NCBI GenBank assembly: GCA_019054805.1
Contig: JAHQIY010000003.1
Coordinates: 9,548,001 to 9,612,000, forward strand
Length of the DNA: 64,000 nucleotides
Origin: Brachionus manjavacas
Lineage: Eukaryota; Rotifera; Eurotatoria; Ploima; Brachionidae
Direction of reading: 5' to 3'
Part shown: piece by piece, positions 1 through 64,000 of the stretch
Layout of the letters: every line of letters begins with the position of its first letter
How positions within the stretch are numbered: the first letter of the stretch is position 1
Notes under the pieces: generated by a model
What the model saw: only the letters and a program-made list of their open reading frames with translations
What the model was told of the DNA's origin: nothing
Database searches by the model: none
Program-made: the position numbers and the translations under genes

Positions 1-202
1 CATTTTCTTACTTTGAATTGGTTTGTAAAAAATTGTACAATATTGCACTGCTTACAAAACCTTTTTTGCACAAATAGAAAAAAAATATGAAGTCTTTACT
101 TTTTGTACTAAAATTTCACATTGCCTAAAAATGCGAATTTTTACTTTTTTTTTACGTAAATTCACGTAAAATCATTATGGCGTAGCAGTACTGTATAAAT
201 AA

Positions 203-1010
203 AAGATGCACCAGTAAATACATGCATTATATCATCTAAATATATCTTTGGCAAAGGCTGTAAAATATCCCTTAAGATGCAAAATGATAAATTTTTGAAA
301 ATAAAATTGTCGAGTATTTACCGACACCTTAGATAAATTGAATTCAAAAAATTAAAAATTTTTAGCTCTTAAGAAAAAATCGTTTAGTTTTTTTTTTATC
401 CTTTGAATTTTTTAACTTTTTTTCCTAAAATTCACAATTTCGAATCATCGAATTTATTCAAAATGAAAACGATTGATATTAGATATTAAAAAATTAACTT
501 TTAAATTAATTATTTTAAAGTTTAAGCATTCCATTTTAAATTGCAATTTTCTTTAATTAAGATAAAATTTTAAATTTACATCATTAGTAAACTATTTTAA
601 ACCAAAAAAAAATAAATCATTTTAATTTACATTTGCATTCATCTATGCTTAGAAGAGAAAATAAATTCCTTTTTTTTAATAAATTGAAAAAACAGACTCA
701 TAATTTAGATAAAGTTTATTTTGTGTCAATTTTATTAATTATATACAATTATAGCTTTAAAAAAGCAATTATGATCTTAAGAAAAAATTACGTTTAAATG
801 TATTTATTGACTTTAACGGTAAATTAAACAAAATAGAAGGTTTATTAAGTTTAAAGAAAGTTCAGAATAAAAATGAAACATAAATTGTCACAGAAGATTA
901 TGTCCATGTTTTTTTTTAATTTAATAAAAATAATTATTTTAATTTAATAGAGATAATTAAGTTGGGATTTTTCATTTTTAGATACTCTGGGTTGATTAAA
1001 TGATTATACT
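203..1010. repeat. Dispersed AT-rich repeat, copy 1
   Basis: This stretch is present a second time, in the same orientation, at about 55346-56335. Shared landmarks in order are a 'ggcaaaggctgtaaaatatc' segment, 'gagtatttaccgac', a stretch around 'catctatgcttagaagagaa', and near the end 'agatactctgggttga'. The copies differ by small indels and by an expanded segment before the last landmark in copy 2. I see no open frame, terminal inverted repeats or target duplication, so the class is unknown. The remainder of 1-1138 is plain AT-rich sequence. Confidence 0.75.
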
Positions 1011-1138
1011 CTGAAAAATAATTATGGAAAGAAATAGTGGTCGATTTTGGTTTATTTCGATTGAATAGATTGAAATTCCTGAATAAAATAAATTGATTAT
1101 TTTATAAATTTTTTATTAAAATATTTGGTAAATTTAAA

Positions 1139-1475
1139 AGTGTTGGATGCCGGCCAGGTGACCGGTCCTAAATACGGCCGGCCATGGACTGCCATTTTGA
1201 CCGGCCGTTTCAGATGTCCGGCCGCGGCCAAATTTTTTTTAAAAAAAAAAGCTCTTATTTTTTTTTGAAAATTAAAAAAATTTATTTAAAAAAATTTTTA
1301 TTCTGGCCGTATTTTAGAGCGGCAATTTTGGCAGCTAGCCGATTCAAAAAGCGACCGGTCCAAATGGCGGTCCATGGTCGTTTTTATGACCGGCTTAATT
1401 TTGGACCGGCCGTATTTTAATGGCCGAACATGTGGCCGCCAGATTTGGACCTCAAGTTGGCCGTCTGCCAACACT
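1139..1475. mobile_element. Non-autonomous hAT-like MITE, GC-rich
   Basis: A 337-bp insertion far richer in G and C than its surroundings. It starts AGTGTTGG and ends CCAACACT, and is flanked by an identical 8-bp direct repeat aatttaaa (1131-1138 and 1476-1483), the target duplication size of hAT elements; AGTGTTGG also resembles known hAT ends. The interior has many GGCCG/CCGGTC motifs in both orientations around an A/T-rich centre, giving a foldback structure. There is no transposase frame. An open frame over 1184-1420 is a by-product of the repeats. Confidence 0.8.
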
Positions 1476-2357
1476 AATTTAAAAATAACTATAATTGTTG
1501 CATGATTAAATAAAAATATTAATTGATTTTTTTAAATTGTTTTTATGTTATTTAACAATTTGATTAAATTAAATAAGACAGATTGAAGTAAAAAATGCAA
1601 AGTAAAATTAATTTGAAATTTAATTTGATCAAATTTCAAACTTGCTAAAAATTTATTTAAATGCGTAATTGATTGCACTGCAGATTTCAGAATTATTTAA
1701 GCTTCAAATGATATATTTTTAAATTGTAAAAAAGAGGGTAGCCGTCTGTAATCTTGCAATGATGAAATCACACATTTAAAATATTTTGAGCATTTTTGAA
1801 ATCTTGAAATTTGGTCATTAATTTCTATTGCCGTAAATATTCAAAATTGAAAAATTAAGCTCAAATTTTTTTATCATTTGTTGCTAAGCAAAACACGTTG
1901 GAAAATACCAAAATGTCAAAATAAAATGAATAAAATTTAAAAAAAAATGTAAAAATTTTTTATCATATCTTACAAAATTTAAATGAAATTTTAATCATGA
2001 ATTATAAATTTTTGGATTACATATCCATTTTATCTAATATTTTCTAGTTTTTTCGAGATTTTTCGAAAAGTTTTTTTTCAAATAGAATAATTTAGATTTT
2101 ATTTTATTTTTCTACTAAATATTTTCAAATAGAGTGAAAAAGGATTAAATTTTAAACTTTAAAAAATTATTTTAATTAAACATAGAAATAGCTTTATTGC
2201 AATAATTCATGTTATAACGCCGAAATATTTCTGAAAGTTTATTTTAAATAGAATAATTTTGATTAAAATATATTTGCTTTTTTTTTTTTAGTTTTTTTTT
2301 CACTTAATATATTCTCTCAAATTTATTTAGACTGTTACTTGAAAAAGACTTTCAAAA
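1476..2357. other. AT-rich intergenic region upstream of the 2.36-kb gene
   Basis: No gene or repeat is recognised. Two possible splice acceptors (pyrimidine tracts ending in tttag) lie at about 2290 and 2327-2329, just before the ATG at 2358, so the gene may have an untranslated or coding upstream exon. An in-frame TGA lies four codons before the ATG. Confidence 0.4.
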
Positions 2358-4487
2358 ATGGAACAAATAGAGCTGAGACTGAATTGCGAAAAATGGACAA
2401 AATATAAAAATTTAATAAATAAAAATGGTAATTTGGACTGTCCGGAATGTAACGGAAGACATTCAGTAAATGTGGAAGAAACTTTATCAATGCCAATTAA
2501 TACAGAAATAATAAAAAGAAAGCAAATAGAAATAGCTTTGGAAGAGTTAAATAATACAGATATCAGTAATGTAATAGATTATTATTTTATAAATTTACAA
2601 AATGAAATTGATCTTCATGCAGAACAACTCATGAAAAGAATAAATGATTATAGAATTGAGTCGATTAAAAAGGTTGAACAAAAAAAAATAGAAATTTTTA
2701 ACAATGCAAATGCTGATTTTAATAAATTAAATTTAGATAATTTTAATAAAGAAATAGAACTGGAAAATGATATTTTTAATAAGATCGAAATCGAGAATAA
2801 TTATATTAAAGAAATTGAAAAAAATAAGATATGTAATAAGAATATTATAAGTCAAATAAAAAAATACAAATTCCTAAAAAGAAGCCATTCTAATGAAATA
2901 GAAACAATTTTTGGGAATTTCATTGAGAGTCAACAAAATGAAAATTCAATAAACGTTATGTCAAACAACAACAATGGAGACGGCATAATTAATGAACGAG
3001 TTAATTTTTTACTAAAATTAGGCAAAAATTATAATGAAGAAGATGCAAAAAAAGAATTTGAAAGATTATCTGCCGAGATACTCAACGGAATTGAAAAAAA
3101 AATATCTGAAAGCATAAATAATATAGAATTGTATTTTACTGTTATTTATACTATTTATTCATCGCTTTGTAGATTTTCAATACCAAGCAAAATTGAAATT
3201 TTCGAGCAGCTTTCCACTAGAAGATCAAATTTTAAAAGCCCATTAATGCCTACAAACAATAGATTTGTAACAAATATTAATTTAAAACAAGCTATTAAAG
3301 AATTTAAAGTAATTAACAAAGAGGAATTTGAATTGCTATATGAAACATGCTGTGTAAATTTAATTGAAGCTATTGATTATATTAAGGAAAATATACAAAA
3401 ATACACAACTAATGAGTTGCTTTTTCATTTACGAAAAAAATATTTACTAAAATGGGATCCGGCTATTCCTATTAGATTAACTGATTTTAGAATTATTAAA
3501 ATGATAGAGAAAGATAAAAACACGCCAGACGAACAAGCAAAGTTATCTAGCCAGGCTTTTGCTGGATCTAGTGTGCTAAAACTAGAAAATTTATTAAAAA
3601 TGTACAAATTTCAAAAAAAGAGTCATTTAAATAAAAATTGGAACAATTCATCTAATTATTCAGAAAATGAGTTTTCTTTGGTGATAATAAATTATTTACG
3701 TTCAGAAATAGTTTCTAATAATGAATGGTATTTAGTGTTTGATGAATTAGAATTTCTAAAAAAAATAAATGAAATTAGTGACAGAATTAGCTTTAGAAAT
3801 GAACCAGATTATGAGCTAGTACAATCAATTAGTTTAGAATTAGAAAAACTGTTCGAGGAGTACAATAATGACTTAAATTTTTTTGATTTGGCATTGTCAA
3901 ATGAGCCCAAACAATGTGCCCATGTCATTATATTTAAAAAGCTGTTCTTATTATACTCAAATTTAAAAATTGAAAAAGCAATAATTGAAAAGAATGAATG
4001 GAAACAAAAAGAAGATTCATTGTGTAAATATTTTGTTTCTCAATTAGCACCTGATCAAAACAAAGATCAAGAAAATGCAAAGCAATATTTAAGACTTTTC
4101 TCTGAAATAATTGAAAACGAACTTGTAAATAAGTGCAATACATTAATAAGTAGTGAAATAGAAAGAATTGAAAAAAACTTTACAAGATTGAAAATCCTAG
4201 GAAATACCGACTCAACCTTAAGTTCGTTAAGCCGAGAAAAATTGTTGTCATATGTTTTAGAACCAACAAATTTATTACTAAATGACTTCCAAATCGTATG
4301 GAATGATTTTGAAGCAAACATTAATCAAGAAATATTTTTAATACAAAGTAAATTATCCAAAAACTTTGATTTACTTAAAGCATACTTGCAAACTATAAAC
4401 AATCATTTATTGAAACATAAAAATTCATTTGATTCATTCAGGGCAAACGTCATGTTTAGATTAGTAAATGATAATTGTTCCATATGA
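2358..4487 (+). CDS. Long coiled-coil protein with half RING-like motif, possibly truncated
   Basis: A 709-codon frame, the longest cellular frame in the window. I do not recognise the protein as a named gene. Near residues 27-50 it has C-P-E-C followed by G-R-H and a spacer ending in P-I-N, which resembles the second half of a TRIM-type RING finger (final Cys pair, then the proline/asparagine segment before the coiled coil). The first Cys/His half is absent, so the N-terminus may be in an upstream exon or lost. The rest is rich in Glu, Lys, Asn and Ile and looks like helix and coiled coil throughout. The stop at 4485-4487 lies at the left edge of a 317-bp MITE, and an open frame continues on the far side (4802-5569). 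I infer that the two were one protein of about 960 residues. Confidence 0.65.
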   Translation: MEQIELRLNCEKWTKYKNLINKNGNLDCPECNGRHSVNVEETLSMPINTEIIKRKQIEIALEELNNTDISNVIDYYFINLQNEIDLHAEQLMKRINDYRIESIKKVEQKKIEIFNNANADFNKLNLDNFNKEIELENDIFNKIEIENNYIKEIEKNKICNKNIISQIKKYKFLKRSHSNEIETIFGNFIESQQNENSINVMSNNNNGDGIINERVNFLLKLGKNYNEEDAKKEFERLSAEILNGIEKKISESINNIELYFTVIYTIYSSLCRFSIPSKIEIFEQLSTRRSNFKSPLMPTNNRFVTNINLKQAIKEFKVINKEEFELLYETCCVNLIEAIDYIKENIQKYTTNELLFHLRKKYLLKWDPAIPIRLTDFRIIKMIEKDKNTPDEQAKLSSQAFAGSSVLKLENLLKMYKFQKKSHLNKNWNNSSNYSENEFSLVIINYLRSEIVSNNEWYLVFDELEFLKKINEISDRISFRNEPDYELVQSISLELEKLFEEYNNDLNFFDLALSNEPKQCAHVIIFKKLFLLYSNLKIEKAIIEKNEWKQKEDSLCKYFVSQLAPDQNKDQENAKQYLRLFSEIIENELVNKCNTLISSEIERIEKNFTRLKILGNTDSTLSSLSREKLLSYVLEPTNLLLNDFQIVWNDFEANINQEIFLIQSKLSKNFDLLKAYLQTINNHLLKHKNSFDSFRANVMFRLVNDNCSI

Positions 4488-4801
4488 AGATTTTGCGGAC
4501 AGATTTAGCATTCTATTATTTGTTAGTTGATTAATGTTATAAAAAAGGAATGTCAGTCTTAATTGGTAAATAAGTACGCCTGGACATGAGAAAATTCAAT
4601 CAATTAATCAATTAAGCTTTTTACTTTTATTAATTATCAAGAATTATTCTTAAAATTTTTTTTTAAAATGGCTGTATAAACATGTTCAATAAAAACTTTA
4701 ATCCAATTATTTTTCTACTCATGAAAAACTCTAAACATTCTGCATACAATTATAATAAATTAAAAAATTTCTATGTCCAAAATTACATGTAAAAATCTTC
4801 A
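4485..4801. mobile_element. 317-bp TA-flanked MITE (Tc1/mariner-like)
   Basis: Inverted ends TGAAGATTTT...AAAATCTTCA are flanked by TA on both sides (4483-4484 and 4802-4803). Including the TA bases the inverted repeat is 14 bp (4481-4494 against 4792-4805). The TA duplication suggests Tc1/mariner-type mobility. It contains no open frame. It sits exactly between two coding frames and supplies the TGA that ends the first, so it probably disrupts the gene, or was inserted into an already broken one, because the frames on the two sides are offset by one base. Confidence 0.65.
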
Positions 4802-5569
4802 TATGCAAATGTCGATTTGAGTTGTAATGAAATAAACAACAGTTGTTATTTAAAAGGCCTGTGTGCAAGTATTTTATTGTTTGATTGTTTGACGTCGAGT
4901 CCTGTTGTAGAAAAATACAGTGTTGAAAATGAAACCTTTGAATTGGATGCTGGTGTTAAAGATATTTTCATGCAAATAAGACCTTACATAAATGATGATC
5001 TAAGAAATTTTCTTTCATCTATAGAACCTCTTTTGTCAAAAATATCGATTGATTTCATTGATTTACTGTTAAAAAATATTGTTGAACAAATCGATGCAAA
5101 TAAAAATAAATTTTTGTCAAAAAAACATACATTCGTTAGTTTAGGCTATAGCAAAGATAAATATACTAATCGTATCAAAGGATGTGGAACTTGCTGTCCT
5201 TGTTGTGGTCGCCCCTGTGACGCTGAACATTTTAAGGTTCGTACTGAAATTGGTTCCGAAACAAACAGACATAAATGCAATAGAGGTCATCATTTTAGAG
5301 GATTTAATGGTTTCAAATTGGAGCATTCTAATTTACCATCATTTAAAATATGCGAGACTATGAAAGATAGTGATTATTTAAGGCTGAATCAAAATTTTTA
5401 TCAATGGAATGATTTTAAAAAGCTTTATCCAGAATGGGATTTTGATTCGACAGGAAGCCCTATAGATTGGGAAAATAAATGTACTTATATATGGTCTATA
5501 ATTGGCGAAGAATTATGTAAAAAGTTTAGCATGACTTATTCTAGCGTTACATATAAAATAGAACAATAA
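4802..5569 (+). CDS. Cys/His-rich C-terminal part of the interrupted gene
   Basis: An open frame of 256 codons with no ATG near its start, which supports it being a 3' part rather than a gene of its own. The first half is helical. Around nucleotides 5180-5300 is a dense metal-binding-like block: C-G-T-C-C-P-C-C-G-R-P-C-D, then H-K-C-N-R-G-H-H. It is followed by an aromatic-rich tail with Y-Q-W-N-D and several W-D pairs. The layout recalls the Cys/His block at the C-termini of very large interferon-inducible GTPase/URGCP-like proteins, but I cannot confirm that, and no GTPase motif is present. The region after the stop shows only AT-rich DNA until the repeat at 5784. Confidence 0.5.
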   Translation, partial: YANVDLSCNEINNSCYLKGLCASILLFDCLTSSPVVEKYSVENETFELDAGVKDIFMQIRPYINDDLRNFLSSIEPLLSKISIDFIDLLLKNIVEQIDANKNKFLSKKHTFVSLGYSKDKYTNRIKGCGTCCPCCGRPCDAEHFKVRTEIGSETNRHKCNRGHHFRGFNGFKLEHSNLPSFKICETMKDSDYLRLNQNFYQWNDFKKLYPEWDFDSTGSPIDWENKCTYIWSIIGEELCKKFSMTYSSVTYKIEQ

Positions 5570-5783
5570 AACCGATGAACCGATTCATTTCACACAAGAG
5601 ATTGCCTGAGATTAAAAAAAAAATTATTTTCAAAACATTTTATTAAATTTTTTTAGCTTTATGAATTTAGTAAATCTTAATTTATTAGTTTTTTATCCAG
5701 CTTGCAGAATTATTATTTGATTAAGTAAAAGTTTTTTCTTTAATATTTTAGTCTTATAAAAACCTTTTCTGACTTTACAAATC

Positions 5784-6449
5784 GTTTTGAAAATTGTCGA
5801 TTAATTTTTTTTTTCTAGGATTACTAATATAAAATTAATTATTTAATTATGATTTATCTTTTAGATGTTAGAAAATTTGATCGAATCTTACATCAAAGGT
5901 TTTCAAATAGAAATTTCTATGCAGAATCTTTAATCATTTATTGATCAATATTTTAATTATCCTTAAGAACTTAAAAAAAAAACATTGTATCATGTTTTTC
6001 ATTTTATTTTTCACATAACTTAACTAACAGAACAGTATGAATCATGTGACTCAAATCAAGTCTTTTTTTTAACTTAACAAATCTACCCTTCCCATTGGGC
6101 CGAAAGGTACGACTAAGCTCCGTTCCAAACTGCCTGGGTTTCTCCCAAACTATATTTCTAATAGAATAAATAAAAAATTTATTGATCAAAAGTGAATAAA
6201 GAAAAATCAATCCTTAGGAGTAAATGATAATTATCGTGCGATAACTGATAATCAATCAATATCAAGGACTAGTAAAAATAGGAATCAATTTTTGGGTTTT
6301 TTATAAATTAATCGAAAATTCAAAGTGGAATAATGAAATGGAAAACATTATTTGCAATAAAAACCATAAATCGAAAGGTCGATATTAATGAACTAAAAAT
6401 AATCATTAAGCTATTCTTAATCTCAATTCTTTAGTTTTGATTTTTTGCC
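5784..6449. repeat. 666-bp repeat, copy 1
   Basis: Almost identical to 43220-43886 in the same orientation, with a few single-base differences and indels. The shared segment begins gttttgaaaattgtcg and ends gattttttgcc. A moderately GC-richer stretch lies near 6087-6150. Beyond the right edge the two copies diverge abruptly: here into AT-rich DNA, there into a GC-richer open frame. It could be a solo LTR or an untranslated end of an unidentified retroelement. No clear target duplication is seen. Confidence 0.75.
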
Positions 6450-6846
6450 ATATTTAAACTTAAAAATTTTAGATTTTTCTATTAGTTTTACTCGAGATTA
6501 TTGAATCTTTCGAATTTTGATTATTGAATTTTTTGATTATTGAATCTCGAGATTTTTATACTAAGAGCATAAAGTATAAAAAGGCAAAAATTAAAAATAA
6601 TGCAAAGAAACATTAAATTTCAATAATCGTTTTAAATTGTTTCTAAATTTATTTTATTTTTAACATACGCTGATCATAAAGGAGACGGCTAAAATTTTGT
6701 CAATTTTAAAGTCTTTGATGAGCTTTCGGAATCTGGGTCGATTAAATTATAAAATTAAGGAAAGATATCAAAATTCATTTTTGAATTCTAAAAAAGTCAA
6801 TCTTTGTTAGTTTATAGAAATCAAAGACAAATGATCTAAATGATAA
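6450..6846. other. AT-rich spacer before the LINE
   Basis: No gene recognised. The 5' end of the following LINE should lie here or just downstream, but no second copy is available to fix it. Confidence 0.4.
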
Positions 6847-7533
6847 GAAAGTGTACATCATAATTTACTTAATTTGAAGTTTGACGCTTTGAAGAAGGCA
6901 TTTGAGGACCAGCTAAATGCACTTACAGTTAGAGTGGAAGTGTTAGAAAGAGAAAAAGCAGCCCTAGAGGCAAAAGTAGTAGTACTGGAGAATTCGTCAA
7001 AGAATAACGTCCAGTCGAAACTGTTTAGTGATCTTTTTAAAGTGGGAAGAAAAAATGATGAAGTTGAAATGAACATATTAAATGCCTTAAAAATAGAACA
7101 CGCGATTTCAGATAAGAAGGAGAAAAATATAATAATATCTGGTACAACATTTAGTGATGAAATCGAAGACAAGTCATTGGTCGAGGAAATATTTAATGAA
7201 ATCAACGTTGAAAAAAATAAAATAAAATTTGTTAAAAGATTAAACAATAAAGATGGTTCGAAAGATAAAACGCCGATTTTGGTAGAACTTGAAAAAAACG
7301 ATGATAGAGTGGTTGTGCTTAAAGGCGCTAAGAAATTAAAGGAATCTGCTAAATTTAGTACCACTTTCATCGGTCCTGATTTAACTCCTAGTGAGAGAGC
7401 TCTAAACAGATCTCTGGTATTGAAGAGAAAAGAATTAAATGCTAAGTTATCTAAAGAGGATGACTTCAGATATGGTATTAGGGGTAATCAAGTGGTAAAG
7501 ATAAAGGGGCGGATTGTTGACGAACAACACTGA
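6847..7533 (+). CDS. LINE ORF1 protein, coiled coil plus nucleic-acid-binding domain
   Basis: A frame of about 228 codons, open from 6847 with no early ATG, so the start is lost, noncanonical or upstream of a truncation. The N-terminal third has the E/K/L/V heptads of a coiled coil. The middle reads K-N-I-I-I-S-G followed by a hydrophobic and charged segment and P-D-L-T-P-S-E-R, the arrangement of ORF1 proteins of animal CR1/Jockey-type LINEs, whose RNA-binding domain often has an RRM-like fold. It ends with a TGA (7531-7533) in the same frame as ORF2, and no other stop separates the two. It probably packages the element RNA. Confidence 0.7.
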   Translation, partial: ESVHHNLLNLKFDALKKAFEDQLNALTVRVEVLEREKAALEAKVVVLENSSKNNVQSKLFSDLFKVGRKNDEVEMNILNALKIEHAISDKKEKNIIISGTTFSDEIEDKSLVEEIFNEINVEKNKIKFVKRLNNKDGSKDKTPILVELEKNDDRVVVLKGAKKLKESAKFSTTFIGPDLTPSERALNRSLVLKRKELNAKLSKEDDFRYGIRGNQVVKIKGRIVDEQH

Positions 7534-7755
7534 AGTAAAATCGGACTCTCAAATTCACAAAATAATATAAACAAACTTAATAATACACACAATAATAATA
7601 ACAATATTTCAAATTCACATAATAATAATCAAATCAACAATAAAGAATTTGATGAATCGTTTTCTAGTTCAAAAAAAAACAAAAATAGAAATCTAAAGTC
7701 AAGTAAATACAATGAAATAGTATTTTTAAATTTTTGGTACACAAATGCTACATCG
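7534..7755 (+). other. Stop-free Asn-rich linker between LINE ORF1 and ORF2
   Basis: Seventy-four codons in the same frame as both neighbours, rich in Asn (repeated aat/aac codons). Its end already resembles the start of an APE endonuclease domain (F-W-Y-T-N-A-T-S-L). Real ORF2 translation must therefore begin upstream of 7756, or be reached by reading through the TGA at 7531. Confidence 0.6.
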
Positions 7756-10299
7756 TTGGATAACAAAATGCACGAACTAATATCGAACGTAAAAGCTGAT
7801 GATTCGGATATAATTTTGGTCACAGAAACTTGGTTTAGAGACTCGTCCATTTGCAATATACCGAACTATAACATATTTAGAAATGATCGAGGATCTAGAG
7901 GTGGTGGAGTTTGTATATATGTGAAAAATGTGTTTACAGTTTCTGAAGTGACTGATGGTTATTTTGGGCAAAAAGATTTGGAACAGGTTTGGTGTGTGCT
8001 AGATTTAGATGGTCAAAAAATTTTAATTGGTTGTTTGTACAGACCCCCAAATTATTCAGTAACAAATAGTGATAAATTAACCGAACTGATTCAGGATGCA
8101 AGCAGGCTCGTCTTTGAAAATAAATATGATTGTTTGGTAATAGCTGGTGACTTCAATTATCCTAATATTAAATGGAAAAACTCGACTATTGATCAGGAAA
8201 ATAATCTATCTGCAATTAAATTTTTAAATATGTTGGATGATTGCTTTTTGGCTCAGATTGTTGATAAACCGACGTTCCAGAGAAATGATCTTAATGAGAC
8301 TAATATATTAGATCTAGTTATTTTAGATGACCCCTCTAGAGTACTCGATTTTGAATATAAACCTCAGCTTGGTGATAAATCACAGGGTCATCATATTTTA
8401 ACGTGGAAATATACCGTGAATCGATTGCAAAAACAAATGTTTGATAGTAGAAAATTAAATTACAAAAGAGGTGATTATAATAAATTAAACGATCTTATTA
8501 ATGAAATAACATGGTCTGAGATATTTATGAACAAATCAATTGATGAATGCTATAATTCTTTCCTCAGGGAAATTGATAAATTATCTCAACTATGTATTCC
8601 GAAATTCCGAAAAGTAAAAGATGGTAAATTATGGATGAATGGAGACTTAAGACTCTTAATTAATGATAAAAATAAATTATGGAAGAAATATATTTGTTCT
8701 GGTAAAGATTCAAGAGTCCTTCTAGAATATAATGCAAAAAAGAAGTTAACAAATCAACAAATTAAACAAGCTATAAAAAAATTTGAAGATAAAATTATCA
8801 GCAGTTGTAAAAAGAATCCGAAGATGTTCTATGCTTATGTCAATAGTAGACGTATAGTAAAAGATAATTTAAAAGCTATTAAAAACAAGGATGGTGAGAT
8901 AAGCAATGACTTAGAAGAGATTTGCGAAATTTTAAACGAACAATTTCACAAAGTTTTTGTAAACGACCAAACGGAAATGCAAGCGACTCTCAAACAGAGG
9001 ACAAACTTATTATTTTCGATTGAACCCTTTGATACTTTTTCAATAAAAAACGTAAGTGAAAAGTTAAATAAATTAAACGTAACAAAGACTATGGGTGGTG
9101 ATAAAGTTAGTCCATACATACTAAAGAATTTACAAAATTCGATATCAATACCACTTTCAGAATTATTTATTAAGTCTTTTAATCGATCTGAATTGCCGAA
9201 TGCTTGGCTTGAAGCCAATCTTACGCCTTTATACAAGAAAGGTAGCAAGTTAGAACCTTCAAACTATAGACCTGTCTCTTTGACCTCTATCGTTTGTAAG
9301 ATAATGGAAAGTCTAATCAAAGATAAGTTACTAAGCTACTTTACAGAGAATAAACTTATTTATAAATATCAACATGGCTTCGTTCCAAATAAGAGCTGCA
9401 CCACTAATTTGTTAGAAACCGTCGATTATGTATCAGAAATGTTGCATAGAAAAGAACCAGTTGATATAATCTATTTGGACTTTGCCAAAGCTTTTGACAA
9501 GGTTCCTCACTCTAGACTAATACATAAGCTTTTGAAATATGGTATTGATGAGCAAACAGTTAGTTGGATTAAAGCGTTTCTAAATAATAGAAGACAAAGA
9601 GTTATTCTTGGCGAATGTGTATCGAGCTGGCGCCCTGTTTTAAGTGGTGTTCCCCAAGGGTCCGTCTTAGGTCCATTGCTTTTTGTAATATTTATAAACG
9701 ACATGCCAGATGATATAAAGTGTATATGTGAATTATTTGCGGATGATACTAAACTTATGTCGATAGTAAATAATCCTGAGTCTAAGGTAAAACTACAAAA
9801 CGATCTAGATAGATTAAATAAATGGGTATCAGATTGGTTAATGGACTTAAATGAGGAAAAATGTCTAGTGATGCATTTAGGAAAGAATAATCCTAAATAT
9901 GAATATTTTTTAAACGACAATCAGAAGCTAAACGTAACAGAAGAAGAACGAGATTTAGGTATTCTATTTACAAATGATCTAAAATGGAACAAGCAGGTTA
10001 ATACATCAGTAAATAAAGCGAATAAAATTCTTGGTATGGTTAAAAGGACCTTCAAGTTCCAAAATATCGAATCGATTAAGAAATTATATACATCACTTGT
10101 GAGACCGCATCTAGAATATGCAATACAGGTATGGAACCCTTATTTGAGAAAAGATATTGATAAGATTGAATCGGTTCAAAGACGAGCTACGAAAATGATA
10201 AACTCAATTAAACATTTAGAGTACGAAAGTAGACTTGAAGTGATTGGACTATCAACTCTTGAAACAAGAAGATTGAGGAGACTTAATTCAACAGTTTAA
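7756..10299 (+). CDS. LINE ORF2: APE endonuclease and reverse transcriptase
   Basis: 848 codons counting the stop. The APE-type endonuclease occupies about residues 1-220: T-E-T-W at E24, R-G-G-G-V, Y-R-P-P-N, G-D-F-N-Y-P, and a final histidine block (Q-G-H-H-I). The reverse transcriptase runs from about residue 480: N-Y-R-P-V-S-L-T-S, Y-L-D-F-A-K-A-F-D-K-V-P-H, S-G-V-P-Q-G-S-V-L-G-P and the catalytic F-A-D-D at residues 661-664. The thumb contains the usual R-P-H-L-E-Y-A. All catalytic residues that I can identify are present. Translation as written ends at 10299 after a single-base frameshift near 10275; the missing C-terminus continues in another frame to 10612. The enzyme nicks target DNA and copies the element RNA in place. 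Confidence 0.88.
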   Translation: MDNKMHELISNVKADDSDIILVTETWFRDSSICNIPNYNIFRNDRGSRGGGVCIYVKNVFTVSEVTDGYFGQKDLEQVWCVLDLDGQKILIGCLYRPPNYSVTNSDKLTELIQDASRLVFENKYDCLVIAGDFNYPNIKWKNSTIDQENNLSAIKFLNMLDDCFLAQIVDKPTFQRNDLNETNILDLVILDDPSRVLDFEYKPQLGDKSQGHHILTWKYTVNRLQKQMFDSRKLNYKRGDYNKLNDLINEITWSEIFMNKSIDECYNSFLREIDKLSQLCIPKFRKVKDGKLWMNGDLRLLINDKNKLWKKYICSGKDSRVLLEYNAKKKLTNQQIKQAIKKFEDKIISSCKKNPKMFYAYVNSRRIVKDNLKAIKNKDGEISNDLEEICEILNEQFHKVFVNDQTEMQATLKQRTNLLFSIEPFDTFSIKNVSEKLNKLNVTKTMGGDKVSPYILKNLQNSISIPLSELFIKSFNRSELPNAWLEANLTPLYKKGSKLEPSNYRPVSLTSIVCKIMESLIKDKLLSYFTENKLIYKYQHGFVPNKSCTTNLLETVDYVSEMLHRKEPVDIIYLDFAKAFDKVPHSRLIHKLLKYGIDEQTVSWIKAFLNNRRQRVILGECVSSWRPVLSGVPQGSVLGPLLFVIFINDMPDDIKCICELFADDTKLMSIVNNPESKVKLQNDLDRLNKWVSDWLMDLNEEKCLVMHLGKNNPKYEYFLNDNQKLNVTEEERDLGILFTNDLKWNKQVNTSVNKANKILGMVKRTFKFQNIESIKKLYTSLVRPHLEYAIQVWNPYLRKDIDKIESVQRRATKMINSIKHLEYESRLEVIGLSTLETRRLRRLNSTV

Positions 10300-10612
10300 G
10301 ATTAACAATAATATCGAGGATATTAATTGGTTCTTTCCGATACAAAACACAAAAATGAACAATTACAGTTATAACACAAGAAGTCATGATTCAACAATAT
10401 GTAGACAACTGGTCAAGAACTGTAGTCAAAGATTTTATTTTTTTACAAATAGGATTGCGAACTATTGGAATAATCTTCCGAATACAATTATTAAACAAAA
10501 AACAACAAACAATTTTAAGAATATTTTAGACAAAATTAGTCTTGAAATTTTAGAAGAGTTCTCAGGCTACCATAACATGATAGAACATGTTCCGTATGAT
10601 ATTACTCAATGA
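10277..10612 (+). pseudogene. C-terminal end of LINE ORF2 in a shifted frame
   Basis: This frame begins G-D-L-I-Q-Q-F-K-I, the segment that normally follows R-R-L-R in CR1/Jockey-type ORF2 proteins, and continues through Y-N-T-R-S-H, R-F-Y-F-F-T-N-R and W-N-N-L-P, all standard C-terminal signatures. One base lost near 10275 explains the break. It stops at 10610-10612, just before the TATAC tail. Confidence 0.8.
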
Positions 10613-10635
10613 GTATATCATATTATAGCCTTAAA

Positions 10636-10701
10636 ATACTATACTATACTTTACTATACTATACTATACTATACTACTACTATACTATACTATACTATAC
10701 T
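10636..10701 (+). repeat. TATAC microsatellite tail of the LINE
   Basis: About thirteen units of TATAC/ACTAT with occasional TTTAC or TAC variants, placed 23 bp after the ORF2 stop. It marks the 3' end of the inserted LINE copy. Confidence 0.8.
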
Positions 10702-11065
10702 AAAATAGTTTTTTCATTTTGCTTTTTATCTCCACTTTTTAGCAGACCCACGATCTGCCATTTTAGTGGGCTAGAGACGTTTTTTTTACCCATTTTTTGG
10801 TAATTTTTTGGCAAAATTAAGATTTTTTGGTTAAGTTATTTTGAAAGGACCTAAGTAGTTGGAGAGTATTTATATTAAGCAGTTTAAGAGCACAATTTAA
10901 TCAAAATTAGAAGCTATTTAAGAATTAATCATAAAGGAATAAAAAGTCAAATTTCCATTGTAGCAGTCTTGTTGAGACTTGGCACAAAGGGGTTTTAGAT
11001 TTTGGGCTTCAAAAAAGACATTAATATATAGTCATATTTAAGGGGATTAATCAATGGATTTTTTC
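10702..11065. other. Spacer between the LINE tail and the antisense LINE fragment
   Basis: No gene. A short imperfect hairpin lies near 10739-10772 (agcagacccacgatctgcc against the following agtgggct). Otherwise nothing is recognised. Confidence 0.35.
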
Positions 11066-12105
11066 TCATTGAACTATTTTTAATGTATAATTAATTTTTA
11101 ATCTGTTCAGTAGATTCCTAAGTCTAGTTTCGATTATGTCAATTTTCTGATCTTCGATAAGACTAAAAAACTGAATAGACGATATGTCAAATGGTAAGTG
11201 ATAAATTGACTCGAAGGAAGTATTCTGAAGTACCTGTAGTTTTTGCATGTTTGTTCCAGATACACGAGATAGAGTGAAAAAACTATAGACTAAAATGGAA
11301 CCTATAAATGCGTTTTATATTCCTGATAGTGTTTTTTTACTTAATTTCCTAGATTTTTGGGAAAGAATCTTAACTAGATTCACACTATCTGGAATGGGTA
11401 AGCTCAACTAAGGAGTTAAAGTACAGATTTTGGTCAAATTTTGCTCCATGAAAGACCGGAGAGTCTGTGTATGGAATTTTCTTGCCAAAAAGTTTTAGTC
11501 TTAGCTTATTGCTAAGACGACCCAGACCTGACCCAGGCCTAAGCCTCTTCTCAAAGTAAAGTTCGTAAATTGCTTTTTTGAAGTCAAGATTAAAATTTGA
11601 ACCATTTACTGTTTTATGATGCTCAAAATGATATATCTGCTTGAATTGGGATATGATCACTGAACATATCAAAATCTTTTAGAACTTTGAAGTTAGGTAT
11701 CTTATCTGATAGTAATGAAGATATAAGAAATATATTAAGAATTTTAAGAAAGTCAATTTTAAATTTGTTTTATGTTGGTGTTCATTTATTACCGAAAAAT
11801 TGAGCTTGCTAAGAGTTTTCTCTAAAATAAGACCATTTTCATTTTCCTCAAAGCACCCTAGATTTTGAGCTTTCGCATTAAGGTTTCCCCCGAGCATAAT
11901 ATTTCCACATCGTTTTGAAATGTCTAGGAAAAGTTCAAAAGAGCGTTATTTGGTGGATTATAAATACTATGGACAGAAATATGTGTATAATATAAGATTT
12001 TTTGATACTAAGTAGTTCTTGACAAAATTTTTAAAATGAATTATCTTGCTTGAACCTAATTCCGTCTTTAATTAAAAAAGTTTCTCCTCCTCCATTATTA
12101 TTTCT
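11066..12105 (-). pseudogene. Antisense LINE fragment: endonuclease, linker and RT thumb
   Basis: Read on the minus strand from 12105 leftwards: G-G-G with F-L-I-K-D-G, then Y-N-P-P-N-N, L-G-G-N-L-N-A and F-E-E-N-E-N-G, then S-D-H-I-P-I, the order of an APE-type LINE endonuclease. A linker frame (11672-11385) follows, then directly an RT C-terminal piece (V-L-Q-N-T and L-P-F-D-I, 11248-11066). The RT palm is missing, so this copy is internally deleted. There are several frameshifts. The family is related to, but not the same as, the sense copy to its right. In block B the same fragment is cut off at 44276. Confidence 0.7.
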
Positions 12106-12139
12106 GGCCTTTAAAATTGAGTTATGGTTTTATCTTTAT

Positions 12140-14514
12140 TTTCACAATTATCAGTTCATAACAAAACCACGCTACAAGTATGGAGGAGGAGTAGCTATTT
12201 TAATTATTTATTTATTTTTTATCTGTACCGAGCTAATGCTCCTTCAGAATATTTTAATGGGAATATTATTTCAGCACAATCAATTTCTGATTAGCACAAT
12301 GAAAAAAACATTCAACACAATTCGATTTCTTTTAAGCGCAAAAAATTGTATTTAAAAAAAAAAAAAACATTTAACACAAAAAATTGTGCTTGAAAATAAT
12401 TCTTAAAAGAAATTTTTTTTCAACACAAAAATATTTATAATAATATAAGTTTTAAATCTTGTTTTCTATTTAATGATAATAAAGTATATTTCGAAGCTTA
12501 AAAAAAGATATTAAAAAAAACTAGTCTCCAGAAAACCATTTTTCCGCATTTTTTGTTCTACCTCTTTTAGGTTTATTGACAAATTGGTCCTTTTTTTTAA
12601 ACAGTTCTTTTAATGCCAATAAATGTGCACAATATCCTTATTCAGTGAAAAACTTGCAAGAACATTTCTTACTGTTAAGGTTAACTTTAGTTAAATGCAT
12701 TTCTTCATTTTTAATTTTTGTGCTAAAATTTTTTTTTTAAATTTTAATTTTTGTGTTGAGAAGAAATCATTTTGTGCTGAGCGTTTTGGAATTGGGTTGA
12801 ATGGTTATTTTTTTGTGTTGAAAAGGTAGACCCTATTTTAATTAAGAAAGGAATTGAATTTATACAAGATTTTTCTTATGAGGAATTCAATTCCGAAGTC
12901 CTTTGTATAAAACTAAATTTAGGAAAGAATCACGAACTAGTTGTATTTAGTCTTTATAATCCACCCAATGTGCTTCTGAACTTTGAGATTTTTAAAACAG
13001 TTAATAAAAAATGTAGAAACTACATCTTAGGTGGTGATTTAAACGCTAGAACAAAGCAAAAAGGCTGCGTAAGGGAAAATGAAAACGGTTTAATGTTGGA
13101 AATAAAAATCAATGAGTTAGACTTTGAGTAGTCAATGATAAGCTTTCAATATTTTTTAATAAGAATTACTTTGAAAATCTTGATCTTTTTTTAGTTTCAT
13201 CTTCATTAATTGACAAAATTACCGACTTCAATGTAATAGTCAAGACATGACTAATGACGTGACTAATAGCCATTTCCCAATTGAAGCTACAATTTCGATG
13301 GGCTATCAACAGCAAAAAAATTTAACTTTAAAAAAGCGAACTGGCAATTATTTAGCAAGATTTTAAATTCTCAAATAGCTATTATCCCTAAAAGTTCATC
13401 ACTATAGATCAACTAAATGATAAAATTACAGAAAAAATCATTTCTGCTTCTCATAAAATCATTCCTTATCTTTCTCAGAAAATCTACAAAACCGGTCTTC
13501 CCCCGAAAATTGTTATTCTGATAAAAGAACGTAGAAAAGTAAGAAGAAACTTCCAAAAAACTCGTTGTCAAAAGCTCAAGCAAAAATTTAATCAACTTAC
13601 ATTTGAGTTAAAGGCCTCTTTAAAAAAAATTCTGGAATCAAAAATTGGTTTGATTTTATCAAGAAGATGGTAAAAAAAACCCACTTACAAGTAGACCATT
13701 TTGGAAAAAGATAAATAAATTTAGAACAAAAAAAGCATCAAATTTCAATCCAAAATTTGATTTCAAGTGACAAGGAACTCAAAACTAATGAAGAAAAGGG
13801 AAAATGCTTCGAAGAACTATTATCTTCAATATTTAGTCATAATTCTGATTCAATTGATACAAAGAAAGATTTTGAAATTCTAACTCTGAATTCTAACTCT
13901 GAATTCTTTAGAAATTATGATCAGTGTAATTTTAATGATCCAATTTGCTAAAGTGACAAATTGATGTTTTTTTAATTATTTTTAGAGAAGGTAAGTTCCC
14001 GAAAGCGTGGAAAACTTCGAACACTACTATGATTCAAAAAAAGGTGATTCAAATTTACAATTAATTAAATTAATTAAATTAAATTATAGACTAATTAATA
14101 AAAAGAGTTGTTTAAGAAAGTTACTGGAACGAATAGTTTATTCAGGGTTATACAATTTTTTGGAACAAAATTCACTCCTTATCCAGGAGCAATCTGGATT
14201 TAGGAAACACCGGCGAACATCAGATAATCTTTTCTTTTTAATTCAAAAAATTGTGGAATCATTTAATAGAAAAAAAAGATTTTGTGGCCTTTTTTTTGAT
14301 ATTTCTAAGCCTTTTCTAGGGTTTGGCATGAAGGTTTACTTTTTAAATTGTTTAAATGAATCCACCTCATTACTTGACTAACTGGATTAGATCCTTTTTA
14401 GATAGTAGAACATTTAAGGTAAATGTGAATGACCACTTGAGCGACGAATATCAAAAAACTGCAGGTGTTTCTCAGGGCTCAGTAATTAGTCCTCTTTTAT
14501 TTGGTATATATACT
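12140..14514 (+). pseudogene. Sense LINE fragment: endonuclease and RT, broken
   Basis: Starts just before Y-G-G-G-V-A-I-L and, after a 626-bp insert (12207-12832), continues in frame as I-K-K-G-I. Then come Y-N-P-P-N, L-G-G-D-L-N-A-R and E-N-E-N-G of the endonuclease, a degraded linker, and RT motifs: G-K-F-P-K-A-W, L-L-E-R-I-V-Y, Q-S-G-F-R-K-H-R, F-D-I-S-K and S-Q-G-S-V-I-S-P-L-L. It is split by many frameshifts and stops. The RT ends at T-N-D before the catalytic Y/F-A-D-D, partly because a Gypsy element is inserted at 14520; the few remaining codons resume at 19124. Confidence 0.75.
12207..12832. mobile_element. 626-bp insertion with inverted clusters of CAACACAA-type motifs
   Basis: The insertion splits the endonuclease frame cleanly and is bounded by a 12-bp direct repeat ctattttaatta (12195-12206 and 12833-12844); deleting it with one repeat restores the frame. 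The left part holds cagcacaa, tagcacaa, caacacaa and taacacaa motifs in plus orientation, the right part ttgtgctaa, ttgtgttgag, ttgtgctgag and ttgtgttgaa, the same motif inverted. On the minus strand it starts GGTCTACC and ends in an A-rich tail before the direct repeat, which could also fit a SINE-like insertion. No coding frame is seen. Confidence 0.65.
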
Positions 14515-14519
14515 AATGA

Positions 14520-14788
14520 TGTTGTATTTGGTTAGTGGCTTAGGGTTTAAGCTAAGATTATCCAATATTAAAATAAGAGCGTGGTTGATTATATGTTAAA
14601 AAAAAATGTAAAAAGTGCTTTATTAAAGAGTTGATACACTCAAATTTATATAAATAAGAAATTGTACATATGTAAAAAACATTGAATAATATTGATAAGA
14701 AGTGTAAGATTAGTCACATGATTAAATAATTGAACACATAATATAAAAATACTTAGATTAAGACATAGATTAAGATTAAGACATCACA
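14520..14788 (-). repeat. 3' LTR of the Gypsy element
   Basis: 269 bp, TG...CA termini. It matches 18855-19123 except for one base near the element's inner edge (tcaca here, taaca there). The pol frame reads into it and stops at 14776-14778. Confidence 0.95.
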
Positions 14789-15240
14789 TCCTCGGTTGGC
14801 TTTAATTTTGGTTCATCGTAGGACTTAGCTTTGTGTGATTGGATGTCAAATATTATTGGTCTCTGATGTGAGCGTTTAGGATAGCGATTGTTTGGTAGTT
14901 CAGTTGATGAGTCATTGACGAGATTATTGTGGTCAAAAGACACTAGAGCGTTCTCAGTTATTGCAGCAGGGAGTACAGCTTGGTCATGCTCATCTGAATC
15001 AGAACTGGTCTCATATTGTTTGATCTCAGGGTCAAACTGTGTATGATGTTGTTTAGCTAGAGGGCCTGCTCTATCATTAGGTATATTTGGAGATGCTGGT
15101 ACTGGAACTTGTGTTAGATTTCCAATGGTAGGAATTTGTATATGAGCCCTATTGAGTGCCAGAGAATGGTAATAAACCAGATCGTTAAGTTGAATATTAT
15201 TTGCAGAGTTTGATAGAGGCCTTACAGTTTCAGGGATCTC
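14776..15240 (-). pseudogene. C-terminal tail of Gypsy pol
   Basis: A stop-free frame starting F-Q-E-I-P-E-T-V-R-P-L-S, offset by one base from the integrase frame, continuing to R-Y-P-K-R-S, a common motif near the end of Gypsy polyproteins, and stopping just inside the 3' LTR. It is rich in Ser, Asn and acidic residues. Confidence 0.7.
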
Positions 15241-16703
15241 TTGAAATGTGAGATATTGCGAGTGATTTCATGGTTACTTGCATTTCGAGCTGTAATCATC
15301 GTGCCGTTTTTTGATATTACCCTATATGGATTCGGATTGAAGATTGAGTCATGTTTTGTTGCTTGTTTCTGTTTGACCAGTACCATATTGTCAAACTTTA
15401 CAGCTTTGTTCGATTGGATATTAGTTCCACTGATCTTTACCATTGTTCTTTTATGGTTCTCTTCTGCCTTTTCGTTTTTTAACTCACATGTTTTTTGTTT
15501 TTGAACGCTTGGTAGACGACTCATGTTTACTTGATACTTGAACATTAATTGGACTGGTGGGACTTGCATGGTGCTTTGTGGACAAGCTAGATAATTTCTA
15601 AGAAAACTGTTAAGCTCTTGATCCCATGGATTATTTTCTATATTTGCAGCTCTAACCACTTTGTTCACATTCTTCATAAATCTCTCTACACAGCCATTAG
15701 CCTGTGGCCAATAAGGTGTGATCTTTTTATGGAAAAATCCAAGATGTTTTGCAAATTCGCTGAATTTGTGACCATTGAATGGAGGACCATTGTCTGACTG
15801 TACTGTGTTTGGTATGCCAAGAATATTAAAGATTTTAGTTAGAATGGGTATTACTATATAATACCCTGTCGAACTGGATTTTTCTATGACGACAAATCTC
15901 GAATATAAACAAATTATGATTAAAAGGTTGATACCACTGATAGGACCATAAAAATCAATTGCGACTGTATGCCATGGTTCCGGTGGGATCTTAGACGGGA
16001 TCATTTCCGAGTTTTTTCTTTCTGGCTCGATCGCTCAACACGAAATGCAGTTTTTAATGTAAATTTCTACTTTTTGACCAAGGTTAGGGAACCAAACTGT
16101 TTCCCGTAGAAGTGCTTTGGTTTTGGCCATTCCAATGTGACCTTCGTGTGCCGTGGATATTGCTTGGTTTTGTAAACTATCTGGTATGGCTATTTGAAAA
16201 CCTATAAGGACTAACCCATTTGTGGAAATACTAAGCTGGTCTTTAACATTCTGGTAAGCTTTCACATTATGATCGATCAAATATTGTTGGTTGTTAACCA
16301 TTTTGATTACATTTTGCAAGCTTTGATCAGATTTAGTGTGTTGAGCGATCTGCTGAGTAGTAATGGCACCTAATTTCAGACTTGACTCAACAAAGTAGAT
16401 AAATTCATCAGCTGGATTATACTTTGGCGGAGCGTCGATTGGGTTACGCGAAATATAGTCAGCAATGTTATATTTACCTGGTTTATGTTCAATTTTGAAA
16501 TTAAACTGCCTTATGCGTAGATTCCATCGTTGGATTCTTGCTGGCGGATTTGACTTTGGGTTTCGGAATATAAGTTCAACAGCTCTATTTTCCGTAACCA
16601 TTTTGAACGGTCGGCCAAATATATATAAGTGAAGTTTTTCGCACGACCATACCAAACTAAGAGCGTATTCAGGAATGAAACGCGAAACGGAATGTAAGTC
16701 CAA
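15222..16703 (-). pseudogene. Gypsy RNase H remnant and integrase
   Basis: The upper part (16703-16035) begins S-R-F-I-P-E-Y-A and jumps straight to L-S-L-V-W-S-C-E-K-L-H-L-Y, so about 80-90 residues are deleted, including the RNase H catalytic aspartate and glutamate. The integrase zinc-binding site H-E-G-H...C-I-S-C follows, then an in-frame TGA (16035-16037). From ATG 16004 the integrase core has D17, D71 and E107 (I-D-F-Y-G-P, Q-S-D-N-G-P, G-C-V-E-R), a DD35E triad, so the core is intact. It ends at 15222 by a one-base frameshift. Confidence 0.85.
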
Positions 16704-17652
16704 GAAAGCTTCTTACCTCACTGGCGTTTTTTGGAGGGTGAGCCTCACGTATAGCTTTAACCTTTGAGTAATCTGGTTTAACTCCATTGCCAGAGAAAAC
16801 CATTCCGAAAAATTTTATTTCAGGTACATCTATAACAACCTTGCTCATGTTTGCAGTTGCGCCTAAATCGTTGAGTCTTTTGAACACCTTGTTTTTAGCC
16901 AAATCGTGGTCAACTTTGTTTTTTCCATAGATCAAGATGTCATCACTGACGTTTTTAGTGCCTCTAATGTCAGCTAATAATTGTTGGATAGTATTTGGGA
17001 AAATTTCTGCTGCGCAGTTTATTCCAAAATTAAGTCTCTTGTATTGAAATAAGCCAACATGGGTGCTGAAAGTTGTAATGAATCTTGATTCCGGATGCAG
17101 CTCTAGTTGGTGATAGGCTGCGTTGAGGTCTATCTTGGACAAATGTTTTGCACCATTCAAGTCAATTAGCATTTCATCCAAGGTTGGGGTAACATGACGC
17201 TCACGCTGAATAGCTTGATTTGGCAGCCTTGCATCGGTGCATATTCTGATCTTATCAGGTTTATTTGGCTTTGGGACAATAACAATTGGTGACACCCATG
17301 GAGTCGGACCTTTGATTGGTTCAATTATGTCAGTATCAAGCATGTTCTGGATTTCCTTTTCAACGGCATCTCTTAAATGGAATGGTACTCGACGATGTGG
17401 TTGTTGCACTGGTTTTACACCGTGATCAATGTGTAACTTAATTTGGATGCCATTAATTTTTCCAACTTTATTTGAAAAGAGGTTATGATACAACCTAAAT
17501 TCGTCACTTTCGCTACATGTAATTGAAATTATTTTCAGTGCTTCTAGTGTCTCTAATCCAAGAATACAACCTGAGTTTCCAAGACTGATAGCAAACTGAG
17601 TTTCTACTGAGTTGTTTTTGTGTTTAACATGAGTACTGAATGTGCCTAGCAT
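16669..17652 (-). pseudogene. Gypsy protease end and reverse transcriptase
   Basis: 328 codons counting the stop. Residues 1-50 complete the retropepsin fold (I-L-G-L-E-T-L near the end). The RT contains P-H-R-R-V-P, W-V-S-P-I-V-I-V-P-K, the aspartate of K-I-D-L-N-A-A-Y-H-Q, L-N-F-G-I-N-C-A-A-E and the catalytic V-S-D-D-I-L-I-Y-G. All three RT aspartates are present. After S-F-L-G-L the reading shifts frame and the protein stops at 16669. It copies the element RNA in cytoplasmic particles in intact relatives. Confidence 0.85.
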
Positions 17653-17660
17653 TTGTAATG

Positions 17661-18734
17661 CTATGTTGAGCCATATGCATATACTCTTTTTGTGCTCGGT
17701 GCGATATTCACTAGCTTAAAATCAAGACTCTCAAATGTACTTTGGTCGATCACATTGACTGTGGTACCAGTGTCAATGAGAAATCTTGCATTTCCATTCA
17801 GCATTTGAATATCAACATATTTACGTCTTGATGATTGATGGTCGATTGAGAAAACATTTTCAATGTCATCCTCAGTCGTTTCATTTAACTGGTTTATTTG
17901 ATTTGGATATTGTGGTTTTGAGGTGTCATTGTTGCTTTGGCTTGATAACTGTTTGGTTTTTGCGCGACAAACTGTGGCAAAGTGGTTTCTTTTTCCACAG
18001 CTATTGCATGTCTTGTCTTTAGCAGGACATTGGCGATTCTTGTGGGGATACTCATAGCCGCATAGACCACATTTTTGTTCTTGCATACGATCGTTTTGTT
18101 GAGGTTTTGAGTTGTTAAACCTCTTCGTTGGTCTATTAGATCTTGAATCAACTTTGTTTATTTGGTCTGATGGTTCAGCAAGAGGTTTTATTGATTCCAA
18201 TGCTCTCCCAAAACGTAGTGCGTCTTTGAGGGTGAGATTTTCTGCAAGAATAAGCTGTGTCTTGAGACTATTTGAGCTAGTATTTTCCATTATTTGAGAC
18301 AGTATTTCTTCATCATGGTTTTGGAAATCACAGCCAGATGCAGATTCTCGTAAACGACTCACAAATATGTCGATTGACTCATCGTGATACTGTTTTATCT
18401 GTCTAAACTGAGAGATTCTTAGTCGTTTATTTCCAGTTGGTTGGAAGTATGTGCTAAGTTTGTCGATAATCTGTTGAAAAGTGTCATTGTCTGATTTTTA
18501 ATTGGCATAAACATCATATGTTCTTGGTCCAATGCAATTGAGTAGCCTAGCTTTTATTTGACGCAATCTTTTTATGTATTCAGGCGCTGCTAATTCATTT
18601 GCATTAGTTGCCGGTAATGGCTCAAGATCAAGTGTGACCAAAAGGTTGTTAAAACGATCGACCCAGTTCTTCCATCTAAAACTAACGTTAGGGGTGTGCA
18701 GATCAGCATCAAATGTGTTTATCGTTTCATTCAT
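17661..18734 (-). pseudogene. Gypsy gag and protease frame with an in-frame stop
   Basis: From ATG at 18734 the frame runs through the gag capsid-like region, hits a TAA at 18498-18500, and continues in the same frame to 17661. It contains two zinc-knuckle-like groups, C-G-L-C-G-Y-E-Y-P-H and C-N-S-C-G-K-R-N-H-F-A-T-V-C, for RNA binding, then the protease active site F-L-I-D-T-G-T-T-V-N-V-I. The frame ends inside the protease at TAG 17661-17663; the remaining protease and RT continue in the minus-one frame. Since the break falls within the protease and not between gag and pol, a mutation is more likely than programmed frameshifting. Confidence 0.85.
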
Positions 18735-18841
18735 CTTGGCTTAAATTATGATTGGTTTGGTAAATGGTAAAATGAATCGATTATGATTCGGTGTGACACT
18801 GATTATATCGGATTAAATTGGATTAAGTTTTATTCGTTTTT

Positions 18842-18852
18842 CCTCGTCGCCA
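18842..18852 (-). other. Primer-binding site, probably tRNA-Ser
   Basis: Two bases inside the 5' LTR the minus strand reads TGGCGACGAGG. From general knowledge this is complementary to the 3' end of serine tRNAs whose acceptor stem begins GACGAGG. It would prime minus-strand DNA synthesis. Confidence 0.75.
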
Positions 18853-18854
18853 GA

Positions 18855-19123
18855 TGTTGTATTTGGTTAGTGGCTTAGGGTTTAAGCTAAGATTATCCAA
18901 TATTAAAATAAGAGCGTGGTTGATTATATGTTAAAAAAAAATGTAAAAAGTGCTTTATTAAAGAGTTGATACACTCAAATTTATATAAATAAGAAATTGT
19001 ACATATGTAAAAAACATTGAATAATATTGATAAGAAGTGTAAGATTAGTCACATGATTAAATAATTGAACACATAATATAAAAATACTTAGATTAAGACA
19101 TAGATTAAGATTAAGACATAACA
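18855..19123 (-). repeat. 5' LTR of the Gypsy element
   Basis: 269 bp, starting TGTT and ending AACA, a perfect 4-bp inverted terminus. It should carry the promoter and polyadenylation signals of the element on the minus strand. Confidence 0.95.
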
Positions 19124-19128
19124 AATGA

Positions 19129-20668
19129 CATCCCCAAAAGAAACTGTTAAACTTGGGCTTTTTTTGAAAAATTTCTGAGATGAATTTTTTTGGGAAAATA
19201 AAAATATCACTTTCTAGTAGAAAATTTTAGGCTCTTTCGGGTCACAAGTGATTATAACATGTTTAATATTCTTGTGGTGAATGTTTATGCATTTTACCAC
19301 AGTATGCTTTGGCAAATGAATGACACTTTTGAGCCCATCCATGCATCCATTCACATATGTAGATTAAGAATTTGAGGTTGAAAATCAAATCCTATGATAG
19401 CGTTTTGCATTCCCTAAACCTTATAAATAAAATGTTCACATATTTTAATGGAAAAGGGTTTGAAATAGACTCGCACTGTTCAGTTTAGCCCTGGAAAAGC
19501 TCAAAATTATTTAATTTAGTAAAAAAACAATTTTTGAAGAAATAATTAATAAAATTAATTAACTAAAAACATCTGAATTTAGGAACTACAGTGCACTCGC
19601 GTTACAACGAATGAGCGGGACTTTATAATGTCATTCGTTATATGAAAAATCGTTATATCAAATTTTCCATGTTAATTGATTGGTGTTGAAAAAAAATGTA
19701 TAATTGGGCGGTTGATAGATTTTTTTAGTTTTTTATTGACTAAATAAGATAAGAAAACACAAAGTAATTAACATAAACAATAAGAAAAAATTAAATAAAC
19801 TAATTAGATAAACTGAAAAAACTTGTGATTTTCGATTGTTCTATTATCTCAAGCTTTAAGCATATCTCAGGACTCTTTCTTTTTTTACTTTCCATTTTTG
19901 AAACAATAAAAATATAAAAATTTAAATTTACTATTAAATTTACCAATAAAAATTTACTATTAAACAAACAAAAGTTTATATAATAATTTTTGATTGGTTG
20001 GTTTCATTTTATTTTGTCATTATTTTTCAGGAGTTGACACATACAACTTAAAATTTCATTGATAAACAAAAATTATAACGAATGTGCTAAAAAAAGATTG
20101 TATTCGTTAAAGAAAGTGACAATTAACGTTGTTATGTATGAGTTAAGTATGAAAATGGGCTTTGATTTCCCATTCGCAGTAGCGAATTTTTCATAATTTC
20201 ATATTCGTAATATGATATTTTGTTAGCCATTGATTTGAATGGAGAGGAAATCGGGGCTTATACATCATTCGCTGTAACGCGATATTCGTAATAAAGCGAA
20301 TCGTTATAGCGCGAGTGCACTGTATGACGAAACAAAGAATTTGATTTTTCATAAATCTTTTGAAGGAAATCAAGCTGTCGGAAAGAAATTTTATTAAGTT
20401 TAAATTAATTAATTAAAATTGAATTTTGTTTTGTCAAGAGAGCGATAAAGGCAGCTAAAAATTTTATCATAAATATTGAAGCGAGTGATTTATGGCTTAA
20501 AAATATAATAACAAATGGTAGTTTATTTCTTTTTATGAATTTTTTTAATTCTTTCTTAATTAGAAAATATTTTTTTTAAATTTAATTTTGAATAGGAAAA
20601 TATTGAAATAAGATTTGGAAATATTTTGAGAATCAACAGCCCTTTTTAAATTTTTACTACTGTTTGGT
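19129..20668. other. Right part of block A without recognisable coding
   Basis: Continues the interrupted sense LINE for a few codons (D-I-P-K-R-N), then non-coding AT-rich sequence that matches block B to ctactgtttggt. It contains the pogo-like MITE at 19589-20322. Confidence 0.7.
19589..20322. mobile_element. 734-bp pogo/Tigger-like MITE
   Basis: Terminal inverted repeats CAGTGCACTCGCG at both ends, continuing imperfectly through (T/C)TA(C/T)AACGA, are flanked by TA on each side (19587-19588 and 20323-20324). Block B has the empty site, ggaactatgacg near 48876. CAGTG starts and ttcgttata-type sub-repeats are typical of pogo/Tigger elements of the Tc1/mariner superfamily. The interior has no transposase; it contains a second set of inverted ttcg(t/c)-type motifs near both ends. 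Confidence 0.9.
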
Positions 20669-20808
20669 CCTTTAGTATTGATTTTGATTTTTTACTCATT
20701 TACTGAAAACCACCACTTAGTAGTCTTTTTTTCGTAAAAATTGAATAAAATTAAATTTTTTTTTCAATGTGTTTATCGAAAAATTAAATGATAAAATAAA
20801 AAAAAAAT
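20669..20808 (+). repeat. Short dispersed repeat X, copy 1
   Basis: Begins exactly where block A ends (cctttagtattg) and is present in reverse orientation at 50621-50766, about 1.4 kb right of block B. Shared landmarks are ttttttactcatttac, ccaccacttagtagtc and gtgtttatcgaaaaa. Confidence 0.75.
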
Positions 20809-22003
20809 TAAATATTTATTATTATTTATTTTATTATTATTATTTCAAGGTTAATCAACAGGCTAGTCCCTTATCGGAGTCGACTGATTAACACTTCATA
20901 TATTTAATTTAATAAAAATTTTAATATTTAAAAACATTATTTTTATAAAAATAAAATTATCTGTTATTTTGAAAACGAAATAACATTGAAAAATTCAAAT
21001 CATATTTTTTAAATTATTTTACAAAGTCAATAAAGATCAAATTGATAGCCTGAATGTTGCAAATTTTAGCATTGATCGTTTGATCTCAAAGCTATTTACC
21101 AATCTTGAGAAAAAAATCAAAATCCAAATTTTTCTAATAGTCAATTCTTTTCTCTATCCAATTTATATTTTTTAATTTATATTTGAAAATTTCTCAAGTT
21201 TTAATTTCCGCCGCGGCAATCAATACGGCCAACACCAACTTTTGGCGGTCTAGTGACCGCCACTGACGGTGCCCAACACCAGTTAGAATCAAACTTAGTT
21301 TAAAACGAGTTTTGTTGACAATATAAACGGAATTATTTAAAACATTTAGTGCATTTCTTTGTTAAATAAGTTGATTTTTTACAAAAATGATTAATTAAAT
21401 TTTTAATTTCATTAAATTTGCAAGTAGTTTTTTATATTTTTGACGTTAGGTTTTTATTTTTTTAATTTCAATCACAAATATTTAGCAGTAGACTGTTAGG
21501 CTTTTAAATTTTTAAATGTTATAAAATAAGAACTATTTTAATTTTTAAAAAATTATTATTTATCTGTAAATATAATTTGTTAATGTTTTTAGTTTTTAAA
21601 TTTCTTATTTTAATTTAATTTTAAATCAATTTATTATTAATGATTTTTAAAATTTTGGTGCATAAAGCAATGAACAGATTGGCTTTTTTTGTTGAAAATT
21701 TATTTAATTTTTAAATAATTATTGATCCAAAGAACAAGAAATTTATATCTGCATTAATGTTTTAGTGCTAAATAAATCAAATTAATGCCATAATTGATGC
21801 TTAATAAAACAATGCTTTTTAATGGCATGTAATTATCAGTTATGTTATTAATATTGAAATAAAAAACAAAATTACTGAACTAAGGAACAAATGTATTTTT
21901 TTATTTCTATTATAATAAAAAAGGTACATAAATAAAAAAAGTAATACAATTTGTATCAAATTAGAACCAAAATAATTAAATATAGGCAAAAATAATATTC
22001 AAT
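20809..22003. other. AT-rich intergenic region with a hAT-like fragment
   Basis: At about 21205-21285 lies a short GC-rich island with gccaacaccaac and cccaacaccag and inverted ggcggtc/gaccgcc motifs. Read on the minus strand it begins tggtgttggg, similar to the hAT-like MITE end at 1139, so it may be a degraded relative. Near 20851-20893 there is a small inverted gttaatca/tgattaac pair. Nothing else is recognised. Confidence 0.4.
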
Positions 22004-22459
22004 TTACTTTTTTTTTTGTTTGTTTGATCCAACTGGTCTACCGCGTTTTTTTTTAACTCGGGGTTGTGGAGTAACGGCTAGGGTCTCTTCAAGACGAATT
22101 TTTTTTGATATTGGCTCTTGTACAGGCGGATCGCCCGAATCTGATTCTTCAGATACGCTGATACACAAAACATTCACATTTTGAGTTTCATTTGGCTGAC
22201 GAGATAAGGTAGTAGCTTTAGGGCGACCTGGACGGCGCTTTCTTTCAAGTGGAATGTTCATTGCTATTTCCTTGATATGACAAAGTTCTTAAAATAAAAT
22301 TTAGTAAAAGTTTTAGAGAATTGTAAGGTGAGTAAAAAGGAAGTAAAAGGAAGTACAGAAAGGGAGGTAAACTTTTCCCTTTCCTCTAGTTTTTTTAACT
22401 TGTTCTGGTTTAATGGACTCATCTTGGCTTAAGTTGTTTGGGATTTCGATAAAAGACAT
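22004..22459 (-). pseudogene. MULE transposase remnant: N-terminal start and AT-hook C-terminus
   Basis: The minus-strand frame 22287-22004 follows a good splice acceptor (ttattttaag) and reads L-C-H-I-K-E, then two AT-hooks, R-R-P-G-R-P-K and K-K-R-G-R-P, an acidic S-E-E-S-D-S-G-D stretch between them, and a Lys-rich end. This is the same order as the C-terminus of the SWIM-domain MULE transposase at 37.5 kb (L-C-I-I-P-E-E, K-R-G-R-P-K-K, acidic stretch, K-R-G-R-P-K-K, Lys end). Upstream, from ATG at 22459, is a short frame (M-S-F-I-E-I-P, then T-R-G-K-G-K-V-Y-L-P-F) that could be the N-terminus. The central catalytic and SWIM parts are absent, so this is a deletion derivative. Confidence 0.55.
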
Positions 22460-22930
22460 TTTGAGAATAGTGAATATTGTCTAGCTCAAAAATTTCCTTT
22501 TTGTATAACACCAATAAACTCATCTTGTCGGAATCAGCTTTAGAAGGTCTTTAATTAATTATTGAAAAAAGTTTTTTGGATATATATTTGTTTCAATTAA
22601 ATCAATTTTGGTGTCAAAGGGATAAAACAGTTACTATCTTAATCATATTTGACATTATTTAATTTAATTGTACTAACAAAAAATAATTGACACTAACATC
22701 AGTATTTTTGTTCTAGAAAATATTATTTTTGTTTTTCAAAAATATTATACGCGCTTTTTAATGCAAAAGGATTTATTATGCCATAAAAGAAATAAAGCCG
22801 ACTTTAATTGATTTTTCCTCAATTCAGGAGCATATTCGTGTCAAAAAAAACCAAATATTTGGACAAATAAATCCTCTTTAAGCTATATTTTTTAAAAAAT
22901 TATAGATTTATTAGCCCAAAAACAGGATCT
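22460..22930. other. AT-rich spacer
   Basis: No gene or clear repeat recognised between the MULE remnant and the DIS3L2-like fragment. Confidence 0.35.
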
Positions 22931-23190
22931 CGCTTTCCAAATTACTGAAAAAGTCAACCGGTCTCTGTCCGGATTCAGACTGCACAACTGCTCACACAAA
23001 AGACGCGGAAGCATTTGGATTACTTTTTGCACCAAGGAGACACTAGTGGCTCTATCACAAGCACATTTTGTCTATCGGACTGTCTTCAGTTACAAAATAG
23101 CTTACATCAGCTATGTGAACACCTACTTCAAATAAATCGTCTTCTAATTGAACACAATGCAAGCATCATCCCCAGTGAACCGAAAAGTAA
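22931..23190 (-). pseudogene. DIS3L2-like RNB exoribonuclease fragment, frameshifted
   Basis: Three minus-strand frames joined by two frameshifts give a continuous match to the RNB catalytic domain of DIS3-like exonuclease 2: G-D-D-A-C, then [13 protein letters not shown] followed by S-P-I-D-K, then [22 protein letters not shown] and L-T-F-S-V-I-W-K. The family degrades 3' uridylated RNAs in the cytoplasm. The fragment is about 85 residues, compared with roughly 900 in the whole protein; the acidic active-site region is just at its damaged start. GC content is higher than in the surroundings. It is either a lone decayed exon or a captured piece. A 65-codon plus-strand frame here is a shadow. 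Confidence 0.8.
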
Positions 23191-25681
23191 TGAAAAATCA
23201 ATGATTCTTTAAAGAATCATTATAAAATCATTGAAAAATTAGAGATTTTATAAAGAAATTTTGAGGAAAAATATTATTAAAGAAATTTTCCCTGTATAAT
23301 CATTACAAAATCATCAAATTTTTTATCATTTAATGAGAAAAATTTTTTCCAAAAAATTACTGGGTAAATTTTCCTTATGAAATCATTACAAAATCATCTA
23401 AATTTTGTGTTAAAAAATTATTAGAGATATTTTCCTTATAAAATTATCACTTTTTGAGTAAAATTCAATTTTCTGATTATTATTCAGAAAAAAAATTGTT
23501 TTTAACTTTATTTGTATTTAGAAGATAAAATAATGTGTTAATTATTTATTTGATTATCTCTGATATGCTTTTTCAGATAAATGTTGATGTTGATCCAAGA
23601 TTAAATTAAATAATTTAAATTAGACATTTTTAAATTTTAAATTTTTCTTTTTAGTCTAACTTAAACTGGGTATGATATTAAACAAAAGGTATTTGTTTAA
23701 TTTTTTCCTTATAGCTATCTTCGTTTAAGATTAAATTATTAATCTTGCAACTTATTTTTTATATATTGCAATTTTGCAATTACCTAACCCTTATCCGTCG
23801 AAGATATAAAAAGTTAGGTAAAAGATTAGAACGGTTCAATTTTAACCCACGCATGTATTTTACATTTAACAAGGTTATTTTACATTTACTTTCATCTTTT
23901 TCTAAAATTTTATTTTCTCTTTTTTTGTTATTTTCGGTAGTTTAAGTCTCAGATTTTCGAAATTATTTATGTAGTATTTTATTTTTTACAAAACAACTTG
24001 TAGTGCTTGAAAGTGATTACTTGTATTTGGCATCAGCTTTGATTTGTGCGTCAGCTCATGTACTGAATCATAAGGATTCAAACTACAATGAAATGGTGAA
24101 TTAGAAAACATTTTGCCAGCATTAATTAATGTCTGTCCTAACTTTTTGAATCCAGGTTGGTAAAATAATAAATTTAATTTATTCATTTCTTAATATTTTT
24201 TTTTCAAAAGCTCCAAAAAATTGAAAAACTTCTTTAAACCAATATTTTTGGAATATTACTTGTTTGATTTTTGGTCTTGTTTTTTTTATTTTAATTTACT
24301 TATTTACTTTATTTTTTAAAAACTTACTGTCAAATTATTTCATAAAATTAAAAATAATTCAAAAATTATCAAAAATATGTTTTATGTTGCCATATTTCGT
24401 TTAATTAAATAAACTGATATAATTATATATGATGTTGGTATTATTTTTCCGGAATCAATTCAAAAAATGAGAAATGAACAGTATTTGAAAATGTTTTTTA
24501 TATTTGAAAAAACCAATGATTTGTTTCTTATGGACATGAAAATAATATAAAAAATGCGTTATAAATGAAAAATATAAAATAATATTTTTTATGTAACTGA
24601 ATATCATAGTGAAAGCGAACATGATTAGTTTTTTGATCTCATAATTAATAATTTTCACGTTTTATATAATCGGTCAAAAAATTCAATTTTAAACAAAGAA
24701 ACTTAATAATACTTAAATTAAGATTCTTAACAAGATCTTATTTAATTCTTAATAAAGATCTTTAGAGATTTCTATTTTAAGATTTGGTCCAGAAATTAAT
24801 AACTATCTGATAAGATTTTAAGTCAAAAATTTGTCTTTAAGTTTATAAAAAGATTTGCGTTAAAATCTTAATAGAATATTTCAAATTTCTAGACAAAATC
24901 TTATAAAAGAAATCTCTTAAGATCCTGATTAAAAAAGATCGTATTAAAAAACTATTTATGGGCACTATCTTTATCATTTATAATACTCAAATTCAATGTG
25001 TATTTTTATTTCTGATTGACTTTTTTTTATTTATTCTTTTACTATCAAAATGTAATATTTTATTTCATTAATAAGTACCAAACAATATAAAACGTTTACC
25101 TAGGCCTAATATATTTATGTTTGTAATTTGTTTAGTATATTCAAAAGAGTTAAGAACGCACAATGGAAAAAAAAATATAAAAATTTTACAATTTGTTTTA
25201 CATTTAAAAAATAAAAGCTTTTAAAGATAAAATGTAATGTCTTGGTATATTGGTTTGCCTTTTTTTAATTGTTTTTGTTCCTTACTCCTTGCTTAAAATT
25301 AAAAATTAATTATTTTTTTAATTCAAAAAAAAATTATCACTCTAGCAAGACACTCTTCTCCTCAATCGGTTTCGGTGTGTTTGAATTTTACGTTTCACTA
25401 CGCCACTGAAATGACAAATGCTAAATGTCAAAGTATTGAGCAATTTAAATGAAAGAAAGAAGAAAAAGTGAATAACTAAATTTTTTAGGAATTAATTTCG
25501 AATTTTAGTCATTAATAATGTAAATTCTTGTAAGGTAGAAGCTTATCTCGCAATAAAATTTATCTATATATCTATAAAATTTATCTAAAATTTATAAATT
25601 TATGACAAAATATTTATTTATAAAATTTAAGCTAAATAATTTAATAAATCTTGTTGAGAGTATTTTTATTTTTTTTCATTG
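23191..25681. other. AT-rich intergenic region
   Basis: At 23210-23460 there are about three imperfect repeats of a ~65-bp unit containing atcattacaaaatcat. At 24700-24960 short motifs of the type aagatctta recur. Short frames of 66-67 codons at 23745, 23986 and 24455 show no family features and look like chance. No gene is recognised. Confidence 0.4.
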
Positions 25682-27674
25682 TCAATTTTCAATCACTTTG
25701 ATTCTCAGTGATGAAACTAGCCACCGTGGGCTTTTCTCAAGCGCACTTTTTACAATCTCGCAGGCTAAATTTTTCACCTTTAGCCTTTCTTTTTCAACAT
25801 CCAATTCTGACAAAGCAACAATCACGTCCATGGGCTCGGAATTGACAATTTGTGTAAAAAAATCTTTATTTTTCGACACAATATTGTCAAGGATATAATA
25901 AATTCTAAATTGAAATTCAATATCGGACGCACATGCTGCTTGTTTAAAAATAGGCAAGAACGATTGAACTTCCAAGATTCGTTTACAAATCTTTTCACTA
26001 TTCTCATTTAGCTGCGCTAGAGCACCACTAGCCGCCAAATTCAACTTTATGTCATCCTCTTCACCACAATAAAGAACCAACAGCTTGATTCTGTCATTAT
26101 CGGGCTTTTCGTACACAAAAAGGACATCTTCATTTTTAGCCATATTGCACAGACATTCAGTGGTAGCGCGCCTTAGATCCTAGCGCTCGTCAAACACATA
26201 ATGCTCAACATTGCTGATGCCTTGTTCTTTGACTATTCATTTGCGCACACTGTCGTCGACACCTGCCAGGTTCGTCAATGCCATCAGAGACTCAGAATTT
26301 TCCAGAACAGTCTTTTCAGGGTGAAGAAGTTTGATTAGTGGCCGCACCACTTACAGAACTCTTTGGCCAGGAAAGGCCAATTCGGGGTTGATACTTATGG
26401 CTATTTTGTCGAGAGCTCGTGCAGCTCTAGTTCGGCCCAGGTCAGTTCCGGACGATGCCAAAGGAATTAGGGCCTTCCCAGCGCCGGCAGCCACCAATTT
26501 GCCGCGATTGTCCACTTCTTCGGCAAGAACCAGATAAACGCTGGCAATGAGTTCTTTGCAGCTTTCAGAGTTGTGCTTGGTCATTTGGGTGAGAGCGTTG
26601 GCGACTCCGAGGTTCATTAGCACCTTGGCGTCTTTGCTTAAAGAATGGCTCTTTGTCTTTTTGGTTTTCTTCTGGTATGTGGTGTTTGGCGTACTCTGTC
26701 AGCTTGATCATTTCTTCACTTGGTTTTTTGGCAGCGTTCGCATTGGTCAAATTGGCCAAAATCGAAGCAATGCTGAACAAAATGTTCTTGTCGTCTTTGG
26801 TGGCCAATTGGAACAGTGCTGTGACCGAGCTGTGGTCCTGGATGAGACTGTGTTTGACATCAGCGTCCAAGCTCAAGTAGGCAAGACCATCGCAAGCCCA
26901 CTTTTTGCTATCGAAGTCTAGCGACGAGCACATGATTTTTCTGCAAGCTTGCTCAAGTTTTTCAGTCGAGCCGTCAGCCAGCAATTTGACGCTGGCATCG
27001 CTGCCTCGACAAGAAGCAAGCTTGCACAAGCCCACCAAGGCTCGCACTTTTATTGAGTTGTTTTTTGAATTGTACAATTTTTTCAGGATGTCAATGCCTT
27101 CGGACAAGATTCCGGTGGCTTTGTCCTTTTTCGAGGCCGAATAGACAACAGCTTCGACGGCTATTTTTTCCTGGATGGCATCATCCGAGTCGGCCAAGTC
27201 GAGCATGAGACTGAGCAGATTGTGCTGCATGATCACGTTGTTGCCAACGTCAAATGGTCCCTGTAGAATCACACCAATGCATGCTATTGCTTTTAGCTTT
27301 GAATGCTGGTCGTTTTCACGCTCGCACAAATCCTTGACAAACTTGTTCACAGTTTCATGGTAGGTGTCTCTCTCCAAGTCGGAAAATATGTCATCGTAAA
27401 CAACGCTCAGGCAGCACGAGACATGCATCTTGGTCTGCTCGGTCAATGGCAAGCTATTGGCTAAATTCAACTCTGGAATTGTGGCTGCAACTCGCAGCAA
27501 TTTGGGAATACCAAACACTATAAATCGCGATGTCCAGCCACATCCTTGAGCTCTGTCTACAAACTTGAGACACAAATCGATGCAGTTGTCTCTTCCGTAG
27601 CCTGAACATTAGGGGCATAATCCAAAATGAGCATAATCGGAATATCTCGTCAATATACTCATGCACTTCTTGAG
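25682..27674 (-). pseudogene. unc-45: UNC-45 pseudogene, exon 2 (central and UCS domains)
   Basis: Minus-strand sequence continuous with UNC-45, the myosin-specific chaperone: G-R-D-N-C-I-D-L, then I-R-A-L-V-G-L-C-K-L-type armadillo repeats (here K-V-R-A-L-V-G-L-C-K-L-A), K-W-A-C-D-G-L-A-Y-L, G-K-A-L-I-P-L-A, A-F-P-G-Q-R-V, V-V-R-P-L and A-T-T-E-C-L-C-N-M-A, to the end at 25682. The reading is broken by frameshifts near 27615 and 26640 and by three in-frame stops: TAA 26351-26353, TGA 26237-26239 and TAG 26180-26182. A splice acceptor (tttaaaag) lies at 27675-27676. Protein-level similarity is otherwise strong, so inactivation is fairly recent. Confidence 0.88.
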
Positions 27675-27999
27675 CTTTTAAATAGAATAAAATTTATCAT
27701 TTTTTTTTTCATTTTTGAAAATTTTTTGTAAATTTTCAAAAATGAATTTCAAAAATACCCAAAAAAGACTACAACTATACCAAAATGTCTTTTAACCATT
27801 TTAGTCATTTTTTTAGGCTCCAGAAATTCAAAACTAAATTGCTGTCTGAATTTCTAATTCTTGACTTGAAACCCTCAATTTCATATTTTTTTTCGCGAGG
27901 CTCAAACTTCAGAATGCTAAGTTTGAGCTAAGTTCCATAAATGGAGCCTACGCCTTGGCACTACAACGGACACCTATATATACAAGCTACTCTCCGTCA

Positions 28000-28180
28000 T
28001 TTCGGCAGCTTTCGAACTTTTTATTTAACTTATCAATAAAAACGACTGACTCGTGGTCAAGCCACCGGTCAGCCAACATTTTTGTCAACATTTTTACAAA
28101 AATGTTGGCTGACCGGTGGCTGGACCACGAGTAAGTCGTTTTTATTAGAAAATTAAAAAAATTAAGTTCGAAAACTGCCG
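28000..28180. repeat. 180-bp palindrome
   Basis: The core arms gtggctgaccgg-type sequence (28036-28085 against 28096-28147) are almost perfect inverted copies containing ccaccggtcagccaacattt. Outer arms cggcagctttcgaact and agttcgaaaactgccg extend the palindrome. It is GC-richer than the surroundings. Likely a small foldback transposon; no target duplication was found. Confidence 0.8.
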
Positions 28181-28714
28181 GTAATACGTAGGGCAGCGTA
28201 TATTTTAAAAGAAATAAAAGATTTTTTTTTACTTTTTTTAAATAATAAAAATTGGCAAACACTTTTTTATAAAAAACAATATGCACCAGAGTGTATAAAA
28301 TTTTATTCTATTTCTGAATATATAAATTTTTAAAAAATATTCCAATTTAATCATTGAATACCTGGGTTTGAAAGAACTACAAATTTTTAAAAAGTTACCC
28401 GATTTTCGTCCCCCGGGTATAAATTTTTTTGGAACGTCCAAAAAAAAGGAAATTAAGGATTCAAAGGACGTAGTTTAAGAATTTCAAGTCAAAAATTAGA
28501 AATTAAGATAACACTTTAGTTTTGAATTTCTGGAACTTAGCAAAATTAAGTAAAAGATTAAATTTAGTTTAAATAAAAATCTGAAGAGTTTATAAATTTT
28601 TGTAAAATTCTGTAGCATAGTTCCAAAATTTAAATTATACTTTAGTCTGTATGATTATAAAATATAAATTTTTTTTCTCTGTTTAATTTAATAAATGGAT
28701 AAAACGGGTCCTAA

Positions 28715-29226
28715 TAAAATACTGACCCCCATTTTTTTTTCAAAGCAAAAATATTTTCAAAAGTTTTAATATATCATTAAGTTTGAATTTTTCTCTTTTT
28801 TTTGAAAATTAAATTAGTTTTTCTCCAAAATTTTTATTTTTTGTGAAAATTGAATATTTTTATATTTTTAAAAACCTGACCCACTACTGACTCCCAATTT
28901 TATACGACTGACCCCCCATTTTTCATTATATCGTTTTAAAACTTTAAAACCCGATTTCAAAATAACTAGGGTCTTTTATTATAATCAAAATATCTCAAAA
29001 ACTATACTTCCTGGAGAAAAACTAGACACATTTTTAGAAAGCTCGTTAAATTCTCTTCAAGAAAAATGGGGGGTCAGTATGGGGTCAGTCGTTTAAAATT
29101 GGGAGTCAGTAGGGGGGTCAGGTTTTTAAAAATATAAATATATTCAATTCTCACAAAAAATAAAAATCATGAAGAAAAACTAATTTAATTTTCAAAAAAA
29201 AGAGAAAAATTCAAACTAAATGATTT
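28715..29226. repeat. Foldback element with ACTGACCCC motifs
   Basis: Arms of about 145 bp (28779-28925 and 29067-29213) are inverted copies at high identity. The inner ends of both arms carry several actgacccc/ggggtcagt motifs, four to five per side counting one at 28719. Between them lies about 140 bp of unique sequence. There is no open frame. Confidence 0.8.
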
Positions 29227-30056
29227 ACAGTACCTATTTGACAAGTGGATTTCTGGTAATTTTACGTAAATTTAGTTAATAATAAATTTAGAATTAAGTT
29301 GTGAATTAAGTGGATTTCTGGTAATTTCTGGTAATTTTAAACTTTTTTTTGTAGAAAAAAATAAAAATTTTAGAATTAAGTTAAATTATTGAATAAAATA
29401 AAGACGAACATTGAATAGCAGGAAATAGTTAATGATTAACGTAAGCCTTAGAAAAGCTTTTAAATTTAACTCAATCTTATTTACAGTGCTGCAATGATTC
29501 AATGAATTCACATTTTTTTACCTAAAATATGATAAATATGGAATATTTTTTGATAATAATGGTGGAAAAAAGATTTCCTATTTTTATAAAAAAATTGCAA
29601 TTTTCGGGAAATTTTTTTAAAAAAGATTCCATTTTCTTTTTTGACCAAAAAACTAAAAAGTAAAACAAAATTAATGAAGTATTTTTAATCCTTTAATTTT
29701 ATTGACAAAAAAGAAATGAATTTTAGCAAAATACTCTAATCAGTTTTATACTACTGATAAAATGATCAAGATTAAAGTTTTTCATCAACTTCATTTTCTA
29801 AATTTGAATGCAGACTTTTGCTTCTTGAAACATTCAAATTTTAAAAATGAAATTTAATCTTTTGTCTTTTTTTAAAGTTTTGTTTTTTTTATTTTTCGAA
29901 AAAAAATTAAATTATTTTTTATAACAAAACATTATCATGTTGCTAAAATAAAAGGGTACCGGTATTTTATCCAATAACTGGACCAAGGGAACTTTGAGAA
30001 CTTATTTTATTATTTGGGAAAAAAAATTCACAAAGTCAAGTATAACAGCAACTTAC

Positions 30057-30937
30057 TGAATTCATAGCTTTGGTTGATTTGCTTTTTTGTTTTTCTTTTG
30101 TTTTCCATATCTGTTAGAGAATAGATCATATTTTGTACTATGAGTTAGGCGGCTGTAGAAATGGTCTCTTTTTGGTGAGATATTAGAGATGCAATAAGTT
30201 CTGCTTGAAGTTGGTTAAACACTACCTTGGCTCTAGCGAACGAGTTTTTGCACAGTGAAGCCAAAATTCTTGTTATGGAGAGTGTAACTTCTTCGCTTGC
30301 ATCACAATCTTTTATTTCTATCAAGTTTTGGACACCGTTGATTGACAAAATTTCGCCCACAACCTGAATCTTCTCTGCTCAAAACAATCAAATTGTTCAA
30401 AGCATTGAGTCGATTTTCACTAGTGCCTGTTTTGGCCAATTCGAACATTTTGGCCACTTGGGTTTTTGTTGACTTTTGCTCATTGGTTTTATCTTGGAAA
30501 AGTTTGCTCAGCGACTGAATTAGATTTATGCAGTCTTTATTTTTGGGCTCTATATTTAGACTTCTTTTGACATCTCTGAGCGACTCATCGAGTAAATTTA
30601 GCTCTTTTAGAGCCAAACTTCGACGATACAAAGCTTTTGTATCATCCGGAACCGCTAGCAGCACCTTGGTCGCATCATCAACTGCGTCTTGGCAATTTAC
30701 TAGTTTTAAATGGCATTGTAATCTATTGTTAAGACACTTGTGTAGGCAATCATTTGATTTTATCAATTGTTTGATTTGTGTCAAATTTTCAGTGTCTGAT
30801 GAGTCGATTTTGGAGTCCAATTTGAGCTTTTCCAGCTCCGGTGATATACTCTCTATGGCTTGTGTGTAGTATTGGACAGCTAGCTGAAATTTAGACTGTT
30901 TAAAGGCGCTATTTCCTTGCTCTTTTAAATCATTCAT
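30057..30937 (-). pseudogene. unc-45: UNC-45 pseudogene, exon 1 (TPR domain and first armadillo repeats)
   Basis: From ATG at 30937: L-K-E-Q-G-N-S-A-F-K-Q-S-K-F, the classical start of a TPR domain, with three TPR motifs over about 115 residues (C-L-N-N-R-L-Q-C-H-L and A-L-Y-R-R-S-L-A inside), the part that binds Hsp90/Hsp70 tails. The armadillo region follows (R-L-N-A-L-N-N-L-I-V-L-S-R-E). A one-base frameshift near 30360 and an in-frame TAA at 30145-30147 break it, but similarity continues past the stop (L-I-V-Q-N-M-I-Y-S-L) to a consensus donor at 30056. A retained intron shows that it is not a retrocopy. Confidence 0.88.
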
Positions 30938-33900
30938 TGTTCTAAACAAGTCTGAACGAGTGAAATTTTCTGATGAAGCTTTTTTTTTTTAAGAAATAAT
31001 TTTTAATCTTTTTTAAATAAATCAAAAATATTCTAGAAGTTTATCTAGATCGTCGATATTTATCTAGATTTATCTAAATATTAGCATTTATTCCAACTAG
31101 GGAGGATCCTAGAGGGAATCATACGGTTAATATTTATTTTTTATTTACAATTGGAGGGATCTAGATGATCAATTATTCACTTTTTATTTTGGAGTTCAAT
31201 TAAAATTTAATAATATTTTTTTCTTCATATTCTTAATTATTGAAAAATATTAATTTCTTTTTCAATCTACTTTTAAAAATATAAACTTTTGCCTTTACAA
31301 TGAAATTTGATCTTTTAGTTAAGATAATCTATTTTAAAAATTTTTTTTGCATCCGTTCCTTCAGAGTCTTTATTTAGTCAGGCTGATCTAATTCAGACCA
31401 ACATAAGAAATAGATTGAATCCGATTAATTTGGAAAATCTAAAATTACTAGAAGAAAATTTTCTATAAAAATAATTTATTAAAAAAATTAAACACTTTTT
31501 AAAAAATGAAGTAATGAAATTATTTCATTAAATTTGTAAAAGGCTTCGTTTATTGTATAACTAGTTATTGAATTGTTCATTCGGTCAAAGTTAGTTTTGA
31601 AAAACAAAAAATTAGCATCTACTATTCTCTGTTTGAAAACGGTTAAAAACTGAAATAAAAATAAAAAATTTAAAAATTATGAAAAGTCATTAATTTACTG
31701 AAATTACTGCCATCATGTTCTTTAATTTCATTTATGCTCATTACTGAAAATTCTCATTATTTATTTTTTAATTTTATTTATTAATTGATAATAAGAAAAA
31801 TTTTATTGTCTCCCTTTTTTTTTTAATATTCATATTTTTTTAAAATTTTTTGTATAAATTTAGAAATCAAAATATAAAAGGCTCAATTTACAATTATGAA
31901 ATTTTTATATAAGTGTACTAAATAAAATAAAGAATATTGACATCTCAAGTTAAATTTTATTAAATTTAAAAAAAAATTTAACTCAACTTTTTTACACCTG
32001 ACATATGGAACCCCATTTGGTAGTTTGTAAGAGTCATAATATTAAAAAACTGTAAAAATTGTAAATAATACCACAAATTTTAATAGAAAAACCACTTTTA
32101 CTATATTACAGTTAGTAAGGTTTTCATTAAAAATATTTTACATTCTAGAATGATAATAATAATCCTGTTGAATAATTTTTATTTTGTATTTATATGTAAT
32201 TTGATTAAAAAAAATTAAATTTTTTATTTATTTTTCACTGAAAAATTTAACTTTTAACTAAAGAAAAAATTTAACTTTTATAAATTTCTATTTAAGAATT
32301 TTTTCAATATTTTTTTCAAAAATTCAATAAATTGATCAAAATGATCTAGAGCATCTGAGCGATGCTGAACTTGATTTACTTTTTTAAATTTGCATTTGAA
32401 AAGATTCATTTTTAATAATACTAATTTTTATATTATTTTCTTTAAAAATTTAATTTTTTTTTCAAAATTGTAAATATGATCAATTTTAATTTTTAATATT
32501 AACCAACTTTATTAATCTAAATAAATAAAATGAATCATTTAAATATCAAAATAAATTTTAATATCAATAATTGAACTAAACAAATTAAATTATTTTTAAA
32601 ACTAAATTTTTTCCTTGAATTAAAATAAGCTTCTACTGTCCTTAAATCGAGTCAAGAATGACCCAATTTATAAATATAATAGTTTAAGATTTTTAATTTT
32701 TAACTAAATGTTAACCTTCTTTTAATGACAGTGTTTGCTTGATTTTTTCAAAAATTATCTAATTTTTAAAAATAATTCCTCTGTAGATAAATCAATTTAT
32801 GACACTACAAAACGGTTACTGAAAGTAAAAAACTTAAATTTGAATAATTAATTAGAAAATAAAACTTACAATAATAAATTTTATTGTTTTTATTGAGTCA
32901 TATGATAAAAATTATGAACCTAGTTGAACTAAGTTTAGTTTGGTTTAGTTAAATTTCTGGAAAACTTTTAAAATTTAATCTTAATCTTTTTTTTTAATTT
33001 GATCCTTGAATGTAAGACTGTTAATTTAGTTTTTTTGTTCATTTGCACTTGAACTAATGAACAAAATGAAAATAAAAAAATGAAAATAAAAATTAAAATA
33101 AAATAAAATAAAAATAAAGTATATAAAAGCAAAAATTAAATTATTTAAAATTAAATAATAAGTCCATTATTAAAGTTTTACTTTTATTTTGTTTTCTATA
33201 TTTTATTTTATTTCATTTTATTTGAAAATATATTAGCTCAAGGGCAAATGAACAAAAAATAAAATAAACTGTCCATAATTCAAAGTTCAAATTAAAAATA
33301 AGATCTGCATAAAAATATCAACCAAATTGTCCATGAATTACATGTTCACAATTAAACATGAAATAGCAAATAGACTAGATTGATCAACTAGTGGAAGATA
33401 AAGTAACAAACAGTATTCAAAACTTATACGGTATTCAAAAAAATAGAATTATAACCAGATTTTTAGGCAATTAAAAATTCAATGAAACTTTAAAAAATTT
33501 TACTTATATTACTAACTTAATAATTATTATTACATGCAAAATTAAAATCTGCTTAAGTACTGCTTTAAATTTATTTTATTTGAAAATTTTGAAAATTGAA
33601 ATTTGAGCAAAATTTTTGCTTTACTATTTTCAAGTTATAAGACTAAAAAATTATTTAACTAGTGAATTTAAAATATCTTTCTAAAATTACCAAGTTTTTA
33701 TGGCTTAAAATTTTCCTCACCGATAATTTTAATAAAAATACAACTATTTTGATAAAATTAAATCTAATCTAATAAATTTTCTAATTGAATAAAAATAAAA
33801 ATATCTAACTAGATTAAGAGAAATAAAATTTTTTTGAGTCGATGTCATGGTTCTAATGGGAATTGCAAAAATAATTAAAAAAATTAATAGATTAATAAAA

Positions 33901-35136
33901 TAAATTAATTAATATTATGAGTCATTTTGACTCGTTGGTGCTTCTAGTGTTAATACAAGAAGAGGAAATTTGTGTTTCAAGAAAGGCAACTTGAAGTTCA
34001 TGATCATGATCAAATGGTCAAAACTAAATAGATTAGAATATTAATAAAAATGATGAAATTAGGTTTTTTGAATTTTTTTTTCATCTAAACACAAAATGTT
34101 TATTAACTTAATTAAATATAAAAAATATTTTTTTTTGTCCCATTTGATCTTTAATTAACTTTTATAAAGTATTAAATTGAAAATTTTAAAGACAGATTTA
34201 AAATCCACATTAAGGCATCCAAATTGTGGCTTTAAATGATTTTTTAATATTAACTAAAATATATTACAGTGAAACAAAGTTAAATTTTGTATTGCAAAAT
34301 TTCAAAATATTGATTTAGATTTTATTTAACTTCAGATAAAAATTCATGTAATTTTCTTCCCAATTAAAGAATAAACAAATCATGTTTAATATAATTTACA
34401 AATTTAGTATTTTAAATATTGATAAAAATACCTTTTTTTGAACAAAAAATTAGAAATTTTGATTTGAAATCTAAATTCGATCGTTAACTTTAGCAATTAA
34501 TTTTCCAAGGTGTCCATGTATTATGATTGATTCTGTCTATATAAATACAGCAAAAACCAGTTTCTTAAAAAATTTAAAAAATCATCCTTAAGTCTCAAGT
34601 CCAAGTCCGAAGATTTCGATTGTAATGTGTGTTCTACTCTAATTGCAGTAGTTAAATATACATGGACCTAGTCTTTTACTTATTAAATAAAATTATTATT
34701 TATTTATAAAAGTTTGGTTATAAAAGTTTGATGTGCTTAAATTTTATAAAAGTTTGGAACTAATACTTAGGATCAATTCAAAAATCAATATTAAATAAAT
34801 AATAATAAAACCTAAATTTCTTAGAATTTTCAATAAAAATTATTTTGCCTTTTTATTATCAAATTTCAAAAAAAATTCGATTTATTAATTACTTTTCAAA
34901 ATAAATCAAACTAAATGAATTTGAAAGATTAAATTTTTTAAAAAATAAAGTCACACTAAAGCATTATTTCAGTCCATCTGGAAAAGTCGATGGTTTGAAT
35001 ATAACTGAATACATCTAAATGATGGGAAATATTTTGATGAATTCAGAAAAGTAAGTGTTTTTTTTTTTGAATTTTTTTTTTTTTTAGAAAATTGTTTAAT
35101 AATTTAAAACTAACAAACTTGAATTGAAATTGGCTT
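30938..35136. other. Long AT-rich gene-free region
   Basis: No frame above about 60 codons on either strand and no family motif. At 33905-33955 the sequence ggtgcttctagtgttaa is the mirror of taacactagaagcacc at 35740, suggesting scattered ends of a TTAA-specific (piggyBac-like) element, weakly supported. Runs of A and T and short direct repeats are otherwise unremarkable. Confidence 0.45.
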
Positions 35137-35185
35137 AAATTTTTTGGGGGGTGACAAATTTAATTTTTTTAAGATGAAAAAAATT
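35137..35185 (+). repeat. Second copy of the MULE element's left end
   Basis: About 45 bp containing ggtgacaaattta and ttttttaagatga match the left terminus at 37236-37280. Nothing further of the element follows, apart from ttttcggggtgag at 35213, a related motif. Confidence 0.55.
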
Positions 35186-37227
35186 ACTAGAATTATTTGC
35201 TCAATTAATAAAATTTTCGGGGTGAGTTTTTCAATATTATAAGAGTCAAAATATTTAAAATTTTTTGTTAATTTTTTATTAGAAAAAAAGAAAATTTATC
35301 TTGATTCAAGTATTTGGAATTTCAATAGTTTTGGGTCATGTCCAGAATGTGCTCAGTGATCAATATGTCATATTTTCATTCAGCAAATAACATACAGACC
35401 GAAATTGGAGCTAAAATCGAATCTATTTCGTCAGTAAGTTTGAGCGATGTCCGTCAAAGAAAGAAAATAAAGCAAATATTTGGTACAAGATTAAGTTAAA
35501 TTTGAGCCGGATAGTAAAGCAGGTAAGTTTTTTTGTTCAATTATTTTATTTATTTTTGTATTGTTTTGTATTGTTTTGCAAAAAAATTTCAATTAATTGC
35601 TAGCAGCGTTTTATTCTTTTCATTTTTTTTCCAAGAGAAAAAATTCTTTTTCTACCGTTTCCAATTGATTTTATTTGCTTTAAAATTAGATTTATGAATT
35701 TTTTTGAAACTTAGAGAAAAAAAAATTAAAACAATTTAACACTAGAAGCACCGAAATTTTTCAAACTTAAAAGCATCGGCGATGTCATTTCGACACATCT
35801 TCAATGCTATCTATTAATTAGTTATTTTATCGCGAGTTATTTTATCAACATTTTTTTAAATAGATTTAAAATTTAAATTTTTATGTTAAAATGCACTTTT
35901 TCAAAGATTTTTACTATAAAATCGTTTTGAACTCATTCTAAGTTTCCTTAAAAATTGGATAAAAAAATACAAAAATCTTGAAAAAAAATAATTCAACTCT
36001 AAAATGATACATACAAAAGAAGCTCTTCAGCGTTGTCCAATTATGAATCATTGTTAATAAAAAGGTCTAAAAAAGACAAGAAAACTTTCTTTTTTTTATA
36101 ATTCAGTAGGAATTTTTAAAAAACACATAACCTTTCTTTAAATTTTTTTAATAGATGTCAAAATGCCATCTACTGATGCTTTTCAGTATATTGGTCAATT
36201 TATCTTGAAATAAAATATTTGAAAAAATTTAGGATTTAATTTTAGTAAATAACAAAAACTAAAACCTTATTTACAAATTTTCAGTCCCAAAAACGTTAAT
36301 ATGAACCGGCAGCCGGCAATGTCATTTTGACAAAACTCAAAATATGTCAAAATGACATCAAATTGGATTTTTGACTTTTTTTGTTATTCAAAAATTATCA
36401 TTTTTTTTTCTTTTTTTTTCGTAAAATTTTTGAATTTTTTTCTTCAGAGCAGAGTTGTTTAAAAGTCGCTGCGCCAAAACATGCTCATGCATAAAAAAAT
36501 ATTTATATTTATTCAATTAAAATAATCATTTTGAAATAAACAATAAGTAAAATGAATTTTTTTTATCCTCAAAAAGTCAGGGATTTTTTTTCTCTATCCC
36601 ATATTTTTTTTAAAGCATAAGCATAAAATATCTTTGTCCAAAGTAATTCGTTACTCGGCCTAGACCTTTCATGAAAACTTCAACTTTAACGAGTTCTATA
36701 GGACCTCAAGTATCTGAAGTTGCTCAAGTTACTGAAGTAGATAATTTTGATCAAGTTGATCAAGTTTATGAGGTCGTTCAAAATTCATGATTTTTTTATT
36801 TTTTTTAATTTTTAAATTTATATTTATTAAATTTTTATTGTTAATATTATAGAATTTCACTTAGTTATCAAATTTTGATCGGATTTTGAATAATTAAAAA
36901 AAAATGGTCTCAACTTCACCCTCCCTAATTTAAAAAATTTTTTAAATTTTATTGCCCAATAATAAATCGAAATAATGTCAATAAAGTTAAAATAAAATGA
37001 AAATAAATTAAAAAAGACACATATTGAAATAGTGTAATAGTAAATTTTTTAACTGATAGCCGCCTGGTAAAATAAAAAAAACTTGTTTGGTAATGTCTCA
37101 ATTGGTCAGCACAGAATTGGAGCATGTTATAGCAGGAAATTAAAAAAAACGAAGAAGTATAAGACAAAAATGAAATAAAGCATGAGAAAAAAAAAGTGAA
37201 TTTCATTTAAAATTTCATGCATTTAAA
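35186..37227. other. AT-rich region with inverted gtcattttgac motifs
   Basis: From 35743 (cactagaagcacc after ttaa) to about 36370 the motif gatgtcatt(t)cgaca / atgtcaaaatgacat recurs in both orientations (35785, 36160, 36325, 36345), perhaps a decayed piggyBac-like MITE. A 39-codon frame at 36670-36789 has a repeated Q-V/E-V pattern (Q-V-S-E-V-A-Q-V-T-E-V) of unknown meaning. A frame of 85 codons on the minus strand at 36949-37206 is low-complexity and probably not real. Confidence 0.4.
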
Positions 37228-37509
37228 CGGCTTATATTTTTTCGGGGTGACAAATTAAATTTTTTTAAGATGACAAAAATAACTAAAAGTGGTGACTAAT
37301 TTTATTTGTTTTAGCTGACTATAAAAAACTAATTATTCTGACAAAAAAACTAAACGACTGACAAATTTATATATTGAGATGACTTTTTTATAATTTTTCA
37401 CTGACAAAATAAAACCTTATTTGTAGACAAAAAAAACTAATTTTAGTGACGAAAATATTTATTTAAATGACAAAATATAAAAAAATATAAAAAAATATAA
37501 ACGATTAAT

Positions 37510-38520
37510 TTATTTTTGTTTTTTCCCCTGAGTTGTTGATTTCTTTGGTCTTCCTCGTTTTCTTGGTAAATCCACTGTAGCTTCGACTGTAGATTCAGTA
37601 ACAGATTCTTTCTCAATGACTGAATCGGTAGGAGGCTCTTGAATATCTTCATTTTCTGAACTACTCAAATCACAATCATTTTGGTAAAACAAAGCTGCTT
37701 TTTGTTTTTTTGGTCTGCCTCTTTTGCGTTTTTGACCGATCGAAATTGTTTTAGCTTCTTCTGGGATAATGCAAAGCTTGTAACGGTATGCAAGGCCAAG
37801 AACATGAATGCAGATGTAGTGTTTAGCAAATTCTCTACAATTGCATTTGCTTTGTTTCCAATCATCGGAACATAGAATGGTCTCATTGATCTGGCAAAAT
37901 TGAGAGTAGTCATTAAATGTACGCCAAGATAAATTTTGTTTTGTTAAAATATAGTCGTCAACTGTTTCCTTTGTCAGCTTTAGATTGAGATCTTGATGAT
38001 TATAAAAAATACGACCATTAGAGGAAGAAATTTTGATAATACAGTCAGTTTTTATATTGCTAGTCCATTGAAAAGCGACAGTATACAATTGTAGATCGCA
38101 ATTAAATTCAGTGTAAAAAATTGCACGATTCACGTTTTCGGGATGCCTATCTCTTGACCAACGCCCAATGACGTCATTCTCTAAGATTGTAAGGAATGAA
38201 CTTAAATTGTGACGTTGCCTCATAGTTGACTCTAGCTTGATGATTAGATTCCAGGATTCTAAAGCATTATTGGTGGATGGTACACCGGGAGCATAGCCTT
38301 CAAACCAACCTTTTAATCTTAAAAAAATTATAAAATAAAAGATGAAAATATTAAAATATATATATATTAATAATACCTTGTAGTCCACTCGCAGCAAAAA
38401 TAATCAAGGAAATTGTCTATAAGCTCAGATTTATACGAACGCCACTTGTTAATGAAAAGTTTTAATACGGCATCAAAAATTTCTTCAGATTCGCACAATT
38501 GAAGCCGCATGATATCTTGT
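37510..38520 (-). pseudogene. MULE transposase, C-terminal part with SWIM zinc finger and AT-hooks
   Basis: Two exons on the minus strand: 38520-38377 and 38317-37510, separated by a 59-bp GT-AG intron (38318-38376) whose removal keeps the frame (C-E-W-T-T-R joined to L-K-G-W-F-E-G-Y). The product of about 316 residues has the MULE post-catalytic segment P-S-T-N-N-A-L-E-S-W, then a SWIM zinc finger C-N-C-R-E-F-A-K-H-Y-I-C-I-H, two AT-hooks K-R-G-R-P-K-K with an acidic Ser/Glu stretch between, and a basic end. SWIM and AT-hook parts bind DNA; the DDE catalytic domain should precede but is absent, because a splice acceptor at 38521-38522 now opens directly into the repeat cluster. Confidence 0.85.
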
Positions 38521-38556
38521 CTAATTATATCACTTTTAAATTTTTGTCACCTATTA

Positions 38557-38786
38557 ATTGTCACTTAATTAGTTTAATTATCAGTGAAGTAGTTTGTTTG
38601 TCACCTAGTTTAGTGTTTATTAGTCATTAGTCACTAATTAAATTAGTCACCATTTTTTTGGTTAATCTGTCATCCCGAAAATATTTAATTTGTCGGTCAA
38701 TTAGTTTATCTGTCAGTCAGTTAGTTTAATTGTCACTTAATTAGTTTAATTATCAGTGAAGTAGTTTGTTTGTCACCTAGTTTAGT
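38557..38786. repeat. 58-bp exact direct repeat in the MULE right-end cluster
   Basis: The segment from attgtcacttaattag to gtcacctagtttag occurs at 38557-38614 and again at 38729-38786, showing that the terminal cluster grows by duplication of multi-motif units. Confidence 0.85.
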
Positions 38787-38867
38787 TTTTTTGTCAGTAA
38801 AATTAGTCTTTTTTGTCAGTAAAATAGGAATTTTTTTGTCAGTCCATTAAATGATGGCCCATTTAAA

Positions 38868-39781
38868 TCTATATAATTTTCAAAAAAGCACTATAAAAAT
38901 TTTATAGATTTTTTTCTAATGTTCCAAAATAGTTCTGAAGTTGAAACAGAATGAAACAACTTTTTTATTACTAACTGCGTAAGTCTGCAAAATCTGTAAA
39001 AATTTATTGCAATTTTACTAGCATATTTCGGTTACTTTAACTAAAAAATCACTTAATATCTGTTCCTAAAAATTAACTGTCAATTAAATAAATGGACTGC
39101 GCGCAATGATTCTGGAGCAATTACGACTGTTAGCAATGATTCTGGAACAATTGCGACTGCTAGCAATGATTCTGGAACAATTATTATATTATTATTTATT
39201 TATTTAAAACTGATTAATCTCTATACTGCTAAAATAATTTTTTAAAACTTAATTAATTTACTTATGAAGACATCGAATATTTTTTAAAATAGCATAATAT
39301 TTCAAATTTCAAAAGAAACATTTCATTTAAAAAGAATTATTTAAAAATCAAAAAAATTAATTTTTTTTTGAATTTTTTTAATTAATTGATAATTTTAAAA
39401 AGCTGACAATGGCCAAAAAAGAAAAATTTTTTAATTTAATTTAAGTAAAATTAAAAAAAAATTAAAAAAAATAATTTAGGCTGAAAGAGTACCATACAAA
39501 AGGTGAAAAAGTCGGTTTCGTCGTCGATGTCGTCATTGTCAGCAGACCCGTTTTCATAAAATAGCACACTCGAATTGCTCAAAAACTTGGAGAGACGCTA
39601 AAAAGCAACAAGTTCGAGCAACAAATAGAGTAGAGTGTGGAGACAAACAAAATTGTCGTCATTCACAGCCTCCTAATCAAACAACTACACTCTTAGCCAA
39701 ATATGTTAGTTTTTAGGTAAGTTCGTACACTTTTATGTTTGATTTTTGTCTTACACTGTTAGCTAGATATGTCAGCAAAAA
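38868..39781. other. Intergenic region with a 30-bp tandem repeat and a possible short coding exon
   Basis: At 39103-39182 a 30-bp unit starting gcaatgattctgga is repeated 2.7 times and encodes a leucine-rich decapeptide. At about 39517-39715 a GC-richer stop-free plus-strand stretch reads C-R-H-C...H-S-N-C, a pattern like a small zinc knuckle, then T-W-R-D-A-K-K. It has no start codon and I cannot assign it; it may be a transposon exon. Confidence 0.4.
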
Positions 39782-40014
39782 CTTTTTTTATAAAGGTCTA
39801 AAAATTATTCTGCAAAATGTATCAACTGATTCATGGTTTGTATCATCCAAATTTCGTCTGTGCAAAAATTCTGTAAGTCTGCAAAACACTACATGTATTA
39901 AACAATCATCAAAATTTAATTGCACAAATTTTGCACAGACAAATTTTGGATGATACAAACCATGTATCAGTTGATACATTTTGCAGAATAATTTTTAGAC
40001 CTTTAGGAAAAAAG
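39782..40014. repeat. 233-bp palindrome with ~80-bp arms
   Basis: Arms 39782-39865 and 39932-40014 are inverted copies with few mismatches; both contain atgatacaaaccatg-type and aggtctaaaaattattctgc sequence. The loop is about 66 bp. If transcribed it would form a long hairpin RNA. Two overlapping 63- and 72-codon frames in the arms are a consequence of the symmetry. No target duplication was found. Confidence 0.85.
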
Positions 40015-41766
40015 TTATTTAAATTTAAAATTTTTTTTTTGTTTTTTGTTCCAAAATTCACAAAGCCCATTTATTTAATAGACAGTAAAACCTAAGTAAG
40101 TATTTTCTATTAGTCATTTTTAATTTAGAATTAATTTATTAAATTTTTGATTTAAATTAGCCATGGTTATCGAAAAAAGTTGCTAGCATCCACCAAACAA
40201 GACACAACATAGTTAGAACCGCACGCTTTATTTCATTTGAATATTATTAATATTTTGAAACAATCAAACTCAAGAAAAAGCAAGGAAAAGGTTGGTTAAT
40301 TTTTTTTTTTTTTTAATTAGTTCTCCCATGAATTTTGCAGAGGTTAAATGTAGATAACATAACCTCGGTAAAGAGATTTTTCGCACCAAAAGGGAAAATA
40401 CTATTTCAATTTTTATTTTTTGTTCCAAAATTCATAATGCCGTTCTAGTATTCAATCGTTAAATAAAAAAAAAATATATTCACAATCTTGACGCATGTAG
40501 GTTCTAAAACATACCGGACCATAGCTAAATAAGTAAAAGTTTAATTAACTTGAAATTAAATGAAGTTTTTATTAATGTTAAAAACATGGAAAAAGTGCGA
40601 GTATTCAAAAAATAATTTTAAGTTAATCTTGTAAGAATATTCTCATATTTTTAATTAAACTTTTTAGTGAAATAGAGCGAGTTGAATTTTAATTTGTAAA
40701 ATTGAAAAAAAAAATATTGAAAATCTTTTTTTCTAAATTTCAAATAATCAGTTTATTTTTTCCGACTCTTTTCATATAAGTTATAAATACAATAATTTGC
40801 TAAAAAAAATATCGATTTTTGCAATAAAATTAATTGATTAAAATTATTTTAAGGCTAATTAAAATCAATTTCCTAAATAAAGTTGGTTTTTTCTTGTTTA
40901 AATTTAAATTCTATACTTATTTTATTAATAATGGAGAATTTTAGAAATCAAATTAAATATCGCGTAGTTAATTAGTACACTGTGCTTCTAACTATCACAG
41001 CGCGTATATTGCGAATAAAGATTGCAACACGTTCAATAAATCAATAAAAGCAACGCGTGCTCTTGGCATAAGAGTAGTAAATGAAAAAAAATTGATAAAA
41101 ATTAAAAAAAAATTTTAATCAATTTAAATTTAATTTTAAAAATTGAATAATTATCATTACATAATTTCAATTTGCCTTGTTCATCAGAATCAATAAACTC
41201 AAGCAAAACGAAAAATCAGTCAAAGTTAAAAAAAAATTGTAAGTATTTTAAACTTTTCTAAACTTAGCATGAAAAAACTTGCTTTTAAACAGCAGAAATA
41301 AAACTGGTCGAGAAATGGTCAAGAAACTTAAAATAGAGTCATATATTGGTTATGATAGATGCTGATGTTTAAAAAAAGCAAAATAAATAAAAACGTATTG
41401 TGCTTGTGATCTAAGAATAAAACTAAAGGTGTCTAAAAATTAAGAATTTTTACAAAGTAAATTGTAAAATTATCTGTTTTCATACAAAATATGGTTTTTT
41501 TAAACCTATATACGCAATTAATTTTTATGTTTAATTTTTGTTACTCCGATTAAAAGAACTTTGTGTAAATTTTTTTTTCAAATTAAAAGAAAAATAGTTA
41601 AGCACTCGCTTTTTCTATTTAATCTTTCAAAGTCTCACTTCATCAATAATTTCTTTTTCAATTTTCCAAATAATTTCTCTATTAAACTATTTAGTCAACA
41701 AAAAAAAATTAACTAATAAAATTTAAGTTCAATTGTTTTTAGAAAAAATTAAAATAAATTTAATAA
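40015..41766. other. AT-rich region upstream of the three-exon gene
   Basis: No repeat or frame recognised. The promoter of the following gene presumably lies here, but no convincing core element can be chosen in such AT-rich sequence. Confidence 0.35.
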
Positions 41767-42704
41767 ATGAAGTCGGTAGAAAAAATAAATAAATTATATT
41801 CGTTTTATGCCCGAGAGTCTTCTTACCTGAGGTTTTTGGAAAGCCTCTTAAGCAAAAATGAAGATATTTTCGAAAATGATTTTTGTGACAGATTGCAACA
41901 AATAATCAGCAAAGATGCTATTTCAACAAAAAAGATCTATTCTCCTTTGACTGAAGTTGTAAAAAAATATTTTCTTGAATCTAGAGAATTGAGACAAACG
42001 ATCAAAAATGTAAGTTTTTTTCTCTTCAAGCGTAAAAATTTAATTTTTCCCTTACATTTTAGTTAGCAAGTGAAATTCATCAAAATGAAGATGATTTAAT
42101 AGAGGCAATTGAAGATCATTTTGACATTTTAATTGTTCAGACGCCAATGGATCAAAATGAACTAAAAAACGTTGCTTTAAAAGTTGAAAATTTAAAAAAC
42201 AAAGAGAAAAAATTGAAAGAAGATTTAGTGGAAATTTATTCTAAACAGAGTCAAATGGATAATGAATATATAAAATTTTGTGAACAAAATCATAAAATGT
42301 TCCAAATTTCCAATAAAGATGAGGAATCGAAAAGTAAGTTATTTTTTTATTTTTAAAGGGAGAATTTTTCTAATTATTAAACAATATAAAAATATATCGT
42401 TTTTAAATAAGAATGAATTTATTTTATTTTATTTTTAGCTGTGACATGTCCAGTTTGTCATCTCTTAGATATTCCAATTAAACATCCAATTACTAATGAT
42501 GAGCTTTGCGTCGGTTGCAAGGAATCTTTTACCAAAAGAAAAATTTGTTCAAAATGCCGATGCGACGAAAAAAAAGACGAATTCTGTCGAATGCGACGAC
42601 AGTTATACTCAAAATATTTTTTTCAAAAACAAAAGTTACCTCCATTCGAAATAAATTGTTCTGATTATAAAAATAAAGATAAAATCGATGCAATATCATT
42701 TTGA
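41767..42704 (+). CDS. Three-exon gene: coiled-coil protein with C-terminal Cys-rich domain
   Basis: Exons 41767-42009, 42063-42333 and 42439-42704 with consensus introns (GTAAGT...TTTTAG, 53 and 105 bp); splicing gives 259 residues in one frame, and an AATAAA lies at 42782. The N-terminus is helical; residues about 110-165 are a Lys/Glu-rich coiled coil (K-N-K-E-K-K-L-K-E-D-L). The last 85 residues carry T-C-P-V-C, then L-C-V-G-C, I-C-S-K-C-R-C and E-F-C-R-M-R-R: paired cysteines like a treble-clef or RING-like zinc module, followed by a basic segment. I do not recognise the family. ATG at 41767 is chosen because it opens the frame that splices cleanly. All parts are intact, so this is probably an expressed cellular gene. 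Confidence 0.8.
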
Positions 42705-43219
42705 GAAAAAAAAACTAATTAAACTTTATTTTTAATATAAAATAAGAGAAACATTGAATTATTTAATCATTCATTTTTATCAAATAAAAACTGTTGCCAT
42801 CCAAACCATAACTCCAAATCTGACCAAAGTTATTTTAAATTAAAAATTGATTAAAATTAGATATTGCTAATCTAAATAAATTTTATTTTTTTGTTGACAA
42901 ATTTACAAATTTATTGAAATTTAAAATATTAAGTCATCATCTTTATAGAGAAGTCACAAAAAAATTCTTAGTAATCATGAAGAAAAAGTGAATCGATTGA
43001 CCAAGTAAAATAATTGATTAAAATTAGCTATTGCTAATCTAAATCAATTTTATTTTGTTGTTGACTATTTTGTGTATCAATTGACCAAGAAAAATACAAT
43101 TTAAAATTTGTCAGAATCACTCATAACTAATAAATTATTAGTCAAGATCACAATAAATCATAACATATAATGCGAAATGGTCAAAATTTGACCGACATAC
43201 AAATAAATAAATTCAAATA
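42705..43219. other. 3' flank of the three-exon gene
   Basis: Contains the likely polyadenylation signal near 42782. A segment taattgattaaaattagctattgc near 43012-43050 repeats a similar one at 42845-42880. Nothing else is recognised. Confidence 0.4.
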
Positions 43220-43886
43220 GTTTTGAAAATTGTCGATTAATTTTTTTTTCTAGGATTACTAATAAAAAATTAATTATTTAATTTTGATTTATCTTTTAGA
43301 TGTTAGAAAATGTGATCGAATCTTACATCATAGGTTTTCAAATAGAAATTTCTTTGCAGAATCTTTAATCATTTATTGATCAATATTTTAATTATCCTTA
43401 AGAACTTAAAAAAAAAACATTGTATCATGTTTTTCATTTTATTTTTCACATAACTTAACTAACAGAACAGTATGAATCATGTGACTCAAATCAAGTCTTT
43501 TTTTAACTTAACAAATCTACCCTTCCCTTTGGGCCGAAAGGTACGACTAAGCTCCGTTCCAAACTGCCTGGGTTTCTCCCAAACTATATTTCTAATAGAA
43601 TAAATAAAAAATTTATTGATCAAAAGTGAATAAAGAAAAATCAATCCTTAGGAGTAAATGATAATTATCGTGCGATAACTGATAATCAATCAATATCAAG
43701 GACTAGTAAAAATAGAATCAATTTTTGGGTTTTTTAAAAATTAATCGAAAATTCAAAGTGGAATAATGAAATGGAAACCATTATTTGCAATAAAAACCAT
43801 AAATCCAAAGGTCAATATTAATGAACTAAAAATAATCATTAAGCTATTTATTCTTAATCTCAATTCTTTAGTTTTGATTTTTTGCC
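43220..43886. repeat. 666-bp repeat, copy 2
   Basis: Near-identical to 5784-6449 in the same orientation. It ends in gattttttgcc and is directly followed by a GC-richer open frame, unlike copy 1. Confidence 0.75.
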
Positions 43887-44275
43887 CAGAACACCTGGGC
43901 TAGATCAGCCATCACCCTTTCCTAATGCCACCACCAATCCCGTCCAACCTCCTTCATCTCCTGGCGATAACATGTCAGTCCGTTTTAGGCCCATAGCGTT
44001 ATCAGAGAAATCCCCAGGTAAGATAGACGTGGACGCTTATTTTGCTCCACCTACAAGTATACAGCAATTCAACGCTGAATTTCCTGTCCCTAAATCCCTG
44101 TATTCTAAACTTAAACAGGGACAAAGAATCTGGACAAAAGTGGGATGTGCTCGAACAAAGGGTGTTCAGCACAAAATAAAAGCCAAGGATTCTGACAGAG
44201 ACCTAGTAATAGCTTCCCTCCTTAGAGCTAACATCATTGAAAAGGCCCCCCATAAGAAGATCCCTATTTATATGA
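43882..44275 (+). pseudogene. Unidentified GC-richer open frame, truncated
   Basis: Stop-free from 43882 with no ATG until 43970. It encodes a Pro/Asn/Ser-rich start, then P-S-L-Y-S-K-L... like segments (here P-K-S-L-Y-S-K-L-K-Q-G-Q-R-I-W) and a basic region ending I-I-E-K-A-P-H-K-K-I-P. Base composition is much richer in G and C than its neighbours. It is cut at 44276, where block B begins; the frame runs on into unrelated sequence to 44319. Its position beside the 666-bp repeat suggests a gag-like protein of an unidentified retroelement, but no diagnostic motif is visible. Confidence 0.4.
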
Positions 44276-44299
44276 TAGTTTTTGCATGTTTGTTCCAGA

Positions 44300-45145
44300 G
44301 GCACTATATCTTTTCATAGTGAATCTTTTCATAGTGTGTTTAAATTTTCAAAGTGAAAGTCAATTTCATAGTCACTATCGTTTCATAGTGAATTTTTTCA
44401 TAGTGTATTATTTCATAGTGTATTTTTATTTGATGTATACATCGAAACTATAGTTTTTCATAGTTTGTCATTAAAAAAAAAAAATTTAAGAATGATAAAA
44501 AATTTACTTAATGAAAATAAAGCGATTAATACTCCTAGGCGATTAAGAAGTGGAACTATTTTAAGTAAAATTTCATCTGTAGTTTCTGAAATAAATAATA
44601 CTAATGTTGAAACATGTAAGGCTACTACAAGTAAAAATTCTGAGGTTGATGAAATATTTGAATGCGTTGATGATGATAATAAGTTAGTAGAGCAATTTAG
44701 ACTCGAACAAAAAAATACTGACATTTTATATACTCAGTTAATGGCAGGAGATCAATATGAGAAAACTTTTAATTCTAAATTAAAAGAAAAATAGATCAAA
44801 AATATTGTCGACAGATCATATTGTATATCAAATGATTCAAGCATATTAGAATATCTAGACTCGCTAAGTGCTGTAGTTTAAATTTTTTTTGACACAACTC
44901 TTTTTTTTGACATTTTATTTAACGAAAATTATATCTTATTATCAATTATTTAATAAATTAGCTTTTTTTTCTTCTTAATTAATTTTTACATAAACGTGTT
45001 TTACGGACACTATGAAAAAAAAACACTATGAATAAATCACACTATGAAATGAATAATCACTATTAAATGATATACACTATGAAATCATCTCTCACTATGA
45101 AATATATGCACTATGAAAAAACTCACTATGAAATGATAAAGTCCC
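44300..45145. mobile_element. 846-bp DNA transposon with inverted clusters of TTTCATAGTG
   Basis: Flanked by an 8-bp target duplication gttccaga (44292-44299 and 45146-45153); block A shows the empty site at 11253-11260. Termini GGCACTATATC and (other strand) GGGACTTTATC are inverted repeats. Behind the left end are about eight copies of TTTCATAGTG or one-base variants (44313-44465); before the right end about eight of the inverse CACTATGAAA (45009-45135). A 100-codon frame lies in the middle. An 8-bp duplication and GG starts would suit MULE, hAT or Merlin-like transposition; I cannot choose with certainty. Confidence 0.85.
44492..44794 (+). CDS. Small basic/acidic protein inside the 846-bp transposon
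   Basis: From ATG 44492 a 100-residue frame: a basic N-terminus with T-P-R-R-L-R-S-G, a Ser/Thr/Asn-rich middle and an acidic, helical C-terminus (D-E-I-F-E-C-V-D-D-D-N-K). It has no transposase motif and no recognised family. It lies in the middle of the element, between the two motif clusters. It may be a remnant of a longer element gene, a captured host exon or chance, since AT-rich DNA yields such frames. Confidence 0.4.
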   Translation: MIKNLLNENKAINTPRRLRSGTILSKISSVVSEINNTNVETCKATTSKNSEVDEIFECVDDDNKLVEQFRLEQKNTDILYTQLMAGDQYEKTFNSKLKEK

Positions 45146-45153
45146 GTTCCAGA

Positions 45154-46005
45154 TACACGAGATAGAGTGAAAAAACTATAGACTAAAATGGAACCTATAA
45201 ATGCGTTTTATATTCCTGATAGTGTTTTTTTACTTAATTTCCTAGATTTTTGGGAAAGAATCTTAACTAGATTCACACTATCTGGAATGGGTAAGCTCAA
45301 CTAAGGAGTTAAAGCACAGATTTTGGTCAAATTTTGCTCCATGAAAGACCGGAGAGTCTGTGTATGGAATTTTCTTGCCAAAAAGTTTTAGTATTAGCTT
45401 ATTGCTAAGACGACCCAGACCTGACCCAAGCCTAGGCCTCATCTCAAAGTTAAATTCCTTAATTGCTTTTTTGAAGTCAAGATTAAAATTTGAACCATTT
45501 ACTGTATTATGATGCTCAAAATGATATATCTGCTTGAATTGGGATTTAATCACTGAACATATCAAAATCTTTTAGAACTTTGAAGTTAGGTATCTTATCT
45601 GATAGTAATGAAGATATAAGAAAAATATTAAGAATTTTAAGAAAGTCAATTTTAAATTTGTTTTATGTTGGTGTTCGATCATTTATTACCGAAAAATTGA
45701 GCTTGCTAAGAGTTTTCTCTAAAATAAGACCATTTTCATTTTCCCCAAAGCACCCTAGATTTTGAGCTTTCGCATTAAGGTTTCCCCCGAGCATAATATT
45801 TCCACATCGTTTTGAAATGTCTAGGAAAAGTTCAAAAGAGCGTTATTTGGTGGATTATAAATACTATGGACAGAAATATGTGTATAATATAAGATTTTTT
45901 TGATACTAAGTAGTTCTTGACAAAATTTTTAAAATGAATTATCTTGCTTGAACCTAATTCCGTCTTTAATTAAAAAAGTTTCTCCTCCTCCATTATTATT
46001 TCTGG
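45154..46005 (-). pseudogene. Antisense LINE fragment, block B copy
   Basis: Same fragment as at 11066-12105: endonuclease pieces around 45780 and 45550 and the linker frame 45565-45278 on the minus strand, with the RT thumb lost because the block begins at 44276. Several frameshifts are shared with the block A copy. Confidence 0.7.
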
Positions 46006-46039
46006 CCTTTAAAATTGAGTTATGGTTTTATCTTTATTT

Positions 46040-48435
46040 TCACAATTATCAGTTCATAACAAAACCACGCTACAAGTATGGAGGAGGAGTAGCTATTTTA
46101 ATTATTTATTTATTTTTTATCTGTACCGAGCTAATGCTCCTTCAGAATATTTTAATGGGAATATTATTTCAGCACTTTTCTGATTAGCACAATGAAAAAA
46201 ACATTCAACACAATTCGATTTCTTCTAAGCGCAAAAAATTGTATTTAAAAAAAAAAAAAACATTTAACACAAAAAATTGTGCTTGAAAATAATTCTTAAA
46301 AGAAATTTTTTTTCAACACAAAAATATTTATAATAATATAAGTTTTAAATCTTGTTTTTTATTTAATGATAATAAAGTATATTTCGAAGCTTAAAAAAAG
46401 ATATTAAAAAAAACTAGTCTCTAGAAAACCATTTTTCCGCATTTTATGTTCTACCTCTTTTAGGTTTATTGACAAATTGGTCCTTTTTTTTAAACAGTTC
46501 TTTTAATGCCAATAAATGTGCACAATATCCTTATTCAGTGAAAAACTTGCAAGAACATTTCTTACTGTTAAGGTTAACTTTAGTTAAATGCATTTCTTCA
46601 TTTTTAATTTTTGTGCTAAAAGTTTTTTTTTTTAATTTTAATTTTTGTGTTGAGAAGAAATCATTTTGTGCTGAGCGTTTTGGAATTGGGTTGAATGGTT
46701 ATTTTTTTGTGTTGAAAAGGTAGACCCTATTTTAAATAAGAAAGGAATTGAATTTATACAAGATTTTTCTTATGAGGAATTCAATTCCGAAGTCCTTTGT
46801 ATAAAACTAAATTTAGGAAAGAATTACGAACTAGTTGTATTTAGTCTTTATAATCCACCCAATGTGCTTCTGAACTTTGAGATTTTTAAAACAGTTAATA
46901 AAAAATGTAGAAACTACATCTTAGGTGGTGATTTAAACGCTAGAACAAAGCAAATAGGCTGCGTAAGGGAAAATGAAAACGGTTTAATGTTGGAAATAAT
47001 AATCAATGAGTTAGACTTTTGAGTAGTCAATGATAAGCGCCCTGCTTTCAGTATTTTTAATAAGAATTACTTTGAAATTCTTGATCTTTTTTTAGTTTCA
47101 TTTTCATTAATTGACAAAATTACCGACTTCAATGTAATAGTCAAGACATGACTAATGACATGACTAATGGCCATTTCCCAATTGAAGCTACAATTTCGAT
47201 GGTCTATCAACAGCAAAAAAATTTAACTTTAAAAAAGCGAACTGGCAATTATTTAGCAAGATTTTAAATTCTCAAATAGCTATTATCCCTAAAAGTTCAT
47301 CACTATAGATCAACTAAATGATAAAATTACAGAAAAAATCATTTCTGCTTCTCATAAAATCATTCCTTATCTTTCTCAGAAAATCTACAAAACCGGTCTT
47401 CCCCCGAACATTGTTATTCTGATAAAAGAACGTAGAAAAGTAAGAAGAAACTTCCAAAAAACTCGTTGTCAAAAGCTCAAGCAAAAATTTAATCAACTTA
47501 CATTTGAGTTAAAGGCCTCTTAAAAAAAAATTCTGGAATCAAAAATTGGTTTGATTTTATCAAGAAGATGGTAAAAAAAACCCACTTACAAGTAGACCAT
47601 TTTGGAAAAAGATAAATAAATTTAGAAAAAAAAAAGCATCAAATTTTAATCCAAAATTTGATTTCAAGTGACAAGGAACTCAAAACTAATGAAGAAAAGG
47701 GAAAATGCTTCGAAGAACTATTATCTTCAATATTTAGTCATAATTCTGATTTAATTGATACAAAGAAAGATTTTGAAATACTTTATTTTAACTCTGAATT
47801 CTTTAGAAATTATGATCAGTGTAATTTTAATGATCCAATTTGCTAAAGTGACAAATTGATGTTTTTTTAATTATTTTTAGAGAAGGTAAGTTCCCGAAAG
47901 CGTGGAAAACTTCCAACACTACTATGATTCAAAAAAAGGTTCAAATTTACAATTAATTAAATTAATTTAATTAAATTATGGACCAATTAATAAAAAGAGT
48001 TGTTTAAGAAAGTTACTGGAACGAATAGTTTATTCAGGGTTATACAATTTTTTGGAACAAAATTCACTCCTTATCCAGGAGCAATCTGGATTTAGGAAAC
48101 ACCGGCGAACATCAGATAATCTTTTCTTTTTAATTAAAAAAATTGTGGAGTCATTTAATAGAAAAAAAAGAGTTTGCTGCCTGTTTTTTTATATATCCAA
48201 AGCCTTTGATAGGGTTTGGCATGAAGATTTACTTTTTTAATTGATAAAAATGAATTCACGTCATTACTTGACTAACTGGATTAGATCCTTTTTAGATAAT
48301 AGAACATTTAAGGGAAATGTGAATGACCACTTGAGCGACGAATATCAAAAAACTGCAGGTGTTTCTCAGGGCTCAGTAATTAGTCCTCTTTTATTTAGTA
48401 TATATACTAATGACATCCCCAAAAGAAACTGTTAA
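46040..48435 (+). pseudogene. Sense LINE fragment, block B copy
   Basis: Matches 12140-14514. Here the RT piece is uninterrupted at its 3' side: Q-S-G-F-R-K-H-R, then S-K-A-F-D-R-V-W-H (48200-48228) and, in the next frame, S-Q-G-S-V-I-S-P-L-L followed by T-N-D-I-P-K-R-N and a stop at 48433-48435. The catalytic Y/F-A-D-D motif is absent, so the truncation pre-dates the Gypsy insertion in block A. Confidence 0.75.
46105..46726. mobile_element. Insertion with inverted CAACACAA clusters, block B copy
   Basis: 622 bp, same position and structure as 12207-12832, bounded by ctattttaatta (46093-46104) and ctattttaaata (46727-46738). Confidence 0.65.
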
Positions 48436-49225
48436 ACTTGGGCTTTTTTTGAAAAATTTCTGAGATGAATTTTTTTGGGAAAATAAAAAAATCATTTTCT
48501 AGTAGAAAATTTTAGGCTCTTTCGGGTCACAAGTGATTTTAACATGTTTAATATTCTTGTGGTGAATGTTTATGCATTTTACCACAGTATGCTTTGGCAA
48601 ATAAATGAAACTTTTGAGCCCATCCATGCATCCATTCACATATTTAGATTACGAATTTGAGGTTGAAAATCAAATCCTATGATAGCGTGGACGTTTTGCA
48701 TTCCCTAAACCTTATAAATAAAATTTTTACATATTTTAATGGAAAAGGGTTTGAAATAGGCTCGCACTGTTCAGTTTAGCCCTGGAAAAGTTCAAAATTA
48801 TTTAATTTAGTAAAAAAACAATTTTTGAAGAAATAAATAATAAAATTAATTAACTAAAAAACATCTGAATTTAGGAACTATGACGAAACAAAGAATTTGA
48901 TTTTTCATAAATCTTTTGAAGGAAATCAAGCTGTCGGAAAGAAATTTTATTAAGTTTAAATTAATTAATTAAAATTGAATTTTGTTTTGTCAAGAGAGCG
49001 ATAAAGGCAGCTAAAAATTTTAATCATAAATATTGAAGCGAGTGATTTATGGCTTAAAAATATAATAACAAATGGTAGTTTATTTCTTTTTATGAATTTT
49101 TTTAATTCTTTCTTAATTAGAAAATATTTTTTTTTAATTTAATTTCGAATAGGAAAATATTGAAATAAGATTTGGAAATATTTTGAGAATCAACAGCCCT
49201 TTTTAAATTTTTACTACTGTTTGGT

Positions 49226-52200
49226 ACTAAAATATTAATTTCAAGAGAAATTTAATTTTAATCTGTTTTGCCTTTGTGCTCTTTGCTTTTCTTGGCATTT
49301 AAAATTGTTTTTAAATGACATCTATTATAAAAGCGAAGTGCTACTATCATAAATGTCTTTTTTAGCAAGAATTTATCGCAAGCATTGCTTTAGCTTTCTA
49401 AAAAAATAAATGCAACAATTATTTGTATCTAAAATAAATTTTATAAGTACAAAAAGGAAAAAAAATAATATCAGATTTTTTTGTTTTTAAGGTTGAAAAA
49501 ATCAGATTAAATAATTCAGAAATTATTCTAATATTCGATGGATTATTAAATTTATTAATTTATATTATAATATTGTTTTTTCTGTAATTTTGACTGATAT
49601 TAATTATATTTCAAACAAAAATTTTATAATGTGAAAATTGAAAATATTCAAAAATTAGTAAATCAAAAAAATTTTCAAAATTTGTTCAAAATCCCTGAAA
49701 ATTCAGAGCAAAATATTAAAATTATTGAGACTCATTTCATTAATAAAAAAAAAACTTAAATTTTAATCAACTTTATTTATTCATTTCAATGAACGCCTTA
49801 AAGACGATGTAAAAAATAAAAATTTAAAGAAAAAGAAAAAAATGAGACAAAATGGAAAAAAAGACAAATTTTAAGTGATTTCTAAATGAAAATAAAAAAT
49901 TCAAAATGTATAAAATATTTAAAATAAATAATATCTTTCTGATTACAAATTAAATCACTAGCTTGTAAATATAATTTAAATATACTTAAAGAATTAAAAA
50001 AATTTTAAATTGATATTTTCTTATTTTGAAAAATAAATTTCTGAAATAGAATTCATCACATTCAAAAAATTAATGTTTAACTTTAAAATAAAAAATTCGA
50101 TAATAAATAAAGCATACATCTGAAGAGGATTTTATTTTTTTTATATTGTTCTGTATTTAATTAAAATAATCATTTAGGAAAATTTATAACTTGAATTTAG
50201 CATAAAATAATGAAAGGTCTTTATTTAATAGAATTTTATGATTGCTAGTTTTTTTTCATCACTAATGGCAAAATTTCTGATATTACGCCAAAATCTGCTC
50301 TTATTTTAGCAAAAAAATTTTTAAAGGGTTTGTAGCAAAATTTTGCTCGAAATTTTCAGCAAAATATTTTACTATAGAATTACAACTATCAAGAGCAATA
50401 ATCATAAATTATAAAATAATTTATTGATTTGTTTAGCTAGTATAAGTCAACTTAGTGTAACCAATATCATAAAGGTGTTTCTTGTAAAAATAAAACAAAT
50501 CGTTTTAATTTTATAAAGTTTTTTTAATTATTTTTGGTAAAAAATCAAATTATTCATTTTCTCTTCGGGCATAAAGAATCGATTTGTTAATTTTGAGTAA
50601 AGATTGCAAAATTTAATTTTTTCATTTAATTTTTCGATAAACACATTGAAAAAAAAATTTAATTTTTTTCAATTTTTACGAAAAAAAGACTACTAAGTGG
50701 TGGTTGAAATTTTTATTTTAATTTTTTTTCTGTAAATGAGTAAAAAATCAAAATCAATACTAAAGGATTTTTTGTTGACGAGAAAGTCAGGTTAAATATT
50801 TGTAGAAAATAAATTAATCAAAAAATAATATTTGGCTTTTTTATTTTTTACAATTATTTCATAATTAATCGCAGCTTAACAACTCAAATGTGAGCTTAAA
50901 TAGGAATATAATTGTAAAAATTAATAGCTCAAAAATATGAAAAAATGTATTTCTTTGAATCAATTTACATCAATATTTTTGATATAGTCAATTTATAGAA
51001 CAAGAGAAGGAAATGAAAATAAATTTTAGAAAAAACCACTTGCCAAAAAATGAAGCTTTGTTATTTATATTGCATAGCTTGTTTTCATAACTTTTCTCAG
51101 CTTGAAAAAGCTTTTGTTCAAAATCAATTCAATATTAATCAATCATTATGATAATAGAATTTTATTAGACGAATTTTCAAATGAAGGAAAAAATCTAAAC
51201 TAGTCAAATATGCTCAAATATTCAAAACTGCGTAGCGCACTTCTCTAATGTTGACTTAATGCACTTAAGGCTTCAATTTTCCTTTATTCTTATCCAACTA
51301 GGGAATACGCTATTTTAGATTTGGTAAAGAAAAACATCTCAAATTTGTAAACCAAAGCCAAGATCAGGTTTTTCGCTTTATTTCATTTACTAAGCTAAAA
51401 AATAGACCAATTTTTCTTAAATCCATTGGGAACGAGCTATTCTTGAAATAATAAAGCTGTTTATAGTTTCAGAATATTTAGATCTAAAATTCTTTATTTA
51501 AATTAACTCGTAGCTTTTTTTTTAATTTGAAAAAAAATTTGGATATGAAATCCAAGGCAGTTCCAAGCCTTCTTTCCATCCTCTTATTTGGAAAAAGTAA
51601 AGATAAATTAAAATAAATGCAGAAAATGGAATAATTAAATAAAGTAATATTTTAAATTTAAAAAGGATTTAAAAAAAAGTGGCTAGTAGAGTTAGAATTT
51701 TGGCATGGTTCGATCTTTTTTTGTTTGTAATAAAGTCGCTTTTTTCCTTGGCAATTAGCTCGTGATCACGTGCTATTTTAATAGATAAGGAATTGGCTCT
51801 GTAGTCGATTTTTTGATTTATATTCATTTTAATGGAAAAAACTTTGTAATCTTGAGAATTTGTTCTGGAAATCTTGAGGTCTTGTTTTAATCTTTGAGTA
51901 ACACATTGAAGAATAACAATTTAATTAACTCTTAGCTGATTAGATGTAAATTTAATATTCTTGCTTTGATTAAAGTAGTTTCAAAAATTTCAAGAAAAAG
52001 ATAAAAAATTATATTCTTAAAGGATTTCGAATGTGTGCATTCATTCCAAGTTCAAGTTTATTTTAATTACAGAATTGGTGGCTCGTGGTAGTAGCATCAA
52101 AATTATCAAAAATTAGATTCAATTCCATCAAGTTTCTGTTTATTAAATTTTGTATTTATAAAGATTTTATGAATTCAAGATTTATAAGCTCATCTAAAAA

Positions 52201-53489
52201 ATAGTAATTATGGATGTTAATTCTGATTAAAATCAGAAAATAAAATAGATGGATGAATTATGACGCTGCAATAATTCAAGTCTTCATTAAAAAAAAAAGC
52301 GAATTTTGTTCAAGTGCTCTTTTAATGCAAGAAGTGTTGAGAAAAATTTGGAAAATAAAAATTTTATTCATCAATTGTAAAAGTTTTTGTTTAAAGATTA
52401 CAAAATTATGGTATTAAAACGATTCATAGCACAGCAAATCATTGCAAGATGAAATTTTGCATAGCAAGGTAAATTTTTGGAATGACCCTTACTTTTCTTT
52501 AAAACTTTCCTATAAAAGTTTTCTCAAAATAATTCAAAATCGGCTCAAAATTTGCTTTGCTTTTTTTTTATTAAATTAAACCCCTTACATCCTCTAATTT
52601 GGCAAAAGCTAAATCACGAAACGATTTTTCCAAATCAAAATCAATTTTTTTTTAATTATTTTTTTGACTAACTTGGACATTGGACCTGACAGGAGCAGAG
52701 TGTGATGAAAGGTTTATAATTTTTCTATATTTAAATTTTTTAAACTAAGTGACTCATTAAGGTTTTCTTTCAAAAAATTACTATTCATACTCTAAAGATA
52801 AAATAGAAAAAAAAACTTTAATTTTTTGCGGAATTTTGTCTTGAAAAGTCTGAAAATAGCTTGCTATGAAACGTTACAGAGCCAAAATTATATGATTCTA
52901 AGCTGTTTTAATGTGCACGAACAAAAGCTTAATTTTAAAATAAGTAAAATTTTCCTAATTCCTTTATACGAGTCTAAATATAATTAATTCAATTATTTCA
53001 AACAATTTCCATTTTTATTCACGGAATTCTATAATATTTGAATTCTAAATGTTGACCAGTCTCTTTAGAATAACTAGTTAATTTTGTCAAAAATCAATTA
53101 GATAAAGATAAATTATTTCTCGACAAACACTAAAGTATTATGTAAAGAAGGATATATTTTAAATGTAAACAAATAAGAGATATAAATAAAAATGATGCAA
53201 ACAAGAAGGAATTGTGTAATGAAAGCTGAATAAGTTAATAAGACCTAGAATTTGGATTAAAATGTTCTAAAAATGAACTGGCTGCTAATTGATTTATTAA
53301 AAGATCCCAAAATGAAGGTTTCTTAGGCAATTCACAGCCAATTTATCAGGCAATTTGTCTAATTCTTACTTAAATTAAAGGAAATTTATTTAATTTTTTA
53401 TTAATTTAGAAATTATTCAAAAATATAGACTAACTTTTTGTTTTTTAATAAAAGGAAGAATAAAAAATATTCTAAATTGTATTTTTTCC
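49226..53489. other. Long AT-rich gene-free region
   Basis: Apart from inverted repeat X at 50621-50766, no gene, terminal repeat or family motif was recognised in about 4.2 kb. No frame above 60 codons lies here, except one that straddles the RTE fragment boundary and is a shadow of it. Confidence 0.45.
50621..50766 (-). repeat. Short dispersed repeat X, inverted copy 2
   Basis: Inverted match of 20669-20808 with small indels, ending at actaaagg. No terminal structure or frame is seen. Confidence 0.75.
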
Positions 53490-54475
53490 TTATTCACTCC
53501 TTGTGGAACATAGGGTCATTGCTTTTGATTTCCACTCAAGTCGATCTTTTGCCTTTATCCTTGCTTCTTCATGCCATTCCCATTTCGATGAGCTTTTTCG
53601 TGATTGTTGACCTCCATGTTACTGCTGGTCGTCCTACCTTACGTCACCCTTGAGGTGTCCATTGAAGGGCTCTTTGGTATTCGTGTTTCTTTCATTCTAA
53701 GTACATGCCCAAGCCATCGCAGTTTTTTGTTCTCAATGCATTGACTTAATGGCTCTGAATTTGTTCTTCTGTATAGGTCAGTATTTGACAGTGTCTCACG
53801 CCAGTTTATTCCGAGGATCCTTCGCAGTGTTCCAGTGTGAAAAATGTTCAAACTTTGTTCTGTGATGTTCCGAAGAACAAAAGCCTATCAATATCCTTTT
53901 TGTGATTCTAGCGTCAGCTTTCAACTTTTCAAACCTGGGACTTTGCTTTTCTTCAGAGCCTTTATCGCAGCTTCTATTTCTTTCCGTCAATATCGAGGTC
54001 AGGGCTAGCTGGTTCAGGTTGTAAAGACTTTTGAGGTTCTGGTCTATTTAAGCTTCTCTAAAGTGCTCAACCCATCTTTGTCCTTGCTCTTTTTCAGTTG
54101 TAGGATACGATCTTCTTTGTCTTTCACTAATGTTACGTTGTTAATTGTTCTTCACTGTGAGGATCCACATATCGCATTTGTGGATCCTCACGGTGAAGAA
54201 CTGGCTTCTTCCACTTCACTAGTACACTGGTTTATTAAGCTTCTCTTATCAAGACTGGCTCCTTTCTTCACAAGCGTGTCCTTTAGTTCAAATAAGTTTC
54301 CAAATTCTTGCGGATGCGATTCGATTTTGCTTGAAGCATTTTCGCTTTGATTTCCCCTCTGTCCATGTCCATGTCACATCGGCCATCCATCTCTTTCTTT
54401 TGCATTTTACAAATCCCAGAACCTCTTCTGTTGTTTTGCAATAGGCGTCCCGAATTTCTAACAATTTAATTGTAT
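53490..54475 (-). pseudogene. RTE-type LINE fragment, RT core deleted
   Basis: On the minus strand from 54475: R-D-A-Y-C-K-T-T-E-E-V-L-G and K-R-W-M of the endonuclease-RT linker, then I-E-A-A-I-K-A-L-K-K-S-K-V-P-G at the start of RT, then a jump to the C-terminal part: H-T-G-T-L-R-R-I-L-G-I-N-W, L-R-W-L-G-H-V-L-R-M, R-A-L-Q-W-T-P-Q-G, V-T-W-R-S-T and L-C-S-T-R-S-E, stopping at 53490-53492. The RT palm with its catalytic aspartates is missing. Several frameshifts are present. A 23-bp inverted pair around ggatccaca (54147-54169/54179-54201) sits inside. Confidence 0.8.
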
Positions 54476-55345
54476 TTGACCAGCATGAATTATTAAATTT
54501 TAAGTTTTATTTTAACTGAATTTTTCATTTGAATTTGTTTTAGTTTAATGAGATATTTAGTCAAAATAACCCAAAAATAAGGAGATGAAATATGCTTTTT
54601 TATTTTTTGGATCGTAATTGGACTTGTAAAATTCATCCAATTTTTGCGTGACAAAAAAGTAACGTGTCAATTAATAAATTTTAAATATTAAATTAAAGAA
54701 AATTTAATGACACATGATTTTAGATATAATTATACATCCGAAAAGATTGATTATTTCAAAGTAATTAAAATTGTGCATAGAAGATAGATAGATTTTTTTT
54801 TTAATTATACCATTAAAATAAAAGTAATAAAGATTAGAAAGTGGTTGTTGAAATTCTTTTTTTATTTTAATTAAAATAAGGTATGATCTTTCATAATGGA
54901 TAAAAATATAAATTATTGAAACCTTTTTTACCATTTATTTTATTTTATAATATTGGAATCAATCGTTCCTAGTTTAATTCTTAAACTTAATAAAATAGCA
55001 TAATTAGCACTTATCTGATGAATATTAATTTGGGATGATTGAAATTGTAAATTTTAGAAAAAAAAATTTAATGACTTTTTTTCTGAAAATTTTAAATTGG
55101 CTTTGTTAATTATTTAAGCTCTTATTAATTAATCTTTAAAATAAAATTCACTGGGAACTTGCTCAGTGCAGCTTCGAATGGTTTAAGCCTTCTTTTGCGC
55201 TTTCCTGATTGCAATTACTTTTGAAAACAGATTAATCAGTTATGTTTTTATTAAAATTACCAGACAGAATGGAGATTTTCAAGAAAGTAATGAATGAAAA
55301 AATATAGAAGAAACGAAATGAGATGCATTTTAAGATATTTAAATC
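54476..55345. other. AT-rich spacer
   Basis: No feature recognised; a minus-strand frame of 76 codons at 54704-54934 is low-complexity and has no family signature. Confidence 0.4.
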
Positions 55346-56335
55346 AAAGATGCATCAGTAAATACATCTTTGGCAAAGGCTGTAAAATATCCCTTAAGAT
55401 GCAAATAGATAAATGTTTGAAAATAAAATTGCAGAGTATTTACCGACATTTTAGGTGAAAAATTGAATTAAAAAATGAGCAATTAGCTCTTAAGAAAAAA
55501 ATTATTTTATTTTATTTTTTTCATAAAATGTACTATTCCAAATAATCGAATTTATTCAAAATGAAAACGGTTGATATTAGATATTAAAAAATTAACTTTA
55601 AATTAATTATTTTCAAATTTAAGCATTCCATTTTAAATTGCAATTTTCTTTAATTAAGATAAAATTTTAAATTTACATCATTAGTAAACTCTTTTAAACC
55701 AAAAAAAAATAAATCATTTTAATTTACATTTGCATTCATCTATGCTTAGAAGAGAAAATAAATTCCTTTTTTTTAATAATTTGAAAAAACAGACTCATAA
55801 TTTAGATAAAGTTTATTTTGTGTCAATTTTATTAATTATATACAATTATAGTTTTAAAAAAGCAATTATGATCTTAAAAAAATTTTCTAGAAAAAATTAC
55901 GTTTAAATGTATTTATTGACTTTTACAGTAAACCAAAAAAATAGAAAGTTTATTAAAAGTATTTTTCTGTCATTAAAAAAATGTAATTTTTAGCCTTTTT
56001 GTTTATATATTTTGTTCTTTTTTGCTGGGAAATTTACCATTATTCCTCTAAAAACGAATATTTTTAGTTTGTTTTATTTTGGACTTCGTAAAAGATTTAT
56101 AAGTAATTTTCAGAGTTGGTCAAAAGTCAAAGTAAAGTTGGAGCTTTGACTTTGAGATAATTTTTTAGCTCATTGGTTTCTTTTTGTAAGAAAAATTGAT
56201 CAATTTCGATTAGAATCCATTTATTTTTTAAAATAACTAGAAATTTTTAAAGCTTATGTTTCATTATAGAGTAAAAAAGTATAAAATTTTTTTAAATAAA
56301 AGCATTTTTAGATACTCTGGGTTGAGTGACTGTAC
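55346..56335. repeat. Dispersed AT-rich repeat, copy 2
   Basis: Second copy of 203-1010, same orientation; about 330 bp unique to this copy lie between 55960 and 56295. Confidence 0.75.
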
Positions 56336-58891
56336 TCTGAATAATAATAATAATATATTTTATTGAATAGTAATATTCAAAATATATCATTTTAATATAA
56401 AATTCTATTTACTTTTTGTTATGGTTGATATTCGAAATTTTTATGAAATTATAATTTTCATTCCAAGGAAAAAATAATTTTCTTAGATGATTGAATTTTT
56501 CAAATTCAAATATTAAATAATTTTCAAGTCACATAAGGCTCATTATATTTAGAATTGTGCTTGATTTTTTTTAAATAAATTAATTCACAATAATTAAAGT
56601 AATGCAAAAAATCAAGAGTTAAAAAAAATAAGTTTTGTGTAGTTCAGTACAAAAGAACAGAACAAAGTGTAAAAAAATTAAATAACTTTTTTTCTAAAAG
56701 TTTTAAATTAATTCTGTGAATGTAGCATGGTGCATCATTCAAAGTTGCATCAACTGTAAAAGTCTGCTAATGATGTGCAAAATCTCTGCAAAATGCACTA
56801 GGCTCGATTATATTGAAATTTAATTTCTGATAAGCTCTGCAAACTTAGCAGACCTTGATATTTAATGCAACTTTAAATGTTGCACCATGTTGTATTCACA
56901 GAACTAAGTTTAAGCTTTAAGAAAAAAAAAATTAATTATTTTTACATTTTTCAGTTCTTTTTTTCATTTTGGACTTAATTTGGACTAAATGAACTCTCGA
57001 TCAGATAATAAAATCTATTATAGAAAATTAATAATTTTTTAGTCTTGCCTAAAATTTTGAAAATTTAGCTAAAGTGTTATCTAAATTGATCATCATTTAT
57101 TTAAAATTTATGACTATTTTTTATATAAATCGAAAATTTTATTTGAAATCTCTATTTCTGAAATATTTAAAGCAAAGCGGAAAGCTAAAAGTTAAGATTT
57201 TAACTGCTTTATGACTAAATAGTCATCAATTATGAAAAAAATATATTTTTAAATTATAGGTTCACAAAATAATTTGCGTGACAAGTTATTGAGATAAGAG
57301 TCCAAAAAAATTTTTAAAGTTAAGTGTGATGAGCTTTATTTAAACTGAGGTTTTAATCCTCTTGTCAAAAAATGTCCAAGACTTATTTTTAGCTTATTTT
57401 TTATAAAAATTTTATATATGGATGATACATTTTTTGAACAATCACAATTAAAAATAAAATTAGAGAAAAAAAGTAATACTGAGACAACCGATCACATTTT
57501 GGAAGAAAATTTAATTAAATTAATTTTTCATTTTATAACTATTTTTTACTAGATTGTTGATGTTAAAATTCATTCTTTAATCTCATTTTTAAAGTCTTTG
57601 GAATCGAGTTGTCAGAGTAAAATTAACATGGTGAAAAATATGTTCATTAAATCATTATTTAGAAGGTTTTGTTTAAGATTACTTTATTTATCTTATCTTG
57701 GTCATCCTATTTATTCGAAACTGTTTTAATGGCTTGAATTTAATTAAATGTATCTTTAAAAAGTCTCACGATATTTCAAAAAAAAGTTTTGTTAAGAAAA
57801 TATGTCAAAAAATTATTGATGTTTCTAAAAGTAATTTTTTTTTATTTGAAAAAAATTAAAAAAAAATTTTATCACACTAATCAATATCTAAAGTTGTTAT
57901 TTTTGAGACAAATTCATTAATCAAAATACCTAGCCGTGATATTGACAGTTAATTTAAAAAAATTATTAAAAAAAAATAAGAATCAAATTTTTTTTATTTT
58001 AAAAATGAAATTATTAATCTCTCAAATACTAATCAACAAAAAAATATCTTCAAAGCCAATGTAGCATTAATTCGAATCTTAAAAAAAAATTTTTTTTTAA
58101 AGAAACAAAATATTCCAAGTTTTTCACTTATTTCTATTTTTATTTTTCCTGTTACTACTGACGGAACGGGGCTTTAAAAAAGGGTAAATTGAAATGAGTC
58201 TGTATTGTAGATCTCTCAATAACTACAATACAGACTCGAGCCAACTTAAAATATCTTTAGTTTTACAGAGCGATACTATGATTTTTTGCGTTTAGCAAGT
58301 TGTTAGCATCTAATTCTATGTAAACATTAGTCATTCGATTTTGGTTTAGAATTTTAATTTGTTATTTTTTCCTTTATTAATTGAATGTGCTAGAAGTGGC
58401 CAGTTATTATTAATAAAATTATTATTTAACCTCCCTGTTCATAAACAAGTACTACTAGATCAAAATAGTTTCGGAAAACAAGAATAAAATTAGGGTTTAT
58501 TACAGGAAGAAAAAAATTAAAATTTAAAAAATTCAAATCATCGAAGCTAAACTAATAAAGTTTCAAGAGGGAACTATGTCATTTGGTCTATGTACCAGTG
58601 CAGCCACCCAAGACTGAAAGAATTTTTAAAAGGCTTGACTGAATCAAAAAGGGAAACACTTTCCAATGTTTCAGTATAGAAAAGCATTAGCTGTAGCTGT
58701 TTTAATGCAAAAAAGCCTTAACCATTCTAATAAGCATTTCAGTCATTTCAGTCTTTAATTTTATTTAAAAACCATTAAGAACAAAATAAAAATTATAAAA
58801 TTAAAATTATTTTTTTTGACATGATTAATCAATAAATTTTATTCTAAGCAATTTTTGCTTCTTGTTTTTTTGTGATCACTGACTCATAATT
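56336..58891. other. AT-rich region with two hairpins
   Basis: A foldback at 56694-56917 has a separate entry. At 58196-58210/58223-58237 a perfect 15-bp inverted pair gagtctgtattgtag/ctacaatacagactc with a 12-bp loop could form an RNA hairpin. No gene recognised. Confidence 0.45.
56694..56917. repeat. 224-bp foldback repeat
   Basis: Arms of about 80 bp, imperfectly inverted: ttctgtgaat, catggtgca, aaagttgcat and gtctgctaa on the left are mirrored by ttagcagac, atgcaacttt, tgcaccatg and attcacagaa on the right. Probably a small MITE; no target duplication was identified. Confidence 0.7.
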
Positions 58892-59330
58892 GTTTACGCT
58901 GACGATATTTAGCTGATCAGCCCGGTCGATACACAATTAAAGTATTTATTAGATTTTTGTGGGAATTTCGGTACTAAGTGGAGACTAATATTTAATCCTA
59001 AAAAGTCAAGCATTATTGATTTTGGTTATTTTCTATTCAAAATTGATTGTTATCTAAATAATCTTAAATTAAACAAAGTTGAGGAACTCCAATATTTGGG
59101 TTTTAAATTCAGATCTCGGCTTTAATAGACTATCATTAGAGTGCTTTAAAAAGATTCAAAAATCGTTTTTCAGCTTTTGTTATATAAAACTTATCGTTTA
59201 TCACAATTTACGTATGGCCTGGGAATAGTTACACTTAAAAAAACAAAAATTAATAAAATAAATATTAATCAAAAAATTAGTTTAGTCAATTGTTCAACCT
59301 TCATTCTACATGCCATATGTCAAAGATCTT
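58892..59330 (+). pseudogene. LINE reverse transcriptase fragment with catalytic YADD
   Basis: The plus-strand frame reads V-Y-A-D-D-I, a TAG, then L-I-S, followed by F-N-P-K-K-S, V-E-E-L-Q-Y-L-G-F-K-F, and after a stop and a shift Y-K-T-Y-R-L-S-Q-F-T-Y-G: the YADD catalytic motif, the following helix and the thumb of a non-LTR RT, in the right order. Everything upstream of YADD is absent. Its 3' part probably continues at 60190-60468 beyond two later insertions. Confidence 0.75.
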
Positions 59331-59410
59331 AAAAGTTCTTTAAATTTTAAAATTTGATCAACTTTAAGTAAAGGTAGATTTTTATTAAGATGATAAGTAA
59401 AAGTTGAATA

Positions 59411-59529
59411 ACGTAATCATCCGAATTGAGTGAAATGTCTTTAAAATAGAGTACTCTATTTAAGTGACACTCTGTTATAACATGTAAATGATTCTATAGT
59501 GACATGTCACTAAATTCGGATAATTACGT
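59411..59529. mobile_element. 119-bp MITE with TA target duplication
   Basis: Ends ACGTAATCATCCGAATTGAG and its inverse with few mismatches, flanked by TA (59409-59410, 59530-59531). The whole element is nearly palindromic, with agagtactct at its centre. It fits a Tc1/mariner-type MITE. Confidence 0.75.
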
Positions 59530-59546
59530 TATCTGCCTCTAAAGAG

Positions 59547-60165
59547 TTATTTGACTTGGATGGGCAGATTCTTCTGTCTTCTACTCCCAGTGGAGCATAA
59601 GGCGTCCACACGTCCCCTACATTCTACCCTATCCTTAGCGACAATTTCTGCTTGTCCCCATGTGAATTTCATCTCTTTCAGACCTCTTTCAATTGTTCTC
59701 CTCCAGGTTATCTTCAGTCTTCCAGCATTTCTCTTTCCTTGAGGTGGCCAAAATAGTGCAACTCTTGGAATTCTGCCTGTTGGCATTCTATAAACATGAC
59801 CAAGCCACTTAAGTCGTCTTCTGCGTATGATGTTGCAGATTGGCTCAGTCCTTGATCTGTTGTACAGCTCCTCATTTGTAATGACTTTCGGAAAGAAGAT
59901 TCTCAAAATTTTTCGTAGACAATTGTTATAGAATACTTCGATCTTTTGAAGATCATTTTCAGTCATTCTCCAACATTCAGACCCATGTAGCAATACAGAT
60001 TTGACAAGACTTCTGTAAAGATGTAATTTAGTCCTCAGTTGAAGGGATGACGATTTCCACATATTCCTTAATTTGAAAAAAGCAGTTCTAGCCTTCGTCA
60101 GTCTGTTTCGAATATCTTCTATGGAATAAGCAATGGAGAAAGGATGTATCTCTGACGACCCCTGT
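59547..60165 (-). pseudogene. RTE-type LINE 3' fragment
   Basis: Minus-strand frame 60062-59547: L-H-L-Y-R-S-L-V-K-S-V-L-L-H-G-S-E-C-W, E-V-F-Y-N-N-C-L-R-K-I-L-R-I, R-L-K-W-L-G-H-V-Y-R-M, P-P-Q-G-K-R-N-A-G-R and D-A-L-C-S-T-G-S, the C-terminal part of RTE ORF2. A shifted frame just upstream (60150-60065) adds D-I-R-N-R-L-T-K-A-R-T-A-F-F. A 12-bp direct repeat ggatgggcagat lies at 59558-59569 and 60166-60177 and may be a target duplication of this 5'-truncated copy. It belongs to the same broad family as the fragment at 53.5 kb. Confidence 0.82.
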
Positions 60166-60189
60166 GGATGGGCAGATAATCATGTTTTT

Positions 60190-60468
60190 TTTAATGAACT
60201 CAAAAAAAAGTTTTTAATAATTCTGAAAATTTTAAAATTTGATCAACTTTATCTTTTTCAAAACTTTCATTTATTGAGATTATAAAATTTAATTCACTTT
60301 GAGTGCATTAAATAAAATAAACTTGTAAGTAATATAAGTAAGTCTAAAAGAGAGTTAAAATGGCAATTTGTCACCAGTAATGGCATTACTGACTCTATTA
60401 AAATTTTTATAGAAAACTTAGGGTTTGAAGATTGTCGTTTGTTTTTAAATGAATTAATAAGGCCATGA
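60190..60468 (+). pseudogene. C-terminal end of a LINE RT
   Basis: The last 40 codons (G-I-T-D-S-I-K-I-F-I-E-N-L-G-F, then F-L-N-E-L-I-R-P, stop 60466-60468) resemble the end of the minus-strand frame at 63738 (G-I-S-D-S-I-E-L-C-L-N-N-L-R-F, then L-L-N-K-L-I-K-P), so both are 3' ends of one LINE family. A 23-bp segment aattttaaaatttgatcaac... occurs both here (60228) and at 59343, i.e. on both sides of the MITE and the RTE insertion. Confidence 0.6.
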
Positions 60469-61172
60469 ATTTCATGGTTTGAGGCCTAGCAATTTCATTG
60501 CTGACTATTTACTTCTTCATTTTCTGTAATACTTTTTTATATCTTTTTATTTAAATTTTTCTGAACATTTTTTTTAAATGATTTTTGTTTTTACTTCTCT
60601 TGAAGGAGATAAATTAATTTTAAAATAAATTCATCTGAAATAATTAAAGAGTGGAAAATTGAGGAACCTTGGTTTATATTGATTCTAGACCATGAAAAAT
60701 TTAATTTATCTAAACCAAAATTAGCAGCGTAATTATTTTTTTGTTTGAATTTATTTTTAAAATAGCTGTTGATTGATAATATTTGATAAAGCGGATAGAA
60801 TTTTTCATCTAGAAAAAAATTTGCATTTAATTTGAAAAAGAAAAAAGGGCCAAGTGTACTAAAGGAAAGAAAGCAGCGGAATATTTGTCTTGTTCACATC
60901 AAAATCAATCAATAAAATAGCTATCTATCCAAAAAGATATTAATCATTGGAAATTTTTGCAAAATAAACTATCAAAATAGAATTTAATTATTTCTATTAG
61001 AATTCAAAATTAATGCCTTTTGTATTTGTCTCTGTATTCTATCTCCTAATTTGTTTTATATTGATTTTTCCCCAAACTAGACTAGTTCTCTTTATTATAC
61101 ACCAAAATTTATCCTAGAATTCAATTAAATAGATAGATGTAAATTTGGCTGATCTAGAAAACAGTGTTCAAA
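60469..61172. other. Spacer and probable promoter region of the membrane-protein gene
   Basis: No frame or repeat recognised. The region just upstream of 61173 should hold the promoter and 5' UTR of the downstream gene. Confidence 0.4.
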
Positions 61173-62261
61173 ATGTCATCATATCACATTGTGAATGCGA
61201 TATGGGTCGGCATATTCCCAATGCTCGCTGTAATGATACTAATTGGAATTTTGTTCTATTTTCTCTGCTGTTTGAACCAAATAAAAAATCGAATAGTTCA
61301 GAATAGGAAGCGGCGAGCTCTGAAGCGATCTCGACTCAACTCAGTGGATAAAAGAGTCCGCGATTCTTTGGAAGACCAAGACAGCAATGGCCCAAAACCG
61401 GACCGGTCAAAGCTTTTTCTTGACTTGAAAAAAGACCACTCTCTGGAAAAAAAAATGAGCCGCAAGTCTGGCTCTGCCGGCGACTTGTACATGGCCCAAC
61501 CCGATACTCCAATCGACTGTTTGGTCGTGCAGGAGCTCAACGAATCTCCAAAGAGCCTTTACTCACGAATGCAAAGTCTGACCAATCTAAGAAATGGGAA
61601 CAAAGTAGATAACCAAATTCCAAGAGCAGACATCAAGCAAAAAGAGAATGGTTCAAGCTCCAATAGTTTAAATGATTATTCGTTCAACGACTATGACTAT
61701 GAGTCTTCTAGCTCTAGTTTTTCCAAGAGCCGCGAGTACAGAAAACATTTCAGGGACAAGATAAAGAAGAAGAACGAAAAAAAAAAGTCAAAATCATCGA
61801 ACCAACTTAGACTAGCTGAATTTAGGAAAAAATCTGGCGACTTCTACAAAAATAATCGCCTGTCCAGTGATATAGACTATGGCGATGAGCTTTTTAATGA
61901 TGACGATTCGCTTTCATCGACTGGATTCAGCGGCTCGCAGACAAAAAGTGTGCTGATGCTATTCAAATATGACACTCGATTTCCGGGTGTTAGAGAAAGC
62001 GAGACTGGAGCTAGTCTCAATTTTAAAAATACAAAAAAAAAACTGATCCAAAACTCGATCACTCTAAATTCGCTGAACCGGTCCAGAGCTATTAATTTGA
62101 ATTCTATTCCCAAGACCAAAAGTGCCGGCTTTGAAAACAGCAAAATAGCTGATTCTTCTTCTTCTTTGTCTGATATGGATCCCGATGATAGTCTACTTAG
62201 AGACATACTCATTAAGACGCCTAAATTATCGGCTAAAAAAAATGTAAATTTTGTAAATTAA
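61173..62261 (+). CDS. Single-pass membrane protein with Ser/Lys-rich cytoplasmic tail
   Basis: ATG at 61173 opens 362 intact codons. The first about 10 residues are polar; residues 9-34 form one long hydrophobic segment (I-W-V-G-I-F-P-M-L-A-V-M-I-L-I-G-I-L) ending in a Cys pair, then a strongly basic stretch (R-K-R-R-A-L-K-R-S-R), which by the positive-inside rule places the rest in the cytosol. The remainder is disordered-looking: Ser-rich runs, a Lys-rich block K-K-K-N-E-K-K-K-S-K and an acidic Ser patch near the end. No catalytic domain or known family was recognised. Codon usage is richer in G and C than the surrounding DNA and there are no breaks, so it is probably a functional gene. 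An AATAAA follows at about 62279. Confidence 0.82.
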   Translation: MSSYHIVNAIWVGIFPMLAVMILIGILFYFLCCLNQIKNRIVQNRKRRALKRSRLNSVDKRVRDSLEDQDSNGPKPDRSKLFLDLKKDHSLEKKMSRKSGSAGDLYMAQPDTPIDCLVVQELNESPKSLYSRMQSLTNLRNGNKVDNQIPRADIKQKENGSSSNSLNDYSFNDYDYESSSSSFSKSREYRKHFRDKIKKKNEKKKSKSSNQLRLAEFRKKSGDFYKNNRLSSDIDYGDELFNDDDSLSSTGFSGSQTKSVLMLFKYDTRFPGVRESETGASLNFKNTKKKLIQNSITLNSLNRSRAINLNSIPKTKSAGFENSKIADSSSSLSDMDPDDSLLRDILIKTPKLSAKKNVNFVN

Positions 62262-62615
62262 TTGTTACAATTTATTGAATAAATATTTTTTATTTTTATA
62301 ATTTGATGCTTTGTTGGGATTTTTTTTTAAATTTTAAGAAATTTTTTTTTTTTTTAATTCATCCTTTATTTGATAGACTTTGTTTGGAAAAATTAAAATT
62401 TAAAATTTTGTTTTAAAGTATACTGTACTATCACTCCAAGTTTTCCTTTAAATTAATACATTTTTTTTAGAAAACAAAAATTGAAATTACCTACAATTTT
62501 TTTTCTAGTTAATATCTGTACCACCATGTTTTTTTTTTAAATCAGAAAACTCAATTATACTAATCGGTGTTCAGCAAAAACGCCAAGTGATTTAAAAAAA
62601 AAAAACAAGATGGTA
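62262..62615. other. 3' UTR and flank of the membrane-protein gene
   Basis: Contains ttattgaataaat (polyadenylation signal) and aatttgatgctttgttggga, both copied at 62738-62785. No gene. Confidence 0.6.
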
Positions 62616-62947
62616 CAATTAAATGATGCACTTATATTTAATGAATTTTTTTCAAATTAAATTTTTAAAAACTTAAAAACGCCACTAAATCACTTAAAAA
62701 TATTGAAATTTTTTGGCTGGTCAAAAATTCCAAACAATTTATTGAATAAATATTTATTTTTTATAATTTGATGCTTTGTTGGGGATTTTTTTTTTAAATC
62801 ATCCTTTATTTGACAAATTTGTTTGGAATTTTTGACCAGCAGCCAAAAAAAAATTCAATTTTTTTTAAGCGATTTAGTGGCGTTTTTAAGTTTTGAAAAA
62901 ATTAATTTGTAAAAAAAATCATTAAATATAAGTGCATCGTTTAATTG
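62616..62947. repeat. Palindrome enclosing a copy of the neighbouring 3' UTR
   Basis: Arms 62616-62735 and 62821-62947 are inverted copies (caattaaa...cacttatattta against taaatataagtg...ttaattg; aacgccactaaatc against gatttagtggcg; ggtcaaaaattccaaac against gtttggaatttttgacc). The 85-bp loop reproduces 62263-62390 in shortened form, including the AATAAA. Confidence 0.82.
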
Positions 62948-63737
62948 AACAAAATCAACATGAGGACCAGGAGTTGATATTAAGAACTCCCCAGACATTT
63001 ATATTTGTCTGTTTTTAACTCATAGTATTAATTAATCAGTTGAGAAAAATGCCTTTTTTGTTATTTATGGCTTATTAAACATCGTCTTTAAAAGTGCAAA
63101 TATTAAATTAGAAAAAAAAACAATTTTGTCAATTGATTTATTATTTCAATGGGCTAAAAACAGACAAAGATAAATATTACTAAAATACGGAAAAGGTTTA
63201 GAAACAAAAAAAACTCTTTCAGCTTTAAATGATCTGTGTATACTTACACAAAAAAGGTTCAAAAAATAAAAAATAATCGAATAAAAATAACTCTAGAATT
63301 TGAAATATTTTCTGGAAATTTGAAGATTGCTTTTGAAAAAAATTGAACTCTAGATTAAGTAAAAAATAGATTTCAGCTTTATTAAAAATAAATTTAATAT
63401 TTTAATATTTTTTTAATTTTTGTTTTTAAAGTGCTTTTTTCTTACATGGTTCTAACAAAAATATAACTAAAATCTTATTTCTCTTGCTGTGTATCTACAT
63501 AAATTAACTAAAACTAAAATATGACAATTCAGAAACGAAAATTAGCGCTTTTATTTATTTATTTATTTAATTCAAATTAACCTCCATCAGGAGAAGTAAA
63601 GTAAAAATAAAATTAGTTTTGCATTAAAAAAAATAAAATGTAAAATTAAATAAAAATAAAAATAAAAAAAATTAAAAAAAGAAGAAAATGTATAGTTATT
63701 TATAGAAACCCCCCTGGACCAGAAGGAGTGAACTGAT
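62948..63737. other. AT-rich spacer and LINE 3' flank
   Basis: No gene. An atttattt run at 63550-63570 and a small GC-richer patch accccc near 63708 lie downstream of the minus-strand LINE end, probably in its 3' UTR. Confidence 0.4.
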
Positions 63738-64000
63738 TTAATTTGGTTTTATTAATTTATTTAGAAGTATTTGAAAAGATTTGAATCTTAAGTTATTCAA
63801 ACAAAGCTCAATAGAGTCCGAGATTCCGTCACGTAAGTAAAAATGACACTTAAGATCCAATTTAAGCTGACCAAAACTATTTAGTATTGTATCGAGGTTT
63901 TTATTAGTGAACTGCATCAAACGCTTGAGATCATTACCAAAGGAGAGGGCAGAACAAATTTTGTTCATTGAAATGTTATTACATAAGTATTTAAAATGCT
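63738..64000 (-). pseudogene. 3' end of a LINE RT running off the window
   Basis: Stop-free on the minus strand from the window edge to the stop at 63738-63740. It ends G-I-S-D-S-I-E-L...L-L-N-K-L-I-K-P-N, similar to the fragment ending at 60468. Only the C-terminal tail is visible, so activity cannot be judged. Confidence 0.55.

Follow-up and report, generated by a model that had tools for sequence, protein, structure and literature searches.

Transposons with long ends built from a terminal motif and rows of short repeats have been described in several animals. Muta1 from Aedes aegypti has 145-bp ends that combine a 10-bp terminal motif with nine 12-bp units separated by 3–4-bp spacers, and its insertions are flanked by 8–9-bp duplications (PMC5225508). 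Tm1 from Meloidogyne has composite ends with 1–9 units, most often of 14 bp, and duplications of 8–10 bp (PMC3169594). Phantom, group 20 in a survey of Mutator-like elements (MULEs), is described there as having duplications of 8–10 bp, terminal inverted repeats (TIRs) of 18–613 bp and, in some members, a FLYWCH domain (PMC6446971), and the Drosophila virilis foldback element Tetris was placed in Mutator by its authors (PMC4079207). The element studied here occupies 846 bp (positions 44300–45145) of the window, by which we mean the whole 64-kb stretch of DNA analysed. We are highly confident that it is a non-autonomous, internally deleted Mutator-like copy of the FLYWCH-MULE Phantom/Muta1 type, moved and reduced by the mechanism proposed below. 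The composite-end layout is already described in its mosquito and nematode relatives (Muta1 and Tm1), and the window's element represents a family that is new but belongs to an established type.

An initial annotation of the window had proposed a DNA transposon at this position, and the boundaries that it gave are correct, other copies of the family sharing the terminus (Table 1). The 8-bp duplication that it reported, GTTCCAGA, is exact on both sides of the element. The imperfect inverted ends read GGCACTATATC and GGGACTTTATC, and the TIRs are ∼130 bp long and 78% alike, inverted repeats that are often long being a feature of MULEs. Eight plus eight inward-pointing 10-bp TTTCATAGTG motifs, 11 of the 16 exact, were likewise correctly described, and give the element foldback-like composite ends in which a terminal motif is combined with rows of short repeats at both ends. 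Their clustering goes beyond that of shuffled sequence: with ≤1 mismatch allowed, TTTCATAGTG is found 22 times in the window against 7.7 expected and a maximum of 15 in 100 shuffles, with 16 of these matches inside the element and the remaining six scattered. In a de novo count the commonest 8-mer (≤1 mismatch) occurs eight times per 170-bp end, a number matched by none of 100 dinucleotide shuffles of either end.

Table 1. Features of the element and of its empty site (positions in the window)
Feature	Position	Strand	Basis
Left GTTCCAGA copy, 8-bp target site duplication	44292..44299	.	sequence; empty site
Left terminus GGCACTATATC	44300..44310	+	sequence; terminus shared with other copies of the family
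Left array, 8 TTTCATAGTG units (5 exact, 3 one-mismatch), spacings 15,19,18,17,15,15,45	44312..44465	+	
100-codon frame, in-frame fusion of transposase N-terminus (62 residues) and C-terminus (38)	44492..44794	+	no Pfam match
Junction of 1,416-bp internal deletion relative to C12 copy; common to C8 copy	44673..44678	.	
Right array, 8 inverted TTTCATAGTG units (6 exact, 2 one-mismatch), spacings 15-18	45008..45133	-	
Right terminus, GGGACTTTATC on - strand	45135..45145	-	sequence; other family copies
Right GTTCCAGA copy of the duplication	45146..45153	.	sequence
Single GTTCCAGA at empty site, within a further copy of the repeat that flanks the element	11253..11260	.	

A search of the genome (114,169,980 bases in 61 contigs) with the ends located at least seven loci of the family, a lower bound as for all such DNA searches: the window, C8, C12, C22, C9 and two on C3. 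The two C3 loci are inverted duplicates of one insertion, which leaves six independent insertions with lengths of 846, 3005, 2250, 585, 8231 and 2248 bp in the order given. Exact 8-bp duplications, within the 8–11 bp used to define MULEs, flank five of these six, and at C22 the duplication agrees at 7 of 8 positions and lies within a T-run. All 34 genome matches to the paired motif fall within the seven family loci, and the reversed control gave none. Several copies are disrupted: C8 carries a retrotransposon-like insert (named by eye) inside its right end, C9 is broken by a gypsy-like insert, and C22 is a distinct form with a double deletion.

The transposase-bearing copy that the initial annotation had suggested looking for was found at C12 (2250 bp). 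Here the same ends bracket two long frames, the first with a FLYWCH domain (Pfam PF04500, 43.6 bits against a cut-off of 23.6) and the second with a MULE domain (PF10551, 41.6 bits against 27.6); the FLYWCH frame lies upstream of the MULE frame as in Phantom (MULE group 20), where FLYWCH is not universal. Used as a protein query against the genome, the second frame returned 135 matches (131 of 517 candidates scored), and residues D72, D132 and E264 (C12 frame numbering), which we take to be the catalytic triad of MULEs, are invariant across 12 aligned relatives. Pfam scans of ten relatives placed nine above the MULE cut-off, with L072 just below it, and L046, L053, L056 and L057 above the FLYWCH cut-off, with L062 just below; for L061, L071 and L072 the scanned sequence lacked the N-terminus. 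Because C12 encodes both FLYWCH and MULE, and the window element is C12 minus 1,416 bp, we assign the latter to the Mutator-like elements of Phantom/Muta1 type, as a non-autonomous member. All the features tested place the window's family among the MULEs, and in its working it resembles Phantom/Muta1, a clade to which it is likened by features, as the transposase tree took in no published Phantom sequence and places the family at a weakly supported position (65/47).

A duplication of 8 bp is compatible with several superfamilies, and by this feature the element could be a hAT, Merlin or P element that merely looks like a MULE. We consider this hardly conceivable, since the MULE domain encoded between identical ends in another copy exceeds its Pfam cut-off, since Pfam reported only FLYWCH and MULE in the C12 frames, with no hAT transposase, no Merlin (IS1016-type) transposase and no P domain, and since GGC/GGG ends are at odds with those of hAT elements, which start with CA. 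The three superfamilies were dropped once the MULE transposase had been found between the same ends. The Mutator-like assignment also revises the earlier remark that no named family with this motif was known: no transposon-titled paper was among the literature matches listed for the TTTCATAGTG 10-mer, but the class itself is recognizable. One fully open transposase frame was found in none of the family copies located in the genome, the C12 transposase having two frame changes and the C3 pair both stops and frame changes, so that present mobility is doubtful. Two scans of viral contigs for transposase relatives produced 6 and 142 pattern matches, none of which was confirmed.

Like Muta1, the window's family is a MULE with long composite ends (a terminal motif plus tandem subterminal repeats), a duplication length found in Muta1, and non-autonomous derivatives, of which Muta1 has many (PMC5225508). 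This likeness is one of layout, the repeat sequence being absent from the text compared; the 12-bp units and 3–4-bp spacers of Muta1 differ from the 10-bp motif and mostly 5–9-bp spacers seen here, and Muta1 is a 3198-bp, two-exon element active in yeast, whereas no open copy of the window's family was found (PMC5225508). Composite ends, asymmetric termini, a FLYWCH-MULE transposase, deletion derivatives and a duplication length in the 8–10-bp range are common to Tm1 and the window's family; Tm1 differs in its CGATTCAGTATCGC-like motif, its usually 9-bp duplication, an extra GA-rich motif D and a FLYWCH domain without the final histidine (PMC3169594). Phantom group 20 is matched in duplication, TIR and FLYWCH, as compared with its published description (PMC6446971). 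Tetris resembles the window's family in having few structurally complete copies, 8–10-bp duplications and no conserved frame; its autonomous partner was not found, whereas the window's family has a transposase-bearing copy (PMC4079207).

The window copy corresponds to positions 1–374 (97.6%) and 1791–2250 (97.2%) of the C12 copy, hence the 1,416 bp missing from it, and a short shared AAT lies at the break. The identical deletion junction is present in the C8 copy, within a different duplication and different flanks, and the divergence between the two copies is 2.6% across 796 aligned positions. The central 100-codon frame, which the initial annotation had listed as having no recognized function, is real but is not a separate gene: it consists of the two tips of the deleted transposase fused in frame. 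The corresponding fusion in C8 is open for 129 residues and reaches the transposase's own C-terminus, with the stop in the window copy coming earlier. Truncated transposon repressors exist, such as KP of the P element, and the fusion may by analogy have been retained as a small regulatory protein, consistent with the in-frame junction and the open frame in C8. This is very unlikely, however, given that the fusion contains neither FLYWCH nor the catalytic core, that it stops earlier in the window than in C8, and that the junction is a single event with roughly a one-in-three chance of preserving the frame.

Evidence for the insertion itself comes from an empty site within the window. Positions 44276–44299 are identical to 11237–11260 (24/24) and 45146–46500 match 11253–12607 at 97.9%, the flanks of the element being contiguous at 11237–12607. 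The initial annotation had placed this empty site in a 'block A'; the site is genuine, but what was called block A is a single member of a dispersed repeat family and not a unique duplicated block. The joined flanks gave 41 matches in the genome, 29 of which cross the insertion point at 73–99% identity, the best of these (99%) being the window's own copy at 11237. As the joined flanks match dispersed uninterrupted copies, the target sat 24 bp inside one repeat copy, and the 11237 copy shares only 16 bp beyond the duplication to the left of the insertion because the flanking repeat starts there. For the C3 insertion the joined flanks were uninterrupted in 20 of 30 matches and for C12 in 10 of 59, although seven of these 10 sit in one regularly spaced block on C5 and so are not independent. 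Uninterrupted flank copies thus support the boundaries and duplication at the three insertions that the check covered (window, C3 and C12). The seven C12-flank matches on C5 (133693–161625) follow one another at a regular step of ∼4.63 kb, suggesting a tandem repeat array.

An empty copy could in principle also stem from precise excision, as revertants of Muta1NA1 in yeast are reported to have been ∼90% precise when duplications flanked the donor (PMC5225508). Since the empty site is a repeat-family copy, and since precise excision in yeast is possible for the described MULE Muta1, the site fixes no date and leaves the direction uncertain, and the earlier description of a dated insertion site does not hold. 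With ∼2% divergence between the window flank and the nearest empty copy, and the divergence between the window and C8 copies given above, no sharp date follows.

In the mechanism that we propose, a transposase acting in trans most likely recognized and bound the TTTCATAGTG rows at both ends and would have cut the element out at its GGC.../GGG... termini, and joining of the excised element to a staggered 8-bp cut would have produced the GTTCCAGA duplication. The internal deletion, probably through incomplete repair of an excision gap, took away FLYWCH and the entire catalytic core. Because the deleted form occupies two loci that differ in duplication and in flanks, it was itself mobilized at a later time.

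A further 23 loci with related transposases were examined, each with 1.5-kb flanks. Paired ends with an exact duplication were present at 13 of them, the duplication measuring 8 bp at L046, L051, L053, L054, L055, L056 and L057 and 9 bp at L050, L061, L062, L065, L068 and L071. They were not found at the other ten (L047, L058, L059, L060, L063, L064, L066, L067, L069 and L072), some of which do have one-sided motif repeats; ends first proposed for L047 were judged wrong on comparison with L046 and are excluded from the counts. The 13 loci make up nine families with differing motif arrays: CATAGAAAA (L061), ATAGAAAA (L053/L054), TATAGAAA (L055/L056), TTTCATCGC (L050/L051), AAAATAGC (L071), TTAGACAA with TTCGACAA (L062), TTCGACAA (L065/L068) and, recognized only by eye, TAGAAGC (L046) and GAGAAAA (L057). 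GGC/GGG end pairs are found in five of the nine (L050/51, L053/54, L055/56, L061 and L071), as in the window's family, GGC/GGC pairs in two (L046 and L057) and GAATC/GGT pairs in two (L062 and L065/68).

In a de novo motif test on 16 ends of eight relatives, 13 ends beat all 100 shuffles, and the weaker ones were L071 right (reached by 4 of 100 shuffles), L055 left (3) and L053 right (2); the ends of L046 and L057, found by eye and then placed by script, lie outside this test. It is a fairer measure than the spacing counts, for which motifs were picked by eye and ≤3 mismatches allowed. Under the latter criteria the reversed motif also scores (0–6 per end; 3 and 5 in the window element against 8 and 8), and unit counts and spacings are therefore soft. 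Read in this light, spacings pooled from ten loci excluding the window copy peak at 14 bp (29/147) and 15 bp (43/147), at 19 of 22 ends, those of the window copy among the 22, a distance of 14–15 bp separates the first two units found, and L050 additionally has spacings of 17–20.

With motif labels assigned by eye, loci with ATAGAAA-like motifs form one clade of the transposase tree (98/96) and loci with TTCGACAA or TTAGACAA another (100/99), TTAGACAA alone forming no clade. These differences bear on what the arrays bind. Known MULE ends hold promoters besides transposase sites, according to two studies (PMC3310237; PMC6446971), and the arrays may accordingly serve mainly host factors, in promoter function or silencing. 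Such a role as the main one is unlikely, in that the arrays are inverted at both ends and are present in non-autonomous copies as well, and motif differences between transposase clades within one genome are at odds with a shared host factor. The TTTCATAGTG arrays plausibly bind the transposase.

We tentatively suggest, with confidence slightly short of even, that the genome holds a natural series of ten or more FLYWCH-MULE-type families, counting the window's with the nine above, across which the recognition motif has changed (TTTCATAGTG, CATAGAAAA, TTTCATCGCA, AAAATAGC, TTCGACAAG and others) while the layout was kept. This layout would comprise an outer terminal block, a first step of 14–15 bp at most ends, a commonest pitch of 14–15 bp and, in the window's family and five others, a GGC end paired with a GGG end, with transposase and array co-evolving under a geometry fixed by the alignment of the transposase along the DNA.

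Other features of these loci were seen in passing. A wider gap in the array of L061, L053, L055 and L057 contains a GAC...GTC-GAAA dyad, at the same place in both L061 ends. L046 (422–2779, genome C6) has an uninterrupted 583-residue FLYWCH-MULE frame and the duplication ACCAATTC, and a flanking frame resembles a retroelement protease by eye. The window itself holds further traces of transposons. A MULE-like C-terminal fragment (by eye) at 37510–38403 (- strand) has SWIM and AT-hook domains above the Pfam cut-offs and by these domains does not belong to the family of the window element. At 52862–52883 (- strand) there is a solitary terminus that differs at one position from GGCTCTRTTACGTTTCATAGCA, the right end in the related L050 family (0 in 100 shuffles), and no array or partner end was seen beside it. 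Palindromic stretches at 39777–40020, 62616–62950 and 27978–28203 are 79–86% self-complementary and look like foldback or MITE-type elements.

Taken alone, the window element is an ordinary decayed transposon derivative, and its 'unknown' frame is accounted for as a deletion fusion. Its value is that of an entry point to several related transposases in one genome, whose short motif arrays differ from one transposase to the next but are similar in pitch. This series of families, with differing motifs in a similar layout, is the less expected part, and it would open to testing both the reading of element ends by a FLYWCH-MULE transposase and the evolution of such recognition.
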